DNA of 64,000 bases from Granulibacter bethesdensis CGDNIH1. Lineage in GTDB: Bacteria > Pseudomonadota > Alphaproteobacteria > Acetobacterales > Acetobacteraceae. The position numbers were made by a program, and so were the translations under genes. The notes under the pieces are model-generated. The model searched no databases and was not told where the DNA came from. It saw only the letters and a list, made by a program, of their open reading frames with translations. Position 1 is the first letter of the stretch. Each line of letters opens with the position of its first letter. The stretch lies in NCBI RefSeq assembly GCF_000014285.2, contig NC_008343.2:124001-188000 (forward strand), in the 5' to 3' direction. Below are positions 1-64,000 of the stretch, in pieces.

Positions 1-1
1 C

Positions 2-475
2 CGTCTGCGTGGGGAAGCCTATCTGACGGCATTCGGGCAGGTGCTGGGCTATCCGCTCTCTGTGCAGGAATGGGCGGAAGCCCGTCGTATTGCCACCCGG
101 CCGAAACCGGAGGTGCTGTCGCTGGTGGCGCGGCTCCATCCCCGGATTGGACGCGCCGTGCTGACCAACAATGCGGATATTTTGCCCGGCTGCATGGCGA
201 TGATCTGTCCGCCGGTCGCAACCCTGTTCGGCGGTCGGATTTATGCCAGCGGCGCGTTCGGGAGCGCCAAGCCCGATCCGGCAGTGTTCCTTGCCTGCCT
301 GAAGCAGATAGGTGTCAGGCCTGAGCATACTCTGTTCATCGATGATCGGGCGCTGCATGTGGAGGGTGCCCGTCAGGCCGCATGCCATGGGCTGCTGTTT
401 ACCTCGGCCGAGGCTCTGGAGGCGGAGTTGAACCGGTATGGTCTGCTCCGTCCGGTGGCTGAGATGTCAGCGTAA
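2..475 (+). CDS. HAD-superfamily hydrolase (5' truncated by window edge)
   Basis: The reading frame is open from base 2, so the N-terminus with the nucleophile Asp motif lies outside the window; 157 codons are visible. The remaining part has HAD subfamily IA features: a LTNN stretch (motif II Thr/Ser region), a KPDP stretch carrying the motif III lysine, and a FIDDR stretch carrying the paired motif IV aspartates that bind Mg2+. Such proteins are usually small-molecule phosphatases or phosphoglucomutases; the substrate cannot be told. The TAA stop is directly followed by the ATG of the next gene, so the two are probably co-transcribed. Confidence 0.85.
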   Translation, partial: RLRGEAYLTAFGQVLGYPLSVQEWAEARRIATRPKPEVLSLVARLHPRIGRAVLTNNADILPGCMAMICPPVATLFGGRIYASGAFGSAKPDPAVFLACLKQIGVRPEHTLFIDDRALHVEGARQAACHGLLFTSAEALEAELNRYGLLRPVAEMSA

Positions 476-1423
476 ATGGTGCATCGGTCGCGATTTTTAC
501 GCATCCCTTTGCTGTTGATGAGTGTGAGCATGTTTGGCTGCACCCCGGCTCCGGCCCGGATGCCATGGCCGCTCATGATCGCGCATCGTGGTGGAACCGG
601 GGATGCTCCTGAAAACACGATCGAGGCGATCCGGCAGGCAATGGCGCATCGGGTGGATGCCATATGGCTGACAGTGCAACTCAGCCGTGATGGGATTCCG
701 GTTCTGTATCGCCCGGCTGATCTGTCCACATTGACGGATGGCGATGGAAAAACAGCGGCTTTCACGGCTGCCGAGCTGTCCCGGATCAATGCCGGTTGGC
801 AGTTTCGCCGCGGAGATTCTTATCCCTGGCGCGATCATCCGGTTGGTATTCCGACATTGCGGGCGGCTTTGCGGGCCATTCCGTCTGATATGCCGATCAT
901 TCTCGATATGAAGGCTCTGCCGGCTGCGCCCCAGACCAGGGCGGTGGCGCGGGTGCTGGAGGAGGAGCAGGCATGGGGCCGGGTCACGATTTATGCGACT
1001 GATGCAGCCTATCAGCAGAGCTTCGCAGCCTATCCGCAAGCAAGGCTTTTCGAATCACGCGATGCAACGCGGGCACGGTTGCTGGGTGTTCAGCTTGATC
1101 AGCGCTGCGATCATCCTCCACCTGCGCATGCAAGGGTGGCGTTCGAACTGCACCGTTCCCTGATTGTGGTGGAGCATTTCACATTGGGAGAAGGCCGTTC
1201 CACGGTCCAGGCAACGATGTGGACACCGGCCACCATTGCCTGTTTCCGCCGGCATCCTGATGTGAAGATCGTGGCGATTGCGGTGGACAATGCCGACGAT
1301 GACAGGCTTGCCGCCTGTCTCGGGGTGGATGCCATCCTGACGGACTCACCGCAGCACATGGTGGCTTTGAGGCAGCAGGAACCGGCAGGGCCACGCTGTG
1401 ACAGGATCCGCCACGAAAGATAA
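476..1423 (+). CDS. GDPD-family protein with altered active site, probably exported
   Basis: 315 residues. The N-terminus (to about residue 22, ending in Gly-Cys) looks like a signal peptide or imperfect lipobox. The glycerophosphodiester phosphodiesterase fold is recognisable: AHRGG at 36-40, APENT at 44-48, and near the C-terminus VDAILTDSP, the usual closing motif. In ordinary members the second strand reads E-x-D and the next ends in His-Asp, providing metal ligands and the second catalytic histidine. Here these positions are WLT (64-66) and RP (79-80), and the usual E-x-K is DMK. Hydrolysis of glycerophosphodiesters is therefore doubtful; it may be a pseudoenzyme or bind a different ligand. 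The gene starts right after the upstream stop codon and converges on corC. Confidence 0.85.
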   Translation: MVHRSRFLRIPLLLMSVSMFGCTPAPARMPWPLMIAHRGGTGDAPENTIEAIRQAMAHRVDAIWLTVQLSRDGIPVLYRPADLSTLTDGDGKTAAFTAAELSRINAGWQFRRGDSYPWRDHPVGIPTLRAALRAIPSDMPIILDMKALPAAPQTRAVARVLEEEQAWGRVTIYATDAAYQQSFAAYPQARLFESRDATRARLLGVQLDQRCDHPPPAHARVAFELHRSLIVVEHFTLGEGRSTVQATMWTPATIACFRRHPDVKIVAIAVDNADDDRLAACLGVDAILTDSPQHMVALRQQEPAGPRCDRIRHER

Positions 1424-1433
1424 ACCGGCCGGC

Positions 1434-2348
1434 TTATTCCGCGGCCTCGGCCTGAGAAATACGGGCTGGCGGACGCACGCGTAAACGGCGGATGCGGCGC
1501 GGATCGGCTTCCAGCACGCGGAATTCCATACCGGAGGAATGACCGATCACCTCGCCACGGGCGGGTACTCGTCCAGCCAGCGTGAACACCAGCCCCCCGA
1601 CCGTATCGATATCCGCTTCCCGTTCATCCTCGGTCAGGACGGCACCGAGGCGTTTCTCGAAATCCTCGATCGGAATACGGGCATCCAGGTCGAGCGTGCC
1701 GTCAGGCCGCTCGGTGATGGAGGGAGCGGCCTCGTCATGTTCGTCACTGATGTCGCCGACGATGGTTTCGACGAGATCCTCGATCGTCACCAGCCCGTCG
1801 ACACCGCCATATTCGTCGATCACCAGTGCCAGATGCATATGGTGCTGCCGCATCTGCAACAGCAGTTCCAGAACCGGCATATGGGGGCCGACCAGCAAAG
1901 GTTTGCGCAGAATATCCGTCAGCCGGAATTCCGCCGGATCACCGACATAACCGAACACGTCCTTGATATGGATCATGCCGATCGCGTCATCCAGCTCCTC
2001 ATTGTAAACCGGCAGCCGTGAATGGCCTTCCTGCCGGATCAGTGCCAGCACGTCCTCGAACGCGGTGTCGGCGCGAATGGCGACGATATCGGCGCGCGGG
2101 ACCATGACGTCGTCCGCCGTGGTGCCGCGCAGGCGCAGCACATTGCCGATCAGGGCGCGTTCCTGCCGGTCCAGCTCCGGCAGTTCTCCCGGTAACTGGG
2201 CGTGACTGGCGGCTTCCTGCACCAGCTCGGCGATGCTGTCGCGCACGCTGTGCTCGACGGCTTTGTGCAGCAGGCGTTGCCGCAGCCGGGCCATGACGCT
2301 ACCGCGTGGGATCGGCAGGCGAATGGGGAAAGGTTCCTCGTCGTTCAT
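1434..2348 (-). CDS. corC: CorC/HlyC-type CBS-domain protein
   Basis: 304 residues from the ATG at 2348, which overlaps the ybeY stop codon in an ATGA arrangement; a GTG four codons upstream (2360) is also open. Two CBS domains follow a conserved linker ([11 protein letters not shown]), and a CorC_HlyC C-terminal domain (about residues 215-290) ends the protein. There is no DUF21 membrane domain, so this is the soluble short form next to ybeY and phoH. It is linked to Mg2+/Co2+ efflux in Enterobacteria, but the exact role in this operon is not settled. In many Alphaproteobacteria lnt follows; here a convergent GDPD gene lies downstream instead. Confidence 0.9.
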
Positions 2349-2875
2349 GACCGTTTCCACGGATTGGGCATGCCCAGACTGCGCATGATACGGGCTTCTT
2401 CCGCTTCCATGCGTCTGGCGTCTCCGGCGTGATGGTGATCATGCCCGTGCAGATGCAGCACGCCATGCACCAGCAGATGGGCCAGATGATGCACCGGGCG
2501 TTTGCGGGCGGCCTTTGCCTCCCGCAGCACGACGCCGAGCGCGAGAACGATTTCGCCCCCTTCCGCGCCGGGCATTCCGACCGGTTCGAAAGTCAGCACA
2601 TTGGTTGGTTTGTCCTTGCCGCGATGCCGTGCATTCAGGCGGCGCACATCACGGTCGCAACTCAGTACCACACAGTCGGCCGTGCTGCCGGCTGCTCTGG
2701 CGACCCGGCGGATCAGCCTGTCGGCATGCGGGATATGCCGCCGCCAGGCCGGTTCCGTGACGATGATCTCGGGCACGATGTAACCGGGTGAGACCCCGTC
2801 CTCATCCGTATCCGAAGGGAACCCCGCGGGCGCAAAAGAGGCACTCGCGGGGTTGGGACTACTTGCCGGGTCCAT
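2345..2875 (-). CDS. ybeY: Endoribonuclease YbeY (rRNA maturation factor)
   Basis: The C-terminal half has the metal-binding signature [13 protein letters not shown], in which three histidines hold the catalytic zinc. YbeY trims the 3' end of 16S rRNA and takes part in ribosome quality control. The start is uncertain: the frame is open to 2938, but that would overlap phoH by 80 bases; the ATG at 2875 (176 residues) overlaps by 17, and the conserved core begins only near [10 protein letters not shown]. The stop overlaps the corC start by four bases. Members are usually about 150-180 residues, which favours 2875. Confidence 0.92.
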
Positions 2876-4040
2876 TGATTTCTGACCGTGCTCCTGATCG
2901 TGTGCGCTGTTCCGTCTGGCCATGTGTGTCCGCATCACGGCTTCGGTCCTGCTGGGCAGCCGAGCGCTGGTCGTAAGCGTCTACAATGGCCGCGACCAGC
3001 GGGTGGCGCACCACATCCCGCTTGTCGAAACGGCAGATGCCGAGGGCGGGAATGCCCTCCAGCGTGTCAAGCGCGTCCCGCAGGCCGGAGCGCTGCCCGG
3101 CCGGAAGATCAATCTGGCTGAGATCACCGGTGATGACCATGCGTGTGCCCTCGCCCATGCGGGTCAGGAACATCTTCATCTGTACCGGGGTGGTATTCTG
3201 GGCCTCGTCCAGAATGACGAAGGAATGGGCCAGGGTCCGGCCTCGCATGAAGGCCAGCGGTGCGACTTCGATTTCGCCGGTGGCCATGCGCCGTGCGGCC
3301 TGATCGCCCGGCATCATGTCGTGCAGCGCGTCATAGAGCGGGCGCAGATAGGGATCGACCTTCTCCTTCATGTCGCCGGGCAGGAAGCCGAGCCGTTCCC
3401 CGGCCTCGACCGCCGGGCGGGACAGCACGATCCGGTCCACGCGCCCAGCCTGAAGCATGGCCACGGCCTGAGCCACGGCGAGATAGGTTTTGCCGGTCCC
3501 GGCAGGGCCGATGCCGAACACCATTTCCTTGGTGCTGAGCATTTCAATATAGGCAGCCTGCCCCGCGCTGCGCGGGCTGAGCGCCCCGCGTCGCGTGCGG
3601 ATGGAGGGCAGATCGGCCAGCGGCAGGCGCGGCGAGCGATCTCCTTCCTCGAAACGGCTTTTGGTCAGGCGCACTGCTGCATCTACGTCACCCATGGTCA
3701 CGTCCTCGCCCCGTTCGAGCTTCTGCCACAAGGCAGCAAGCGCCAGTTTCACCGCTTCGACCAGATCGGATTCGCCCGCGATGGCAATTTTGTTGCCACG
3801 ACAGGATATCCGCACTCCCAGCCCCTGTTCCAGCCGTACCAGATGACGGTCATGATCGCCCAGAAGCTGCGGCAGTAACAGATTATTGGCGAATTGCACC
3901 GTGACGGTTCTGTGGTCCCGCTCTCGGTCACCCGGGCGATACGGACTGGTCTTTCCCGGCGCAAGCGCCGCCTGTGGAAGGGCGGAGGAAGCCCCTGCTT
4001 TCGGCAGGGAGGAGGCGAGAGCCGGGGAAAGTTGGGTCAC
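2859..4040 (-). CDS. phoH: PhoH-like ATPase (YbeZ type)
   Basis: 393 residues if translation starts at the GTG at 4040, whose GTGA overlaps the miaB stop and which has an AAGGAG about eleven bases upstream; an ATG at 4073 is the alternative. A KH/R3H-like N-terminal part (around [15 protein letters not shown]) is followed by the P-loop [11 protein letters not shown], a FVILDEAQN Walker B motif and [14 protein letters not shown]. PhoH-like proteins are predicted RNA-linked ATPases or helicases acting with YbeY in rRNA processing. The gene sits between miaB and ybeY, its usual place in Alphaproteobacteria. Confidence 0.93.
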
Positions 4041-5512
4041 GCGCAGGTGAGCTCCTTTGGATGGGGTGCGCAATCCGGGAGAGTGGCGGACAGGGAGTTG
4101 GTGTGCGCGGCGGTGATTGTCACCGGCACCTCCTGTCCGATCAGGGTTGCAGGGGCATCAAGATGCACTGCCTGCAACCAAGGGGAGCGGCCGCCGATCT
4201 GCCCCGGATGCCGTCCGGGGGTGACCAGCAGCACATTGACGGTCTTGCCGATGCAGGCGGTATTGAAGGCTTCCTGCTGGGTGCGGAGCAGGGCCTGCAA
4301 CCGTTGCAGACGCTCATCCATCACGGGCTCCGGCACGTGGTTGTCACGCTCCGCCGCCGGGGTGCCGGGGCGGGGAGAATATTTGAAGCTGTAGGCCTGT
4401 GCGAAGCCGACACGCTCGATCAGGCGCATCGTATCCTCGAAATCTTCATCGGTTTCACCCGGATGGCCGACGATGAAGTCGGAGGACAGGGCCAGATCGG
4501 GCCGTGCCTCCCGCAGACGGTCGACGACCCGGAAGTAATCCTCAGCCGTGTGGCGCCGGTTCATGGCGGCGAGGATACGGTCGGAGCCGGACTGAACCGG
4601 AAGATGCAGGAACGGCATCAACTGCGGAATATCCCGATGCGCGGCGATCAGATCATCGCTGACATCGCGGGGATGGGAGGTCGTGTAGCGGATGCGCAGC
4701 AGGTCCGGAATGTCCGCCAGCGCCCGGATCAATCGGGCCAGTGTCCAGACCTCACCGTCCTCTCCCAGCCCGTGATAGGCATTGACGTTCTGGCCCAGCA
4801 AGGTGATCTCCCGCGCCCCGCCGCGCACCATGCGCCGCGCTTCCGCCAGCACGGAGCTGGCCGGACGGCTCACCTCCGCACCGCGTGTATAGGGTACAAC
4901 GCAGAAGGAGCAGAATTTGTCGCATCCTTCCTGAATGGTCAAAAAAGCCGTCCGTCCACCCGCCAGACCCGGCCCGTGCTGAGGGGCGGCGGCCTCGGGC
5001 AGGTAATCGAATTTATCCTCCGGCGGGAAATCGGTCTCGATCACCCGCTCCCCGTTCATGGCTCGCCGCACCATGCCACCGAGCCGGTGATAGGTCTGCG
5101 GCCCAAGCACGATATCGACATAGGGTGCGCGGGCGAGGATCTGTTCCCCCTCCGCCTGTGCCACGCATCCGGCTACGGCCAGCAGCATGGGCTGCCCCTC
5201 GCGGGCGCGGGCTTCTTTCAGCAGGCGCAGACGTCCCAGTTCCGAGAAAACCTTTTCCGTGGCTTTGTCACGGATATGACAGGTATTGAGCACGATCATA
5301 TCCGCGCCTTCCGGCTCGGCATGCGCGGTATAGCCCAGCGGAGACAGCACATCCGTCATCCGGGCGCTGTCATACACATTCATCTGGCAACCCCAGGTAA
5401 TGACGTGCAGACGCTTTGTATTGGCGCGTGCGGGCGTATCCCCGGTTGTAGCCGCGGGTCCGGACCGGTCCTGATCGGCGGTGGATAGGGTGGTCTGTAA
5501 CAGGCCAGTCAT
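4037..5512 (-). CDS. miaB: tRNA-2-methylthio-N6-dimethylallyladenosine synthase MiaB
   Basis: 491 residues from the ATG at 5512 (a TTG two codons earlier is open; GGAG lies about nine bases before the ATG). MiaB is a radical-SAM methylthiotransferase that modifies position A37 of tRNAs reading UNN codons. The N-terminal UPF0004 domain carries cluster cysteines in WGCQMN and NTCHIR; the radical-SAM CxxxCxxC is in [12 protein letters not shown]; a TRAM domain ends the protein (ending in TNSLSATL). About 35 extra residues precede the conserved core. Its stop overlaps the phoH GTG start. Confidence 0.96.
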
Positions 5513-5661
5513 GGGCAATTCTCCATCCTCCCGGTGCGGAAGGCTCCGGCACGAGAAAAAACAGCAATTGCCTCAGGGCGCGGTCGGGTCAAGCGCAATG
5601 GCCGAATAGGTCTCCCTGCAATAATCGCAGTGTCGGCTCGGGAGGGGGATTTCTGTCAAGC

Positions 5662-5687
5662 GCGATCTGATGGCAATCGCATTTTTT
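5662..5687 (+). terminator. Small hairpin followed by a T-run
   Basis: GCGAT (5662-5666) and ATCGC (5676-5680) form a five-base stem with a nine-base loop, followed on the plus strand by six T residues (5682-5687). It lies just past the stop codon of the minus-strand acyltransferase gene, but its T-run suits plus-strand transcripts, for which there is no obvious source gene. The rest of the gap to miaB holds two TTGAC-like hexamers on the minus strand without a convincing -10 partner. Confidence 0.25.
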
Positions 5688-6639
5688 AGGGCGTACTGCG
5701 TTTTTCAGGTCGAGGTGGATCGGGCACACGGCCCTGTTTCAACGCATCGGTCCCGGCGGTGACGGCGGCATAAACCGCATTGGTCAGGGCCTTGCGATCC
5801 GGAAAATCGGCGGGTTCCAGGGGCGGATGCAGCATGACGGAGGCCCGTAGCCCTTTCCATTGCGCAAGCCGCCAGAAATGCGCCCCGATCGAGGTCGCAC
5901 CATAATAGGCGAATATAGCCCGGGTAGAGCGTCCGGTCGGCATGGAAGCCAGCCGGTCGTAAACGATGGAGACAGGCTGCACCAGCGGCGGATTGGGTCC
6001 GACCGCCAGCGACAGGAAGGCAGACCGGAATGGCAATACGCGGGAGCCATCGGAGGTCGTGCCTTCCGGAAACAGCACCAGATTATCGCCGTTTTCGAGG
6101 CGGGATGTCATGGCATCCCGCTCCTTCAGGGTGGAGCCGCGCTGGCGACTGACGAAGATGGTTCGTCCCAGCCGGGCCACGGTCTTGACCACCGGCCAGT
6201 CCGCAACATCGTCCTTGGAAACGAAACAGGCATGCAGGGTGGAGCCGAGGCAGACGATATCCAGCCATGAGGAATGGTTGGACACGAACAGAACGGGCCG
6301 TGCCCTGGTGCCGTCCTTCAATCGGCCGCGTTTGGCCTTCTGCCCGATACAGCGGACTTTCAGCCCCATCAGACGACCGAACATCCACCAGAAAATCCGG
6401 GCGAAGCGCACTTTGGCCGGGCCGGGTAACACCACAAGCACGGACTGGATGGTAATGGCCGTCAGCGTCCACAGAATCAGGAAAACGGTCCGGCGAATGG
6501 CACGAACCCGGCGCAGAATCCGGCCATGGGGCCGGAAAACACCCTGCCATTCATCCGGTTCGGATGCGGTCCGGCTGTCGCCTGGCGGCTCAAACGGGAT
6601 GAGCAGGGGACGGGTCGGGATCGTCTGGTCAGCTGTCAT
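5686..6639 (-). CDS. 1-acyl-sn-glycerol-3-phosphate acyltransferase family protein
   Basis: 317 residues from the ATG at 6639 (a TTG at 6648 is also open). A hydrophobic segment (TVFLILWTLTAITIQSVLVVL) anchors it in the inner membrane. The PlsC motifs are present: NHSSWLD (HX4D catalytic pair), a SRQRGST substrate-binding stretch and the FPEGTTSDGS motif. It should acylate lysophosphatidic acid or a related lipid such as an ornithine lysolipid; the substrate cannot be told. It heads the miaB-phoH-ybeY-corC cluster, a common arrangement in Alphaproteobacteria. A second plsC-type gene at 27850 is the more likely canonical PlsC. Confidence 0.9.
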   Translation of the reverse strand: MTADQTIPTRPLLIPFEPPGDSRTASEPDEWQGVFRPHGRILRRVRAIRRTVFLILWTLTAITIQSVLVVLPGPAKVRFARIFWWMFGRLMGLKVRCIGQKAKRGRLKDGTRARPVLFVSNHSSWLDIVCLGSTLHACFVSKDDVADWPVVKTVARLGRTIFVSRQRGSTLKERDAMTSRLENGDNLVLFPEGTTSDGSRVLPFRSAFLSLAVGPNPPLVQPVSIVYDRLASMPTGRSTRAIFAYYGATSIGAHFWRLAQWKGLRASVMLHPPLEPADFPDRKALTNAVYAAVTAGTDALKQGRVPDPPRPEKRSTP

Positions 6640-6905
6640 GAAGCACAATCATCACACGCGATTCATTACACAGCCAGACGTATATGCCCAGAGGCTCCAC
6701 CGCAACGGCGTCATCCTGTTGCCATTAAATCGTCAAATCGCGCTTGTCATCGGAATACCGGCGTCATCCCGGTGCGTTGCATAAGCTTATGATCATTCAT
6801 CCATACGGTGTCGGGTTGGTAATGATTGTTCACGAGCCTGTTATCATTTGGTTCCTGAAGATTTTTGGGGGTTTTCAAAGCCGGTCAGGCTGGTAGGGAG
6901 AAAGG
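6640..6905. promoter_or_regulatory. Divergent intergenic region with short repeats
   Basis: This region separates the minus-strand acyltransferase gene from tamA. It contains the 11-base direct repeat CGGCGTCATCC (6706-6716 and 6759-6769) and an inverted pair AATGAT (6821-6826) and ATCATT (6843-6848). A strong Shine-Dalgarno stretch AGGGAGAAAGG directly precedes the tamA ATG. No promoter hexamers could be assigned with confidence. Confidence 0.4.
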
Positions 6906-8870
6906 ATGACCAGACGCGCCCCCTCTGACGCGCCAGCCCTTCTGTGCCCGGCGATCCGCTGTGGTTCCGTTTCTCGCCCGGAAACGGTTTTCCGTTTACT
7001 GATCCGGATCGCCATGGCCGGGGTCGGAATGCCGGCGCTTTTCATGCATGGAGCGGATTTGAGGCTGGTCTCCTCCGCATGGGCGGCCGACCCGCAACCC
7101 TATACGGTAGAGCTGGCCAAAACCGGTGATGCCGCCATTGATCAGGCCCTGACGGACAGTGCGACCCTGATCAGCTTGCGCACGTCCTCTCCGGTCGGCG
7201 GATTTGCGCTGGTCGCGCGGGCGCAATCCGATCTGGACCGGTTGCAGACGGCCCTGAACAGTTTCGGTTATTACAAAGGCAAGGTGACGATCCGGATCGC
7301 CGGAAAAACCCTTGATGACCCCGATCTGCCGACCCTGATCGAACGGGCGCCGAAACAGCCGCCTTTGACGGTGACCATTACCATTGAGAAAGGGCCTCTG
7401 TTTCACCTTCGGCATGTTCGCGTGGAAACACCGCCCGGTACCACGCTGCCGGATATGGCCCGCAATGTGCTGCCGGTCAAAACCGGCGATATTGCTATTG
7501 CGGCCAATGTTTTGGCGGGGCAGTCGGCTTTGCTCAATGTCTTGCAGAATAATGGCTATGCCCTTGCGAAAGTGCAGGCGCCGGAGGCGTTCGAGCGTCC
7601 GGATCAGAATGTGCTTGATGTTGTCTACAAGGTGACGCCGGGGCCGCGGGTCGATCTGGGGCCGATTACGTTCTCGGGTCTGAAGCATACCAACGCGTCC
7701 TATGTGGAGCGGCGCTTGCTGCTGAAGTCCGGGCAGGAATATCAGGCCGATAAAATCGCCAGGGCGCGTCAGGATTTGTTGGCGGCCGGAATTTTCAGCT
7801 CTGTCCGTATGCGGGCGGCTGATCGGCTGAATACCGAGGGGCGCCTGCCGCTGCGGATCGAGTTTACCGAAAGGCCGCGCCATGGCGTGTCTCTGGATGG
7901 GCTGTATTCGACCGATCTCGGCGGCAGCCTGACCGGGACCTGGACCTATCGCAATATTTTCGGCAACGGTGAAACCCTTGCCCTGTCGGCGGCAGCCACC
8001 GAAGTTGCAGCGCAGGTGGCTTCCCAGCCCGGTTACAATATCGGAGCGGTCTATACGATTCCCGACTGGTTACGGCGCAATCAGTCGCTCCAATTCTATG
8101 CCACCGGTGTGCGGGAGTACTTTTATTCCTATGACCGCACTGCGATTATCGTCGGGGCGACACTGACACGGAAACTGAGCGATCACTGGAATGGCAGCAT
8201 CGGCCTGACCGGCATTCAGGAAAGGGTCGGGCAGCAAGGCGTCAGGACCAATTACACGCTGGTGCAGGTGCCGGTGACGATCAAATACGACGATACCGGC
8301 AGCCTGTTCGAGCCGACCCATGGCTATCGCGCCATCATCAGCGCCACACCGACGGAAAGTCTGGCTTCCGGCGGCAATGGAACCTCGAAGACCTTTGTTC
8401 TGATGAAGGCGCAGGGATCGACTTATATCAATCTGTCCCGGCGGGAAGGGCGCAGTGTTCTGGCGCTGCGTGCCCTGGTGGGGGCGGCGCCGGGCGTGTC
8501 GCTGATGGATCTGCCGCCTGATCAGCGTTTCTATGCCGGTGGCAGCGATACGATCCGCGGCTATAAATACCAGTTCGTCGGGCCGACTTTTCCGAACAAT
8601 GACCCGACGGGCGGTACTGCCGTGGATGCGGCGACGGTGGAGTTGAGGCAGCGTTTCGGCTCCAGCTATGGCGTAGCGCTGTTCGTCGATGCGGGTCAGG
8701 TCAGCCAGAATGGCGGCCCGTTTTCGGGTGATCTGCGGGTCGGTGCGGGTATCGGCGCACGTTATTATACTGCGATCGGACCAATTCGGGTGGATTTTGC
8801 CCTGCCGCTGATGAAGCAGCGGGGCAACAGCAGCTTCCAGGCCTATATCGGCATCGGGGAGGCTTTTTGA
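6906..8870 (+). CDS. tamA: Outer membrane protein TamA (Omp85/BamA family)
   Basis: 654 residues. A long N-terminal leader ends near SAWAA (about residues 57-61). It is followed by POTRA domains (e.g. GPITFSGLKHTNASYVERRLLLKSGQEY, given here only as a POTRA landmark split by position at about 256-283) and an Omp85 beta-barrel whose last residues, FQAYIGIGEAF, end in the aromatic typical of outer membrane proteins. The barrel has the RGY motif (SDTIRGYKY). TamA with TamB forms the translocation and assembly module linking both membranes, acting in autotransporter insertion or phospholipid transport. tamB begins two bases after the stop. The start is supported by a strong ribosome binding site. 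Confidence 0.93.
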   Translation: MTRRAPSDAPALLCPAIRCGSVSRPETVFRLLIRIAMAGVGMPALFMHGADLRLVSSAWAADPQPYTVELAKTGDAAIDQALTDSATLISLRTSSPVGGFALVARAQSDLDRLQTALNSFGYYKGKVTIRIAGKTLDDPDLPTLIERAPKQPPLTVTITIEKGPLFHLRHVRVETPPGTTLPDMARNVLPVKTGDIAIAANVLAGQSALLNVLQNNGYALAKVQAPEAFERPDQNVLDVVYKVTPGPRVDLGPITFSGLKHTNASYVERRLLLKSGQEYQADKIARARQDLLAAGIFSSVRMRAADRLNTEGRLPLRIEFTERPRHGVSLDGLYSTDLGGSLTGTWTYRNIFGNGETLALSAAATEVAAQVASQPGYNIGAVYTIPDWLRRNQSLQFYATGVREYFYSYDRTAIIVGATLTRKLSDHWNGSIGLTGIQERVGQQGVRTNYTLVQVPVTIKYDDTGSLFEPTHGYRAIISATPTESLASGGNGTSKTFVLMKAQGSTYINLSRREGRSVLALRALVGAAPGVSLMDLPPDQRFYAGGSDTIRGYKYQFVGPTFPNNDPTGGTAVDAATVELRQRFGSSYGVALFVDAGQVSQNGGPFSGDLRVGAGIGARYYTAIGPIRVDFALPLMKQRGNSSFQAYIGIGEAF

Positions 8871-8871
8871 G

Positions 8872-11800
8872 ATGCGCCGTGTCCTCAAATGGCTTCTCGG
8901 GATCGTTCTGACGCTGCTGGCTCTGCCGGTGCTGGCGCTGGTGTTGTTGGTGGCCGGGTTGAATACCGGGATCGGACAGAGACAGGTGGATCGGCTGGCA
9001 AACTCCATGACTGGCGGTATGGTCGTGATGCAGGGGTTTGGCGGCAGTTTTCCGGATGGTCTGCGTATAGCCCGTCTGGAACTACATGACGCGAAAGGAA
9101 CCTGGCTGGAGATCGACCGGCTGGTGCTGGACTGGCGGATTTTGAGGTTGCTGGGGCGGGAGGTCCGGATTGACGTCCTGACTGCCGACCGCATCGCCAT
9201 TCCCCGTCTGGCGGAGGCCGCATCGGGCGGGGAAGCGACGCCTGCCTCATCGGGGCAAGGTTTTTCGCTGCCGGTGCAGGTTGTGCTGAATCATCTGCGG
9301 ATCGGCAGGCTGGAGGTTGGCAAACCGGTCGCGGGCACGGCTCTGGTGGCCATGCTGGAAGGGCGGGCAGTAATCCGCAAGCTTGATCTGGCCGCCACAA
9401 CACCCGACAAAATCGCACAGGCGGATCTGGCGCTCGATGTCCATCGTCTGGATGGACCGGATCAGGGAGCCGACCATTATCATCTGGATGCGGCGGTCGA
9501 TCAGACCCGTATCGCCGCCCATGTCACCGCGCAGGAGGCAGTGCATGGCCTCATCGCCACCATGGCGGCCCTGCCGGGTGTTCAGGGGATCAACGCCGAT
9601 ATCAAACTCGATGGTCCGTGGCAGGCGGCCCATGTTGCCGCCACTGTCTCGGCCCTGCCGTTACAGGCGGAGGTCAAGGGGACGGTCGATACGCTCGGTC
9701 GTTCCGCGCTGCTGGATGTAGACGCTCATGCAGGGGCCATGGAGCCTCGCCCGGATGTGCAATGGCGCTCTGTGACGCTGACGGCGCATGTGGCCGGTCC
9801 GTTTCTCAAGCCCGATGCGAAAGCGCATATCGTTTTGAAGGGTTTGAGTGCGGCCGGAGCCTCGTTTTCCGTGCTGACGGCGGATGCCGATGGCAATGCC
9901 GGATATGTCACCTTGCGCAGCCGGGTGGATGATCTGAGGATTCCCGGCCCGAAACCGGATCTGTTGGAGGCCGCCCCTCTGTTGCTGGATGCGTCGGTGC
10001 GTCTGGATGATCCATCCCGTCCCGTGACGTTCGCACTGTCGCACGCGCTGCTCGCTTTGAAAGGCGATGCACGTACTGCGGGAAAGATGACCGTCCATGC
10101 CGCCTTGTCCCTGCCCGATCTGACACCGTTGGCGGCGATTGGCGGGGTCGATCTGAAGGGCGATGCCGCGCTGCAACTTCAGGCGGCGATGGAGGGGGAC
10201 AAGGCTGATGCCGATCTGAATGGTACCGTATCGGTCACGGGTGGCATGGCCCCCATTCCCGCGTTACTGGGCGAGAAAGCGCGCGTGGCCCTGTCTGCCC
10301 ATATGGAGGGGCAAGGGGATGGGGAAGGGCGACGTGTCACTCTCTCCAACCTTGCTCTCAATGGCAGGACCTTGTCTGTCGGGGCGAAAGGCGGCCTGAA
10401 CGGTCAGACTGCGGCACTCGACTGGACCCTCGGGCTGAGCGATCTGCATGCACTGGCGGCGACGCTCAAGGGGAATATGCAGGCGGCTGGCAGCGTGACC
10501 GGTCCGACCACCGATCTGACCGCCCATGCCACCGTGGATGGAATCGTGGAGGCGCATCAATCGGGGCAGGAGGTGAAGTCCGGTCCATTGCATCTCGCTC
10601 TGGACGCGGTGCATCTGCCTTCGGCACCGGAGGCACATCTGATCGCCACCGGTACGCTGGACAGGGGACCGTTGGCGCTGGATATCAAAGCCGGCCGTCG
10701 ACCCGATGGAGCGATGCAGGCGTCTATCGGCAAGGCAGACTGGAAATCTCTCCATCTGGATGGGGCCATGGCGCTGGCGGCGGGGGCGAAAATTCCCCAT
10801 GGCGCGCTGGTGTTGAATTTTGCCAGGCTTGATGATCTTCGACCTCTGCTCGGTCAGCCGATCAGTGGCTCTGTCGCGGCGAAGGCGGATTTTTCAGATG
10901 CGCTGGCCACGCTTCATCTGACTGCCACGCGTGCCGGTCTGCCCGGAAAGGCTGCTGTCGCAAAGGCCGATCTGGATGCGACCGTCAAATCGCCTGTCGC
11001 TGATCCCGATGTGAATGCCAGGCTGGAGGTGCGCGGTATCGCGGCCAGTGGCATAACCGGTAATGCCAGCCTTTCTGCACAGGGTCGGCAGAGTGCACTG
11101 GCTATAAGATTGAACACGGCGCTTAACGGCGTGGTGGGGGCACCGCTTCAGGCCAGCCTGGCGGCGCTGCTGGATGTGCCGGCCGGACAAGTGGCCCTCT
11201 CGGCATTGCAGGCCGGCTGGAAAGGTCAGACGGCGCGGCTGCTGGCCCCGGTTCGCATCGGCTACAAGGATGGCGTGACGATGGACCGGCTGCGGCTGGG
11301 CGTGGCGCAGGCCGTGCTGGATGTAGCGGGCCGGGCGACGCCGAAGCTCGATCTGCGGGTGGCCCTGACCAATCTGACCGCCGATTTGGCCCGGGTCGTA
11401 GCACCGGATGTGAAGGCGGCCGGGCGGCTGGATATGCAGGCGGTTCTGAAGGGAGAACCCGCGCATCCGGCCGGCTCCGCCTCCATCACCGCACGCGGTC
11501 TGCGCATGTTGACCGGGGATGCCCGTGCTCTGCCGCCGGCTGAGATCGTGGTGAAAGCCGATATGGATGGCCGCACGGCCCGGATCGATACACGTCTGAA
11601 TGCTGGTTCCACGACCCTGACGATCGCGGGCACGGTGCCGGAAGCGGCCTCCGGCCCGTTGAATATCGCGGCGCGGGGGAGGGCCGATCTGCGGATTCTC
11701 GATCCGATCCTGTCGGCGCAGGGGCGGCGTGTGCAGGGCATGATGATCGTCGATGCAAGGGTGGGTGGCACCATTGCCGCCCCCAATGCCTCCGGCACGG

Positions 11801-12960
11801 TACGGCTGACGGGTGGCGATGTGCAGGATGTCACACTGGGTCTGCACCTTGCCCGGATCGAGGCCCTTATCAGTGCGGCAGGGGATACGCTGCGCATCGA
11901 TCAGTTCAGCGCGGGGGCCGGACAAGGCACGCTCAGCCTTGGCGGCTCGGTCGGGATCAAGCCGCCGATGCCGGTCGATCTTACGGTGAAGGCCAGCAAC
12001 GCCACGCTGATCGCCAGCGATCTGATGACGGAGCGGTTGGATGCCGATCTCACCCTGCGCGGCCAGATGACAAAGGAACTGACAGCCAGTGGTCATATCA
12101 AAATCCTGCGCGCCGATATCAGGGTGCCGGAGCATATGCCCTCCAGCGTTGCCGTGCTTGATGTGATCAAACCCGGCCAGAAACCGCCACCGCCACCCAC
12201 CCCATCCGGTCCCGTGATTCGTCTGGATGTGACGCTCGATGCGCCGGAGCAGATCTTCGTGCGTGGCCGTGGTCTGGATGCGGAGCTGGCCGGGCGGTTG
12301 CATCTGCATGGTACGGCGAGCAATCCGCAGACCGATGGCGGTTTTGAATTGCGGCGCGGCCAGTTCAGCGTCGCCGGTACGACGCTGAATTTCACCGAGG
12401 GCCGTGTGACCTTCGATGGCAGCACGACCGACCCGGCGCTGGATTTCACGGCCAGCTCCACCTCCGGCAGCGTGACGGCCAGCCTGCATGTGGGCGGTCA
12501 TGCCAGCGATCCGAAAATCACCCTCTCCAGCCAGCCCGAACTGCCGCAGGATGAAGTCCTGGCCCGGCTGCTGTTCCAATCCAGCATGGCCAGCCTGTCC
12601 CCGTTCCAGATGGCGGAAATCGCGGCGGCGCTGGCACAGTTGAGCGGTGCGACGGGGGGTGGTGATCCGTTGAACTCGGTGCGCAGTGCGCTGGGGCTGG
12701 ACCGGCTGTCGGTCGGCGGAGGCTCTCAGAACGGGGCCACCACGCCGAATAGCCGTACCAATCAGGGACCCTCGGTCGAGGCGGGTAAATACGTTGCGCG
12801 GGGCATTTATGTCGGTGCCAAGCAGAGTGTGGGTGGCCCAAACAGCGTCAGCGCGGCAGAGGTGCAGATCGACCTGACCCGCAGATTGAAGCTGAAGGCC
12901 GATGCCGGTTCGGGGCCGGGAGCCAATGCGGTCGGTCTGTCCTACGGGTTCGATTACTGA
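8872..12960 (+). CDS. tamB: Translocation and assembly module subunit TamB (DUF490/AsmA-like)
   Basis: 1362 residues. One N-terminal membrane segment (about residues 9-30) is followed by a very long periplasmic stretch of repeating beta-strand units typical of the RBG/AsmA-like bridge proteins. The conserved TamB C-terminal domain (about residues 1030-1362) ends in GANAVGLSYGFDY, resembling a barrel strand that docks on TamA. A proline run (about residue 1104) interrupts the beta repeats. TamB spans the periplasm and is thought to move phospholipids to the outer membrane or to help barrel insertion. It starts two bases after tamA, so the pair is one transcription unit. Confidence 0.94.
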   Translation: MRRVLKWLLGIVLTLLALPVLALVLLVAGLNTGIGQRQVDRLANSMTGGMVVMQGFGGSFPDGLRIARLELHDAKGTWLEIDRLVLDWRILRLLGREVRIDVLTADRIAIPRLAEAASGGEATPASSGQGFSLPVQVVLNHLRIGRLEVGKPVAGTALVAMLEGRAVIRKLDLAATTPDKIAQADLALDVHRLDGPDQGADHYHLDAAVDQTRIAAHVTAQEAVHGLIATMAALPGVQGINADIKLDGPWQAAHVAATVSALPLQAEVKGTVDTLGRSALLDVDAHAGAMEPRPDVQWRSVTLTAHVAGPFLKPDAKAHIVLKGLSAAGASFSVLTADADGNAGYVTLRSRVDDLRIPGPKPDLLEAAPLLLDASVRLDDPSRPVTFALSHALLALKGDARTAGKMTVHAALSLPDLTPLAAIGGVDLKGDAALQLQAAMEGDKADADLNGTVSVTGGMAPIPALLGEKARVALSAHMEGQGDGEGRRVTLSNLALNGRTLSVGAKGGLNGQTAALDWTLGLSDLHALAATLKGNMQAAGSVTGPTTDLTAHATVDGIVEAHQSGQEVKSGPLHLALDAVHLPSAPEAHLIATGTLDRGPLALDIKAGRRPDGAMQASIGKADWKSLHLDGAMALAAGAKIPHGALVLNFARLDDLRPLLGQPISGSVAAKADFSDALATLHLTATRAGLPGKAAVAKADLDATVKSPVADPDVNARLEVRGIAASGITGNASLSAQGRQSALAIRLNTALNGVVGAPLQASLAALLDVPAGQVALSALQAGWKGQTARLLAPVRIGYKDGVTMDRLRLGVAQAVLDVAGRATPKLDLRVALTNLTADLARVVAPDVKAAGRLDMQAVLKGEPAHPAGSASITARGLRMLTGDARALPPAEIVVKADMDGRTARIDTRLNAGSTTLTIAGTVPEAASGPLNIAARGRADLRILDPILSAQGRRVQGMMIVDARVGGTIAAPNASGTVRLTGGDVQDVTLGLHLARIEALISAAGDTLRIDQFSAGAGQGTLSLGGSVGIKPPMPVDLTVKASNATLIASDLMTERLDADLTLRGQMTKELTASGHIKILRADIRVPEHMPSSVAVLDVIKPGQKPPPPPTPSGPVIRLDVTLDAPEQIFVRGRGLDAELAGRLHLHGTASNPQTDGGFELRRGQFSVAGTTLNFTEGRVTFDGSTTDPALDFTASSTSGSVTASLHVGGHASDPKITLSSQPELPQDEVLARLLFQSSMASLSPFQMAEIAAALAQLSGATGGGDPLNSVRSALGLDRLSVGGGSQNGATTPNSRTNQGPSVEAGKYVARGIYVGAKQSVGGPNSVSAAEVQIDLTRRLKLKADAGSGPGANAVGLSYGFDY

Positions 12961-13034
12961 TCCCGATGCGCTGACGACTCGTTCTGACCGGCAGCAATCT
13001 GGATGATAGAACGGCCAGCCTGATTCCGCCTTCT

Positions 13035-13083
13035 GTCGATCCGGCCTACACTGTCCCGGTACAGCAAACGGGACCGGATCGAC
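13035..13083 (+). promoter_or_regulatory. Extended hairpin abutting the methanol dehydrogenase start codon
   Basis: GTCGATCCGG (13035-13044) is perfectly complementary to CCGGATCGAC (13074-13083). Nested inside, GTCCCG (13053-13058) pairs with CGGGAC (13069-13074). The two stems stack almost directly on the 3' side, giving about 15 base pairs with an eight-base bulge on the 5' side and a ten-base loop. The element ends one base before the GTG at 13085 and includes the only purine-rich stretch (GGGA, 13070-13073) that could serve as a ribosome binding site. There is no T-run, so a simple terminator for tamB is less likely. Confidence 0.6.
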
Positions 13084-13084
13084 G

Positions 13085-14881
13085 GTGGTGACAGTCTTGA
13101 GGCGGATGGGTCTGTGGCTTGCGGGCATTGCTCTGTTGATAGGGGTGGCCCTGCCAGCACAGGCGGCGGAGGGGGGCGGCAAGGATACGGACTGGCCGCA
13201 TCCTCTGGGTGGCGATCATGCCCGGCGATACAGCGCACTGACACAGATCAACCGGCAGACCGTGAAGCGTCTGCGCCCGGTCTGGAGCTTTTCGACCGGT
13301 GTGCTGCGGGGTCATGAGGGCGGGCCGTTGGTGGTGGGGGATACGATGTATGTCCACACCCCCTTTCCAAACCGGCTGTTCGCGCTGGATCTGAACGATG
13401 ACGGGCGCATCCGCTGGAGCTACACGCCGGTGCAGGATCCGGCCGTGATCGGGATCATGTGCTGCGACACGGTCAATCGCGGCCCTGCCTATGCGGATGG
13501 CCGCCTGTTCCTGCATCTGGCGGATACGAGTCTGGTGGCGCTGGATGCCCGGACCGGCAAGGAGTTGTGGAAGATCAGGGACGGTGATCCGGCCAAAGGG
13601 GAAACCGGCACGTCCGCCCCCCTCGTGGCCGGTGATCTGGTGCTGGTCGGCAATAGCGGGGGCGAGTTCGGCGTGCGCGGCCATATGACGGCCTATGCGG
13701 TCAAGGATGGGCATCGCGTCTGGCGCGCCTACGCGGTGGGGCCGGATAGCGACACGCTGATGGATCCTCTGCACACCACGCAGATGGGCCAGCCGGTCGG
13801 TGCAAATTCTTCGCTGTCGTCATGGAGCGGGGATGCATGGAAACTGGGAGGCGGCCCGTCCTGGGGCTGGATTTCCTACGATCCGGCGCTGGACCTGATC
13901 TATTACGGCACCGGCAATCCGGGGGTGTGGAATCCGCTGCAACGGCCGGGCGACAATCGCTGGGCCATGAGTGTCTTTGCGCGGGATCGCAAAACCGGGA
14001 TCGCGAAATGGGTCTATCAGTTCACCCCGCATGATGCCTGGGATTATGACGGGATCAACGAGATGATCCTCGCCGATATTCCCGTGAACGGGCGGCAGAC
14101 AAAGGCGCTGGTGCATTTCGATCGTAACGGCTTTGCCTATGTGCTGGATCGGGTCAGCGGCATGCTGCTTCAGGCAAAGCCGTTCGATCCATCGCTGAAC
14201 TGGGCGAAAGAAATCGACCTCTCAACCGGAAAGCCGGTGCGTAACCCCCGCTATGAGCCGAAGGAGGAAGATAAAGCGACCAAAGGCATCTGTCCCAGTT
14301 CTCTGGGCGCGAAAAACGAACAGCCGGCTGCTTTCTCACCGCAGGCTGGGCTGTTTCTGGTACCGGTCAACCGCATCTGTATGGATGAGGAACCGTTTCG
14401 CGTCTCCTATCAGGCCGGGCAGCCTTATGTAGGGGCAAACCTGACCCTGTATCCCCCACCTTCTTCCCCGCTGGGGACGAAAGATCTCGGCGCGTTCATC
14501 GGCTATGATGCCGGTCAGGGCCGGATCGTCTGGACGGATGCGGAGCCTTTCTCCGTCTGGTCCGGGGCGCTGGCGACGGCGGGAGGCGTGGCGTTTTACG
14601 GAACGCTGGAAGGCTGGCTCAAGGCGGTGGATGTGAAGGATGGTTCTTTGCTCTGGCAATATAAAACCCCGTCCGGGATTATCGGCAACGTCATGACCTA
14701 TCGCCATCACGGTCGTCAGTATGTCGCGGTGCTGTCCGGTGTCGGCGGCTGGGCCGGCATCGGTCTGGCTGAGGGGCTGGGGACGGAGGATAGCGAAGGC
14801 ACCGGGGCTGCCGTGCTGAACCGTGCCCTGAACAATTATACAAGGCTTGGCGGTGTTCTGACGGTTTTCGGTCTGCCGTGA
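13085..14881 (+). CDS. xoxF: PQQ-dependent methanol dehydrogenase, XoxF (lanthanide) type
   Basis: 598 residues with a cleavable signal peptide (LPAQAA, to about residue 28), so periplasmic. It has the eight-bladed PQQ propeller with tryptophan docking repeats. The adjacent cysteines of the PQQ-site disulfide ring are Cys126-Cys127 (GIMCCDTVNRG). Metal ligands match XoxF: Glu194 (SGGEFGVRG), Asn278 (GTGNPG), catalytic Asp320 and, two residues later, Asp322 (HDAWDYDGINE). That extra Asp is the hallmark of lanthanide-dependent enzymes; MxaF has Ala there. It oxidises methanol and passes electrons to cytochrome c. The GTG at 13085 or 13088 is the probable start; an ATG at 13106 is possible. Its stop overlaps the following permease gene in GTGA. 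Confidence 0.93.
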   Translation: MVTVLRRMGLWLAGIALLIGVALPAQAAEGGGKDTDWPHPLGGDHARRYSALTQINRQTVKRLRPVWSFSTGVLRGHEGGPLVVGDTMYVHTPFPNRLFALDLNDDGRIRWSYTPVQDPAVIGIMCCDTVNRGPAYADGRLFLHLADTSLVALDARTGKELWKIRDGDPAKGETGTSAPLVAGDLVLVGNSGGEFGVRGHMTAYAVKDGHRVWRAYAVGPDSDTLMDPLHTTQMGQPVGANSSLSSWSGDAWKLGGGPSWGWISYDPALDLIYYGTGNPGVWNPLQRPGDNRWAMSVFARDRKTGIAKWVYQFTPHDAWDYDGINEMILADIPVNGRQTKALVHFDRNGFAYVLDRVSGMLLQAKPFDPSLNWAKEIDLSTGKPVRNPRYEPKEEDKATKGICPSSLGAKNEQPAAFSPQAGLFLVPVNRICMDEEPFRVSYQAGQPYVGANLTLYPPPSSPLGTKDLGAFIGYDAGQGRIVWTDAEPFSVWSGALATAGGVAFYGTLEGWLKAVDVKDGSLLWQYKTPSGIIGNVMTYRHHGRQYVAVLSGVGGWAGIGLAEGLGTEDSEGTGAAVLNRALNNYTRLGGVLTVFGLP

Positions 14882-15753
14882 CGGGCATGTCCCCCCGACA
14901 TCCGGGTCGTCTGGATAAAACGGGCTGGATCGGGTTGATCCTGCTGGGGGCGATCGTGCTGTCGGCTGTTTTCGCGCCCTGGTTATCCCCTTATCCGCCT
15001 GAATTGCAGCTTTCCGACGGGCTGGATGCTGATGGGGCGCCGCTGCCGCCCTGCTGGCGCTTTCCGTTGGGGACGGATCTGCTGGGGCGGGATGTGCTGT
15101 CCCGGCTGTTATGGGGCGGGCGGGATGCGCTGCTGATCGGTGGGGTGGCCAATACCGTTGCTGTCATGACCGGAACCCTCATCGGGATGTGTGCCGCCAT
15201 GGCGACAGGACGTGTGGGGGGCTGGATCGGGGCCGGGCTGATGCGGCTGACCGATCTGGTGGCCTCGATCCCTGTGCTGCTGCTGGCGGTAACGGTTTCG
15301 GCGGTGCTGCGCCCCTCTATCTGGGTGGTGATGCTGGTGGTGGCGCTGGCAGGATGGGCGCCGGTCGCAAGGGTGATTTATGTTGAAACCTCCGGCCTGT
15401 CCGCGCGCCTGCATGTGCGGGCGGCCCGTGCTTTGGGGGTGGGCTGGGGAAGGATCGTGCTGCGGCATATCCTGCCGTTGCTCGGGCCGGTGATTGTGGT
15501 CTGGGGTACGCTCGGGATCGCAGGCTCGGTATTGCTGGAAGCGACATTATCCTATCTCGGGGCCGGCGTGCAGCCGCCTGAAGCATCCTGGGGCAGCATC
15601 ATCAATGAAAATCAGGCCTATCTGCTGATTGCGCCATGGCTGGTCTTTGCACCGGGTGGAGCGATCCTGCTGCTGGCGGCAGGGGCGAATTTGACCGGCT
15701 CCGCGCTGAAGCGCCGCTGGATGCCGGGTGGGACGGAGCAGGATACCCTGTGA
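14878..15753 (+). CDS. ABC transporter permease, oligopeptide/nickel (DppC) type
   Basis: 291 residues with about six membrane segments. The N-terminal segment (WIGLILLGAIVLSAVFAPWLSPY) is typical of the DppC/OppC N-terminal domain, and LGTDLLGRDVLSRLLWGGRDAL is the usual landmark region (read at about residues 63-84). The EAA loop for ATPase docking is ARALGVGWGRIVLRHILP. It pairs with the next permease to form an importer channel. The GTG start overlaps the xoxF stop codon by four bases, with an in-frame ATG three codons later, so its translation is probably coupled to that of xoxF. Confidence 0.9.
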   Translation: MTGMSPRHPGRLDKTGWIGLILLGAIVLSAVFAPWLSPYPPELQLSDGLDADGAPLPPCWRFPLGTDLLGRDVLSRLLWGGRDALLIGGVANTVAVMTGTLIGMCAAMATGRVGGWIGAGLMRLTDLVASIPVLLLAVTVSAVLRPSIWVVMLVVALAGWAPVARVIYVETSGLSARLHVRAARALGVGWGRIVLRHILPLLGPVIVVWGTLGIAGSVLLEATLSYLGAGVQPPEASWGSIINENQAYLLIAPWLVFAPGGAILLLAAGANLTGSALKRRWMPGGTEQDTL

Positions 15754-16673
15754 GCCTGTTCATCCTCCGGCGGCTGGTACAGGCCGCGTTGACCTTGCTG
15801 GGGGTGGCGGCGCTGGCCTTCCTGCTGATCCATCTGATGCCGGCGGATCAGGCCCGCAGCGTGGCCGGACGCTCGGCAACGCTGGAGCAGGTGGCGAGGA
15901 TCCGTCACGCCATGGGGTTGGACCGGTCGCTGATGGCGCAATTCTCCGGCTGGATCGGCGGGTTGGTAAAGGGTGATCTGGGGCAGTCGCTGGTGCAGCG
16001 TGTCCCGGTGGCGCTGCTGATCGGGGAGCGCCTGCCGGCCACTTTTTCTCTGCTGGTGGGGGCCGTGCTGGCGGAGATTGCGATCGGCCTTCCTGCCGGT
16101 CTGCTGGCGGCTCGCGCTCCGGGCCGGTGGCTGGACCGGATGGTGATGGGTGGATCGGTGATCGGCGTTTCGCTGCCGCCTTTCGTTGTGGCGCTGGGGA
16201 TGTTGATGTTGTTCTCGGTCTGGCTCGGCTGGTTTCCGATCGGTGGGTATGGGGGTGTACGGCACTGGGTGCTGCCCTCCGTGACGCTCGGCCTGCTGGG
16301 GGCGGGGTGGTATGCCCGGATGGTCCGGGCTGCCGCGTTGAATGTGGTCGCCGCTGATTACATCCGCACGGCCCGTGCCAAAGGGGCGGGAGAAACCCGG
16401 ATCATGATCCATCATGTGCTGCGGAATGCCGCTTTGCCGATATTGGCGCTGGCGGGGACCGATATCGCAGGGTTCCTGTCCGGGGCGGTGGTGGTGGAAA
16501 GCGTGTTTGGCTGGCCGGGCATGGGGCAACTGGTGTGGCAGGCAATCCCGTTGCTGGATGTTCCGGTGATTCTGGGGGTGACGATGGTGGCGGCGGCCGG
16601 AGTGGTGCTGACCAGCCTGCTGGTCGATCTTCTGGCCCCGCTGATCGATCCGCGCATAGGGCTGCCGCGATGA
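15750..16673 (+). CDS. ABC transporter permease, oligopeptide/nickel (DppB) type
   Basis: 307 residues from the GTG at 15750, which overlaps the preceding stop codon (GTGA). The reading frame is open further upstream, but that part shadows the previous gene. The N-terminal segment LFILRRLVQAALTLLGVAAL and the MPADQARSVAGRSAT region are typical of DppB/OppB. The EAA loop is RTARAKGAGETRIMIHHVLR. It forms a heteromeric channel with the upstream DppC-like protein. Substrates of this family include peptides, nickel, opines and metal chelates; the sequence alone does not tell which. Confidence 0.9.
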   Translation: MSLFILRRLVQAALTLLGVAALAFLLIHLMPADQARSVAGRSATLEQVARIRHAMGLDRSLMAQFSGWIGGLVKGDLGQSLVQRVPVALLIGERLPATFSLLVGAVLAEIAIGLPAGLLAARAPGRWLDRMVMGGSVIGVSLPPFVVALGMLMLFSVWLGWFPIGGYGGVRHWVLPSVTLGLLGAGWYARMVRAAALNVVAADYIRTARAKGAGETRIMIHHVLRNAALPILALAGTDIAGFLSGAVVVESVFGWPGMGQLVWQAIPLLDVPVILGVTMVAAAGVVLTSLLVDLLAPLIDPRIGLPR

Positions 16674-18307
16674 TGCTGACCCGCCGTGCCTGCCTGTCGG
16701 TCACCGGTCTGGCCGGTACGGCCGCTCTGGTCGGGCCGGACCGGCCCTATGCGGCTGCTTCTCCCCGCCATGGGGGAACGCTGACCATCGCGTTTCGCGA
16801 TGATATTGCCACGCTGGATCCGGCCATCGGCTATGATTTCCAGAACTGGGCCCTGATTCGTGCCCTGTTCTGCGGCCTGATGGATTACGAGCCGGGCACC
16901 ACCACACTGCGTCCTGGTCTGGCAGAGACTGTTTCCCTGTCGCCGGATGCGCGGGTCTATCGTTTTACCCTGCGGCGGGGGTTGCGGTTTCACCATGGCC
17001 GGGAGGTCACGGCGGCGGATGTCGTCTACTCGCTTCGCCGCACCATCCATCCGGCGACGCAAAGCCCGGGTCAGAGTTTCTACGCCGCTATCGAAGGTTT
17101 CGGCCCCTTCGTTGCCGGAGAAACGCAGGAACTACCCGGTCTCTCCGCACCTGATCCGCATACGGTGGTGATCCGGCTCTCCCGACCTTATGCGCCGTTC
17201 CTGCATGCGTTGGCGCTGAATTTTGCTTCGGTGGTGCCACGGGACATGGTGGAGCGGTACGGTGCGGATTTCGGCCGTCATCCCGTGGGCTGCGGCGCTT
17301 TTCGTTTCGACACATGGCGCATTGGCCAGAGCGTCGTGCTGCGCCGTTACGAGGCGTATTACGAACCGGGTCTGCCCTATCTCGACCGGATCATCGCCGA
17401 AATAGGGCAGGAGCCTCTGACGGCCATGCTGCGGCTGGAACGCGGCGAGATCGACGTGGTGGGCGACGGTATTCCCCCGGCCAGGCTGAATGCGATCCGG
17501 CGTGATCCGCGTTTTCAGGGGCTGATCGGCATCCGGCCGAGACTGGCGACGACCTATCTGGCCATGAATGTGACCAGGCCGCCTTTCGATACGCTGCGGG
17601 TCCGCCAGGCCGTGGCCCATGCGATCGACAAGAGCCGCATCGTGCGGCTGATCAATGGTCGTGGCGCGCCGACCGACCAGATTTTCCCGCGTGGTCTGCC
17701 CGGATATGATCCCTCATTCTCCGGGCCTGCTTACGATCCGGCGCGGGCGCGGAGCCTGTTGCGGGAAGCGGGCTGGAAGGATGGATTTCAGACGGACCTC
17801 ATGACCGCCGCCACCGATCCCAACCCGCGTATTGCGCAGGCCCTGCAACAGGATCTGGAGGCCATTGGTATCCGGGCTTCCCTGCGCGTGCTGGCCCGTC
17901 CCGCGATGATCGAGGCCGCCTGTTCCGGGACCGGTGCACCGCTGATCTGGTCGGGTGATACCGGATGGAGTGCCGATTTTCCTGATCCATCGGATTTTTA
18001 TGGGCCGATCCTGTCGGTGGCGGCCTTTGCACCGGGTGGATGGAACTGGGCCAGATATCGCAATGCCGGCATTGACGCTCTCGCGGCGGAGGCGGATGCC
18101 ATGGCGGCCCCATTGCAAGCTGCGGCAAGGCTGAAAAGATGGCAGGCGATTCAGGCGGCCATTCTGGCCGATCAGCCCTGGGTGCCGCTTTATAATCCGC
18201 TGTTTTTCGTGCCGCATACGGCCCGTATTCAGGGGGCAGAGGCCCTGTTCACCGATCCGGTGGTGACGCCGGTGAACTTCATGCATGTCTATGTGGTTGA
18301 GGGCTGA
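16670..18307 (+). CDS. ABC transporter substrate-binding protein, family 5
   Basis: 545 residues from the ATG at 16670 (ATGA overlap with the permease stop). The N-terminus MMLTRRACLSVTGLAGTAAL is a twin-arginine-type signal. The mature part begins HGGTLTIAFRDDIATLDPA and shows the SBP_bac_5 landmarks FRFHHGREVTAADVVYSL-like region (about residues 104-122) and AVAHAIDKSRIV. It should bind a solute in the periplasm and deliver it to the two permeases. No ATP-binding subunit gene follows, so an ATPase must be encoded elsewhere. Cofactor-bound ligands are one reason for Tat export, but that is inference. Confidence 0.9.
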   Translation: MMLTRRACLSVTGLAGTAALVGPDRPYAAASPRHGGTLTIAFRDDIATLDPAIGYDFQNWALIRALFCGLMDYEPGTTTLRPGLAETVSLSPDARVYRFTLRRGLRFHHGREVTAADVVYSLRRTIHPATQSPGQSFYAAIEGFGPFVAGETQELPGLSAPDPHTVVIRLSRPYAPFLHALALNFASVVPRDMVERYGADFGRHPVGCGAFRFDTWRIGQSVVLRRYEAYYEPGLPYLDRIIAEIGQEPLTAMLRLERGEIDVVGDGIPPARLNAIRRDPRFQGLIGIRPRLATTYLAMNVTRPPFDTLRVRQAVAHAIDKSRIVRLINGRGAPTDQIFPRGLPGYDPSFSGPAYDPARARSLLREAGWKDGFQTDLMTAATDPNPRIAQALQQDLEAIGIRASLRVLARPAMIEAACSGTGAPLIWSGDTGWSADFPDPSDFYGPILSVAAFAPGGWNWARYRNAGIDALAAEADAMAAPLQAAARLKRWQAIQAAILADQPWVPLYNPLFFVPHTARIQGAEALFTDPVVTPVNFMHVYVVEG

Positions 18308-18332
18308 CAGGATGCCTGAACGGAGAAACCGG

Positions 18333-18803
18333 ATGATACGTGGTGCCTATGTTTTCAGCGGATTGGTCGTGGCGGCTGCCACCCTTGTGGCAAGTGCCGT
18401 TTCGGCCCAGACGCGGATCGGGTCGATCAATACGAGCTTTCGCTGGCTGGGGCCGGATGACAGGATCATTGTCGAGCGTTTCGATGATCCGAAAGTGCAG
18501 GGCGTTTCCTGCTATCTGTCACGTGCAGCGACTGGCGGGATGAAAGGCTGGGTCGGGTTGGCCGAGGATCCCAGCCGTTTTTCGGTCGCCTGCCAGCGCA
18601 CCGGCCATGTCACGCTGCCGCCGGATCTTCCGAAGCAGGAGACGGTGGCGTTCGTCTCCTCCTCCCTGTTTTTCAAATCGTTCCAGATCATCAGGCTGGT
18701 CGATCCTGACCGGCCGGTGCTGGTTTATACCGTGGTCAGTACGAAACTGGTGAAAGGATCGCCCTTCAATGCGATTTCCGTGGTCGGGCTGGACGGGCCG
18801 TAA
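18333..18803 (+). CDS. creA: CreA family periplasmic protein
   Basis: 156 residues from the ATG at 18333, chosen because GGAG lies seven bases upstream and the protein then begins with a clean signal peptide (MIRGAYVFSGLVVAAATLVA to AVSAQ). The mature part matches CreA: RIGSINTSFRWLGPDD, VERFDDPKVQGVSCYLSRA and GLAEDPSRFSVACQ. CreA is a conserved small exported protein of unknown function. It begins 25 bases after the binding-protein gene and may be its last operon member. It converges on the tlpA-like gene with a nine-base gap. Confidence 0.88.
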   Translation: MIRGAYVFSGLVVAAATLVASAVSAQTRIGSINTSFRWLGPDDRIIVERFDDPKVQGVSCYLSRAATGGMKGWVGLAEDPSRFSVACQRTGHVTLPPDLPKQETVAFVSSSLFFKSFQIIRLVDPDRPVLVYTVVSTKLVKGSPFNAISVVGLDGP

Positions 18804-18812
18804 CGCCCTCCC

Positions 18813-19391
18813 TCAGCCGACCAGCGCCCGGATGGCATCGTGGTAGGCGGGGGCGGCCCAGTTCGTTCCCCCCTCCAGCCGGGCGCGCTCCCGGCCCTGC
18901 CGGTCGATGATCAGTGTGGTGGGGATTCCGCGCAGCTTCAGTGCGGTCTGGGCTTCCCCATCATGATCCAGCCATGTGCCGAGATGGACGATGCCGTGCT
19001 TGCGGTAGAAACTATCCACCGCCTGCACGCCGCCCTGATCGGCGGAGAGCGGCAGCACGACGATCCCCTCATCTTTCACTGCGGCGGCAAGCTGATCCAG
19101 CGAGGGCATTTCCGCAACGCAGGGCGCACACCATGTGGCCCACAAATTCAGCACTACGCCCTTGCCGCTGAAATAGGCCATGCTGCGTGTATCACCCATG
19201 GCGTCGGTAAAGCGGAAGGCGGGCAGCCTGGCAGGCGGGTCGACCGGTTTCAGCCCGTGCGGCAGTTCCCCTATTGTTGCGCCGCTGGCTTGTGACAGAG
19301 CCAGTTTGCGCCCCATGACGCCGCCCGCTAGGGTGCCGCCAATGGCCGCCAGCATCGTGCGGCGGGTTTTTAAATGCTTGCTGACAGGCAT
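18813..19391 (-). CDS. TlpA-like thiol:disulfide oxidoreductase, probable Tat substrate
   Basis: 192 residues. The N-terminus has [16 protein letters not shown], which resembles a twin-arginine signal. The thioredoxin-like domain carries the active site [15 protein letters not shown] and the cis-proline loop [12 protein letters not shown], with a TlpA-type central insert. It would reduce disulfides in the periplasm, for example during cytochrome c maturation. In many Alphaproteobacteria a tlpA gene lies divergent from argH, as here; the two ORFs start only 19 bases apart. Confidence 0.9.
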
Positions 19392-19409
19392 GACGACAGG
19401 CCTTCCTTC

Positions 19410-20843
19410 ATGACGAACGATCAGACGACCACCACCGGCGATTCAGGGCAGAGATCAGCCAATATGCAATGGGGCGGACGCTTTGCTGCCGGTCCTGCCG
19501 CGATCATGCAAGAGATCAATGCGTCGATCGGTTTCGATCAGAAATTGTGGCGGCAGGATATTCGCGGCTCCATGGCGCATGCGGCGATGCTCGCTCATGT
19601 GGGTATCATATCCGGGGAAGACGCGCAGGTCATCCGCTCAGGTCTTGAGCGAATCGCTGCCGAGATCGAGGAAGGACAATTCACTTTTTCCGTCGCACTG
19701 GAAGATATTCACATGAATATCGAAGCCCGGTTGACCGAGCGGATCGGTGAGGCCGGGAAGCGCCTGCACACCGCACGCAGCCGTAATGATCAGGTTGCGA
19801 CCGATTTTCGTCTTTGGATCAGGGATGCGATTGACGGGCTGGATGCGCAGCTGGCCGATCTGATGCGGGCGCTGGTCGCACGCGCCACCGACCATGCGGC
19901 GGACCCGATGCCGGGCTTCACCCATCTTCAGACCGCACAGCCGGTGACGTTCGGCCATCACCTGCTGGCCTATGTCGAAATGCTGGCACGGGATCGCGGT
20001 CGTCTGGCCGATGCACGTAAACGCCTGAATGAATGTCCGCTCGGCTCGGCGGCGCTGGCGGGAACGTCCTTCCCGATCGACCGCCGCATGACTGCCGCGG
20101 CGCTGGGCTTCGACCGGCCGACGCGCAATTCGCTGGATGCGGTGTCGGATCGTGATTTCGCGCTGGAGTTTTTATCGGCAGCCTCCATTTCCTCGATGCA
20201 TCTGTCGCGTCTGGCCGAGGAAATCGTCATCTGGTGCAGTGCGCCCTGGCGGTTCGTCTCTCTGTCCGATGCGTATACTACGGGCAGTTCCATCATGCCG
20301 CAAAAGCGCAATCCGGATGCGGCGGAGCTGGTCCGCGCCAAGGTCGGCCGTGTGATGGGTGATCTGATCGGCCTGATGACGGTGATGAAGGGCCTGCCGT
20401 TGGCCTATGCCAAGGACACGCAGGAGGATAAGGAGCCGGTGTTCGATGCGGCGGAAGCCTGGACATTATCCCTTGCCGCCATGGCCGGGATGGTGCGGGA
20501 CATGACCCCGAATACTGATCGCATGCGTTTCTTCGCCGGCAGCGGCTTTGCCACTGCGACCGATCTGGCCGATTACCTCGTGCGGGCGCTGCATCTGCCG
20601 TTCCGTACCGCGCATCACGTCACCGGGCGTCTGGTGGCGAAAGCGGAGGCAAAGGGAATCGACCTTGCCGAGCTGTCACTGGAAGAGATGCGGGAAGAAG
20701 AACCAGCCATCGGCGAGGATGTGTTTTCCGTGCTGACGGTCGATGCCTCCATTGCTTCGCGTCGAAGCGAAGGCGGCACCGCACCGGAAAATGTCGCGCA
20801 GCAGGCCGCATGGTGGCGGGATCAGTTGAAGGAGACGGCTTGA
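19410..20843 (+). CDS. argH: Argininosuccinate lyase
   Basis: 477 residues from the ATG at 19410 (an upstream in-frame start at 19374 would overlap tlpA). It catalyses cleavage of argininosuccinate to arginine and fumarate, the last step of arginine synthesis. Motifs of the fumarase/aspartase superfamily are clear: [30 protein letters not shown] and the signature [12 protein letters not shown] containing the catalytic serine loop. The stop codon overlaps the start of a small lipoprotein gene (TGATG). Confidence 0.97.
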
Positions 20844-20986
20844 TGACCTGTTTGCGGGCATTTTCCCTGATGGTACTGCTGCTGGGTCTGGGGTTCGGCC
20901 TGACGGCCTGCGGCAAGCGTGGTGCTCCGTCCCCACCCGGGCCGCCGGACCAGATTACATATCCCCATACCTACCCGAGCCGCTGA
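20843..20986 (+). CDS. Small lipoprotein, LptM/YifL-like
   Basis: A 47-codon gene whose ATG overlaps the argH stop. The product starts [20 protein letters not shown], then TAC, a lipobox with the acylated Cys at 23, followed by GKRGAPSPPGPPDQITYPHTY. The lipobox followed by CGKRG/CGxKGP and a short proline-rich tail is the pattern of the YifL/LptM family, often found next to diaminopimelate/lysine genes. LptM helps the LPS translocon LptD mature in E. coli; the same role here is an inference from pattern and context. It is co-transcribed with argH and lysA. Confidence 0.85.
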   Translation: MTCLRAFSLMVLLLGLGFGLTACGKRGAPSPPGPPDQITYPHTYPSR

Positions 20987-21002
20987 CCAGGGAATTGCTG
21001 TG

Positions 21003-22346
21003 ATGGACATGCATGTGACGGATACGGACCGACCGGACCCTTCGGTGATGGAACTCATTGCCGCACGCCCGAGCCTTTCCATGCATGCGATGGATGGATT
21101 GCTGCTGGATGATGTGCCGCTGAATGCCATTGCCGATGCTCAGGGCACGCCGTGCTGGGTCTACTCGGCGGGGACGTTCCGCCGGCGTTACCGGCTGTTG
21201 CGTGATGCGCTGGCGGAGGCAGGGATCGCGCCGCATATCCATTTCGCCGTGAAGGCCAATGACCATCTTGCCGTGCTGCGTCTGCTCGGCAATGAGGGGG
21301 CGGGCGCGGATGTGGTCAGTGGCGGCGAACTCAGCCGTGCGCGGGCCGCTGGCATTCCGGGGGAGCGGATCGTGTTCTCCGGTGTTGGCAAGACCGCGGC
21401 AGAGCTGACACTGGCTCTGTCCGAAGGGATCGCCCAGATCAATGTGGAGAGCGCGGAGGAGCTGGAGATGCTCTCCGCCATTGCCTGCGGTATGGGCCGC
21501 ACGGCGCGGATCGCGCTGCGGGTCAATCCGGATGTGGATGCCGGTACGCACCCCAAGATTACGACAGGTCTGGCCGATAACAAATTCGGCATTCAGGCCG
21601 GGGATGTGCCTGCCCTGTATGCGCGGGCTGCGTCCCTGCCTGGGATCGAACCGGTCGGCCTCGCTATGCATATCGGCAGCCAGATCAATGTCATGACCCC
21701 CTTCCTGGCCGCATTCCGCCGTATGGCGATTCTGGTGCAGGCGCTGCGGGATCAGGGATTGACAGTCAGGCTGGTGGATTGTGGGGGTGGTCTGGGGATC
21801 GATTATCGCGGCGATGTCACCTCCACCCCGGCGGCGCTGGCTGGGGCGATGAAGGCAGAGCTGGGCGGTCTGGACGTGCAGCTGGTGCTGGAGCCGGGGC
21901 GCTGGCTGGCCGGTCCTGCCGGTGTGCTGCTGTCCAGCGTCGTCCTGGTGAAGCAGTCCCGTCCGCGTCCTTTCGTGGTGCTGGATGCGGCGATGAACGA
22001 TCTGCTGCGGCCCTCCCTGTATGAGGCATGGCACGGAATCGTGCCCTTATCCGCGGTTGAGGCCGCGCATATGCCGATCGACTGCGATGTGGTGGGTCCG
22101 GTCTGTGAAACCGGTGATACCTTTGCGCGGTCGCGGTCGCTGCCGCCGCTTCAGGGCGGCAGCCGGGTCGCAATTCTGGAGGCGGGGGCTTACGGTGCGG
22201 TGATGAGCTCCACATATAATGCCAGACCACTGGCGGCTCAGGTGCTGGTTGATGATGGGCACTGGGCGGTGATCCGCCCGCGTCAGACGGTCGATGCGTT
22301 GTGGCGTGATGAGGTGATTCCACCGCATCTCACCCGGCAGGGCTGA
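21003..22346 (+). CDS. lysA: Diaminopimelate decarboxylase
   Basis: 447 residues from the ATG at 21003 (a GTG immediately before is possible). This PLP enzyme converts meso-diaminopimelate to lysine. The PLP lysine is in HFAVKANDH, the glycine-rich phosphate-binding part in DCGGGLGIDY, substrate-binding EPGRWLAGPAG follows, and VVGPVCETGD carries the active-site cysteine of the partner subunit. About 25 residues precede the usual start of the fold. It lies 16 bases after the small lipoprotein gene, the usual argH-lipoprotein-lysA order. Confidence 0.96.
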   Translation: MDMHVTDTDRPDPSVMELIAARPSLSMHAMDGLLLDDVPLNAIADAQGTPCWVYSAGTFRRRYRLLRDALAEAGIAPHIHFAVKANDHLAVLRLLGNEGAGADVVSGGELSRARAAGIPGERIVFSGVGKTAAELTLALSEGIAQINVESAEELEMLSAIACGMGRTARIALRVNPDVDAGTHPKITTGLADNKFGIQAGDVPALYARAASLPGIEPVGLAMHIGSQINVMTPFLAAFRRMAILVQALRDQGLTVRLVDCGGGLGIDYRGDVTSTPAALAGAMKAELGGLDVQLVLEPGRWLAGPAGVLLSSVVLVKQSRPRPFVVLDAAMNDLLRPSLYEAWHGIVPLSAVEAAHMPIDCDVVGPVCETGDTFARSRSLPPLQGGSRVAILEAGAYGAVMSSTYNARPLAAQVLVDDGHWAVIRPRQTVDALWRDEVIPPHLTRQG

Positions 22347-22398
22347 CAGCAACCCGCAACAGGCAACGGAGGGGCAGCCGTATGGAGTATCGGGCCGG

Positions 22399-25131
22399 AT
22401 GACGGCGGAGAATCCTTCCACGCTTCCTCCAATACTTGCGCAGCGGCGGCGGCAGGCATTGCGCGTGCTGCGCCTGGAGCGGTTCTGCCGTGCCGCCTGG
22501 CCGCTTCTGCCTGCCACCGGCTTATTTATCAGCCTTGTTTTGCTGGATGTCTGGACGTGGCTGCCGCCATGGCCGCATCTGATTCTGCTGATCGTATTCT
22601 GGGCCGGGCTTGGCATCTGGATTGTATGGCGGTGGCGGGTTCTGCCGAAGCCGCTCCGGACCGATGCCGACCGGCGGCTGGAGCAGGATGCCGGACTGGT
22701 CCATCGCCCTTTAGCCACGCTGGATGACCGGCCTGCCCGGGGCAGTTCCCCCATGGCGCAGGCTTTATGGCAGGCCCATACACACTTTGTGCTGGATCAG
22801 GTGCGGACACTCCGCCCGGCGGTGCTACGTCCCGGCATTGCTGGCAGGGATTGTTTCGCCCTGCGGGCCTTGTCGGTGATTGTATTGGCGGCATTGGGGG
22901 TCAGTGCCGGGGGAGATTTTTCCACTCGGCTGGCGCATGCACTCTGGCCGGTTCTGCCCCCTGCGCCATCCGTTCCGGGGCCAGTGGTGCAGGCATGGAT
23001 TACGCCGCCCGCCTATACCGGACTACCTCCGATCTTCCTGCATGGCGAAACCGATGCGGCGCATCATCCTTACGTGGTTCCGATCAGTTCAGTGCTGTCT
23101 CTGACCGTCTCCGGTCTCGATACGCCGCCGGGGCTGGAACTGGATGGTCACAGGACCCTTCTGCCCCGTCTGGCCAAGGGCAGTTTTCAGGCCAGCATTC
23201 CGTTGGGGCAGCAGGCTGTCCGCCCTGATGCACCTCTGACATTGCGAGCGGGCGGCGGGGCTGTGCTTGCTACATGGCGCATCAGAATGGTGGCCGATGC
23301 GCCCCCGCAAGTCACTTTTACCGCGCTGCCGGAAAAGGCGGTGCATGGCTATGCGGTGCGTATTCCGTGGCAGGCACGGGACGATTACGGCATCGCCGGA
23401 GTGAGCGCGGTTCTGCGTCTGACTGAACGGCCTGATCTGCCTCCGGTGACTGTGCCGTTGCCGGTTCCAGCCGGACATCCGCGTGTAGCGGGAGGCGCGA
23501 CGGAGAGCGATCTGACTGCCAATCCATGGGCCGGGCTGCCGGTGACCCTGACTCTGACGGCAAATGATACGGCGGGACAGACCGGTCAGTCGGAGCCTGT
23601 GTCATTGATTTTGCCGCAGAAGCCGTTCCGTCATCCGCTGGCAAGAGCATTGCTGTCGATCCGTCAGTCTCTGGCACGCCGGCCGGAAGACCGGCGTAAC
23701 GCCGTTGGTGCGCTGGCGGAGCTGGGGGCTCAGCCCGATATTCTGGCTGATGATCCAGGAGGATACCTCAATCTGCGCGCCATTACGTCGGAGCTGGCCC
23801 GCAACATTTCCGCCTCTGCGATCAACGATGCGCTTAACCGGTTGTGGCTGCTGGCCCTGCATATCGAGGAAGGGGGCGCCGAGCGTACGGCCCGCGCTCT
23901 GTCCGCGGCCCGCCAGGAACTGCGGGAGGCGCTGAATCAGCAAAAAAACGGCGCGCCCCCGGATCAGCGTGAGATGCAGCGGCTGATGAGCCAGCTTGAA
24001 CGCGCCCTGTCCGATCATCTGAAGCAGATGGCGGAGCAGGCGAGCCGGGAAGCGGCAACACCCGTCCCGGAGGACCGGAACGCCTCCCTGATGGACCGTC
24101 TGCGCAAACTGGACGAGCAGATGCGGCAGGCTTTGAAAGAGGGCCGGATGGAGGATGCCCGCCGCGCCATGGCGTCGCTGGATCGCGCTCTGGACCGGTT
24201 GCAGCATGCAAAGCCGTTAACGGCTGAACAGAAGGCGCGCCGGGCGAAGCAGCAGCAGGCCAGACGGCAGGCGCAGGAACAGATGAAAGCGTTGCAGGAT
24301 CTGACCCGCCGGCAGGCCGGATTACTGGATAATGCACAGAAGCGTGCTGAGGCGGCTCAGCAGGATGCCCCGCGCTTTCCGGATTTCGGCCCGGAGAATG
24401 ATCCTGATGACGGGCCGCCCGATCAGCAGGGGCAGGGAGGCAGTCAATCTCAATCGGGACAACCTCCCTCAGGACAACCGGGCCAGCAGGGCGGACGGGC
24501 TGATCCGGCAGAGGCCTTGCGAAAAGCGGATGAGACCACCCAGCAGGATGTGCGCCACAAACTGGCCGATCTGATGCAGCAGCTGAGTGAAAAAGGTGGG
24601 CAGATTCCACGCGGGATGGCGCAGGCTGATGCTGCGATGCGCGAGGCGATCGAAGCAATGCGCCGTGGCCGTGACGATCAGACGGTCGATGCGGAACGGC
24701 GGGCGCTCCAGAAACTGGCGGAGGGCCAGCAGGACATCAATCGCCAGCAGCAGGCCAATAAAGGTGGCCGACCCGGTCAGGATCAGGGCGGAGAGGAACA
24801 GGAGGATGGCGATGAGGATGGGGTGACGCTCGGCGCCCCCTCTCAAGGCCAGCGCCGGGAGTCGGATGGCGGGCAAACGCCCGGCGAACAGGCCGGTGAC
24901 AATGACAGTGATGGGGCGGGTGATCAGCATGATCGGCGCGATCCATTCGGACGCAGCCGCTCCGTGGGATCGGCTGCGGGGGATGAGAATGGCGACGATG
25001 TCCGCCTGCCCGGGCAGATGGAGCCGATGCGCAGCCGGGATGTGCAGCAGGAATTGCGCCGCCGCGGTGCCGAGCGTAACCGCCCGCAGGAGGAACTGGA
25101 TTATATCGACCGGTTGTTGCAGCAGTTTTGA
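22399..25131 (+). CDS. TIGR02302/DUF4175 family membrane protein
   Basis: 910 residues. Two or three membrane segments lie in the first 200 residues (e.g. LLPATGLFISLVLLDVW and LILLIVFWAGLGIWIVW). A periplasmic beta-rich part follows (about 210-400), then a long charged alpha-helical section (about 480-680) and a Gln/Gly/Asp-rich low-complexity tail containing QQGQGGSQSQSGQ. The final conserved motif is ELDYIDRLLQQF. The family is widespread in Alphaproteobacteria directly upstream of ftsE-ftsX; function is unknown, but position and topology suggest a role in envelope or division. Confidence 0.85.
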   Translation: MTAENPSTLPPILAQRRRQALRVLRLERFCRAAWPLLPATGLFISLVLLDVWTWLPPWPHLILLIVFWAGLGIWIVWRWRVLPKPLRTDADRRLEQDAGLVHRPLATLDDRPARGSSPMAQALWQAHTHFVLDQVRTLRPAVLRPGIAGRDCFALRALSVIVLAALGVSAGGDFSTRLAHALWPVLPPAPSVPGPVVQAWITPPAYTGLPPIFLHGETDAAHHPYVVPISSVLSLTVSGLDTPPGLELDGHRTLLPRLAKGSFQASIPLGQQAVRPDAPLTLRAGGGAVLATWRIRMVADAPPQVTFTALPEKAVHGYAVRIPWQARDDYGIAGVSAVLRLTERPDLPPVTVPLPVPAGHPRVAGGATESDLTANPWAGLPVTLTLTANDTAGQTGQSEPVSLILPQKPFRHPLARALLSIRQSLARRPEDRRNAVGALAELGAQPDILADDPGGYLNLRAITSELARNISASAINDALNRLWLLALHIEEGGAERTARALSAARQELREALNQQKNGAPPDQREMQRLMSQLERALSDHLKQMAEQASREAATPVPEDRNASLMDRLRKLDEQMRQALKEGRMEDARRAMASLDRALDRLQHAKPLTAEQKARRAKQQQARRQAQEQMKALQDLTRRQAGLLDNAQKRAEAAQQDAPRFPDFGPENDPDDGPPDQQGQGGSQSQSGQPPSGQPGQQGGRADPAEALRKADETTQQDVRHKLADLMQQLSEKGGQIPRGMAQADAAMREAIEAMRRGRDDQTVDAERRALQKLAEGQQDINRQQQANKGGRPGQDQGGEEQEDGDEDGVTLGAPSQGQRRESDGGQTPGEQAGDNDSDGAGDQHDRRDPFGRSRSVGSAAGDENGDDVRLPGQMEPMRSRDVQQELRRRGAERNRPQEELDYIDRLLQQF

Positions 25132-25221
25132 TCCACAGTTATCGATGCATTTCAGACTTCTCCCCATCATGGCAAAATCGTTTTTCAGTCGGCAGGATGC
25201 GGTGGAGGCAAGGGTGCTGAC

Positions 25222-26139
25222 ATGATCCGGTTTGAGCAGGTTGGACTGCGCTATGAACCATTGCGTGGGGCAACGGGCAGCACGATTCTGCGTGATACTG
25301 ATCAGCCCGGTCTTGCTGAGCCGGGGGAAGTGCTGCGTGATGTTTCCCTGACAGTGCCCGATGGTAGCTTCCGCTGGCTGCTCGGTCCTTCCGGTGCGGG
25401 GAAAAGCAGTCTGCTGCGGTTGATGTACGCGGCGATCCGTCCGACCCGTGGCCGCATTATGTTGCTGGGGGCTGATCTGGCTGTGACACCGCGGGCGGCA
25501 TTGCCTGTCCTGCGTCGGCGGATCGGGGTGGTGTTTCAGGATTTTCGCCTTTTGCCGCATCTGAACGCGTTCGACAATGTCGCCTTGCCCTTGCGGATTG
25601 CGGGCCGCCCGGAGGGCCAGATCAGGGCCGATGTGGCGGAGTTGCTGCGCTGGGTCGGTCTGGCCCGCAAGATGAACGCCCGCCCTGCTGAGTTATCGGG
25701 TGGCGAGCAGCAGCGTGTAGCCATTGCAAGGGCTGTGATTGGACGTCCCGCCTTGATTCTGGCGGATGAGCCGACCGGCAATCTGGATGAAGCTCAGGCG
25801 GAACGGCTGATGCAGCTTCTGAAGGAGTTGAACCGGTTGGGAACGACGATCGTGGTGGCGACGCATAATGACGGGCTGGTGGCCCGTCATCCCGCACCCG
25901 CCTTGCGTCTGGCCCATGGCCATGTGTTGGCTGAGGATACCGGATGGACGCAGGGTATGATCGGGCGGGAATCCGGCTTTTCCTACGGTCTCGCAGCACC
26001 GGATGAGGAAGTAGCCTACCCTCATGCTTCGGTTGCTCCGGCCGGGCTGCATGGGTCTGCACCGCTGCAACCGGTAAGAAACGGCGCGGCTGTCGAGCGC
26101 TCCTTCAGAAACAGGCCAGCCGGGAGCCGTTTTCTCTGA
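25222..26139 (+). CDS. ftsE: Cell division ATP-binding protein FtsE, with long C-terminal tail
   Basis: 305 residues, against about 220-235 for typical FtsE. It has Walker [10 protein letters not shown] at 55-63, the signature LSGGEQQRV, and Walker [13 protein letters not shown]. FtsE powers FtsX to control peptidoglycan hydrolases at the septum. An insert near residues 15-36 ([20 protein letters not shown]) and a tail of roughly 70 residues after [11 protein letters not shown] are unusual. The tail is not hydrophobic and ends [13 protein letters not shown] do not recognise a domain in it. The gene lies 22 bases before ftsX. Confidence 0.93.
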
Positions 26140-26161
26140 TGCGTTATGATGCCCGCCGCCC

Positions 26162-27196
26162 ATGAGCACCCGTCAGGAAAGACAACGCCGTCGGGCAGAG
26201 GAACGCCGCACCCGCCGGCTGCGCCCGATGCGTTTCGACGATCTGGGGCTGCGTCGTGCCCTGTCGGACCGGCTGCTGCCTTTGCTGGTGGCAGCCATGG
26301 CGTTTCTGGCGGCTCTGGCATTCGCAGGCTATGTTGCGGCTGATGCTTTGGGTCGCCATTGGCAGGAAGGCGCTGCGGCCTCCATGACCGTGCAGGTGCC
26401 ACGGCCGACAGCCAGTGCCGATGATAAAGCTACGCCGGAGGCTGGAAGGAATCAGGCGGATACGCGGCGTGATGCCGTGCTGGCCGTGCTGCGTGCCACG
26501 CGGGGTATCGCTTCGGCCGAGCCGATGTCGGATCAGGAACTGACCATGCTCCTGCGTCCCTGGCTCGGCTCGGATGCCGAAACATTATCCCTGCCGCTCC
26601 CGGCTGTAATCCGTGTGCGTCAGAATGCGGCCGGAAGTCCGGGGGGTGGCCAGGGGGGTGGTGCGACGCTGGATATGACTGCGCTGGCGGCGGCGCTGGA
26701 GCGGGTTGCCCCTGGCACCGCTGTGGAAAGCCACGGTGTCTGGCTGGGCCGTCTGACCGCGCTGGCACACAGTCTTCAGCTCTGCGCTGGTCTGGTCTTG
26801 ATCGTCGTGACACTGGTTGCGGTCTGTGTCATTGCGGTGGCGACACGGGCGGGGCTGATGGCCCGACGGGAGGCAATTGAAATCGTGCATGGGCTGGGTG
26901 CTACGGATGGTTATATCGCACGGCGTTTTGCGGGGCGTACCACAGCCCTGGCCGCTGCCGGGGGATTGGCAGGCGGGGTGCTGGCTCTGCCGGTGTTGAT
27001 CTTCATGGGGCGGCTGACAGCGCCATTTGGCGGACTGAATGAGGTGGAGCCTGTGCAGGGTGGTTTGGCCGGGATTATCTCCTGGTTGCCTCCGGCGCTT
27101 TGGATGACGATACCCTCTATGCCGATGGGGGCTGCCTGTATCGGCTGGCTGACCACCCAGATGACTGTTCGCCGTTGGTTGAGGCGCCTGCCGTAG
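26162..27196 (+). CDS. ftsX: Cell division protein FtsX
   Basis: 344 residues. A basic cytoplasmic N-terminus (RQERQRRRAEERRTRRLRP) precedes the first membrane segment (LLPLLVAAMAFLAALAFAGYV). A periplasmic loop of about 150 residues follows, which should contact a peptidoglycan hydrolase or its activator. Three more membrane segments form the FtsX/MacB-like permease domain with the REAIEIVHGLGATDGYIARRF cytoplasmic stretch typical of FtsX (about residues 237-257). It forms a complex with FtsE encoded directly upstream. The stop lies two bases before the next start. Confidence 0.92.
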   Translation: MSTRQERQRRRAEERRTRRLRPMRFDDLGLRRALSDRLLPLLVAAMAFLAALAFAGYVAADALGRHWQEGAAASMTVQVPRPTASADDKATPEAGRNQADTRRDAVLAVLRATRGIASAEPMSDQELTMLLRPWLGSDAETLSLPLPAVIRVRQNAAGSPGGGQGGGATLDMTALAAALERVAPGTAVESHGVWLGRLTALAHSLQLCAGLVLIVVTLVAVCVIAVATRAGLMARREAIEIVHGLGATDGYIARRFAGRTTALAAAGGLAGGVLALPVLIFMGRLTAPFGGLNEVEPVQGGLAGIISWLPPALWMTIPSMPMGAACIGWLTTQMTVRRWLRRLP

Positions 27197-27198
27197 CG

Positions 27199-27825
27199 AT
27201 GGGATATACCGCTTCCCCCCTGTCGAGACGGATGGGCCGGGCCATGGTGAGCGTGCTGAACGGGTTCGGCCTGCTCGGTGGTTTTGCTCTGCTGGTCCTG
27301 TCCGGCGGATTTTTATGGTTTGCATGGCAAAGCCAGCATGTTCTCCGGGCACCATCCCATGCGGATGGTATCGTGGTTCTGACCGGCGGGGCGGAGCGTG
27401 TTGCGACCGGATTGAAGTTGCTCGCGGCTGGGCGAGGCAGCGTATTGTTGATTTCAGGCGTGGCCAAGGGTGCCTCGCTGGGCACGCTCGCCCGTGTGGC
27501 GGGAATTGATCCGACCCCTTTGGAGGGGCGCGTCATGCTGGGATATGAGGCCGCCACCACACGCGGTAATGCGCTGGAAACAGCCGACTGGGCGCATGAG
27601 CGACACCTGAGAAGCGTCATCGTCGTCACGGCGGGGTATCATATGCCCCGCGCATTGGCCGAGCTGCGGCGCGCCATGCCCGATGTGATACTATATCCGG
27701 AGACAGTGCACCCGGATCAGGGGGGCAGTCTGCTCAATATTTTGAAACTGCTGTCGTCTGAATATTTGAAATGGTTGGGTGCAGAGCTGCATCTGTCCAG
27801 CCTGACGCCGGTCCGTGAAACGTGA
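27199..27825 (+). CDS. YdcF/ElyC-like DUF218 membrane protein
   Basis: 208 residues from the ATG at 27199, two bases after the ftsX stop; the frame is open further upstream but overlaps ftsX. One N-terminal membrane segment (LLGGFALLVLSGGFLWFAW) precedes the DUF218 domain: DGIVVLTGGAERV, EAATTRGNALET and VVTAGYHMPRALAELRRAM. DUF218 proteins such as ElyC and SanA affect envelope integrity and lipid-carrier metabolism; the reaction is unknown. The position after ftsEX and before plsC is conserved in Alphaproteobacteria. Confidence 0.88.
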   Translation: MGYTASPLSRRMGRAMVSVLNGFGLLGGFALLVLSGGFLWFAWQSQHVLRAPSHADGIVVLTGGAERVATGLKLLAAGRGSVLLISGVAKGASLGTLARVAGIDPTPLEGRVMLGYEAATTRGNALETADWAHERHLRSVIVVTAGYHMPRALAELRRAMPDVILYPETVHPDQGGSLLNILKLLSSEYLKWLGAELHLSSLTPVRET

Positions 27826-27849
27826 TGAGCTGACAGGATCTGCAAGGGA

Positions 27850-28596
27850 ATGATTTTTCTTCGTTCACTGCTGTTTAACGCAGTGTTTTTTGCCGTCACG
27901 CTGGTGCTGAGTCTGTATGGATTTGTGCTGCGCTTTGTCGCCCCGCATCGTTTGATCGACGATGCCCGTCTATGGTCGCGTATCATGATCGCGTCGGCCC
28001 GGTTGATCTGCGGTATTCATGTCCGTGTGCGCGGTCTGGAGAACCTGCCGCCCGGGCAGCCGGTGCTGATCGCTTCCCAGCATCAATCCGCGTTCGATAC
28101 CATGGTATGGTTCGGGCTTGCCTCCTACCCGGTCTATGTTCTGAAAAAGCAACTGCTGAAAATCCCTGTTTTCGGGCCGTTGCTGCCACTGACGGGGATG
28201 ATTCCGGTGGATCGGGAGGGGGGCGTGACCTCTTTGCGTAATCTGGTCAGTGCATCGATGGAGGCAGCTTCCTTGAACCGGCAGATTGTGATCTTCCCGG
28301 AAGGCACCCGCACGGATCCGGGTGTGGAGGTGCCGCTGCATCCCGGTATTTATGCGGTGGCCTCGAAAACGGGGCTGCCGATCGTGCCGGTTACGACCAA
28401 TTCCGGCCTTTTCTGGGGACGCCGTGCATTTCGTAAATATCCGGGCACGATCAATGTCGATATTCATCCGCCCCTCTCCCCTGGCAGCCGGGCCGTAACC
28501 ATGGAGGCTCTCCGCAGCCTGTATCATCGTGCTGGCAATGACATAGCAACATTTGTCCACACCTCGGAAAGGGCTGTGGATAAGTCTGTGGTTTAG
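27850..28596 (+). CDS. plsC: 1-acyl-sn-glycerol-3-phosphate acyltransferase PlsC
   Basis: 248 residues. An N-terminal hydrophobic segment (FNAVFFAVTLVLSLYGFVLRF) anchors it to the membrane. The catalytic HX4D is HQSAFD, and the phosphate-binding motif is FPEGTRTDPG, followed by GLPIVPVTTNSG. It transfers an acyl chain to lysophosphatidic acid to make phosphatidic acid. The last codons overlap a cluster of DnaA-box-like 9-mers (28553-28595). Confidence 0.93.
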   Translation: MIFLRSLLFNAVFFAVTLVLSLYGFVLRFVAPHRLIDDARLWSRIMIASARLICGIHVRVRGLENLPPGQPVLIASQHQSAFDTMVWFGLASYPVYVLKKQLLKIPVFGPLLPLTGMIPVDREGGVTSLRNLVSASMEAASLNRQIVIFPEGTRTDPGVEVPLHPGIYAVASKTGLPIVPVTTNSGLFWGRRAFRKYPGTINVDIHPPLSPGSRAVTMEALRSLYHRAGNDIATFVHTSERAVDKSVV

Positions 28597-28680
28597 TCTG
28601 AAGGAATCGTCAGGAAAAAATCGAACTGAATTATATAAGATATTGATTTAAAATAAAAAATTATGTTGATAGACAAGGTC
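28553..28680. other. DnaA-box-like cluster next to a strongly AT-rich stretch
   Basis: TTGTCCACA (28553-28561) fits the relaxed DnaA box TTRTNCACA; TGTGGATAA (28575-28583) is a perfect box on the minus strand; TGTGGTTTA (28587-28595) is a near-box 12 bases further on the same face. From about 28615 to 28673 the DNA is roughly 80% A+T, including TTTAAAATAAAAAATTATG, in an otherwise GC-rich window. A box cluster beside AT-rich DNA is what replication origins look like. Flanking genes, however, point toward this locus from both sides, the opposite of usual origin orientation. An upstream promoter element for the DUF2125 gene is the simpler reading. Confidence 0.35.
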
Positions 28681-28794
28681 TGACTGATTCGCGGCATGAT
28701 GGGGATGAATGGTGACGCGACGGCGATCCGGAATCCCCTTAGACTGCTTTGGATGAACGATTTGGTCACCCGTCCAGCAAAACGGAGCCTTACC

Positions 28795-29955
28795 ATGAGA
28801 CGTCTCTGGTTCCGTCTTGTCCTTCTTGCCGTTGTTCTGGCGGCGGCTGATTATGGGATATGGCAGTGGACCGTGAACCGTCTGGTGGAGCAATCGCTGC
28901 TCTGGGTACATCAACGGCCTGATGGGGTGGTGCTGAAATCCCGGGCGGCGGCGTTACCCGGCGGCTGGCCGCTGGCGGCGCGGATTACCCTGCCGGAGCC
29001 GGAGCTGTTTGTCGGCGGATATCCTGTCTGGCAGGGACAGGCGCTGGAAGTGGAGGTATCGCCGTGGCATCCCCTGCAACTGCTCATGAGGCCACGGGGA
29101 CCGCAGGCTGCTTTTCCCGAATCACCCTGGAAGATCATGATGCAACCCGCCAGTGCCAGTGTCACCTTGCCGGTCAGGCTTGCCTGGGATGGGTGGTGGC
29201 CGGTTGCACTGGTGCCGGATACGGACCCGTCCATACATACCCTCGATCTTCATGTGACCGCTCAGGATGTGCGTCTGCGGCCCAATGGTTCCGGCTGGAC
29301 AAGCGCTGATCCCGCCCCGCACCCTGATACGGGACTGCCTGCAGGATACGATATCATCACCATCAGCAGGGTGGAGATGCATCTGCGATTGGATCAGGCT
29401 TTGGCCGTGCAGTGCAGTCTTGATGATGCCGTGTTGCCATCTGTCCGCCAGTGGCCGTTCGGAAAAACGGTACAGCATGTAAATGTGGCTGCCAGAATTG
29501 ATCCATTTCCTTTTTCGAACGTTCAGCCCCAGGAAAAAATCAGAGCGTGGCGCGCTGCGTCCGGTGTGTTCAGAATATTGGATGCCACTCTGACATGGGG
29601 CAGCCTGCGTGCGAGTATGGCAGGACAGGGAGGGCTGGATGACTTTCTGCAGCCGGTCATGCAGGGCGTAGTGACGATGGCATCACCCGAGGAGACAATC
29701 ACATCATTGCGTGATCAGGGCTGGATCGCGTCCGGATTATATATGGCTGCCAAAACCATGCTGGGCCTGTTTGTCCAAGCGACAGATGCTCCGGGGCGTG
29801 CGACACAAAGGAACAGTGTCGATCATGCCGATACGGCCCGGAGCCATCCTGCTTATGTTTCCGTGCCTGTCCGGCTGGCCGGCACTGTCTTGATGATCGG
29901 ACAGGTTCCGGTTCTGAAAATATCACCTCCCCCTTGGGCGGATAGCCAACGGTAG
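28795..29955 (+). CDS. DUF2125 family protein
   Basis: 386 residues from the ATG at 28795, chosen because GGAG lies seven bases upstream and the product then starts with a signal or anchor segment (LWFRLVLLAVVLAAADYGIW). The rest is predicted periplasmic, beta-rich and resembles AsmA-like repeats: QRPDGVVLKSRAAALPGGWP and YPVWQGQALEVEVSPWHP are DUF2125 landmarks. Function is unknown. The family often ends the ftsEX-plsC gene block in Alphaproteobacteria. The cytochrome bd genes follow after 29 bases, possibly in the same transcript. Confidence 0.82.
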   Translation: MRRLWFRLVLLAVVLAAADYGIWQWTVNRLVEQSLLWVHQRPDGVVLKSRAAALPGGWPLAARITLPEPELFVGGYPVWQGQALEVEVSPWHPLQLLMRPRGPQAAFPESPWKIMMQPASASVTLPVRLAWDGWWPVALVPDTDPSIHTLDLHVTAQDVRLRPNGSGWTSADPAPHPDTGLPAGYDIITISRVEMHLRLDQALAVQCSLDDAVLPSVRQWPFGKTVQHVNVAARIDPFPFSNVQPQEKIRAWRAASGVFRILDATLTWGSLRASMAGQGGLDDFLQPVMQGVVTMASPEETITSLRDQGWIASGLYMAAKTMLGLFVQATDAPGRATQRNSVDHADTARSHPAYVSVPVRLAGTVLMIGQVPVLKISPPPWADSQR

Positions 29956-29984
29956 CGGCTTTCGCCCAGCGTTGAAGGACAAAC

Positions 29985-31433
29985 ATGATGCCCGGTATGG
30001 ACGCTATTTTCCTGGCGCGGCTCCAGTTCGCTTTTACGGTCGGCTTCCATATTGTTTTCCCCGCTTTCTCCATCGGGTTGGCCAGTTATCTGGCGGTGCT
30101 GGAAGGGCTGTGGCTGAAAACAGGCCGGCCTGTTTATCTGGATCTGTTCCGCTACTGGTCGAAAATCTTTGCCGTCGGTTTCGGCATGGGTGTCGTCTCC
30201 GGTCTGGTGATGTCCTATGAATTCGGGACGAACTGGGGTGCTTTCGCGGCCAAGGCGGGTCCCGTCATTGGTCCCCTGATGGGCTACGAAGTGCTCACGG
30301 CCTTCTTTCTGGAAGCCGGTTTTCTGGGCATCATGCTGTTCGGCATGGAGAAAGTGGGGCGGAAACTGCATTTCCTCGCCACCTGTCTGGTCGCCCTTGG
30401 CACGCTGATCAGTGCCACCTGGATTCTGGCGGTGAATTCATGGATGCAGACCCCTGCCGGCTATACGATCGACGCGGCAACGGGGCGTTTCCTGCCTGCG
30501 GACTGGATGGCGGTCATTTTCAACCCCTCCTTTCCTTTCCGTTTTGCCCATATGGTGCTGGCGGCCTTTCTCAGCGTGTCTTTCGTGGTCGGTGGTACCG
30601 GGGCCTGGCATCTGCTGCGCGGACGTCGCAATGAGGCCGTGCGGACGATGTTTTCCATGGCGATGTGGATGGCTGCACTGGTCACGCCGCTTCAGGTGCT
30701 GGTCGGTGATGCACAGGGTGGGAATACGTTAAAGCACCAGCCGATAAAAATCGCGGCGATGGAAGGATATTGGCGCAATGGTGCTCCGGGGGCCGGTGTG
30801 CCGATGGTCCTGTTTGCCCTGCCGGATCAGAAAGCGCAGGAGAACCGGTTCGAGATCGCCATTCCGCATGTCGCCTCTCTGTATCTGAAGCATGACTGGA
30901 CGGGTACCATTCCGGCCTTGACCGATGTGCCGCCTGAAAACCAGCCGCCTGTGATCGTGGTGTTCTTTGCGTTCCGCATTATGGTCGCGCTGGGTATGCT
31001 GATGCTCGCTGTAGGGGTGTGGAGCCTGTATGAGCGCTGGCGCGGGCGGCTGTTCGACACAGTCTGGCTGCATCGCGCGGTGCTGACGCTGGGGCCTGCC
31101 GGATTTGTGGCGCTTCTTGCGGGCTGGGTGGTCACGGAAGTCGGGCGGCAGCCTTACACCGTATACGGGCTGTTGCGCACGGCAGAGAGTTCCTCCCCTA
31201 TCGGCCTGCCCGGTATGGCGATTTCACTGAGCGCGTTCGTGATCGTCTATCTGATCGTCTATGCTGCCGGGATCGGCATTCTGCTGCGTATGATGGGCAG
31301 GCCGCCTGAACACGGGGAGACACCGCCCGCGCCCGAGCCGATCCGGGCGGCCGGTATCGTGCCGGGGCCTGCCGGTGCCGTTGATGATCTGCATCGTGAT
31401 AACCACACCATCCGTCCGGGGAGTGTCGTATGA
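29985..31433 (+). CDS. cioA: Cytochrome bd-type quinol oxidase subunit I (cyanide-insensitive type)
   Basis: 482 residues; GAAGGA precedes the ATG by about seven bases. It has nine predicted membrane segments. The haem b595/d ligand histidine is in VGFHIVFPAF, quinol-site residues are near GMGVVSGLVMSYEFGTNW (about residues 62-79), and the second half has GWVVTEVGRQPYTVYG, the usual GRQPW-type stretch with Tyr. The periplasmic Q-loop is short, which marks the CIO subgroup. In acetic acid bacteria these oxidases take electrons from ubiquinol formed by membrane dehydrogenases and reduce oxygen without proton pumping. The stop overlaps cioB (ATGA). Confidence 0.95.
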   Translation: MMPGMDAIFLARLQFAFTVGFHIVFPAFSIGLASYLAVLEGLWLKTGRPVYLDLFRYWSKIFAVGFGMGVVSGLVMSYEFGTNWGAFAAKAGPVIGPLMGYEVLTAFFLEAGFLGIMLFGMEKVGRKLHFLATCLVALGTLISATWILAVNSWMQTPAGYTIDAATGRFLPADWMAVIFNPSFPFRFAHMVLAAFLSVSFVVGGTGAWHLLRGRRNEAVRTMFSMAMWMAALVTPLQVLVGDAQGGNTLKHQPIKIAAMEGYWRNGAPGAGVPMVLFALPDQKAQENRFEIAIPHVASLYLKHDWTGTIPALTDVPPENQPPVIVVFFAFRIMVALGMLMLAVGVWSLYERWRGRLFDTVWLHRAVLTLGPAGFVALLAGWVVTEVGRQPYTVYGLLRTAESSSPIGLPGMAISLSAFVIVYLIVYAAGIGILLRMMGRPPEHGETPPAPEPIRAAGIVPGPAGAVDDLHRDNHTIRPGSVV

Positions 31434-32458
31434 TCACCGAAAACCTTCCCTATATCTGGGGCATGATCATAGCCGTAGCGGTGCTGGCCTATGTGCTGCT
31501 GGACGGGTTCGATCTGGGATGCGGCATCCTGTTTCTGGCGGAGCGCGAGGAGGAGGACCGGGATGTGATGGTGAATTCCATTGCGCCGGTCTGGGATGGC
31601 AACGAAACCTGGCTGGTCATGGGGGGCGGGGGATTGCTGGCTGTGTTCCCCGTTGCCTATGCAATTCTGTTTTCCGCTTTCTATCCTACCATTATCGCTA
31701 TGTTGCTGGCGTTGGTGTTTCGCGGCGTCGCGTTCGAGTTCCGTTTCAAGGCCCATACCCTGCGCGGGCGCAGGTGGTGGGACCGGGCTTTCTGCCTCGG
31801 CTCACTGGTGGCGGCACTGTGTCAGGGCATGACGCTGGGTGGCATCCTGCAGGGCGTGCACCATAATGGTTTCGCTTATACGGGAGGCTGGTTCGACTGG
31901 CTGACCCCTTTCACCGTGTTGTGCGGGGTGGCGGTTGTTGTGGGATACACGCTGCTGGGAGCCTGCTGGCTGATCCTGAAAACCGAGAACGGGCTGCATG
32001 TGCGTGCCCGCCATTATGCGAAACCGCTTTTCATTCTTCTTCTGTTACTGATTGCCGCTGTGAGCCTTTGGACTCCGTTGTTGAACGAAACCTATCGGCT
32101 ACGCTGGTTCTCCTGGCCCGGCATTGTTCTGACGGCCCCTGTTCCATTGCTGGTGGCGGCGATGGCACTGGGATTCTGGCGGTCCTTGCAACATAAACGG
32201 CATGCTGCCCCGTTGCTCTATGCGATGGGGATGTTTTTGCTGTGCTATGTCGGGCTGGGGATCAGCCTGTTTCCCAATATCGTTCCACCAGCCCATGGTA
32301 CGACACCGCTTTCGCTGGTTGATGCTGCGGCGCCTGCGGCCAGCCAGATGTTCCTGCTGGTCGGGGCGGTTGTGCTGATTCCGATGGTGCTGGGCTATAA
32401 CGCCTATTCCTACTGGATTTTCCGAGGGAAAGTCCGGCACGGTGAGGGCTACCACTGA
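31430..32458 (+). CDS. cioB: Cytochrome bd-type quinol oxidase subunit II
   Basis: 342 residues with eight or nine membrane segments. Family landmarks are LLDGFDLGCGILFL near the N-terminus, WDGNETWLVMGGGGLLAVFP, and the conserved glycines in the following helices. It supports haem assembly in subunit I and has a pseudo-symmetric fold. Its ATG overlaps the cioA stop and its own stop overlaps a 39-codon gene, so all three should be translated together. Confidence 0.95.
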   Translation: MITENLPYIWGMIIAVAVLAYVLLDGFDLGCGILFLAEREEEDRDVMVNSIAPVWDGNETWLVMGGGGLLAVFPVAYAILFSAFYPTIIAMLLALVFRGVAFEFRFKAHTLRGRRWWDRAFCLGSLVAALCQGMTLGGILQGVHHNGFAYTGGWFDWLTPFTVLCGVAVVVGYTLLGACWLILKTENGLHVRARHYAKPLFILLLLLIAAVSLWTPLLNETYRLRWFSWPGIVLTAPVPLLVAAMALGFWRSLQHKRHAAPLLYAMGMFLLCYVGLGISLFPNIVPPAHGTTPLSLVDAAAPAASQMFLLVGAVVLIPMVLGYNAYSYWIFRGKVRHGEGYH

Positions 32459-32577
32459 TGCGGAGCAGCCTGCGCCGACTGGCCTGGTTCGCCGGCTTGT
32501 GGGTGGCTGGCGTAGTGGCCGTGGGAGGGGTGGCGGAGCTTCTGCACTGGGTGATCCGCCACACCATGACGGGCTAG
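32458..32577 (+). CDS. DUF2474-like small membrane subunit of the bd-type oxidase
   Basis: 39 codons; the ATG overlaps the cioB stop (TGATG). The product begins MRSSLRRLAWFAGLWVAGVV and continues with a single hydrophobic helix, then a short polar tail ending MTG. The basic N-terminus followed by LAWFAGLWVAGV matches the DUF2474 pattern of proteins encoded after cioAB. It is probably the counterpart of CydX, which stabilises the haem sites in E. coli bd-I; that role is inferred from size, topology and position. A strong terminator hairpin follows after seven bases. Confidence 0.85.
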   Translation: MRSSLRRLAWFAGLWVAGVVAVGGVAELLHWVIRHTMTG

Positions 32578-32584
32578 AATGGCA

Positions 32585-32611
32585 AAAGGGGCACGGCCAT
32601 GGTGCCCCTTT
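32585..32611. terminator. Bidirectional terminator between cioAB and tyrA
   Basis: AAAGGGGCAC (32585-32594) and GTGCCCCTTT (32602-32611) are perfect inverted repeats of ten bases with a seven-base loop. The stem has A residues on one side and T residues on the other, so it can act for both converging transcripts: the cio operon (plus) and the chorismate mutase-hisC-tyrA operon (minus). Confidence 0.85.
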
Positions 32612-32620
32612 CTGCTGTCG

Positions 32621-33508
32621 TCAGGCCTGATTGATTTCGATCAGATTGCGCCGGATACGGCGGCCACGTTCGATTTTATCGACGATGTAATCCTCATCGC
32701 CCCAGCGCACAGCACGTGCCATGGCCTGAGCATCTTCCGTAAAGCGGGCCAGCATCTCCAGCAGGGCGTCCCGGTTATTGAGGAAAATATCCCGCCACAT
32801 GGTCGGGTCCGAAGCCGCGATCCGGGTGAAATCCCGGAACCCGGAAGCCGCGAATTTCAAAACCTGCTGGCGGCTTTCATCAGCCAGATCGTCGGCGGTG
32901 CCGCAGATAGTGAAGGCGATCAGATGCGGCAGATGGCTGACGATGGCCAGCACGCGGTCATGATGGGCTGGCTCCATGATCTCGACCTGCGCCCCACAGC
33001 CACGCCAGAGGGCGGAGACCGCTTCGATGGCTTCTTCAGCAGTATCGGGGGGAGGGGTCAGCAAGGTCCAGCGATCCCGGAACAGGGTGGAAAAACCTGA
33101 TTCCGGGCCGGAATATTCGGTGCCCGCCAGCGGATGGCCGGGCACGAAATGCACATGGGGGGGCAGCAGGGGGCCGACATCCCGGATCACGGATTGCTTG
33201 GTGGAGCCGACATCGGTCAGGATGCAACCCGGTGCCAGATGAGGGGCGATTTTTTCAGCCATATCGGCAAAGGCGCCGACCGGGACGCAGAGAATCACGG
33301 CATCTGCATTCTGCACAGCCTGTGCCGGATCGGCCTCGCAGTGATCGGCAATTCCCAGTCGGGCAACACGTTCCAGGATATCGGCCCGGTCACAGGCAAC
33401 GATTTCATCGGCCAGCCGGTTTTCCCGCACCGCCCGGGCCAGAGAACTGCCGATAAGGCCCAGACCGATCAGGGTCAGACGGCGAAAGACCGGAGCGGCT
33501 TCCGTCAT
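32621..33508 (-). CDS. tyrA: Prephenate/cyclohexadienyl dehydrogenase
   Basis: 295 residues from the ATG at 33508, which overlaps the hisC stop codon (ATGA); the longer open frame upstream shadows hisC. The N-terminal Rossmann fold carries [15 protein letters not shown]; the prephenate-binding part has DVGSTKQSV and [16 protein letters not shown] with the catalytic histidine region. It oxidatively decarboxylates prephenate or arogenate on the route to tyrosine. The C-terminal helical dimerisation domain is complete and there is no ACT domain. Confidence 0.94.
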
Positions 33509-34617
33509 GATGCGGCATCGCTGTCGGCTGGTGCCTGCGCCATGAAAGCCCGCAGGGCTTCGGCTACCAGATCGCATTCCTCGTTTGTGCCGATGGTGAT
33601 ACGCAGATAGGCGGGCAAGCCGTAACTGGCGACGCGGCGTACAATCAGCCCCCGCGTGCGCAGCCAGCGATCGGCAGCGCCCGCGCGTGCTTCGCTGCCG
33701 AAATCCGCCAGCAGGAAATTGGTGACGCTCGGCAGGGTGGGAATGCCGATATCGAACAGGGCTGTGGCCAGTTTTGCACGGGCGGCGCTGTTATGGGCGC
33801 GGCTGCGTTCGACCCAGCCCGGTTCCTCCAGCGCCCCGATCGCAGCTTCCTGCACGGCGGCGTTGACGGTGAAAGGCCCGCGCACCCTGTTCAACACATC
33901 CACGATGGCAGGCGGTGCATAGGCCCAGCCGAGGCGCAGCCCACCCAGCCCGAAAATCTTGCTGAAAGTGCGGGTCATGACGGTATTGTCGCCCGCATCG
34001 ACCAGCTTCACGCCTGGGTCATAATCGGGATCATCGACATATTCGGCATAGGCCGCATCCAGCACCAGCAGCACATCCGACGGCAGGCTCGCCCGCAGAC
34101 GTGCGATTTCGGCGGTGGGAAGCATGGTGCCGGTAGGATTGTTTGGATTGGCGATGCAGACCACTTTGGTCCGGGGTGTTATCGCATCCAGCAGCGCATC
34201 GACATCGGTGGTCAGGGCCTGCTCCGGCACTTTCACCACTTTGGCCCCGGCATAATGGCCATACATCTCGTACACGCTGAATCCGTGCACGCTCATGATC
34301 AGCTCCGAATCCGGATTGCTGTAGGCCATGCAGAGATGCGCGATCATTTCATCTGATCCGACACCGCAGACGATGCGGGCCGGATCGAGACCGAAATAAC
34401 GCCCGATGGCTTCCCGTAACGCGTGGGAGCCGCCATCAGGATAACGGTGCAGGCTGGACACGGCCTTCAGATAGGCCTGCTGTGCGGCAGGAGGCGGCCC
34501 GAATGCGCCTTCATTCGAGGAGAGTTTGATCACCTGCTCGACGCCGGGCAGCTTTGATTCACCGCCGATATAGGGGTGAATGGCCTCGATACCGGGATTG
34601 GGACGGGGATTGCTCAT
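33505..34617 (-). CDS. hisC: Histidinol-phosphate/aromatic aminotransferase
   Basis: 370 residues from the ATG at 34617 (ATGA overlap with the upstream gene). It is a class I/II PLP aminotransferase with [19 protein letters not shown] and the PLP lysine in [18 protein letters not shown]. In histidine synthesis it converts imidazole acetol-phosphate to histidinol phosphate. Lying between a chorismate mutase gene and tyrA, it may mainly or also transaminate prephenate, phenylpyruvate or 4-hydroxyphenylpyruvate, as documented for this family in other bacteria. Confidence 0.92.
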
Positions 34618-35546
34618 GCTGCGTTTCCTGCCTGTGAGGAACGGACAGGAACCGCATAGCATCCCAGCACGACAGGTGGACGCAGAAGGGGGGTCAGGGC
34701 TGCCAGCCGGGGATCGGAATCCTCAACAAATCCGGCGACATCCGCCAGCACATGGGCGTCATCCGCCCCCGGTATGCGACGCAGGATCGTATTGCCGACT
34801 GAAAAACCGGCATTAATCAGCATTTGTGTCAGCCTTGCCCGGCTGATGTCGGAAGCGATTTCAAGACCCAGCAAAGCGCGGTCATCGCCGGACGGATCGG
34901 GTGCGATGGCTGCCACCGCCATGGCATCGGTACGGGGGGCGCCTTCGGGCCGGGTGCTCCAGACTGGCAGGCGGGCGACGATATGGATGCGGGGGGCATC
35001 GTGGTGCAACAGGGCGGTCCACCATGCGGCGCGGGGCGATTCGTCATCGACCGGGGCCGGGACTACCGCCACCATGGTCTGTCCGCTGCTGACATCGGCA
35101 ATGGCCTGGGCCGGGCTGCCATAGATGCGCAATGGTGTCAGGGCTCCGAAATGCTCCCGTGCGATCTGGGTCATGGCGGCGGAGCCGTCATCGCTGTCGC
35201 AGACCGAGATGGTAAAATTGCGCTGCATGCTGTTCGATCCGGCGAATAGCTCCCGCCAGATACGGATAATGGTCTGTTCCGGGAACTGGCCCCGATGGCG
35301 TCCGAGCAGACGGCGAATGATCGCTGCTTCCCGTCCCGGTCGGATCGAGACACCGCTCTTTGTTGTGGCAATGGAACGGACTGTTTCCGCCCGCTGGATC
35401 AGCAGATCGTGCAGGGCATCGTCGATCATATCCAGTTTTGCGCGCAGCATGCCGAGCGCTGCTTCGGCCCCGTCGGTGGAAGCGGGAGACGATGCATCCG
35501 GTGCAGACAGAACAGGCGAGGCAAGACCAGACAGAATGGGGCGCAT
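34614..35546 (-). CDS. Chorismate mutase (AroQ) with a prephenate dehydratase/ACT-like C-terminal part
   Basis: 310 residues from the ATG at 35546; the frame is open to 35696 and none of the candidate starts has a clear Shine-Dalgarno. The AroQ domain is near the N-terminus: [20 protein letters not shown], then TTK and [12 protein letters not shown] supply the Arg, Lys, Arg and Glu active-site positions. The following region ([19 protein letters not shown] onward) resembles a degraded periplasmic-binding-like dehydratase fold; I do not see its catalytic TTRF-type motif. The last 80 residues ([20 protein letters not shown]) look ACT-like. It converts chorismate to prephenate; feedback control is possible. 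Confidence 0.82.
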
Positions 35547-35718
35547 GACGATATCGGGCCAATATTCGGGCGCCTGCTGTGCAGGGGCCAAATCCTTATG
35601 AAGATCGACCTGATAGCCGAAGCATGCCTCGCTGCAAAGCATCGCAGTATCAGCCATGGTGGTTGAGCATGGGCAGGGTGGTTGCACGACGGGCATGAGA
35701 GGGCATAGTCACCCTTTT

Positions 35719-35737
35719 CCGGGATCTGCCCCCGGAG
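35719..35737 (+). promoter_or_regulatory. Hairpin overlapping the metX ribosome binding site
   Basis: CCGGG (35719-35723) and CCCGG (35731-35735) form a five-base stem with a seven-base loop. The only Shine-Dalgarno candidate before metX, GGAG (35734-35737), shares two bases with the 3' arm. The layout would allow translational control, but no known SAM riboswitch core was recognised in the leader. Confidence 0.4.
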
Positions 35738-35746
35738 TCATGACCG

Positions 35747-36967
35747 GTGAAGCGATCTGTGAATACAGCGCCACAAAAAGATGTTTTCGTCTTTCGGGAT
35801 GGCCTGCCGCTGGATAATGGCGGCAGCCTGGACGGGATTCGCATTGCCTATCGTACCTATGGCGCGCTGAATGCAGAGGCCAGCAACGCGATTCTGGTGT
35901 GCCATGCGTTGACGGGTGATCAATATGTGGCTGATCCCAATCCCGTCACTGGCAAGCCTGGATGGTGGTACGGTGTAGTAGGACCGGGCTGCCCGATTGA
36001 TACCAACCGTTATTTCGTCATCTGCTCCAACGTGATTGGCGGTTGTATGGGCAGCACCGGGCCGCGCAGCCCCCGTGATCCGGCCTTGCCGGATGATGCA
36101 GCCGGTGTGGAGTTGTGGGGTACCGATTTCCCCAGCCTGACCATCCGGGACATGGTGCGCGCCCAGAAAAAACTGATCGAGCATCTCGGCATTGCGCGCC
36201 TGTTTGCGGTGATTGGCGGTTCTTTCGGTGGGATGCAGGCGCTGCAATGGGCGGCGAGCTATCCGGATGCGGTATTCGCGGCGATCCCGATTGCCACGGC
36301 GTCTTTCCATTCGGCACAGAACATTGCCTTCAACGAGGTCGGGCGGCAGGCGATTTTCGGTGACCCGAACTGGAACGGGGGGGGCTACTGGCGCACCGGA
36401 CACATGCCGGAGCGCGGTCTGGCGGTGGCCCGGATGGTGGCCCATATCACCTATCTCAGTGAGCAGGCTCTGGCGCGGAAATTCGGACGGCGGGTACGTC
36501 GTGACGGGATGGGGGGGGAGACCGCCGCCAATCTGTTCGGGGAGATGTTCGAGGTCGAAAGCTATCTGCGCTATCAGGGTGGTGCGTTCGTAAAGCGGTT
36601 CGATGCCAATTCCTATCTGACCATTACCCGGGCTGCGGATCATTTTGATCTGGCGGAAGAATATGGTGGGGATCTTGCGGCGGCGTTTGCCGGCACGAAA
36701 ACACGGTTCTGCGTGATCTCCTTCAGTTCCGACTGGCTTTATCCCACGGCCGAGAGCCGCCATATCGCCCGCGCCCTGAACCGGGTGGCGGCGAATGTGA
36801 GCTTCGTGGAAGTGACCTCCGACAAGGGACATGATGCGTTTCTGCTGGATGAACCGGATTTCCATCGGGTGCTGAATGGTTTTCTTGAGGGATGTGCCGA
36901 TCATGCCGGGCTGGCGTTCAATGGCTTTGGCGGTGGCTCCGCATTGCTGCGGGTGGAGGCATCATGA
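35747..36967 (+). CDS. metX: Homoserine O-acetyltransferase
   Basis: 406 residues from a GTG at 35747, ten bases after GGAG; a second in-frame GTG at 35759 is possible. It has an alpha/beta hydrolase fold. The catalytic nucleophile is in the elbow [13 protein letters not shown], with the acid in FSSDWLYP and the base in [22 protein letters not shown] and ELWGTDFP are typical of MetX. It acylates homoserine with an acyl-CoA for methionine synthesis; the donor (acetyl or succinyl) cannot be fixed by eye. It is followed by metW in a four-base overlap, the common alphaproteobacterial pair. Confidence 0.96.
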
Positions 36968-37623
36968 ACAACCTGTCCTCTCCGCCCGAGCCTTCGCACG
37001 CCATGCGGCATAGCGGGCGGAACATGCGGCTTGATCTGCGTCTGATCGCGGAGATGATCGAGCCGCGCAGCCGTGTGCTGGATATTGGCTGTGGTGACGG
37101 TGCCTTGATCGAGCATCTGATGCGCACCCGTGGCTGTGATGCACGCGGGATCGAGATCGACATGGCGGAGGCAACGCGGGCGGTCGCCCATGGCCTTTCG
37201 GTGATGCATGGTGATGCCGATGAGGATCTGGCGCATTACCCGGATGATGCGTTTGATTACGTCGTATTGTCCCGCACCCTTCAGGCCGTCGAACGCCCCC
37301 GTGAAGTGTTGCGTCAGATGTTGCGCATCGGCAGCCGGGCGCTGGTCAGCTTCCCCAATTTCGGACACTGGCAAGTGCGGCTTCAGCTGCTGGCATTGGG
37401 CAGAATGCCGATGACCGGGGCATGGAACCGCGTATGGCATGAGACCCCCAATATCCATCCCTGCACCATCCGCGATTTCTTCGAGTTGTGCGCGCAGGAA
37501 GGTTATCAGGTCGAGCAATGGCTGGCGGCGGGGGAGGCCGGTCAGCGTTCTCCGTGGCGGCGCTCGGCAAGGCTTGCCAATCTGTTCGGAGAACAGGGCC
37601 TGTTCATGCTGCGCAAGGCATGA
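36964..37623 (+). CDS. metW: Methionine biosynthesis protein MetW
   Basis: 219 residues from the ATG at 36964, overlapping the metX stop (ATGA). It is a class I SAM-methyltransferase fold: [14 protein letters not shown] (SAM-binding motif I) and [36 protein letters not shown] and [10 protein letters not shown] are MetW landmarks. MetW works with MetX in the acylation of homoserine; the mechanism is not fully settled. A terminator for the opposing glsB-like gene overlaps its stop codon. Confidence 0.94.
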
Positions 37624-37649
37624 AAAAACCCCGGCCTGACAGACCGGGG
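37623..37649 (-). terminator. Rho-independent terminator of the GlsB/YeaQ gene
   Basis: CCCCGG (37629-37634) and CCGGGG (37644-37649) form a six-base GC stem with a nine-base loop. On the minus strand the stem is followed by six T residues (37628 to 37623), the classic intrinsic terminator. It overlaps the last bases of metW and can also block read-through between the convergent genes. Confidence 0.85.
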
Positions 37650-37677
37650 CTTGAAATGCTGGCCGGGGCAGGAGCGG

Positions 37678-37941
37678 TCACACCGTATTTGATGAACGAC
37701 CGACGATGAAGCGGTAGATTGCCAGAATGATGATGGCGCCTACGACCGAGCCGATAAAGCGGGCCCCATCCTCGGGACCATACCAATGCAGGGCGCGGCC
37801 GAGCCAGGTGGCAACCAGAGAGCCGCCAATGCCCAGCAGAATGGTGACGATGATACCACCCGGATCACGTCCCGGCATGATCAGCTTGGCCACCGCCCCG
37901 ACGATCAGGCCGATGAGAATAGTCCATAGAAGTGAAAACAT
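37678..37941 (-). CDS. GlsB/YeaQ/YmgE family membrane protein
   Basis: 87 residues from the ATG at 37941, about ten bases after AAAGG; a longer frame to 37992 lacks support. Three membrane helices are visible: LLWTILIGLIVGAVAKLIM, GGIIVTILLGIGGSLVATWLG and FIGSVVGAIIILAIYRFIV. The GRDPGG loop is the family landmark. These small proteins (transglycosylase-associated in old annotations) are often stress-induced; function is unknown. A single-gene unit with its own terminator. Confidence 0.9.
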   Translation of the reverse strand: MFSLLWTILIGLIVGAVAKLIMPGRDPGGIIVTILLGIGGSLVATWLGRALHWYGPEDGARFIGSVVGAIIILAIYRFIVGRSSNTV

Positions 37942-38061
37942 TGCGGTGCGCCTTTGATGCAGGTCTCCAGACCGATCATGACGCATGAACACTGAAAAGG
38001 TTCAGCCGGGACGATGCCAGGGCTTTATGATGTCTGAACAGGGGGGGCTGCCCTGTCAGCT

Positions 38062-39558
38062 TTATGGCCCTTGAGGCGGTAGAAGAACGATCTGCTCAGC
38101 ATCCGATAGAACCTTTGGGGTGGCCGCATGCAGGATGAGCACGGCGCGCAGGCCGGGGTTGTTATCTTCAAGGCGCAGGACACCACCATGCAGTTGAGCC
38201 ACTGCCTGCACCAGAGCGAGACCAAGACCTGATCCGGGCGTGCTGCGCGCTGTTTCGCCGCGGAAAAAACGCTCTGTCGCCCGGTTGCGGTCGGCTTCCG
38301 GAATACCGGGGCCGTTATCTGCAACCAGTGCAAAAATATCTGCTCCATTACGCCAGCCGCTCAGATGGAGTGTGCCGCCGGTGGGAAGGAATTTGATGGC
38401 ATTGTCGAGCATATTCGCCAAAGCCTGTTGCAGCAGGCTGCGATCACCGAAAATCGGCAGCGGGTCGGGGCAGTCGAACACGAACAGCAGGTTTTTCTCT
38501 TCGGCCAGCGGTTCGTACAGCTCACAGAGATCGGCCAGAATGGGTTGAAGGTCCGTGCTGGCAAAGGCTGATCGTCGCGCGCCGCTTTCAATTTCCGCGA
38601 TCCGCAACAGGCCCTGAAAAATTGCGGTGACACCATCCAGATCGGCAATGGCGCGCTCGACCGCGGCTGCCAGTTGGGTGTCTTCCTCGCTATGGGTCAG
38701 CGCATCTTCCAGACGGGCGCGAACCCGGGCAATGGGGGTGCGCAGATCGTGGGCGATGGCGTTGGAGACCTGCTTCACACCCTCCATAAGACGACCGATC
38801 CGGTCCAGCATATCATTGACGGTTTCGGCCAGACGATCAAACTCGTCCCCCCGCCCGGAGAGTTTGACACGGCGGGTCAAGTTCCCGGCCCCGATGGCGG
38901 CGGCAACAGAGGAGATATCGGCCAGTGACCGCCGGAACAGTCCCCTGACCACCAAAGCCCCTGCAACGCTCAGGGCGACCACGACCACCATGGCCCAGAC
39001 CAGAGACCCGGTCAGCAGATCCCGCAGCCGTGCCCGCGCCTGTACATCGCGACCGACCAGAAGATGAAAGCCGCTGGGCAGGTCGAAGCGGCGGATGCGC
39101 GCCAGAGATTTGGTTCCAGCCCGCTGGATCGATAATTCGAACCAGGTATTGGTCGTGTTCATCTGGCTTGGCCAATGCGCCAGATTACCCGCGATTCGCC
39201 TCTGCTCGGGATCGGTTAGCAGATAGATCGCATCATCATCCAGATTTTCACTGAGACGTTCCTGAATCCCCTGCACAAGGGCAGGCAGTCCACCATCGTT
39301 CCAGCGTTCCGCCAGCCCCTGTGCATCGGTGAGAATGGCTGTCTCGGTCTGGCGGTTCAGCAGACCGGCTGTGGTCCACCAGAGAAAAACCGCCAGAGCC
39401 AGGGCGCTGATGGCGAACAGCCCCGCATAGAGCATGGCGAAGCGCACGCTGGCGGAGGGCACCAGCGAGAGATTGCGCCGGAAGGCCCGCAGCCACAGAC
39501 TCCAGCGGCGCAGCAGGGACCGCCGGGGAATGGGGGGCAAATGCCCCCTTTCAGCCAT
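38062..39558 (-). CDS. Sensor histidine kinase
   Basis: 498 residues. Two membrane segments (about 39-62 and 183-206) flank a periplasmic sensor part of about 120 residues. A HAMP linker follows, with the HisKA phosphoacceptor His270 in NAIAHDLRTPIARVR and an HATPase domain: NMLDNAIKF (N box), DNGPGIPEADR (G1) and TPGSGLGLALV (G2). The ligand is unknown. It is the third gene of an htrA-response regulator-kinase operon and overlaps the regulator gene by eight bases, so it is probably the regulator's partner and may sense envelope stress (inference). Confidence 0.95.
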   Translation of the reverse strand: MAERGHLPPIPRRSLLRRWSLWLRAFRRNLSLVPSASVRFAMLYAGLFAISALALAVFLWWTTAGLLNRQTETAILTDAQGLAERWNDGGLPALVQGIQERLSENLDDDAIYLLTDPEQRRIAGNLAHWPSQMNTTNTWFELSIQRAGTKSLARIRRFDLPSGFHLLVGRDVQARARLRDLLTGSLVWAMVVVVALSVAGALVVRGLFRRSLADISSVAAAIGAGNLTRRVKLSGRGDEFDRLAETVNDMLDRIGRLMEGVKQVSNAIAHDLRTPIARVRARLEDALTHSEEDTQLAAAVERAIADLDGVTAIFQGLLRIAEIESGARRSAFASTDLQPILADLCELYEPLAEEKNLLFVFDCPDPLPIFGDRSLLQQALANMLDNAIKFLPTGGTLHLSGWRNGADIFALVADNGPGIPEADRNRATERFFRGETARSTPGSGLGLALVQAVAQLHGGVLRLEDNNPGLRAVLILHAATPKVLSDAEQIVLLPPQGP

Positions 39559-40231
39559 CCGCCCGGAGCATATAGCCGGCGTTGCGCACGGTATGGATCA
39601 GGCTGACGGTAAAGGGCTTGTCCACTTTCTGCCGCAGGCGAGAGACATGGACGTCGATCACGTTGGTCTGTGGGTCGAAATGATAATCCCATACGCCTTC
39701 CAGCAGCATGGTGCGGGTCACGACCTGATCGGCATGGCGCATCAGGAATTCCAGCAGACGAAACTCCCGTGGCTGAAGGTCTATTTTCTGGCCGCCGCGC
39801 TTCACGCCACGGGACAGCAGATCCATTTCCAGATCGGCAACCACCAGCTTGGTGGTCGGGGCGTCGGTCTTGCCGCGTCGGGTCAGTGCTTCCACGCGGG
39901 CCAGCAGCTCCGAAAAGGCGAAGGGTTTTGAAAGGTAGTCATCGCCACCCGCTTTCAACCCTTTTACCCTCTCATCCACACCGCTGAGCGCGGAGAGAAA
40001 CAGAACCGGTGTATTGACATCCTGGCTGCGCAGGGTTTCCAGCAGGCGCAGACCATCGATGCCGCCCGGCAGCATGCGATCCAGCACGATGGCGTCGAAA
40101 TTCTCGCTGGCGGCCATGAACAGCCCGTCCCGTCCGTTATCCCGGTGCTCTACCGTATGGCCTGCCTCGCGCAGTCCTTTCACGATGAAGCCGGCTACGT
40201 CCTTATCGTCTTCAACAAGTAAAATGCGCAT
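39551..40231 (-). CDS. OmpR/PhoB-family response regulator
   Basis: 226 residues. The receiver domain has acidic pocket residues in LLVEDDKD, phospho-acceptor Asp51 (IVLDRMLPGGIDG), and the Lys in DYLSKPFAFSEL. The C-terminal winged helix (about 130-224) includes LQPREFRLLEFLM and FDPQTNVIDVHVSRLRQKVD, the DNA-recognition part. It starts three bases after the protease gene and ends within the kinase gene, so all three are one operon. Confidence 0.96.
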   Translation of the reverse strand: MRILLVEDDKDVAGFIVKGLREAGHTVEHRDNGRDGLFMAASENFDAIVLDRMLPGGIDGLRLLETLRSQDVNTPVLFLSALSGVDERVKGLKAGGDDYLSKPFAFSELLARVEALTRRGKTDAPTTKLVVADLEMDLLSRGVKRGGQKIDLQPREFRLLEFLMRHADQVVTRTMLLEGVWDYHFDPQTNVIDVHVSRLRQKVDKPFTVSLIHTVRNAGYMLRADG

Positions 40232-40234
40232 TCT

Positions 40235-41353
40235 TCAGCCTGCGTGTTCTGCCGGTCGGCGACCGACGGTGATCTCGATGTCGACGTCACGTCCCTGACG
40301 CTGTACTGTCAGGCGGGCAGTGCTGCCGGGGGGGATGGCGGCAATGGCGCGGATCAGACTGCGGGCGCTCTGCACGGCAGCACCGTTGACAGCCTCTACC
40401 AGATCGCCGGCACGAAGCCCACTCCGCGCCGCCGGTCCATTTTTGTCGACACTGGCGATCAGCACGCCTGCCATATCGGTCTGGCTGGAATCCTCAACGG
40501 CGACCCCCAGCCAGCCGCGGTCGATATGGCCTTTGCTGCGCAGGATTTCCACCACATGGGCGGCCAACTCGGCAGGGATGGCGAAGCCGATTCCGACCGA
40601 GCCGCCAGTAGGGGAGACGATGGCGGTGTTCAGCCCGACCACCTGCCCGGCCATATTGAAAGTCGGGCCGCCGGAATTGCCGGGATTGATGGGCGCATCA
40701 AGCTGCAGAAAATCGTCGAACGGGCCTGCCCCGATGTCGCGCCCGCGAGCGGATACGATCCCCGCCGTGACGGACCCGCCCAGCCCGAAAGGATTCCCGG
40801 CGGCGAGAATCCAGTCCCCGACCTCCACCACATGGCTGTCGCCCCATGTGACATAGGGCAGCGGGCGGCTGGTATTCACCTTGATGACGGCAATATCGGT
40901 CAGATCGTCAATCCCCAGCACGCGGGCCGGAAGTTCCGAACCGTCGGAGAGGGAAACAATGATGCGGTCGGCATGTCCGACCACATGGTTGTTGGTGATG
41001 ATGATGCCCGATGGATCAAGGATGAAGCCCGATCCCGCCCCCATGACCTGTTCCCTCCGTCCACGCAGTTTGTCGCGAAACTGCTTTTCGAACGGGGTGC
41101 CTTTCAGCTCTGGCGGCATCTGCGCCAGTGCTTCCTGTGGCGAGAGCGATTCGGTAACGGCGATATTCACCACGGCCGGCATGATTTTCTTGACCAGCGG
41201 GGCAAAGCTGTCCGGTGCCGTGCGAGCCTGACAGGCGCTGGTGGACAGCAGCATTGCCGCCAGTATGACGGTGCAGAAAGCACGGCGGCGATTTGAGCGG
41301 CCATTGAGGCGGCTATGAGATAGCCGTGACCGGTCAGGCTTGGAAAACGGCAT
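40235..41353 (-). CDS. HtrA/DegP-like periplasmic serine protease with a single PDZ domain
   Basis: 372 residues. A basic N-terminus and hydrophobic segment (AFCTVILAAMLLSTSAC) export or anchor the protein. The trypsin-like triad is His123 (TNNHVV), Asp153 (LTDIAVIKV) and Ser227 (GNSGGPTF). One PDZ domain follows (about 270-360), so it resembles DegS/HhoB rather than two-PDZ DegP. It would degrade or sense misfolded envelope proteins. The gene is first in an operon with a response regulator and sensor kinase. Confidence 0.93.
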   Translation of the reverse strand: MPFSKPDRSRLSHSRLNGRSNRRRAFCTVILAAMLLSTSACQARTAPDSFAPLVKKIMPAVVNIAVTESLSPQEALAQMPPELKGTPFEKQFRDKLRGRREQVMGAGSGFILDPSGIIITNNHVVGHADRIIVSLSDGSELPARVLGIDDLTDIAVIKVNTSRPLPYVTWGDSHVVEVGDWILAAGNPFGLGGSVTAGIVSARGRDIGAGPFDDFLQLDAPINPGNSGGPTFNMAGQVVGLNTAIVSPTGGSVGIGFAIPAELAAHVVEILRSKGHIDRGWLGVAVEDSSQTDMAGVLIASVDKNGPAARSGLRAGDLVEAVNGAAVQSARSLIRAIAAIPPGSTARLTVQRQGRDVDIEITVGRRPAEHAG

Positions 41354-41406
41354 GCAATCAGAAACCTTAAGAATCTGTCATCCTAAGCGTAACCCACATT
41401 CGATCC

Positions 41407-41443
41407 CCTGGCGTCAAGCCTTCAGCGCCAGGACAAAATTTTT
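41407..41443. terminator. Inverted repeat after hrpB, possible terminator
   Basis: CCTGGCG (41407-41413) and CGCCAGG (41426-41432) form a seven-base stem with a twelve-base loop. A short run AAAATTTTT follows on the plus strand (41435-41443). It sits between the hrpB stop and the htrA start. On the minus strand, where the neighbours are transcribed, there is no T-run right after the stem, so terminator activity is uncertain. Confidence 0.3.
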
Positions 41444-41498
41444 CCTGAAATTTTTATGATCGGTTTTGCCGCTCCCTCTGCAGCGGAGGGGGTGAAAT

Positions 41499-43934
41499 TC
41501 AACCTTCTGCCGGATTTTCCGGCCAGCGATGCCGGGGATAGCGCCCGCGCATGTCGCGGCGGACATCGGCCCAGCCTCCCTGCCAGAAACCGGCCAGGTC
41601 GGCGGTAATGGCCACCGGCCTGCCGGCGGGTGAGAGCAATGCCAGTCGCAGCGGAATACGTCCACCGGCCAGTTGCGGCGTGTGCTGCAACCCGTAGAAA
41701 GCCTGCGCCCGGGCGGAGGCAACCGGTACAGGCTGCAGATAATCCACGCCTGCGCGGGCATTCCCGGCCAGGGCAAGATGGGTGGGCATCTCCTTGTCCA
41801 GACGCTGGGCCAGTTGCCATGGCATGACGGCCCGCAGCATGGCGGCTACATCGAGGGAGGCTGGTTTAACGCCTTGTCCCAGCCATCCGCCGAGCCAGTC
41901 CGGGGCGGTGGCGGTCAGAGCATCATCGGACCAGTCCGGCCAGTCTTTGTCCGGTTCCAATGTGCGCATCAGCTCTACCCGGGCGCGTAGCTGCCGGGCG
42001 GTATCGCTCCAGACCAGAGCGGCGAAGGCGGCCTGTGCCATAGCGTCGGAGGCACCGGGATGGGCGGCAGGATCGGCTTTCTCCAGACGATCTTCCAGCA
42101 CCAGCGCGCCCAGACGCAGCTTGCGGCGGATATAGACCGTGCCGCTGGTGGAATCATGCATCGTTTCGGTCGTTTCATGGGCAAGGTCGCGCAGGGTTTC
42201 GACCTCGACCGGCACGGCCAGCCGGATACGCGGTGCTGTTTTCACTTCCAGCGAGGCGACAGCGAGTAATCGGCATCGGGCAAGGGGATCATTCACGGCT
42301 ATTTTTGCTCCGCCTCCGCCGGAGAAACGGAAGCTGCCTGCCTCTCCCCGTGCCTGTGCGACCCGGTCCGGGAAAGCGGCTACAATCAGCCTGGCCACGG
42401 CATCAGGCCCTGCCTCGCTGGCTTCCGCCGGAGCGGGGCTGGCGATAGCGGGGCTGGCGGTTTTCAGACGGCGGCGATACTGGGCCGCCGTCTGGCGGAT
42501 ACGGGCCAGCGCTCCGCGATCGGCCGCAGGATCCTCATGGCGCAGGGCCTCCAGCCGCAGCATGAGGTCGGCGGGGGCATCCGGGTTGCGGAACGGGTCC
42601 CGTTCCTCCAGCAAGGCGGCAATATCGGCGGCCAGCAGGCGCTCTGGAAGGGTGCGGGCAGCCAGCATCATGGCAGCCAGCCTGGGATGAGCGCCGATCC
42701 GGGCCATCTGCCGACCCGCTTCCGTGATGCGGCCTTCAGGATCGAGGGCACCGAGATCACCCAACAGCGACCGTGCCGCCGCCACCGCGCCATCAGGGGG
42801 AGCATCCGGAAACGGCAGGTCGGAGGGTGATGCGCCCCAGCCCGCGCAATCCAGCACCAGCCCGGACAGTTCGGCCTCCAGAATTTCAGGCCGGTCGAAG
42901 GGTGCCATGCCCCGCTCCATAGCCTGACTCCAGAGCCGGATCGCGATACCCGGCGCTTCACGACCGGCGCGTCCCGATCGCTGGGCGGCGGCGGCACGGC
43001 TGATGCGCAGGGTTGCCAGCCGGGTCAGACCGGTCGAAGTGTCGAGACGCGGCGCACGACGCCAGCCGCTATCCACCACGATCCGTACACCCGGAACAGT
43101 GAGGGAGGTTTCGGCAATCGAGGTCGCCAGCACAACGCGCCGTCCCCCATTTTCCAGTGGACGAAGGGCGCGATCCTGCTCGGCAGGTGGCAGATCGCCA
43201 TGCAGCGGCAGCACGGTGGCGCCACACCCATCCAGCATGGATTGCACGCGGCGGATTTCTCCCATCCCGGGCAGGAAGGCCAGCAGATCACCCTGATGAT
43301 CGGACAGAGCCACCCTGACCGCGCGCGCCGTGGCCTCGGGGATGTCGCGCAAATGGGTCAGGTCGCGCGCGCTATGGGTGATGCCGACCGGATGGGCCTG
43401 TCCGGCGCTTTCGACGATGCCGGCCTGCATCAGGGTCGAAAGGCGTGCACCATCCGCGGTGGCCGACATAGCCAGCAGCCGCAATTCGGGCCGCAAGGCG
43501 CGTTGCAGGTCCAGACAGAAGGCGAGGGCGATATCCGCATCCAGACTGCGTTCGTGGATTTCGTCGAGGATGACCAGATCCACCCCCTCCAGCCCCGGAT
43601 CGGATTGCAGACGGCGGACCAGCAGCCCTTCCGTTATCACCTCGATCCTTGTGGCATCGGAGACGGCGCTGTCGGTCCGTGTGCGGTAGCCGACCAACTC
43701 TCCCGGTTTCTGCCCGATCAGTGACGCCATGCGTGCAGCAGCGGCGCGGGCGGCCAGACGACGTGGCTCCAGCATCACGATGCGTTGGAAAGGCCCTTCC
43801 TCGCCGAGCAGAAACAGCGGAACGGTCGTGGTCTTGCCCGCACCCGGCGGTGCGACCAGAACCGCGTTGCCCCGGATCAGGGTTTCGCGCAACGCGGGCA
43901 GGACATGTTTGACCGGAAGATCGGAGACGCTCAT
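41499..43934 (-). CDS. hrpB: ATP-dependent helicase HrpB
   Basis: 811 residues from the ATG at 43934, where the conserved part begins (MSVSDLPVKHVLPALRETL). It is a DExH helicase of superfamily 2: Walker A PPGAGKTTTVP, DEIH in VILDEIHERSLDADIAL, MSATADG, and motif VI QRSGRAGREAPG. HA2 and HrpB C-terminal domains complete the protein. It is probably an RNA helicase; its cellular job is poorly known. Divergent from the DsbD-type gene, with about 75 bases between the start codons. Confidence 0.95.
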   Translation of the reverse strand: MSVSDLPVKHVLPALRETLIRGNAVLVAPPGAGKTTTVPLFLLGEEGPFQRIVMLEPRRLAARAAAARMASLIGQKPGELVGYRTRTDSAVSDATRIEVITEGLLVRRLQSDPGLEGVDLVILDEIHERSLDADIALAFCLDLQRALRPELRLLAMSATADGARLSTLMQAGIVESAGQAHPVGITHSARDLTHLRDIPEATARAVRVALSDHQGDLLAFLPGMGEIRRVQSMLDGCGATVLPLHGDLPPAEQDRALRPLENGGRRVVLATSIAETSLTVPGVRIVVDSGWRRAPRLDTSTGLTRLATLRISRAAAAQRSGRAGREAPGIAIRLWSQAMERGMAPFDRPEILEAELSGLVLDCAGWGASPSDLPFPDAPPDGAVAAARSLLGDLGALDPEGRITEAGRQMARIGAHPRLAAMMLAARTLPERLLAADIAALLEERDPFRNPDAPADLMLRLEALRHEDPAADRGALARIRQTAAQYRRRLKTASPAIASPAPAEASEAGPDAVARLIVAAFPDRVAQARGEAGSFRFSGGGGAKIAVNDPLARCRLLAVASLEVKTAPRIRLAVPVEVETLRDLAHETTETMHDSTSGTVYIRRKLRLGALVLEDRLEKADPAAHPGASDAMAQAAFAALVWSDTARQLRARVELMRTLEPDKDWPDWSDDALTATAPDWLGGWLGQGVKPASLDVAAMLRAVMPWQLAQRLDKEMPTHLALAGNARAGVDYLQPVPVASARAQAFYGLQHTPQLAGGRIPLRLALLSPAGRPVAITADLAGFWQGGWADVRRDMRGRYPRHRWPENPAEG

Positions 43935-44010
43935 GGTCCGCCCCATATCACGGCGTGCCGGGAAACAAAGCCCCGGTCGCATCATGAAAACATGTTATCC
44001 GGGCCTGATC

Positions 44011-45786
44011 ATGCGCTTTCTTCTGTCTGTGCTGGGTGTCTGTCTGTCGCTGCTTTATGGGAGTTCTCCGGCTTATGCGCTGGAAAGCGCGCCGGTCAGC
44101 AGTCCTCATGCGACGGTGACGCTGATGAGCGATGCGGACAGCTACACGTCCGGTCATCCATTTCGGCTCGGGCTGCAATTCAGGATGGCTCCCGGCTGGC
44201 ATATTTATGGCAAGGATCCCGGCGATTCGGGACTGCCGCCGGAACTGACCTTTACCCTGCCATCCGGCGTCACGGCCGGGCCTGTCGACTGGCCGCCGAC
44301 CATGCAGTTGAAAGAAGGCCCTCTCAGGGTCAATGCTTATCAGGGAACGGTCGTGCTGCCGGTCACGATTGATCCGCACGGAGCGCGTGGCCCGATCGAG
44401 ATTGATCTTCAGGCCAACTGGCTGATCTGTCAGACCATCTGTGTGCCGGAAGAGGGCCATTTTCACCTGACTTTACTGGAAGGCCAGGGAGGGGAAGGTT
44501 CTTCTGCCAGTCCCCTTTCCGGACAGGTATCTCAGCCGCAGCCCAGTGATACATCTTCCCTGCCGATGGTGCTGTTGTTTGCGGTACTGGGTGGGCTGAT
44601 CCTCAATCTGATGCCCTGTGTCTTTCCGGTGCTGGCCATGAAAGCGCTGGCTCTGGCCCGCCTTGGCAGCGGTGAGAGAGCGGCCGTACGCAGCCATGCT
44701 GTGGCTTATACGGCGGGTGTTCTGCTGGCTTTTCTGGCGCTGGGGATGATGGCGATCGGCCTGCGCCATGCCGGGGCGGCGGTGGGGTGGGGGTTCCAGT
44801 TCGCCTCACCGGTTTTCGTGACAGGGATGGCGTGGCTGCTGATGGCGGTGGGGCTGAATCTGTCCGGGGTTTATCAGATTGGCGCACGGATGGTCGGCAC
44901 AGGTCATACACTGAGCAGCCGGGATGGCCTGTCCGGGAGCTTCTTCACGGGCCTGTTGGCGGTTGTGGTGGCCACGCCCTGCACGGCTCCGTTCATGGGG
45001 TTGGCTCTGGCCGTGGCATTGAACGCGCCGGCTGTGACCATGCTGACGATCCTGCTGGCCATGGGGCTGGGGCTGGCCCTGCCTTACCTGCTGGTGGCGA
45101 TTTTTCCGCAGCTGGTTGCCGCCATGCCGAAGCCCGGTCGCTGGATGGAGGTTTTGAAGCAGGCGCTGGCTTTTCCGGTCTATGCCTCGGTCTGCTGGCT
45201 GGTCTGGGTGATCGCGCAGGAAGCTGGGGCCAACGGGGTGCTGATTGTGGGGGAAGGGCTGACCGCCATCGCTTTTGCCGCCTGGGTCTGGGGAGTCGCA
45301 CAATTCGGGAGTGGCGTGCGCAGCCTGGTCGGACGTGGGCTGGCGATATTGGCGATTGGAATCAGCCTGCTTCTGTTACAACGCCTGCATCAGGCGTCCG
45401 GATTGGCTGTAGCCGATGTGGCCGGCACCACGATGGCAGAGCGGCAGGGGGCCGAGCCTTTTTCAAGGGCGCGTCTGGATGCATTACGGGCGGAAGGGAG
45501 GCCGGTTTTCGTCAACCTGACCGCCGCATGGTGCGTTACTTGCCTGGTGAATGAGCAGGTTGCTCTCAGTAATCATACAGTCAAGGAAGCGTTCCGGAAT
45601 GGCGGCGTCGCCTATCTGCTGGGTGACTGGACCCGTCAGGACCGTAAATTGACGGCGTTTCTGCGCGACCATGGACGGGATGGTGTGCCGCTTTATCTGT
45701 TCTATCCGGCGGGTGGCGGTGATCCCGTAACCCTTCCGCAGCTTCTGACGCCGGAAATCGTCATCAACGCCGTCAGGGCGCGGTAA
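44011..45786 (+). CDS. DsbD-type thiol:disulfide interchange protein
   Basis: 591 residues from the ATG at 44011 (an ATG at 43984 is in frame; neither has a clear Shine-Dalgarno). A signal peptide (to SSPAYA) leads into a periplasmic DsbD alpha-like domain with the cysteine pair in WLICQTICVPEE. Eight membrane segments follow, with the electron-relay cysteines in NLMPCVFPVLAMK and ATPCTAPFMG. A C-terminal thioredoxin-like domain has AAWCVTCLVN. It moves electrons from cytoplasmic thioredoxin to periplasmic proteins such as TlpA-type reductases. Confidence 0.93.
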   Translation: MRFLLSVLGVCLSLLYGSSPAYALESAPVSSPHATVTLMSDADSYTSGHPFRLGLQFRMAPGWHIYGKDPGDSGLPPELTFTLPSGVTAGPVDWPPTMQLKEGPLRVNAYQGTVVLPVTIDPHGARGPIEIDLQANWLICQTICVPEEGHFHLTLLEGQGGEGSSASPLSGQVSQPQPSDTSSLPMVLLFAVLGGLILNLMPCVFPVLAMKALALARLGSGERAAVRSHAVAYTAGVLLAFLALGMMAIGLRHAGAAVGWGFQFASPVFVTGMAWLLMAVGLNLSGVYQIGARMVGTGHTLSSRDGLSGSFFTGLLAVVVATPCTAPFMGLALAVALNAPAVTMLTILLAMGLGLALPYLLVAIFPQLVAAMPKPGRWMEVLKQALAFPVYASVCWLVWVIAQEAGANGVLIVGEGLTAIAFAAWVWGVAQFGSGVRSLVGRGLAILAIGISLLLLQRLHQASGLAVADVAGTTMAERQGAEPFSRARLDALRAEGRPVFVNLTAAWCVTCLVNEQVALSNHTVKEAFRNGGVAYLLGDWTRQDRKLTAFLRDHGRDGVPLYLFYPAGGGDPVTLPQLLTPEIVINAVRAR

Positions 45787-45810
45787 CGTTTTCCGGCGCT
45801 GAGCCGAAGA

Positions 45811-46371
45811 TCAGGCTTCCACCTGCTCCACCGCCAGAACTTCCGGCACGTAATGCCGCAGCATATTCTCGATCCCGTGCTTGAGAGTCGCGCGGGAGGA
45901 AGGGCATCCGCTGCATGCACCCTGCATATGCAGCAGCACAACGCCGTCGCGATAGCCGCGGAATACGATGTCTCCGCCATCTCCGGCGACGGCCGGGCGG
46001 ACCCGGGTATCCAGCAATTCCTTGATCTGATCGACGATTTCGCGATCTTCCGGGCGGATATCCTCCTCCAGCACGTCGGAGGGGGTATCATTCAGCACCG
46101 GACGGCCTGTGACGAAATGATCCATCAGCGCGGCCAGGACCTGCGGCTTCAGTTCCGGCCATTCGACATCGGAGGATTTGGTCACGGTGACGAAATCCGC
46201 GCCGAGAAAAACGCGTGCAATGCCCGGCAGTTCGAACAACGCCAGCGCGAGCGGGCTGCGCTGGGCGGTGGCAGCAGAGGCAAAATCCGCCGTTCCACCC
46301 GGCATGACATCCCGGCCGGGCAGGAATTTCAGGGTGGCGGGATTGGGCGTGCCCTCGGTTTCGATGAACAT
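45811..46371 (-). CDS. nfuA: NifU-family iron-sulfur cluster carrier (Nfu)
   Basis: 186 residues. The N-terminal Nfu domain begins MFIETEGTPNPATLKFLPG; the C-terminal NifU domain has the cluster-binding CxxC in GACSGCPSSRATLKHGIE. It carries 4Fe-4S clusters from the assembly scaffold to targets such as MiaB or lipoyl synthase. The gene lies 145 bases downstream of metH on the same strand and converges on the DsbD-type gene. A small GGGCC/GGCCC repeat (46452-46466) is the only structure seen in the gap to metH. Confidence 0.94.
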   Translation of the reverse strand: MFIETEGTPNPATLKFLPGRDVMPGGTADFASAATAQRSPLALALFELPGIARVFLGADFVTVTKSSDVEWPELKPQVLAALMDHFVTGRPVLNDTPSDVLEEDIRPEDREIVDQIKELLDTRVRPAVAGDGGDIVFRGYRDGVVLLHMQGACSGCPSSRATLKHGIENMLRHYVPEVLAVEQVEA

Positions 46372-46516
46372 GCAGATCTCCGGACGTCAGGAATATGGAC
46401 TTTTTCAGTCCTGTTACCGGAGTAGATCGTCTGTTTGCCGTCTGAACGCAAGGGCCGTACTGGCCCCTGCGCATCAGGCCCGCGCAACGGGAATGTGTGA
46501 GCGGGTCTGTTCCTGC

Positions 46517-49500
46517 TCAGACGGAGAAATATTTCGCATGTGGGTTGAGCACGACCAGCGCGGAGGTGCTCTGTTCAGGATGCAGCTGATATTCATCCGA
46601 CAGATCGACACCGATCCGTTCGGCCTGAAGCAGTTTCAGGATCGGCTCCTGATCCTCCAGCTTCGGACAGGCCGGATAACCGAAGGAATAGCGACTGCCG
46701 CGATAACCCTGCGCCAGCATCTTTTCCATGTCCCGCTCATCTTCCGCTGCGAAACCGCATTCGGCGCGGATGCGCTTGTGCACGTATTCCGCCATGGCTT
46801 CCGCCATCTCTACCGAGAGGCCGTGGAGATAGAGGTAATCCTGATACCGGTCTTCCTCGAACCAGATGCGTGCCATGTCGGAGGCTTTCTGCCCGACCGT
46901 CACCACCTGCAACCCGATCACGTCGCGTTCCGCATCGTCCACATCGCGGAAAAAATCGGCGATGCACTCCCCATCTTCCTTCGGCTGACGGGGCAGGGAA
47001 AAGCGGCACAGTTCCGTGCTGCCATCCTGTTCGAACAGGATCAGCTCATTGCCCTGCCCCGCTGCTTTCCAGTAGCCGTAGGCGGCCTGCGGTTTCAGGA
47101 TGTCCTGCTCCTCGCACAGGGCGAGCATCCGCTTCATCACCGGGCGCAGTTCCTGCTTGGCCCAGCCCAGAAAATCGTCCAGCGAGCGGCCCTGTTTCCG
47201 GAAGCCCCACTGAAACTGATACAGGCTGCGTTCATTGAGGAAGGGGATGATCGCTTTCGGTGTGGCTTCCACCACGCGCGCCCCCCAGAAAGGCGGTTCG
47301 ATGGCCGGAACGTTGTTTGTCAGACGATGACGCCGCGCCCGCGTGGCATTGATATCCACCGGCTGGAAAGCGCGTGCATCGGCCTTGCCCAGCGTTCGGC
47401 TCTGGTTGCGTGACTTGCCTTTGCGTTTCTGCTGAATGGCGGACAGGTAATCGTCGAAGGCATTGCCCGTCACCTTGTCCATCAGATGCAGCCCGTCGAA
47501 CGCATCACGCGCATAGGCAACGCGGCCGGAGGCATAGGCCGCCACGCAATCATCCTCGACGTAATTCCGTGTCAGGGCCGCACCGCCGAGCAGGACCGGC
47601 ACATCGACGCCCTGACGGGACATTTCTTCCAGATTTTCGCGCATGATGACGGTGGATTTCACCAGCAGGCCGGACATGCCGATAGCATGGGCGCGATGTT
47701 CCTTCACCGCTGCCACCATATCCGCCAGCGGCACCTTGATGCCGAGATTGACGACGCGATAGCCGTTATTGGTCAGGATGATGTCGACGAGGTTCTTGCC
47801 GATGTCATGCACGTCGCCCTTGACGGTCGCCAGGACGATGGTGCCCTTCTGCTGGCCTTCCACGCGCTCCATCATCGGTTCCAGATAGGCGACGGCGGCT
47901 TTCATGGTTTCCGCCGACTGGAGTACGAAGGGAAGCTGCATCTTGCCGGCGCCGAACAGCTCTCCCACCACCTTCATGCCGTCCAGCAGGATGGTGTTGA
48001 TGATGTCCAGCGGCGCATGGGTTTTCAGCGCCTCGTCCAGTTCGTCGGTCAGGCCCTTGCGGTCGCCATCGACGATGCGGTCTTTCAGACGGCCTTCCAC
48101 TGTGGCGGCGCGGGTTTTCTTGACGGCATCAGCGGCTTTACGATCCGCAAACATTTCCAGCAGACGTTGCAGGGGATCGTAATCCTCCGTGCGGCGGTCG
48201 AAGATCAGGTCTTCCATGACCTTCGCTTCCTCTGCCGGAATCTGGTGCAGTGGACGGATCTTGCTGACATGCACGATTGCGCCCGTCATACCCGCCCGGA
48301 CCGCATGATCGAGAAACACCGAGTTCAGCACTGCACGGGCCGCCGGATTGAGGCCGAAGCTGATATTGGACAGGCCGAGAATAATCTGAATCTCCGGGAA
48401 TTTCTCCCGGATCATGCGGATGCCTTCCAGAGTCCATTCGCCCAGCTTCCGATCATCTTCATTGCCGGTGGCGATGGTGAAGGTCAGCGGGTCGATCAGC
48501 AGATCGGATTGCGGCAGGCCGTGTTTTTCGCAGGCGAACCGAACCAGACGCTCGGCGATAGCGAGCTTGCGTTCCGGCGTCTTGGCCATGCCTTCTTCAT
48601 CGATGGTCAGGGCGATGACGGCGGCACCGAACTTGCGTGCCAGAATCATGCGTTCTTCGGCAGCATGTTCCCCGTCCTCGAAATTGATCGAGTTGATGAT
48701 CGGCTTGCCGCCATGCAGTTTCAGTGCGGCCTCGATCACCGGCGTTTCAGTGCTGTCGATCACCAGAGGCGCATTCACGCTGCTGGTGAAGCGACGGATC
48801 ACCTCATTCATTTCCAGCCCTTCATTGCGACCAACGAAAGCGGTGCAGATATCCAGCGCGTTGGAGCCTTCGCCGACCTGCTCCCGCCCCATGGAGATGC
48901 AGGTGTCCCAGTCATGCTGTTCCTGCGCCTCGCGCCATTTCTTCGATCCGTTGGCGTTGCAGCGTTCGCCGATAGAGAAATAGGAATTTTCCTGCCGCAG
49001 AGATGTCTGGCCATACAGGCTGGCGACGGAGGGAACCCAGATTGAGTTTCGTTTGATCGGCTCGGGCCGCAGACGCGCACCGGCCCGGCGGCGCAGCATG
49101 GCATCCAGCGCGCGGATATGCGGAACATTGGTGCCGCAGCAGCCGCCGATGAGATTGACGCCATCCTCGCTGATATAGCGTTCGACCCAGCTCGCCATTT
49201 CCTCGGGCGAGAGCGGGTAGTGGGTCTGGCCATCCACCAGTTCCGGCAGCCCGGCATTGGGCTGCATGGAGATCAGACCGGTCCAGTTTGCGGCCAGCCA
49301 TTTGACATGCTCGGCCATTTCCTGCGGCCCGGTGGCGCAGTTCAGCCCGATCAGCGGCACGTCCATCGCGTGGATCACGGTCGCGGCGGCGGCAATGTCC
49401 GGCCCGACCAGCAGCGTACCGGTGGTTTCCACCGTGACCTGCACGAAGATCGGCGTATCGACACCCATCTCAGCCCGCGCTTTTTTGGCCCCGTTGACGG

Positions 49501-50008
49501 CGGCCTTGATCTGGAGCGTGTCCTGACAGGTCTCGATCAGAAACGCATCGACACCGCCATCAATCAGGCCCCGGCATTGTTCCGCCAGCCCGGCTTCTAG
49601 CGGATCATAGTCGATATTGCCGAGCGAGGGCAGCTTGGTGCCCGGCCCGATGCTGCCCACCACATAGCGGTGCCGGCCATCGCTGAAGCTGTCGGCAGCT
49701 TCGCGGGCCAGTTCGGCGGCGATCCGGTTGATCTCCCGCGCGCGATCGCCCAGTTCGAACTCGCCAAGGGTGACGGGGGAGCCGCCGAAGCTGTTCGTCT
49801 CCACCATATCCGCCCCGGCCTCATAGTAGCCGCGATGGATTTCACGGACCAGATCGGGGCGGGAGAGGTTCAGGATCTCGGTACAGTTCTCTTTGCCGAG
49901 ATAGTCCCGCTCGACATCGAGATCCAGCGCCTGCACGCGGCTGCCCATGCCGCCGTCGCACAGCAGAACCTGATCGCGCAGGGCATCGAGCAGATGGGGG
50001 CGGCTCAT
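46517..50008 (-). CDS. metH: Cobalamin-dependent methionine synthase
   Basis: 1163 residues, full length with all four modules. The homocysteine-binding barrel has zinc cysteines in GLNCATGP and GGCCGTNVPH. The pterin-binding domain follows (SIGERCNANGSKKW). The B12 domain has DVHDIGKN, whose His replaces the lower base. The activation domain has YSFGYPACPKLEDQ for SAM binding. It remethylates homocysteine with methyltetrahydrofolate via methylcobalamin. The ArsR-methyltransferase fusion gene ends 48 bases upstream on the same strand, so the two are likely one operon under SAH-type control; metF is not between them. Confidence 0.97.
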   Translation of the reverse strand: MSRPHLLDALRDQVLLCDGGMGSRVQALDLDVERDYLGKENCTEILNLSRPDLVREIHRGYYEAGADMVETNSFGGSPVTLGEFELGDRAREINRIAAELAREAADSFSDGRHRYVVGSIGPGTKLPSLGNIDYDPLEAGLAEQCRGLIDGGVDAFLIETCQDTLQIKAAVNGAKKARAEMGVDTPIFVQVTVETTGTLLVGPDIAAAATVIHAMDVPLIGLNCATGPQEMAEHVKWLAANWTGLISMQPNAGLPELVDGQTHYPLSPEEMASWVERYISEDGVNLIGGCCGTNVPHIRALDAMLRRRAGARLRPEPIKRNSIWVPSVASLYGQTSLRQENSYFSIGERCNANGSKKWREAQEQHDWDTCISMGREQVGEGSNALDICTAFVGRNEGLEMNEVIRRFTSSVNAPLVIDSTETPVIEAALKLHGGKPIINSINFEDGEHAAEERMILARKFGAAVIALTIDEEGMAKTPERKLAIAERLVRFACEKHGLPQSDLLIDPLTFTIATGNEDDRKLGEWTLEGIRMIREKFPEIQIILGLSNISFGLNPAARAVLNSVFLDHAVRAGMTGAIVHVSKIRPLHQIPAEEAKVMEDLIFDRRTEDYDPLQRLLEMFADRKAADAVKKTRAATVEGRLKDRIVDGDRKGLTDELDEALKTHAPLDIINTILLDGMKVVGELFGAGKMQLPFVLQSAETMKAAVAYLEPMMERVEGQQKGTIVLATVKGDVHDIGKNLVDIILTNNGYRVVNLGIKVPLADMVAAVKEHRAHAIGMSGLLVKSTVIMRENLEEMSRQGVDVPVLLGGAALTRNYVEDDCVAAYASGRVAYARDAFDGLHLMDKVTGNAFDDYLSAIQQKRKGKSRNQSRTLGKADARAFQPVDINATRARRHRLTNNVPAIEPPFWGARVVEATPKAIIPFLNERSLYQFQWGFRKQGRSLDDFLGWAKQELRPVMKRMLALCEEQDILKPQAAYGYWKAAGQGNELILFEQDGSTELCRFSLPRQPKEDGECIADFFRDVDDAERDVIGLQVVTVGQKASDMARIWFEEDRYQDYLYLHGLSVEMAEAMAEYVHKRIRAECGFAAEDERDMEKMLAQGYRGSRYSFGYPACPKLEDQEPILKLLQAERIGVDLSDEYQLHPEQSTSALVVLNPHAKYFSV

Positions 50009-50056
50009 GAGAGTCTCCAGCTTTGGAATCGTGAGGGGAGCAGACCGGGCAGCGGC

Positions 50057-51028
50057 TCAGTCATGGATGGAAGCCGCTTTCAGGGTGAATGCGGCCGGTG
50101 TGGTACCGGCAGGGCGGATGGCGCGCCAGATGGCAATGTCGATGGGTCCGGATATCGTGGCGGCAGGTATGGCCTGCAATCCGGCAGAGGTCAGGGCACG
50201 GCGCATCTCGGCATCGGAAAAGCCGGGCCAGCGGTGATGCAGGGCGCGGGTCAGATCCTGTCGTTCATGCGCGGCCAGATCGACGATCAGCAACGTGCCT
50301 CCGGGCTTCAGCATGCGGGCGGCCTCGGTGATGACTGCACCGGGTGTTTCGCTGTGATGGAGCACCATATGCAGGATCGTCAGGTCGAAACTGGCATCGG
50401 GCAGTGGCAGGCGCATCATGTCCGCCTGACGGACGCTGCAATGACGCAGCCGGGCGCGGGACAGGCGGGACCGCGCCAGCGCCAGCATGGTGCGGCTGGC
50501 ATCGATACCAAGTCCGGAGCCGATGAAGGGGGCAAGCAATTCCAGAATTCGTCCGGTGCCGGTGCCGATATCCAGCAGGGTGGCGCCCTCAGGCAGAGAC
50601 AGCGTTTCCACATCCGCCACCAGCGCGGCTTCGACGGTTTCAGCGGGCAGGCCGAGCGCGCGCATTTCATCCCATTCCGCACCGTCCCGACGGAATCGCT
50701 CGGTCGCGGCGCGGGCACGCTCCGCCAGCACACGCTCAGCCTGACGGCGGTCGGCTTGCAGGGTTGCGTCGATAGCGGGCAGCTTGGCGGGCAGATCGCG
50801 GCCCAGCCCGGTCTGGGCCAGGCTGAACCACGCATTGGAGCCTTCCCGCGTACGCTCCAGCAATCCGGCCTCCACCAGCAGGCGCAGATGGCGTGACAGG
50901 CGTGGCTGGGACTGGCCGAGAATGTCGGTCAGCTCCACCACGCAGAAATCCCCGAGCGCCATCAGCGCCAGAAGACGCAGGCGGGTCGGTTCGGCGCAGG
51001 CGCGCAACTGGGTGAGCATCAACTCCAT
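50057..51028 (-). CDS. ArsR-family regulator fused to a SAM-dependent methyltransferase
   Basis: 323 residues from the ATG at 51028; the frame is open to 51193, but a palindromic operator at 51040-51061 lies in that part. The N-terminal winged helix (about 1-95) includes LRLLALMALGDFCVVELTDI and SQPRLSRHLRLLVEAGLL, the recognition helix. The C-terminal class I methyltransferase fold has LLDIGTGTGRILELL (SAM site) and LHMVLHHSETPGAVI. This architecture upstream of metH is known in Alphaproteobacteria and is related in role to SahR, a repressor of methionine-cycle genes relieved by S-adenosylhomocysteine. Ligand response here is inferred. Confidence 0.9.
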   Translation of the reverse strand: MELMLTQLRACAEPTRLRLLALMALGDFCVVELTDILGQSQPRLSRHLRLLVEAGLLERTREGSNAWFSLAQTGLGRDLPAKLPAIDATLQADRRQAERVLAERARAATERFRRDGAEWDEMRALGLPAETVEAALVADVETLSLPEGATLLDIGTGTGRILELLAPFIGSGLGIDASRTMLALARSRLSRARLRHCSVRQADMMRLPLPDASFDLTILHMVLHHSETPGAVITEAARMLKPGGTLLIVDLAAHERQDLTRALHHRWPGFSDAEMRRALTSAGLQAIPAATISGPIDIAIWRAIRPAGTTPAAFTLKAASIHD

Positions 51029-51039
51029 ACTGGACAAAT

Positions 51040-51061
51040 GACATAAAGATATCTTTATGTC
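51040..51061. promoter_or_regulatory. Perfect 22-bp palindromic operator, SahR-like
   Basis: The half-site GACATAAAGAT (51040-51050) is followed directly by its exact reverse complement (51051-51061), centred on GATATC. It starts 12 bases upstream of the regulator ATG at 51028 and contains the first possible ATG (51057) of the divergent small gene. The ATAAAGATATCTTTAT core fits operators of ArsR-family SahR-type regulators. Autoregulation of the regulator-metH operon is the likely role, with possible control of the divergent gene. Confidence 0.8.
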
Positions 51062-51461
51062 CACTATGGCCTGGTTTCTGGATGCCCGTATTCCCGTCGA
51101 TATTCGTACCGCTGTCATGCAGGCACCGGTCGCGGACGGCATAGCCGTGCTGATGGAAGCAGGGATCGCGGCAGACCATCGTTCCGCTGACACCCGGATC
51201 TTTCAACCGGCAGCGCCGCAGGACAGGCGGCATGGCACCGATTGCGCCTGTTGCACGCTGCGCTCACCGCTGGCGGAGGCGTTATCCGTCCTGTTTCTGG
51301 ATCGTGTGCGTGGTCAGGCGGCTTTTAACAGCGTTGTCGTGATCGTGGGTAGTCCGGAAGCGGCAGAACAGGCGATAGAGACGCTCAGGAACGATCCGTT
51401 ACTGGCTGCCCGGTTCCGCCCTGCGCCCCCGGAGGAGAAGCAGGACGGGATCGAGGTCTAG
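51057..51461 (+). CDS. Small CxCC protein resembling a COG0523/CobW fragment without a P-loop
   Basis: 134 residues from 51057, or 131 from the ATG at 51066, which lies outside the palindrome and is more likely. The section DCACCTLRSPLAEALSVLF (Cys63, 65, 66) followed by a strand and VVVIVGSPEAAEQAIETLR looks like the C-x-C-C segment and following helix-strand of G3E GTPases (CobW, YjiA). There is no Walker A, no NKxD and no C-terminal CobW domain. It may be a metal-binding remnant or a stand-alone chaperone module. It starts at the operator of the metH regulator and ends in a four-base CTAG shared with the stop of the opposing ABC gene. Confidence 0.7.
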   Translation: MSTMAWFLDARIPVDIRTAVMQAPVADGIAVLMEAGIAADHRSADTRIFQPAAPQDRRHGTDCACCTLRSPLAEALSVLFLDRVRGQAAFNSVVVIVGSPEAAEQAIETLRNDPLLAARFRPAPPEEKQDGIEV

Positions 51462-52786
51462 ACTGTTTCCGGCTCGTTTTCCTCGACGATGAGGCTGAAC
51501 TGGTCTTCCTCCTCGTCATATTCGAACAGCTCTCCGTAACGGCCCCATGCAATCGCGGTGCGAAGGGTGGAACGGGCGTAATCCTCGCTCATATGGTCTT
51601 CCAGCTCGTCGCGGAAGCGCACGGCGGCGGCGCGATGGTTGGGGCGGCTGGCCAGAACCTGACAGATCGTCGCCACCAGCGGCACATGAGAGCGCAGAGC
51701 GTTCGCGAAAATTTCTTTTCTGGTGTCGGTTTCGGCTTCGACATAGGCCCGCCCGGCATCCAGCAGCCGGATATCGCCTTCTTCCAGCTCGGCCAGACGC
51801 AGCATTTGCAGGGTTTCGCCCAGCGGCAGCAATTCGTCCACGTCCAGTTGCAGCGCGGCGGCAAGCGGCGGAAGGTCGGCGCGGCCGTTGTAAGGCTGTG
51901 CCTCCAGCGTTTCCAGCAGACCGGCCATGAGGTTGGTGGAAACGGGGTGCAGGGCCTGACCAATGCCCTGCGGTGTGACGGCGGCATGCTTGGTCGGCAG
52001 CGGGCGGCGGGTCATGATCGCATAGATATCGTCCACCATCTGGCGGAAGGCGATGTCGTGCCGATCGCGTGGATGAGGGAACGGCACGCGCAGTTCCTGC
52101 GCCACCCGCCCGGGATTGGAGGAGAAAACGAGGATACGGTCGCACATCAGCACCGCTTCCTCGATGTTGTGCGTGACCATCAGCACCGATTTCAGCGGCA
52201 GCTTGCCATCGCTCCACAGGTCGATCAGATCGGTGCGCAGCGTTTCGGCGGTCAGCACGTCCAGCGCACTGAACGGCTCATCCATCAGCAGCAGATCAGG
52301 ATGGACCACCAGGGCGCGGGCCAGCCCTACACGTTGCCGCATGCCGCCGGACAGTTCCTTGGGATAGGCGCTTTCATAGCCGCCGAGACCGATCAGATCG
52401 ATGGCGATTTCGGCGCGGCGTTCCCGCTCGGCCCGGTTGACGCCCTGTGCTTCCAGACCCAGCTCGACATTTTCCTGCACGGTCAGCCAGGGAAACAGTG
52501 CGAAGCTCTGGAACACCATGGCGACCCCGCGGGCGGGGCCATTGACCGGGCGCCCTTTCCACGTCACCTGACCTGATGTGGGGGGCAGCAGGCCGGAGAC
52601 GATCCGCAGAAGGGTCGATTTGCCGGAGCCGGAGCGGCCCAGCAATCCGACGATCTCGCCTTCCCGCAGCGTCAGGTCGACATCGTCCAGCACCACGAAA
52701 TCGGCGTTGCTGTCCTTGTGATAAGCCTGCCGGACGTTCTTGACTTCCAGAAGGGCTGGGGCGGCGAGGGCTGTGTCCATGGCCAT
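51458..52786 (-). CDS. ABC transporter ATP-binding protein with C-terminal AAA-associated domain
   Basis: 442 residues from the ATG at 52786, about ten bases after AAGGA. The nucleotide-binding domain (about 1-250) is of the nitrate/sulfonate/taurine type: Walker A GRSGSGKST at 50-58, signature LSGGMRQRV, Walker B LLLMDEPFSALD. The C-terminal part (about 290-420) matches the AAA-associated C-terminal domain found in such ATPases, with a very acidic end (EYDEEEDQFSLIVEENEPE). It pairs with the double permease encoded just upstream. No solute-binding protein gene is adjacent. Confidence 0.92.
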   Translation of the reverse strand: MAMDTALAAPALLEVKNVRQAYHKDSNADFVVLDDVDLTLREGEIVGLLGRSGSGKSTLLRIVSGLLPPTSGQVTWKGRPVNGPARGVAMVFQSFALFPWLTVQENVELGLEAQGVNRAERERRAEIAIDLIGLGGYESAYPKELSGGMRQRVGLARALVVHPDLLLMDEPFSALDVLTAETLRTDLIDLWSDGKLPLKSVLMVTHNIEEAVLMCDRILVFSSNPGRVAQELRVPFPHPRDRHDIAFRQMVDDIYAIMTRRPLPTKHAAVTPQGIGQALHPVSTNLMAGLLETLEAQPYNGRADLPPLAAALQLDVDELLPLGETLQMLRLAELEEGDIRLLDAGRAYVEAETDTRKEIFANALRSHVPLVATICQVLASRPNHRAAAVRFRDELEDHMSEDYARSTLRTAIAWGRYGELFEYDEEEDQFSLIVEENEPETV

Positions 52787-52803
52787 GAGATCCGTTCCTT
52801 CGA

Positions 52804-54528
52804 TCAGTAGGTCAGGCGACGTGTGGCGAAGTTGAAAAGCGGTTTCCACAGGGCACGGTTGAAGCCGACCACGAAGGCCGACATCACGGCCACGCCCAGT
52901 ATGGTGCGCGGCCAGTTTCCATCGGCCGAGGCATCGGCGATGAAGCGGCCCAGCCCGTGCGCTTGCAGCGTATTCGGTCCCCAGGTCACGACTTCAGAGA
53001 CGATGGCCGCGTTCCACGCACCGCCGGAGGCGGTGATCGCACCGGTGATATAATAGGGGAAAATGCCGGGCAGGATCACCCGCCGCCACCACAGAAAGCC
53101 ACGGATATGAAATCCACGTGCGGCTTCCTGCATGTCGCCGGGGAAAGCGGCGGCCCCCGCGATGACGTTGAACATGATGTACCACTGTGCACCGAGAATC
53201 ATCAGCGGCGTCAGCCAGATATCCGGGTTCAACGAAAAACGGGCGATCACCAACACGAAAAGCGGAAAGAACAGATTGGCCGGGAAGGCTGCCAGAAACT
53301 GCACCAACGGCTGTACAAAACGCGCCACGTGCGGGCGCAGACCGATAGCCACCCCGATCGGCACCCAGATCAACGTGGCAACGATCATCAGCACGATGAC
53401 GCGCAGCATGGTGATGCACCCCATCAGCACGGCTTGCAGTACATCCGAAGGCGCGATGCGTCCCGACAGGAAAGCGTAGATATGCCAGGCGCACCAGACC
53501 AGCATGGCGAAGACGATCAGACCCCACAGCATATCGACAATACGGGAAGGCTGGTTTGAGGCCCGGATCAGGCGCGGCAGACGGAAGCCGATTCGCAGAT
53601 TGGTGAAAGCGTTGAAACCGCTCGCCAGCAGCTCGCTTCCGGCACGCAGCCAGGCAGTGCGGCGCAGCAGGCGCAGCAGCCACGGTTCCTCGGAGGTTGA
53701 ACCCTGCGTTGTTTCGAAGCGGAATTTTTCCGACCACGCCACCAGCGGACGGAACAGAAGCTGATCGTACAGCAGGATCACCACCGCCATGGCGAGAATA
53801 GCATAGCCGATTGCGGCCATATCCTGCTGACGAAGGGCCAATGCGACGTAGGAGCCGATTCCCGGCAGCATCCAGGTATTGTCGCCGACCGAGACCGCTT
53901 CCGACGCCACCACGAAAAACCAGCCGCCGGACATGGACATCATGGCGTTCCAGACCAGCCCTGGCATGGCGAATGGCACTTCCAGCTTCCAGAAACGCTG
54001 CCATGGAGACAGGCGGAACGCCCGAGTCGCTTCCACCAGATCACCCGGCAGGGTGGTCAGGGACTGATAGAAGCTGAACGCCATATTCCAGGCCTGGCTG
54101 GTGAAGATCGCGAAGATGGAGGCAAGCTCCGCCCCCAGCACCTGTCCTGGAAACAGGTTCATGAAGAACACGACGGTAAAGGTCAGAAACCCCAGGATCG
54201 GCACCGATTGCAGGATATCGAGCATCGGGATCAGCAGCATGGCCGCCCGGCGGCTTTTGGCGGCCCAGGTCGCGTAGGTGAAAGTGAAAAACAACGCGGC
54301 GGCGAGGGCCAGCAGCATGCGCAACGTGGTTCGGAACGCATAGGCGGGCAGGTTCCATGGATCGAGCGAAACGGCATGCGCGTAGCGATCATCCAGCGGC
54401 ACCAGCGTGCCACGCGTCACATGCACGACGGCCACCAGGGCGGCGAACACCACGGCAATCGAAACCAGATCGAACAGGTTCGGAAGACGGCGTCGCGATG
54501 CCAGAGCGGGGAAAACAGTTTCGGACAT
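52804..54528 (-). CDS. ABC transporter permease with two fused membrane domains
   Basis: 574 residues with two BPD_transp_1 domains in one chain (about 60-270 and 350-565), each with its own EAA-type loop: EATRAFRLSPWQRFWKLEVP in the first and EAARGFHIRGFLWWRRVILP in the second. A single chain could therefore form the whole channel. The family belongs to the nitrate/sulfonate/bicarbonate importers. The ATPase gene follows after 17 bases. The substrate is unknown. Confidence 0.92.
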   Translation of the reverse strand: MSETVFPALASRRRLPNLFDLVSIAVVFAALVAVVHVTRGTLVPLDDRYAHAVSLDPWNLPAYAFRTTLRMLLALAAALFFTFTYATWAAKSRRAAMLLIPMLDILQSVPILGFLTFTVVFFMNLFPGQVLGAELASIFAIFTSQAWNMAFSFYQSLTTLPGDLVEATRAFRLSPWQRFWKLEVPFAMPGLVWNAMMSMSGGWFFVVASEAVSVGDNTWMLPGIGSYVALALRQQDMAAIGYAILAMAVVILLYDQLLFRPLVAWSEKFRFETTQGSTSEEPWLLRLLRRTAWLRAGSELLASGFNAFTNLRIGFRLPRLIRASNQPSRIVDMLWGLIVFAMLVWCAWHIYAFLSGRIAPSDVLQAVLMGCITMLRVIVLMIVATLIWVPIGVAIGLRPHVARFVQPLVQFLAAFPANLFFPLFVLVIARFSLNPDIWLTPLMILGAQWYIMFNVIAGAAAFPGDMQEAARGFHIRGFLWWRRVILPGIFPYYITGAITASGGAWNAAIVSEVVTWGPNTLQAHGLGRFIADASADGNWPRTILGVAVMSAFVVGFNRALWKPLFNFATRRLTY

Positions 54529-54614
54529 CGTTTCTTCCTCGCGCGAAAGCGGCCTGAAAGCGGCAGGATGCAGTGGAATATCCTGCTTCCCGCCTCCTAG
54601 AGCATGATGCCGGA

Positions 54615-54652
54615 GCCGTCACCCCGCTGTTTGGTTGCGTTTTGGTGACGGC
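54615..54652. repeat. 9-bp perfect inverted repeat downstream of dut
   Basis: GCCGTCACC (54615-54623) and GGTGACGGC (54644-54652) are exact inverted repeats separated by twenty bases. They lie between the dut stop (54674) and the start of the ABC permease gene (54528). There is no T-run beyond the stem on the minus strand, so this is either a Rho-aided terminator/RNA-stabilising hairpin or a protein-binding site for the ABC operon. Confidence 0.5.
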
Positions 54653-54673
54653 AGAGAAATAAACGGACCGGGA

Positions 54674-55111
54674 TCAGCCGGTGCTGCCGAAGCCACCCGT
54701 GCCGCGTTCCGTGTCATCCAGCGAATCAACTGTCTGAAACGTGCCGCGGATAACAGGGGCCAGCACCCCTTGGGCGATTCGCATCCCGCGTTCGACGATA
54801 AACGGTTCCGTACCCGTATTGAGCACGATGATGCCTACTTCGCCGCGATAATCCTCGTCGATCGTGCCGGGGGTATTGGGCAGGGTGATCCCGTGTTTCA
54901 GGGCCAGACCGGACCGGGGGCGGATCTGGAGTTCATGTCCCGGCGGCAGCGCCATACGCAGTCCGGTCGGGATCAGGGCCCGGCCGCCGGGCGGGATGGT
55001 GACCGATTCCGTGACGGCGGCCAGTAAATCCATCCCGGCGGCACCGGGAGTGGCATAGGCGGGAAGGGACAGTCCTTCCGCATGCGGAAGGACCTGAATC
55101 AGGATATTCAT
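54674..55111 (-). CDS. dut: dUTP diphosphatase
   Basis: 145 residues, the usual trimeric dUTPase size. The five motifs are visible: [11 protein letters not shown] (1), [10 protein letters not shown] (2), [20 protein letters not shown] with the catalytic Asp (3, residues about 81-100), [10 protein letters not shown] (4) and [10 protein letters not shown] (5, the phosphate-binding arm). It hydrolyses dUTP to dUMP, keeping uracil out of DNA and feeding thymidylate synthesis. It lies 14 bases after coaBC, a pair common in Alphaproteobacteria. Confidence 0.97.
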
Positions 55112-55125
55112 GACGGTCTCGATCC

Positions 55126-56388
55126 TCAGGATGCGTTCATAAAGGCTGCGATGCGGGCGGCGAGATGGTCTGCGACCTCCGTTTTGGAGGTGCGGGGCCA
55201 GTCTTCTTCCCCATCGGCGGTGATCAGGCGGATGGCGTTATCGACTCCGCCCATGATGCCGGTGTTGGGTGAGACGTCATTGGCCAGCAGCCAGTCGCAC
55301 CCTTTGCGCAGGCGCTTGTCGCGGGCGTGCTGATGCACGGCTTCCGTTTCGGCGGCAAAGCCGATCACCAGAGCCGGGCGTCTTGGGCCGGGCGCGGACA
55401 GGGTCGCCAGAATATCGGGGTTCGGCAGCAGCGTGAGGTGAGGTGTGCCGCCGGTTTTCTTGAGTTTCTGCTCGGCGGCTTCGACATGCCAGTCGGCGAC
55501 GGCAGCGACGCAGACCGCGATATCGGCTGGCAGGGCAGATTCGCAGGCGGCCATCATCTGCCGTCCGGTTTCCACATGGATCGTCGTGACACCTTGCGGA
55601 TCGGGAATGGAGACCGGCCCGCTGACCAGCGTGACCCGTGCTCCCCGGCGCGCCAGAGCCGCCGCGATCGCATGACCCTGCCGCCCGGAGCTGCGATTGG
55701 CCAGATAGCGCACCGGGTCCAGCGGCTCATGCGTCGGGCCGGATGTCACCAGCGCGTGATGCCCACGCAGATCCTGCGGTACGGTGTCGGCAGATGAGGG
55801 GACATTGGAGGAGACAGAGGAGGGGACCAGAAGGGAGAGGATCGCATCACGGATCGTCTCCGGCTCCGCCATGCGGCCGGGTCCGTATTCGTGACAGGCC
55901 ATCGGCCCTTCTTCCGGCCCGACCAGCGTGAGGCCGCGTGCGGTCAGTGTGTCGATATTGGCCTGTGTCGCCTGATGTTGCCACATGCGGACATTCATCG
56001 CCGGGGCGGCCAGCACGGGTTTGTCGGTGGCCAGCAAGACGGTGGCGGCCAGATCATCAGCCATCCCCGCGCTCATGCGCGCCAGCAGATCGGCAGTGGC
56101 AGGCGCGATGACCAGCAGATCGGCGGCACGGGAGAGCTGGATATGACCCATCATGCTTTCCTCGGTCAGGGAAAGCAGGTCCATGTGTACGGGCTGCTCG
56201 GTCAGTGCCTGAAGGGAGAGCGGTGTGACGAAAGCACTCCCCGCTTTGGTCAGAATGGTGGAGACGCTGCATCCTTCGGCGCGCAGCAGGCGGATCAGGG
56301 GCAGGGTTTTATAGGCGGCAATGCCACCGCCCACGATCAGCAGGACGGTTTTTCCGGCCAGGCGCTGAGGCAGGGCGGCGTCCGTCAC
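55126..56388 (-). CDS. coaBC: Bifunctional phosphopantothenoylcysteine decarboxylase/synthetase
   Basis: 420 residues from a GTG at 56388 that overlaps the ubiE stop codon. The N-terminal CoaC flavoprotein domain has [14 protein letters not shown], the PAMNVRMW motif and [17 protein letters not shown]. The C-terminal CoaB domain begins near [20 protein letters not shown] and has [11 protein letters not shown] linker of about 20 serine/valine-rich residues joins them. It makes phosphopantetheine from phosphopantothenate and cysteine in coenzyme A synthesis. Confidence 0.96.
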
Positions 56389-57182
56389 AGCCGCCAGCCG
56401 CTGTGGATGGCGGCGATTCCGCCAGACAGGTTGCGCACGGACACACGGGAGAATCCGGCCTCCCGCATCATATCGGCCAGAGTTTCCTGATCGGGGAACA
56501 TGCGGATGCTTTCGGCGAGATACTGATAGCTGTCCCGATCCCCGGCAATGGCCTGACCCAGCCGGGGCAGCACCTGAAATGACCAGGCATCATAGACAGG
56601 TTCCAGCGCGGCGACGGTCACGCGACTGAATTCCAGACAATGGAACCGGCCGCCTGTTTTCAGCACGCGGCGGGCTTCTTTCAGCACGGCCAGCTTGTCC
56701 GTGCAGTTGCGCAGGCCGAACGCCATGGAGACCCGGTCCACGCTGCGGTCCGGCAGCGGCAGCGTTTCGGCATCGGCCACCAGAAAACGCAGACTGCCCA
56801 GCAATCCACGGCTGGCGGCGCGGTCTCGCCCGACCCCCAGCATGGCCGGGTTGATATCCGACAGAATCGCATCGCCACCACCGGAACGCAGCCAGTTGAA
56901 GCTGATATCCCCGGTGCCGCCTGCCAGATCCAGCAATGTCTGGCCGGGGCGCGGGTCCAGCACGGTGTTGAACACGCGCTTCCACAGGCGATGGATGCCG
57001 AGGGACATCACATCATTCATCAGATCGTATTTGGGGGCGACGCTGGCGAAGACCTCGCGCACCAGCGTTTTTTTCTGACCACGCGGGACGGCGCGAAAGC
57101 CGAAATCGGTTTCGCCAGCTGTCTGATCATTTCCAGCTGCCTGATCATTCATCGGGGGGACGGTGCCGTGTGACTCTGTCAT
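56385..57182 (-). CDS. ubiE: Ubiquinone/menaquinone methyltransferase UbiE
   Basis: 265 residues from the ATG at 57182 (MTESHGTVPPMNDQ...); the frame upstream of it overlaps mutM and is not coding. Landmarks are FASVAPKYDLMNDVMSLGIHR (about residues 46-66), the SAM motif LLDLAGGTGDISFN and FGLRNCTDKLAVLKEARRVL. It C-methylates the demethoxy-quinol ring in ubiquinone synthesis. The stop overlaps the coaBC GTG by four bases. Divergent from mutM, sharing a 70-base intergenic region. Confidence 0.96.
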   Translation of the reverse strand: MTESHGTVPPMNDQAAGNDQTAGETDFGFRAVPRGQKKTLVREVFASVAPKYDLMNDVMSLGIHRLWKRVFNTVLDPRPGQTLLDLAGGTGDISFNWLRSGGGDAILSDINPAMLGVGRDRAASRGLLGSLRFLVADAETLPLPDRSVDRVSMAFGLRNCTDKLAVLKEARRVLKTGGRFHCLEFSRVTVAALEPVYDAWSFQVLPRLGQAIAGDRDSYQYLAESIRMFPDQETLADMMREAGFSRVSVRNLSGGIAAIHSGWRL

Positions 57183-57252
57183 GCAGGCTGTATAGGAGGT
57201 CACGCGGCGAAGTAAAACGATTGCGTGATGCTTGAAACAAGGAATGCGCTTC

Positions 57253-58134
57253 ATGCCGGAACTGCCGGAAGTTGAAACGGTGATGCGTGGCCTGCGTGCG
57301 CGTCTGGAGGGGCGTCGTATCGTGCGGGCGGAGGTCAGGCGGCCTGATCTGCGCTTTCCTCTGCCACCCGGTCTGGCGGCCCGGCTGACGGGTGCGTATG
57401 TGCGGGATTTCCGTCGGCGTGGAAAATACATCCTGATGCGTCTGGATGGCGGTGACAGCCTGTTGATTCACCTGGGCATGTCCGGTCGTTTCGTGCTGCG
57501 TGCACCCGCCGACACGACCTTGCCGGAGGGGCATGAACCGGAGCGGCATGAACACGTCTCCATGATGGCTGAGGATGGCTGGATCGCGGCGCTGGTCGAC
57601 CCGAGGCGGTTCGGCATGATGGATCTGGTGCCGACTGCGGCGGAGGATGCGCATCGTCTGCTCTCCTCCATGGGGCCTGAGCCGCTGGAAGATGCATTTT
57701 GTCTCTCTGGTCTGGAAAAGGCATTTGCCGGTCGCCGCACGGCGGTGAAACTGGCTCTGCTGGATCAACGGATCGTGGCCGGGCTGGGCAATATCTATGT
57801 TTCGGAGGCCCTGTTCCGGGCCGGGATCAATCCGCTGCGGGCCGCGGGGGACCTCTCCCGGGCTGAACTCCGGCGGTTGATCCCCGCGATTCGCGAGACG
57901 TTGACGGAAGCGATTGCCGCAGGTGGCTCCTCCCTGCGTGACTATGTGCAGCCGGATGGTGAACTGGGCTATTTCCAGCATGCATGGAAAGTCTATGGCC
58001 GTGCGGGGCAGCCTTGCGAACATTGTCCCGGCCTGTCCGCCGGCTGTCAGGGGATCGTCCAGATCGTGCAGGGCGGTCGAAGCACGTATTTCTGTCCCTG
58101 TACCCAGCAACAGGCGGGGAAACAGGCGGGATGA
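57253..58134 (+). CDS. mutM: Formamidopyrimidine-DNA glycosylase
   Basis: 293 residues from the ATG at 57253, fixed by the conserved [10 protein letters not shown] start in which Pro2 is the catalytic nucleophile after Met removal and Glu3 assists. The lysine of the beta-clamp is in RRRGKYILM. The C-terminal zinc finger is complete (CEHC near 255 and CPC with TQQ at the end; spacing C-x2-C-x16-C-x-C as read). It excises oxidised purines such as 8-oxoguanine and nicks the DNA. Divergent from ubiE, a usual alphaproteobacterial arrangement. Confidence 0.97.
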
Positions 58135-58180
58135 AGGGGGCAGGGTTGCCGGCGCCGAATGGCGGGGTGTGCAAGTTTCC

Positions 58181-58209
58181 TTGACTCTCTGCGGGCTGCT
58201 GCGTAGATA
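58181..58209 (+). promoter_or_regulatory. Sigma70-type promoter of rpsT
   Basis: TTGACT (58181-58186) and TAGATA (58204-58209) are separated by exactly 17 bases. It lies 67 bases before the rpsT ATG, downstream of mutM. The -35 matches five of six consensus bases, as expected for a highly expressed ribosomal protein gene. Confidence 0.75.
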
Positions 58210-58276
58210 TCCGCCCCTCACAGGCGGGCCACTCCGCCGGACCCGTCCTTAGCATTACCGAATGGTTTGAAGATCG

Positions 58277-58546
58277 ATGGCTAATACCGCTTCAGCGCGC
58301 AAGCGCATCCGGCAGATCAAGGTTCGCACGGAGCGTAACGCTGCGCGCAAGTCCCGCATGCGTACCTTCGTCAAGAAGGTCGAAACCGCGATCGCGTCCG
58401 GCAATCACACTGCCGCAAACGAAGCCCTGCGTGAGGCTCAGCCGGAAATGCAGCGCGCCGCTGGCAAGGGCGTGATCCATCGCAACACGGTGGCCCGTCG
58501 TCTGTCCCGCCTGACGGCACGGATCAAGGCTCTGGCCACCGCCTGA
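58277..58546 (+). CDS. rpsT: 30S ribosomal protein S20
   Basis: 89 residues, strongly basic and helical: [20 protein letters not shown], then [19 protein letters not shown] and a C-terminal [20 protein letters not shown]. These are typical S20 signatures and the length is normal. It binds 16S rRNA early in 30S assembly. It has its own promoter and is followed by two terminator-like hairpins. In many Alphaproteobacteria rpsT directly precedes dnaA, as here. Confidence 0.98.
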
Positions 58547-58551
58547 GCCTG

Positions 58552-58578
58552 ACCGGATTACAGAGCCGGTATATTTTT
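58552..58578 (+). terminator. Weak hairpin with T-run directly after rpsT
   Basis: ACCGG (58552-58556) and CCGGT (58566-58570) form a five-base stem with a nine-base loop, followed by ATATTTTT (58571-58578). The position six bases after the rpsT stop suits an intrinsic terminator, though the stem is short. Confidence 0.5.
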
Positions 58579-58656
58579 AATATTGGTTGCGTAATTCTGT
58601 TATCAAACAGCTGGCTTTAGTCAGTGTTTTGATTTTCGGCACTCTCAATCTGCACG

Positions 58657-58692
58657 AATACTGCTGTCCATTTGACGGATGGCAGTATTTTT
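58657..58692 (+). terminator. Second terminator-like hairpin before dnaA
   Basis: AATACTG (58657-58663) pairs with CAGTATT (58683-58689) and, further in, CCAT (58668-58671) with ATGG (58679-58682), leaving a four-base bulge and a seven-base loop. A run of five T residues (58688-58692) ends the structure. It probably separates rpsT transcription from dnaA. Confidence 0.6.
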
Positions 58693-58938
58693 GCTGTCTA
58701 AGGCCGTTGTCCTTTCTCCGGGACTTTGGTTCTCAGTGCCGTGATCGTTCAAATCTTTCTGACCACAGGGCATGACTTTTGGATTGCTTCCGGATCATCC
58801 CCGATGCAACCTAAGATATCGACTTCCTGTTTGTGGTGAGGAAGGCCTGACAGGACGTGCATGGTTCCTGTTCAGGCAGACGAAGCAACATGTCGTTTGA
58901 ATATCGGTCCTCTCTTCAGGACCGCTTGATCCGGGTAG

Positions 58939-60516
58939 GTGCGGGCAGTGTCAGAACACGGCGGCAGCGCGGAACAGGATATCTCCGTTCACGCTGCAAA
59001 AAAACGCGATGACTTTGCCGATGTTACGCCAGCAACCGGGCGGCCGGTTTCGGCTGGCCTGCTGGCCGAGCAATGGAATCGCGTACGTCAGAGGCTGCGG
59101 GCTGAGGTCGGGGAAGTTGAATACCGGACCTGGCTGCGGCAAATGACGCTGGCCGGGTTGGAGGCTGATGAGGTTGCCATTCACCTGCCGACCCGTTTTC
59201 TGCGTGACTGGGTGCGTTCCCATTACTCCGATCGCCTGAATACGCTGTGGCAGGCGGAAAATCCTGCGGTCAGGCGGGTGGATATCCGCCTCGGCTCCGT
59301 GACGGAGAGTGGCCATGGTCTGACCGAAAGCCTGTACGAAAGCGGTATCGTCCAGAAAGCATCTGCTCCGGCAGAGCGTGTAGCGCCGGTCTCATCGGTC
59401 GCGGATCAGGCCAGTCTTCCGGAAGCAGACACTCTGGCCCCTTCTTCTCTGGCTGGCCCTGCGTTGGATGAGGCCGGACGCGCCGGCGATATGCATGCGC
59501 TGGATCGGCGCTTCAGCTTCGAGACCTTCGTGGTTGGTAAACCCAATGAATTCGCCTATGCCTGCGCGCGCCGCGTGGCGGAAAGCCCGGCCAGCCCGGG
59601 CTTCAATCCGCTCTTTCTGTATGGCGGTGTTGGTCTCGGCAAGACGCATCTGATGCATGCCATCGCGTGGGAGCTGAACCGTCCGGGACGGCCCCCGGTT
59701 TCCGTCGCCTATATGTCGGCGGAGAAGTTCATGTATCGCTTTATCGCCGCCATTCGCAGCCAATCCACCATGGAGTTCAAGGAAGAGTTGCGCAGCGTCG
59801 ATGTGCTGATGGTGGATGACCTTCAGTTCCTGATCGGCAAGGACAATACGCAGGAAGAATTCTTCCATACGTTCAATGCGCTGGTGGATGCGGGCAAGCA
59901 GATTGTTGTGTCGGCTGACAAATCACCTTCCGATCTGTCAGGGCTGGAAGATCGTCTGCGGACCCGTCTCGGCTGCGGCATGGTGGCCGATCTGCATGCC
60001 ACTACCTTTGAGCTGCGTATCTCGATTCTCGAAGCCAAGGTGCAGAAAGCCGGCGTCGAGGTCTCGCCCAAAGTGCTAGAATTCCTTGCGCACAAGATCA
60101 CCTCGAACGTGCGGGAGCTGGAAGGCGCGCTGAACCGGCTGATCGCCCATGCCAATCTGTTTGGCCGGGCGCTGACGCTGGAAACCGCGCAGGAAGTGCT
60201 GCACGATATTCTGAAGGCGCATGACCGTCGCATCACCATTGAGGAAATCCAGCGCCGCGTCGCGGAGCACTGGAATATCCGGCTGACGGACATGTCCTCT
60301 GCCCGCCGGGCGCGGGCAGTGGCCCGGCCGCGCCAGGTGGCGATGTTCCTCGCCAAGCAGTTGACCAGCCGCTCCCTGCCGGAAATCGGCCGTAAATTCG
60401 GCAATCGCGACCATACCACCGTGATGCATGCCATCAGCCGTGTCACCGAGCTGATGGAGCGGGATGCGGCTTTTGCCGAAGATGTCGAGCTGTTGCGCCG
60501 GATGCTGGAATCCTGA
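58939..60516 (+). CDS. dnaA: Chromosomal replication initiator DnaA
   Basis: 525 residues from a GTG at 58939 (another GTG at 58948 is possible); about 42 residues precede domain I (LAEQWNRVRQRLRAEVGEVEYRTWL, at about 43-67). Domain III is AAA+: Walker A GGVGLGKTHLMHAI and Walker B VLMVDDLQFL. Domain IV has SARRARAVARPRQVAMFLAK and the DnaA-box-reading FGNRDHTTVMHAI. It opens the replication origin and regulates genes. Domain II is a long variable linker. It converges on the next gene with six bases between the stop codons. Confidence 0.98.
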   Translation: MRAVSEHGGSAEQDISVHAAKKRDDFADVTPATGRPVSAGLLAEQWNRVRQRLRAEVGEVEYRTWLRQMTLAGLEADEVAIHLPTRFLRDWVRSHYSDRLNTLWQAENPAVRRVDIRLGSVTESGHGLTESLYESGIVQKASAPAERVAPVSSVADQASLPEADTLAPSSLAGPALDEAGRAGDMHALDRRFSFETFVVGKPNEFAYACARRVAESPASPGFNPLFLYGGVGLGKTHLMHAIAWELNRPGRPPVSVAYMSAEKFMYRFIAAIRSQSTMEFKEELRSVDVLMVDDLQFLIGKDNTQEEFFHTFNALVDAGKQIVVSADKSPSDLSGLEDRLRTRLGCGMVADLHATTFELRISILEAKVQKAGVEVSPKVLEFLAHKITSNVRELEGALNRLIAHANLFGRALTLETAQEVLHDILKAHDRRITIEEIQRRVAEHWNIRLTDMSSARRARAVARPRQVAMFLAKQLTSRSLPEIGRKFGNRDHTTVMHAISRVTELMERDAAFAEDVELLRRMLES

Positions 60517-60522
60517 TTTCGC

Positions 60523-61575
60523 TTATCGCCACGACGTTCCGTGTTTTCTGGCCGCCAGCACGACGCAGCCGAGCCAGATCAACTGCGGCACCAGCAGCAG
60601 CGTCGGGATCAGCAGTTTTCCGCTCGGCCCTGCCTGCATGAACAGCAGGCAGGCACAGCCTCCCAGTACTGTGAAACCCCAATGGATCAGGGTGACGGCT
60701 TCCCGGCTGAAACCGCTGCGGGAGGCGACCTGATACAGGTGTCCACGATGGGCGGCAGTGACGTTTTCGCCATTAAGGCCGCGCCGGACCAGGGTAAAAG
60801 CGACATCGAACAGCACGCCGGATAACAGCATCGGCACCAGCAGGAACGACATGTCCACATTGTCGAACCGGCTGGCGGCAATACCGAGCATGGCGAGCAC
60901 GAACCCACAGAACTGGCTGCCGACATCCCCCATGAAAATCCGGGCTTTGGGAAAGTTGAAAGGCAGAAATCCCGCAATTCCCGAGGCCAGCAGCAGGGCG
61001 GCAAAATAAATGAAATATCCGCCCTGTTCCTGTGCAATCCAGGCCAGAAACAGGCAGGCGATCAGGGAGACGCCGGAGGCCAGCCCGTTCAGCCCGTCGA
61101 TGAAATTCATCGCATTGGTGGCGAAGATCAGCCACATCATGCTGGCAATCGGTGCAATCCATCCCAGCGAAACCGGGCCGATGAACGGAAGGTTCGGATC
61201 GCGCAGGCTCAGCCCGCTGGCGACGACGGTCAGGGCGGCGAGGATCTGGGTGCCGAGCTTGACGGTAAAGGAGCGGCTGCGAATATCGTCGATCATCGAC
61301 ACGGCCGCGATGGCGACGGAGGCGATTATGACCCCCCGGAAATAAGGATCGGCAATCCGGGAAAAATCGGCCCAGATATACAGGGCCAGCAATCCGGCCA
61401 GAAAAGCGGCGACGATTCCCACTCCCCCCCCTTTCGGGGTGGCGATGCTGTGGGCCTTGCGCAAATCGGGCTGATCCATGACCCGCACGGTGATCATGAT
61501 CCGCACGATCATGGCTGAAAGCCCTGCCAGCGCGGCACAGAACAGCAGATGGTGAAGAAAGGCCGTGAACGTCAT
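60523..61575 (-). CDS. WecA/MraY-type undecaprenyl-phosphate sugar-1-phosphate transferase
   Basis: 350 residues from the ATG at 61575; the longer frame upstream lies in the divergent promoter. About ten membrane helices. Family landmarks are RKAHSIATPKGGGVGIV, SMIDDIRS (the DD motif), and TNAMNFIDGLNGLASG with the catalytic Asp. It transfers a sugar phosphate from a UDP-sugar to the lipid carrier, starting O-antigen, exopolysaccharide or enterobacterial-common-antigen-like synthesis. It is divergent from a sugar dehydratase gene, which supports a surface-glycan role. Confidence 0.92.
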   Translation of the reverse strand: MTFTAFLHHLLFCAALAGLSAMIVRIMITVRVMDQPDLRKAHSIATPKGGGVGIVAAFLAGLLALYIWADFSRIADPYFRGVIIASVAIAAVSMIDDIRSRSFTVKLGTQILAALTVVASGLSLRDPNLPFIGPVSLGWIAPIASMMWLIFATNAMNFIDGLNGLASGVSLIACLFLAWIAQEQGGYFIYFAALLLASGIAGFLPFNFPKARIFMGDVGSQFCGFVLAMLGIAASRFDNVDMSFLLVPMLLSGVLFDVAFTLVRRGLNGENVTAAHRGHLYQVASRSGFSREAVTLIHWGFTVLGGCACLLFMQAGPSGKLLIPTLLLVPQLIWLGCVVLAARKHGTSWR

Positions 61576-61727
61576 GCAAGGCTCCCGCAACGGGCCGGAA
61601 AAGGCGGCGGACCATGGCCGATGCCGCGTGGAACCGCAACACCAGCCTGTATCAAGCGTGCGGGGCACACGGTAATTCACCCGTCTCCCCCCTCGGCAAG
61701 AGGGCTGGAGCTGTTTATAGGTCGCTC

Positions 61728-63683
61728 ATGGCGTCCGGACGCGTTTATTCCCGTATCGTGCTGAACATCCTGCTGGATGGTTCTCTGGCGGCTCTGGCCG
61801 TTCCGGTGGCGCACTGGCTTGCCCGGCCGGGGACTGATCCGGTTCCGGCCTCATGGTGGCTGTTACTCAGTGCGTTGAGCGTGGTGCTGGGGGGCATTCC
61901 GTTCCGCCTGCCTACCCAATACTGGCGCTTTGCAGGAATCGGCGATCTGGTCGGTGTCGCTGCATGCAGTATCAGCGGAGCCGTCCTGTTCACGCTTGCT
62001 CTGGTCATGGCGCACACGCCGCTGCCCAGCAAAAGTTTTCCGGTCATTTTCGCCATGACCTTGCTGCTGGTGCTGGGGACGCCACGGGTGGCCTATCGGT
62101 TGACGCAAGGCAATATCCGTTTCGGGGCGCGCACGGAGGCGTCGGAAGCAGCCCCGCCGGTGCAGACCGTGCTTCTGGTCGGTGCGGGCGAGGGTGCCGA
62201 TCTGTTTCTCCGTGCGACGGCCAAGGATCGCCGTGCCTCGCTGCGTGTGATCGGATTGCTGGCGCTGTCCTCCCGCCAGACAGGGCGGCGTATTCACGGG
62301 CAGCCGATTCTCGGCACGGTCGATCAGGCCGATGAAGTGCTGGAGCGTCTGCGGACAGAAGGCCAGTTGCCGGGGCAGATCGTCATCACCGCGTCGGAGT
62401 TAGGCGGGGAGCGGATGCGTATGCTGATGGATGTGGCGGAAAAGCAGGGTATGCAACTCCGCCGTGCCGCCGATCCCACATTGCTGACCAGTGCCGCAGC
62501 CGATGCGGATTCCGCGCGGGCCACCCTGAAGCCGGTGGCGATTGAGGATCTGCTCAACCGCCCGCAGGCAAGACTGGATCGGGAAGGCATGGCCCGACTG
62601 ATTCAGGGCCGGCGTGTTCTGGTGACCGGTGCCGGTGGCACGATCGGCAGTGAGCTCAGTCGTCAGGTGGCGGCTTTCGGCCCCTCCCGCCTGCTGCTGC
62701 TGGATAACGGTGAATATGCGCTGTGGCAGATCGATCTGGAGCTGGGAGAATCTTTCCCTGCTGTTCCGCGTCAGCCGATTGTGGCCGATATTCGGGATGC
62801 CGGCCGACTGCATGCGATCATGCAGGTGGAGAAACCGGAGCTGGTGTTTCATGCCGCGGCGCTGAAACATGTCCCCATGGTGGAGGCCAATCCGCTGGAG
62901 GGCCTGCTGACCAATGCAGTCGGCACAAGGATCGTGGCGGATGCGGCAGCGGCTGCCGGAGCGCTGGGCATGGTGCTGATTTCCACCGACAAGGCGGTCA
63001 ATCCGACCAGCGTCATGGGCGCCTCCAAGCGTCTGGCCGAGATGTACTGTCAGGCTCTGGATCGTCTCGCCCAGCGCCATGGAAACGGCATGCGCTGCGT
63101 CACGGTGCGGTTCGGCAATGTGCTGGGCAGCACCGGATCGGTGGTGCCGTTGTTCCGGAGGCAGTTGGAACGCGGCGGCCCGCTGACCGTGACCCATCCG
63201 GATATGCGCCGCTATTTCATGACGGTGCGCGAAGCGGTGGGACTGGTCTTGCAGGCCACGGTTGTCGGTGTCAGTGCCGGGGCGGCCTCCTCTGCTGTGC
63301 CCGAAGGCGGCATTTTCGTGCTGGATATGGGGGAGCCGGTGAAGATCGTCGATCTGGCGCGCCAACTGATCCGTCTGGCCGGGCTGAGGCCGGATGAGGA
63401 TGTCGCCATCCGGTTCACCGGTCTGCGCCCCGGCGAAAAATTGTATGAAGAACTGTTCCACGGCAAGGAACCGCCGGAGGCTACCATCTATCCCGGCCTG
63501 CTGATGGCCCGTCCGCGTGTGGTGGAGGCGGAGATGGCGGCCGATGCGATCGACATCCTGGCGGCTGCCTGTCGACGTGGCGACCATGCGGCGGCGCTGG
63601 CGGTGCTGGCACAGATGGTGCCGGAATTCGTGCATCAGCCCAATCATGACAGGACGGCTTTGCTACAAACGGCTTCCAGCTGA
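61728..63683 (+). CDS. Membrane-bound nucleotide-sugar 4,6-dehydratase (FlaA1/CapD/PglF type)
   Basis: 651 residues from the ATG at 61728. Four membrane helices lie in the first 140 residues, followed by a CoA-binding-like Rossmann part (QTVLLVGAGEGADLFL) and the catalytic SDR domain: TGAGGTIGSELSRQ for NAD(P), HAAALKHVPMVE, and STDKAVNPTSVMGASKR, where Lys replaces the usual SDR Tyr position as in PglF/WbpM. It would make a UDP-4-keto-6-deoxy sugar from UDP-GlcNAc. A DegT-type aminotransferase follows after nine bases and could aminate that product, as in bacillosamine-type pathways. Confidence 0.93.
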   Translation: MASGRVYSRIVLNILLDGSLAALAVPVAHWLARPGTDPVPASWWLLLSALSVVLGGIPFRLPTQYWRFAGIGDLVGVAACSISGAVLFTLALVMAHTPLPSKSFPVIFAMTLLLVLGTPRVAYRLTQGNIRFGARTEASEAAPPVQTVLLVGAGEGADLFLRATAKDRRASLRVIGLLALSSRQTGRRIHGQPILGTVDQADEVLERLRTEGQLPGQIVITASELGGERMRMLMDVAEKQGMQLRRAADPTLLTSAAADADSARATLKPVAIEDLLNRPQARLDREGMARLIQGRRVLVTGAGGTIGSELSRQVAAFGPSRLLLLDNGEYALWQIDLELGESFPAVPRQPIVADIRDAGRLHAIMQVEKPELVFHAAALKHVPMVEANPLEGLLTNAVGTRIVADAAAAAGALGMVLISTDKAVNPTSVMGASKRLAEMYCQALDRLAQRHGNGMRCVTVRFGNVLGSTGSVVPLFRRQLERGGPLTVTHPDMRRYFMTVREAVGLVLQATVVGVSAGAASSAVPEGGIFVLDMGEPVKIVDLARQLIRLAGLRPDEDVAIRFTGLRPGEKLYEELFHGKEPPEATIYPGLLMARPRVVEAEMAADAIDILAAACRRGDHAAALAVLAQMVPEFVHQPNHDRTALLQTASS

Positions 63684-63692
63684 GTGAGACCC

Positions 63693-64000
63693 ATGACAGA
63701 GACAGCAGCCCCGATCGCTTTCCTTGACCTGAAAGCGCAGCAGCGCCGCATCGCGGAGGATCTGCGCCCCCGTGTCGAGGCGGTGTTCGCGCATTGCCAG
63801 TTCGTGCTGGGGCCGGAGGTGCGGGCGCTGGAGGAAGAGCTGGCAGCGTTCTGCGGGGCCACACATTGCGTCTCGGTCAGTTCCGGTACGGATGCGTTGC
63901 AGATTGCACTGATGGCGGAGGGAATCGGTCGTGGAGACGCCGTGTTCCTGCCTGCCTTCACCTATACGGCGACGGCGGAAGTACCTCTGGTGCTGGGCGC
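63693..64000 (+). CDS. DegT/DnrJ/EryC1-family aminotransferase (3' end outside window)
   Basis: 102 codons are visible, beginning MTETAAPIAFLDLKAQQRRI. LEEELAAFCGATHCVSVSSGTDALQIAL is the usual PLP-phosphate-binding start of the family (about residues 50-77) and PAFTYTATAEV follows. Such enzymes aminate 4-keto or 3-keto nucleotide sugars. The C-terminal two thirds, with the PLP lysine, are beyond the window. It lies nine bases after the dehydratase gene. Confidence 0.93.
   Translation, partial: MTETAAPIAFLDLKAQQRRIAEDLRPRVEAVFAHCQFVLGPEVRALEEELAAFCGATHCVSVSSGTDALQIALMAEGIGRGDAVFLPAFTYTATAEVPLVLG

Follow-up and report, generated by a model that had tools for sequence, protein, structure and literature searches.

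A GC-rich gap between two genes of Granulibacter bethesdensis CGDNIH1 contains a strong inverted repeat that runs up to the reading frame of a methanol dehydrogenase, which raises the question of whether the repeat contributes to the expression of this gene and, if so, in which form. The window analysed here is the whole stretch of 64,000 nucleotides, and the coordinates given below are those of the window unless stated otherwise; the genome from which it comes is a single contig of 2,708,434 bases. The comparison set consists of the window species and two sister species of the genus, referred to as G001 and G002. The gap is bordered by the following genes:

8872 to 12960, plus strand: open reading frame for a TamB-like translocation and assembly module protein (NCBIfam ATportTamB, E 3.7e-45, under the curated cut-off)
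13085 to 14881, plus strand: xoxF, PQQ-dependent lanthanide-type methanol dehydrogenase, open reading frame from the most upstream GTG (NCBIfam TIGR03075, E 7.7e-203)

The gap between tamB and xoxF is 124 nt long and the hairpin occupies the positions 75-123 nt past the tamB stop codon. The closest solved relatives of the xoxF product are the lanthanide-dependent XoxF structures 6oc5 and 6oc6 (E 7.6e-233), with 6dam also top-ranked, and its translation contains WDYDGINE, within which lies DYDG, presumably the extra Asp motif of lanthanide-dependent XoxF. With lanthanide-dependent XoxF as its nearest relative and the extra Asp in place, the gene at 13085-14881 can be assigned to XoxF on sequence grounds. 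A passage of PMC2680597 states that xoxF is present in all the genomes compared there, G. bethesdensis included, except that of Silicibacter pomeroyi. On the 3' side of xoxF, at 14878-18304 and with overlapping ends, are found genes for two peptide/nickel-type ABC permeases (Opp4C and Opp2B) and a substrate-binding protein (GsiB), named after the best NCBIfam models, which all score under their curated cut-offs; no ATPase was detected among the eight proteins tested up to 19391. A role of these permease and binding-protein genes in the uptake of a metal or metallophore is conceivable.

The element that raised the question is the following:

13035 to 13083, plus strand: hairpin of the preliminary description, with outer arms 13035-13044 / 13074-13083 and inner arms 13054-13058 / 13069-13073; not kept as such in the sister species

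It had been described as a nested hairpin of 10+6 bp that ends one base before the xoxF start. The hairpin and its nesting were recovered, the outer arm GTCGATCCGG (13035-13044) being perfectly complementary to CCGGATCGAC (13074-13083) with a further stem nested within, while the number of pairs was corrected to 10 + 5, because a sixth inner pair would need C13074 twice. The distance of one base holds for the GTG at 13085 and for none of the other three in-frame start codons. The minimum free energy of 13035-13083 is -24.0 kcal/mol (z -4.54) and none of 200 dinucleotide shuffles was equally stable. The hairpin is real, and only the lower part of a larger structure is common to the two sister species, as described below.

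The frequency of such elements was estimated in several ways. In 184 kb of the window genome, 29 perfect inverted repeats have arms of 10 bp or longer and loops of 3-40; three shuffled copies together gave 33, about 11 for each 184 kb. A folding energy of -24 kcal/mol or lower was reached by 285 of 26,279 windows of 49 nt overall and, among 1,756 intergenic windows, by 20 that represent about 14 places. At -24.6 kcal/mol or lower, such a window was present in 8 of 140 gene-start regions; the xoxF region falls outside the 15 best of these 140 in a tiling whose step of 3 misses the exact stem. The counts of repeats and windows therefore indicate that the hairpin is uncommon at a given gene, yet that a few are expected in a region of this size. 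They bear on the simplest explanation, namely that the element has no function and arose by chance as an inverted repeat in the GC-rich gap of 124 nt, the conserved blocks reflecting promoter, Shine-Dalgarno and coding constraint; the 29 perfect repeats are in its favour.

Conservation in the sister species was examined next to these counts. Of the 15 pairs in the exact stem at 13035-13083, G002 keeps 11 and G001 keeps 10; as drawn, 80% of the cells are paired across the species, and compensated pairs, altered on both sides, number zero. Its 3' arm is invariant in the three species and its 5' arm is not, the 49-nt hairpin is weaker in the sister species (-16.2 and -17.7 kcal/mol), and the outer two-arm pattern is found at a single place in the window genome and is absent from both sister species. 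A search of related genomes for compensatory changes, as proposed in the preliminary description, thus speaks against the exact stem, because its pairing as drawn is poorly conserved, and in favour of a longer hairpin that surrounds it:

13016 to 13105, plus strand: genus-conserved long imperfect leader hairpin, by fold and alignment of the three species, that holds the ribosome-binding site and the first codons
13018 to 13031, plus strand: 14-nt block GCCTGATTCCGCCT, invariant in the three species, the 5' strand of the lower stem

This leader aligns without gaps across the three species, in which the 90-nt fold has z values of -3.13, -3.35 and -3.80. Intact pairs in all three species amount to 28 of 30, and 97.8% of the 90 cells pair; one pair has both of its bases altered (CG to UA), and a further five vary on one side while still pairing in at least two species. 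At its top the common fold has CCGG/CCGG, CCT paired to GGG or AGG, and CTGY/RCAG; below these come GCCT/AGGC, GATT with AGTC or AATC, CGCC/GGTG, and a pyrimidine-rich arm ending in GTC or GCC that pairs with GACGG. The apical fold differs between the species: the upper half, to which the perfect 10-bp arms belong, is refolded. Invariant runs of at least 8 nt number four in 12950-13130, three of them within the long hairpin and the fourth overlapping its end.

The consensus fold energy of a 94-nt alignment window was better than that of 300 out of 300 column shuffles; for three other alignment windows, shuffles as good numbered 1, 15 (z -1.61) and 135 (z -0.02) of 300. As a yardstick, 88 gene-start regions (from 90 with both relatives; 92 regions, 93 open reading frames) were scored alike, and the best xoxF window (z -4.46) was surpassed in four of them (-8.3, -7.1, -6.45 and -6.2), all long near-perfect hairpins, two of which are one intergenic hairpin seen on both strands. 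The latter is a perfect 13-bp hairpin CGTAAAGCGTTGC...GCAACGCTTTACG between open reading frames at genome positions 197186-197217; no other start-region fold of the background set is as strongly conserved (z -8.3 on one strand and -7.1 on the other).

As there are only three species, with G001 and G002 near identical here, the comparison represents in effect one divergence. A covariation control for the long hairpin, in which the partner letters were shuffled, was as good in 176 of 500 cases and hence not significant, and random placement of the observed substitutions retained as many pairs in 3 to 30% of the trials (P 0.03-0.30) and matched the low fold energy in 0.5 to 7%. The weak pair-retention tests and the covariation control favour the absence of function, as does the failure to find relatives outside the genus; against it, the strong fold recurs in all three species, at most 7% of the random-substitution controls match its strength, and the invariant block of 14 bases at 13018-13031 falls on the 3' side of the best promoter and belongs to no Shine-Dalgarno sequence. 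We regard a lack of function as rather unlikely, and conservation of the lower hairpin, judged from the alignment, as probable, not proven.

Whether the hairpin is transcribed depends on the position of the promoter, for which the top-scoring prediction is:

12984 to 12989, plus strand: predicted -35 element CTGACC (CTGATC in both sisters) of the promoter that scores highest in the three species
13004 to 13012, plus strand: predicted extended -10 element, TGA + TAGAAC (TGA + TATAAC in the sisters), with a 17-nt spacer

With its -10 hexamer at 13007-13012, this promoter ranks first in each of the three species under a simple sigma-70 matrix with E. coli frequencies, and a mean score at least as high came from 3 of 500 column shuffles; a stricter promoter scan found no promoter. 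Another candidate further downstream (-10 TACACT at 13047-13052), with its start inside the hairpin, was rejected for its lower score (4.55 against 7.45-7.81). The 5' end of the xoxF mRNA would lie at about 13018-13020, where GCCTGATTCCGCCT begins, and this predicted start coincides with the foot of the long stem, as would be expected of a 5'-terminal stabilising stem-loop. The hairpin is probably transcribed, since the best predicted promoter sits upstream of it. A transcription start downstream of the hairpin had been named as an observation that would refute the proposal; the start is predicted upstream instead.

The position of the promoter also bears on the possibility that the hairpin is a U-less (I-shaped) intrinsic terminator or attenuator of read-through from tamB. 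In agreement with the preliminary description, the hairpin has no terminator T-run, canonical intrinsic terminators (a GC-rich stem followed by a U-run) numbering zero in 12700-13300. PMC12403871 reports that transcripts of the alphaproteobacterium Methylosinus sporium 5 commonly end in hairpins that lack U, and this precedent together with the location shortly after the tamB stop argues for a terminator. With the I-shaped terminators of GC-rich alphaproteobacteria described there, the xoxF hairpin shares a GC-rich stem, the lack of a U-tract and a place after a gene; it differs from them in lying downstream of the predicted promoter of xoxF and in adjoining the ribosome-binding site (PMC12403871). 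A terminator would thus stand between the predicted xoxF promoter and xoxF, abutting the Shine-Dalgarno sequence, and in the sisters the 49-nt hairpin has the two lower stabilities given above; we consider this explanation improbable.

The same small probability is given to a DNA operator near the transcription start, in which a regulator would bind the outer arms, the dyad CTGY-N6-RCAG (13051-13064) or both. The dyad stays symmetrical with both of its halves changed (CTGT/ACAG to CTGC/GCAG), as would be expected of an operator. The outer arms, on the other hand, lose their symmetry in the sisters, and no regulator gene was identified; the outer arms do not behave as the operator of a shared regulator, because a single one of the three genomes has their 10-bp pattern, at a single place.

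The relation of the hairpin to translation depends on the start codon. Four in-frame options are available for xoxF, GTG 13085, GTG 13088, TTG 13097 and ATG 13106, and the assignment that we favour is:

13084 to 13091, plus strand: likely Shine-Dalgarno sequence GGTGGTGA, by duplex energy; invariant in the three species
13097 to 13099, plus strand: likely start codon TTG, by its spacing from the Shine-Dalgarno sequence; protein MRRMGLWLAG..., with a plausible signal peptide

The Shine-Dalgarno duplex for TTG 13097 amounts to -6.4 kcal/mol at a spacing of 5, and the other three starts reach -4.4, -3.3 and -5.0 kcal/mol. A canonical anti-Shine-Dalgarno sequence was assumed for these values because 16S rRNA was not found: RF00177 had no match in the searched genome sequence, for which a completeness of 99.99 is given and which is perhaps incomplete. 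Translation likely starts at TTG 13097 with the Shine-Dalgarno sequence at 13084-13091. The preliminary description held that the stem sequesters the only purine-rich stretch near the start; this is wrong, as GGTGGTGA, which is one mismatch away from GGAGGTGA, adjoins the stem on the outside. In RNA beginning at 13018, opening the site at TTG 13097 costs 9.5 kcal/mol in the window species, 10.0 in G001 and 12.6 in G002; with a median of 9.0 kcal/mol for 140 background starts, the cost in the window species is average. At GTG 13085 the corresponding costs are 19.1, 14.3 and 15.1 kcal/mol, reached by 0, 15 and 10 of the 140 background starts, which were chosen by rule so that these ranks are rough. 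Sequestration of the ribosome-binding site is consequently supported only with a GTG as the start codon. In a longer context, the Shine-Dalgarno sequence is mostly paired in G001, partly paired in G002 and largely free in the window species.

Part of GCCTGATTCCGCCT has two possible partners, GGTG of the Shine-Dalgarno sequence and AGGCGGA of the first codons. In the open form, TCCGCCT pairs with AGGCGGA (codons 2-4 if TTG 13097 is the start), which leaves GGTGGTGA in or near a loop, and in the closed form CGCC within TCCGCCT pairs with GGTG. The ensemble energies of the closed and open forms are -49.6 and -49.8 kcal/mol in the window species, -37.1 and -42.9 in G001, and -44.8 and -43.5 in G002. 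The near-balance of these predicted folds in two of the three species permits a switch and does not demonstrate one. A regulated translational switch (thermometer, riboswitch or target of a small RNA), in which TCCGCCT would occupy part of the Shine-Dalgarno sequence or release it, draws support from the invariance of both pairing partners in the three species and from the gap between closed and open forms of 0.2 kcal/mol in the window species and 1.3 kcal/mol in G002. Against it are the preference of G001 for the open form by 5.8 kcal/mol, the variation of the apical fold between species, the lack of any Rfam family match and the unstructured character, as a group, of 115 xoxF-type leaders (mean z -0.25). 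At the gathering score, Rfam gave no match in the 64-kb window, and a permissive search of 12900-13300 returned sub-threshold matches with E of about 0.8 or worse, far under the gathering scores. The marks of a new riboswitch, a conserved aptamer with an alternative platform fold, were not found, the apical fold and the preference at the foot differing by species.

RNA thermometers of the ROSE type are leader hairpins that sequester the ribosome-binding site. The xoxF leader is like these and other sequestering leaders in its imperfect stem, its G-U pair and the internal loops around the Shine-Dalgarno sequence; it differs in having no Rfam match and in its Shine-Dalgarno sequence, which in the longer context of the window species is largely unpaired. 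Nothing supports the sensing of lanthanide or methanol, for which the preliminary description had suggested probing: no Rfam family matches, and the apical region, the expected site of an aptamer, is refolded from species to species. We consider a regulated switch quite unlikely, and still less probable is its most specific form, a two-state leader of this genus in which TCCGCCT alternates between the Shine-Dalgarno sequence and codons 2-4, with a signal (temperature, a small RNA, a protein or possibly a metal) setting translation.

The distribution of the leader was examined with a covariance model, which matched only the three genus members among 49 sequence sources, the next-best match (E 0.54) being the reverse strand of the same place, and which under strict filters matched 3 of 200 genomes of the family, again the genus members only. 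Similar DNA was not found in plasmids. A search for the TamB-xoxF synteny gave TamB matches at the loci of the three genus members only, the loci outside the genus carrying about 1.5 kb of flank. The same genome has three further XoxF/MxaF-like genes, at 2155981-2157669, 735542-737296 and 393523-395241 (65, 63 and 48% identity), and their leaders show no common structure by model or by eye; that of 2155981-2157669 has a strong hairpin of its own (best 60-nt fold -31.1 kcal/mol), unmatched by the model.

As a group, the 115 xoxF-type leaders are unstructured and have strong ribosome-binding sites. One of the 115 reaches z of -2 or lower; the window leader stands at -1.61, G002 at -1.19 and G001 at -0.89, and this test, measured at the ATG with Markov shuffles, does not single out the window leader strongly. 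In the strength of the best Shine-Dalgarno sequence the window gene is the third weakest of the 115 and the sister copies, for which the rule chose a TTG further downstream, are sixth and seventh. Beside this observed weakness stand the fold predicted in all three species, the conservation of the sequence, and the limitation of the structure to this genus among the genomes searched.

The explanation that we tentatively prefer, with a chance falling just short of even, is that the xoxF mRNA begins with a structured leader specific to the genus, placed on a weak ribosome-binding site and damping translation and/or shielding the 5' end. In its favour are the recurrent fold, the retained pairs, the promoter that ranks first in each species and the weak Shine-Dalgarno sequence; against it are the single effective divergence, the control results for covariation and pair retention, the two weak alignment windows, the largely free Shine-Dalgarno sequence of the window species, the average opening cost at TTG 13097 and the z of -1.61 at the ATG. 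The hairpin at 13035-13083 would be the top of this leader. Transcription from about 13018-13020 would give an RNA whose 5' end is the foot of an imperfect hairpin of about 90 nt, the 3' strand of which would carry GGTGGTGA, the TTG start and the first codons. Its effect would be passive, by less initiation at an already weak ribosome-binding site and/or by protection of the 5' end from decay. The promoter, the start codon and the influence on translation or on stability all enter this mechanism as inferred elements.

A known stabiliser of the second kind is the 5'-terminal stem-loop of the E. coli ompA leader. The xoxF leader resembles it in a strong stem-loop at the 5' end of the mRNA (predicted for xoxF) and in an exported protein; it differs in that the xoxF Shine-Dalgarno sequence and start codon are inside or beside the stem (PMC2777011). 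No description of a structured xoxF leader was found in the titles and abstracts of the literature searched. The leader is probably a modest, genus-specific feature of expression; if it damps or times translation, this copy of xoxF would be controlled post-transcriptionally as well as by its promoter.
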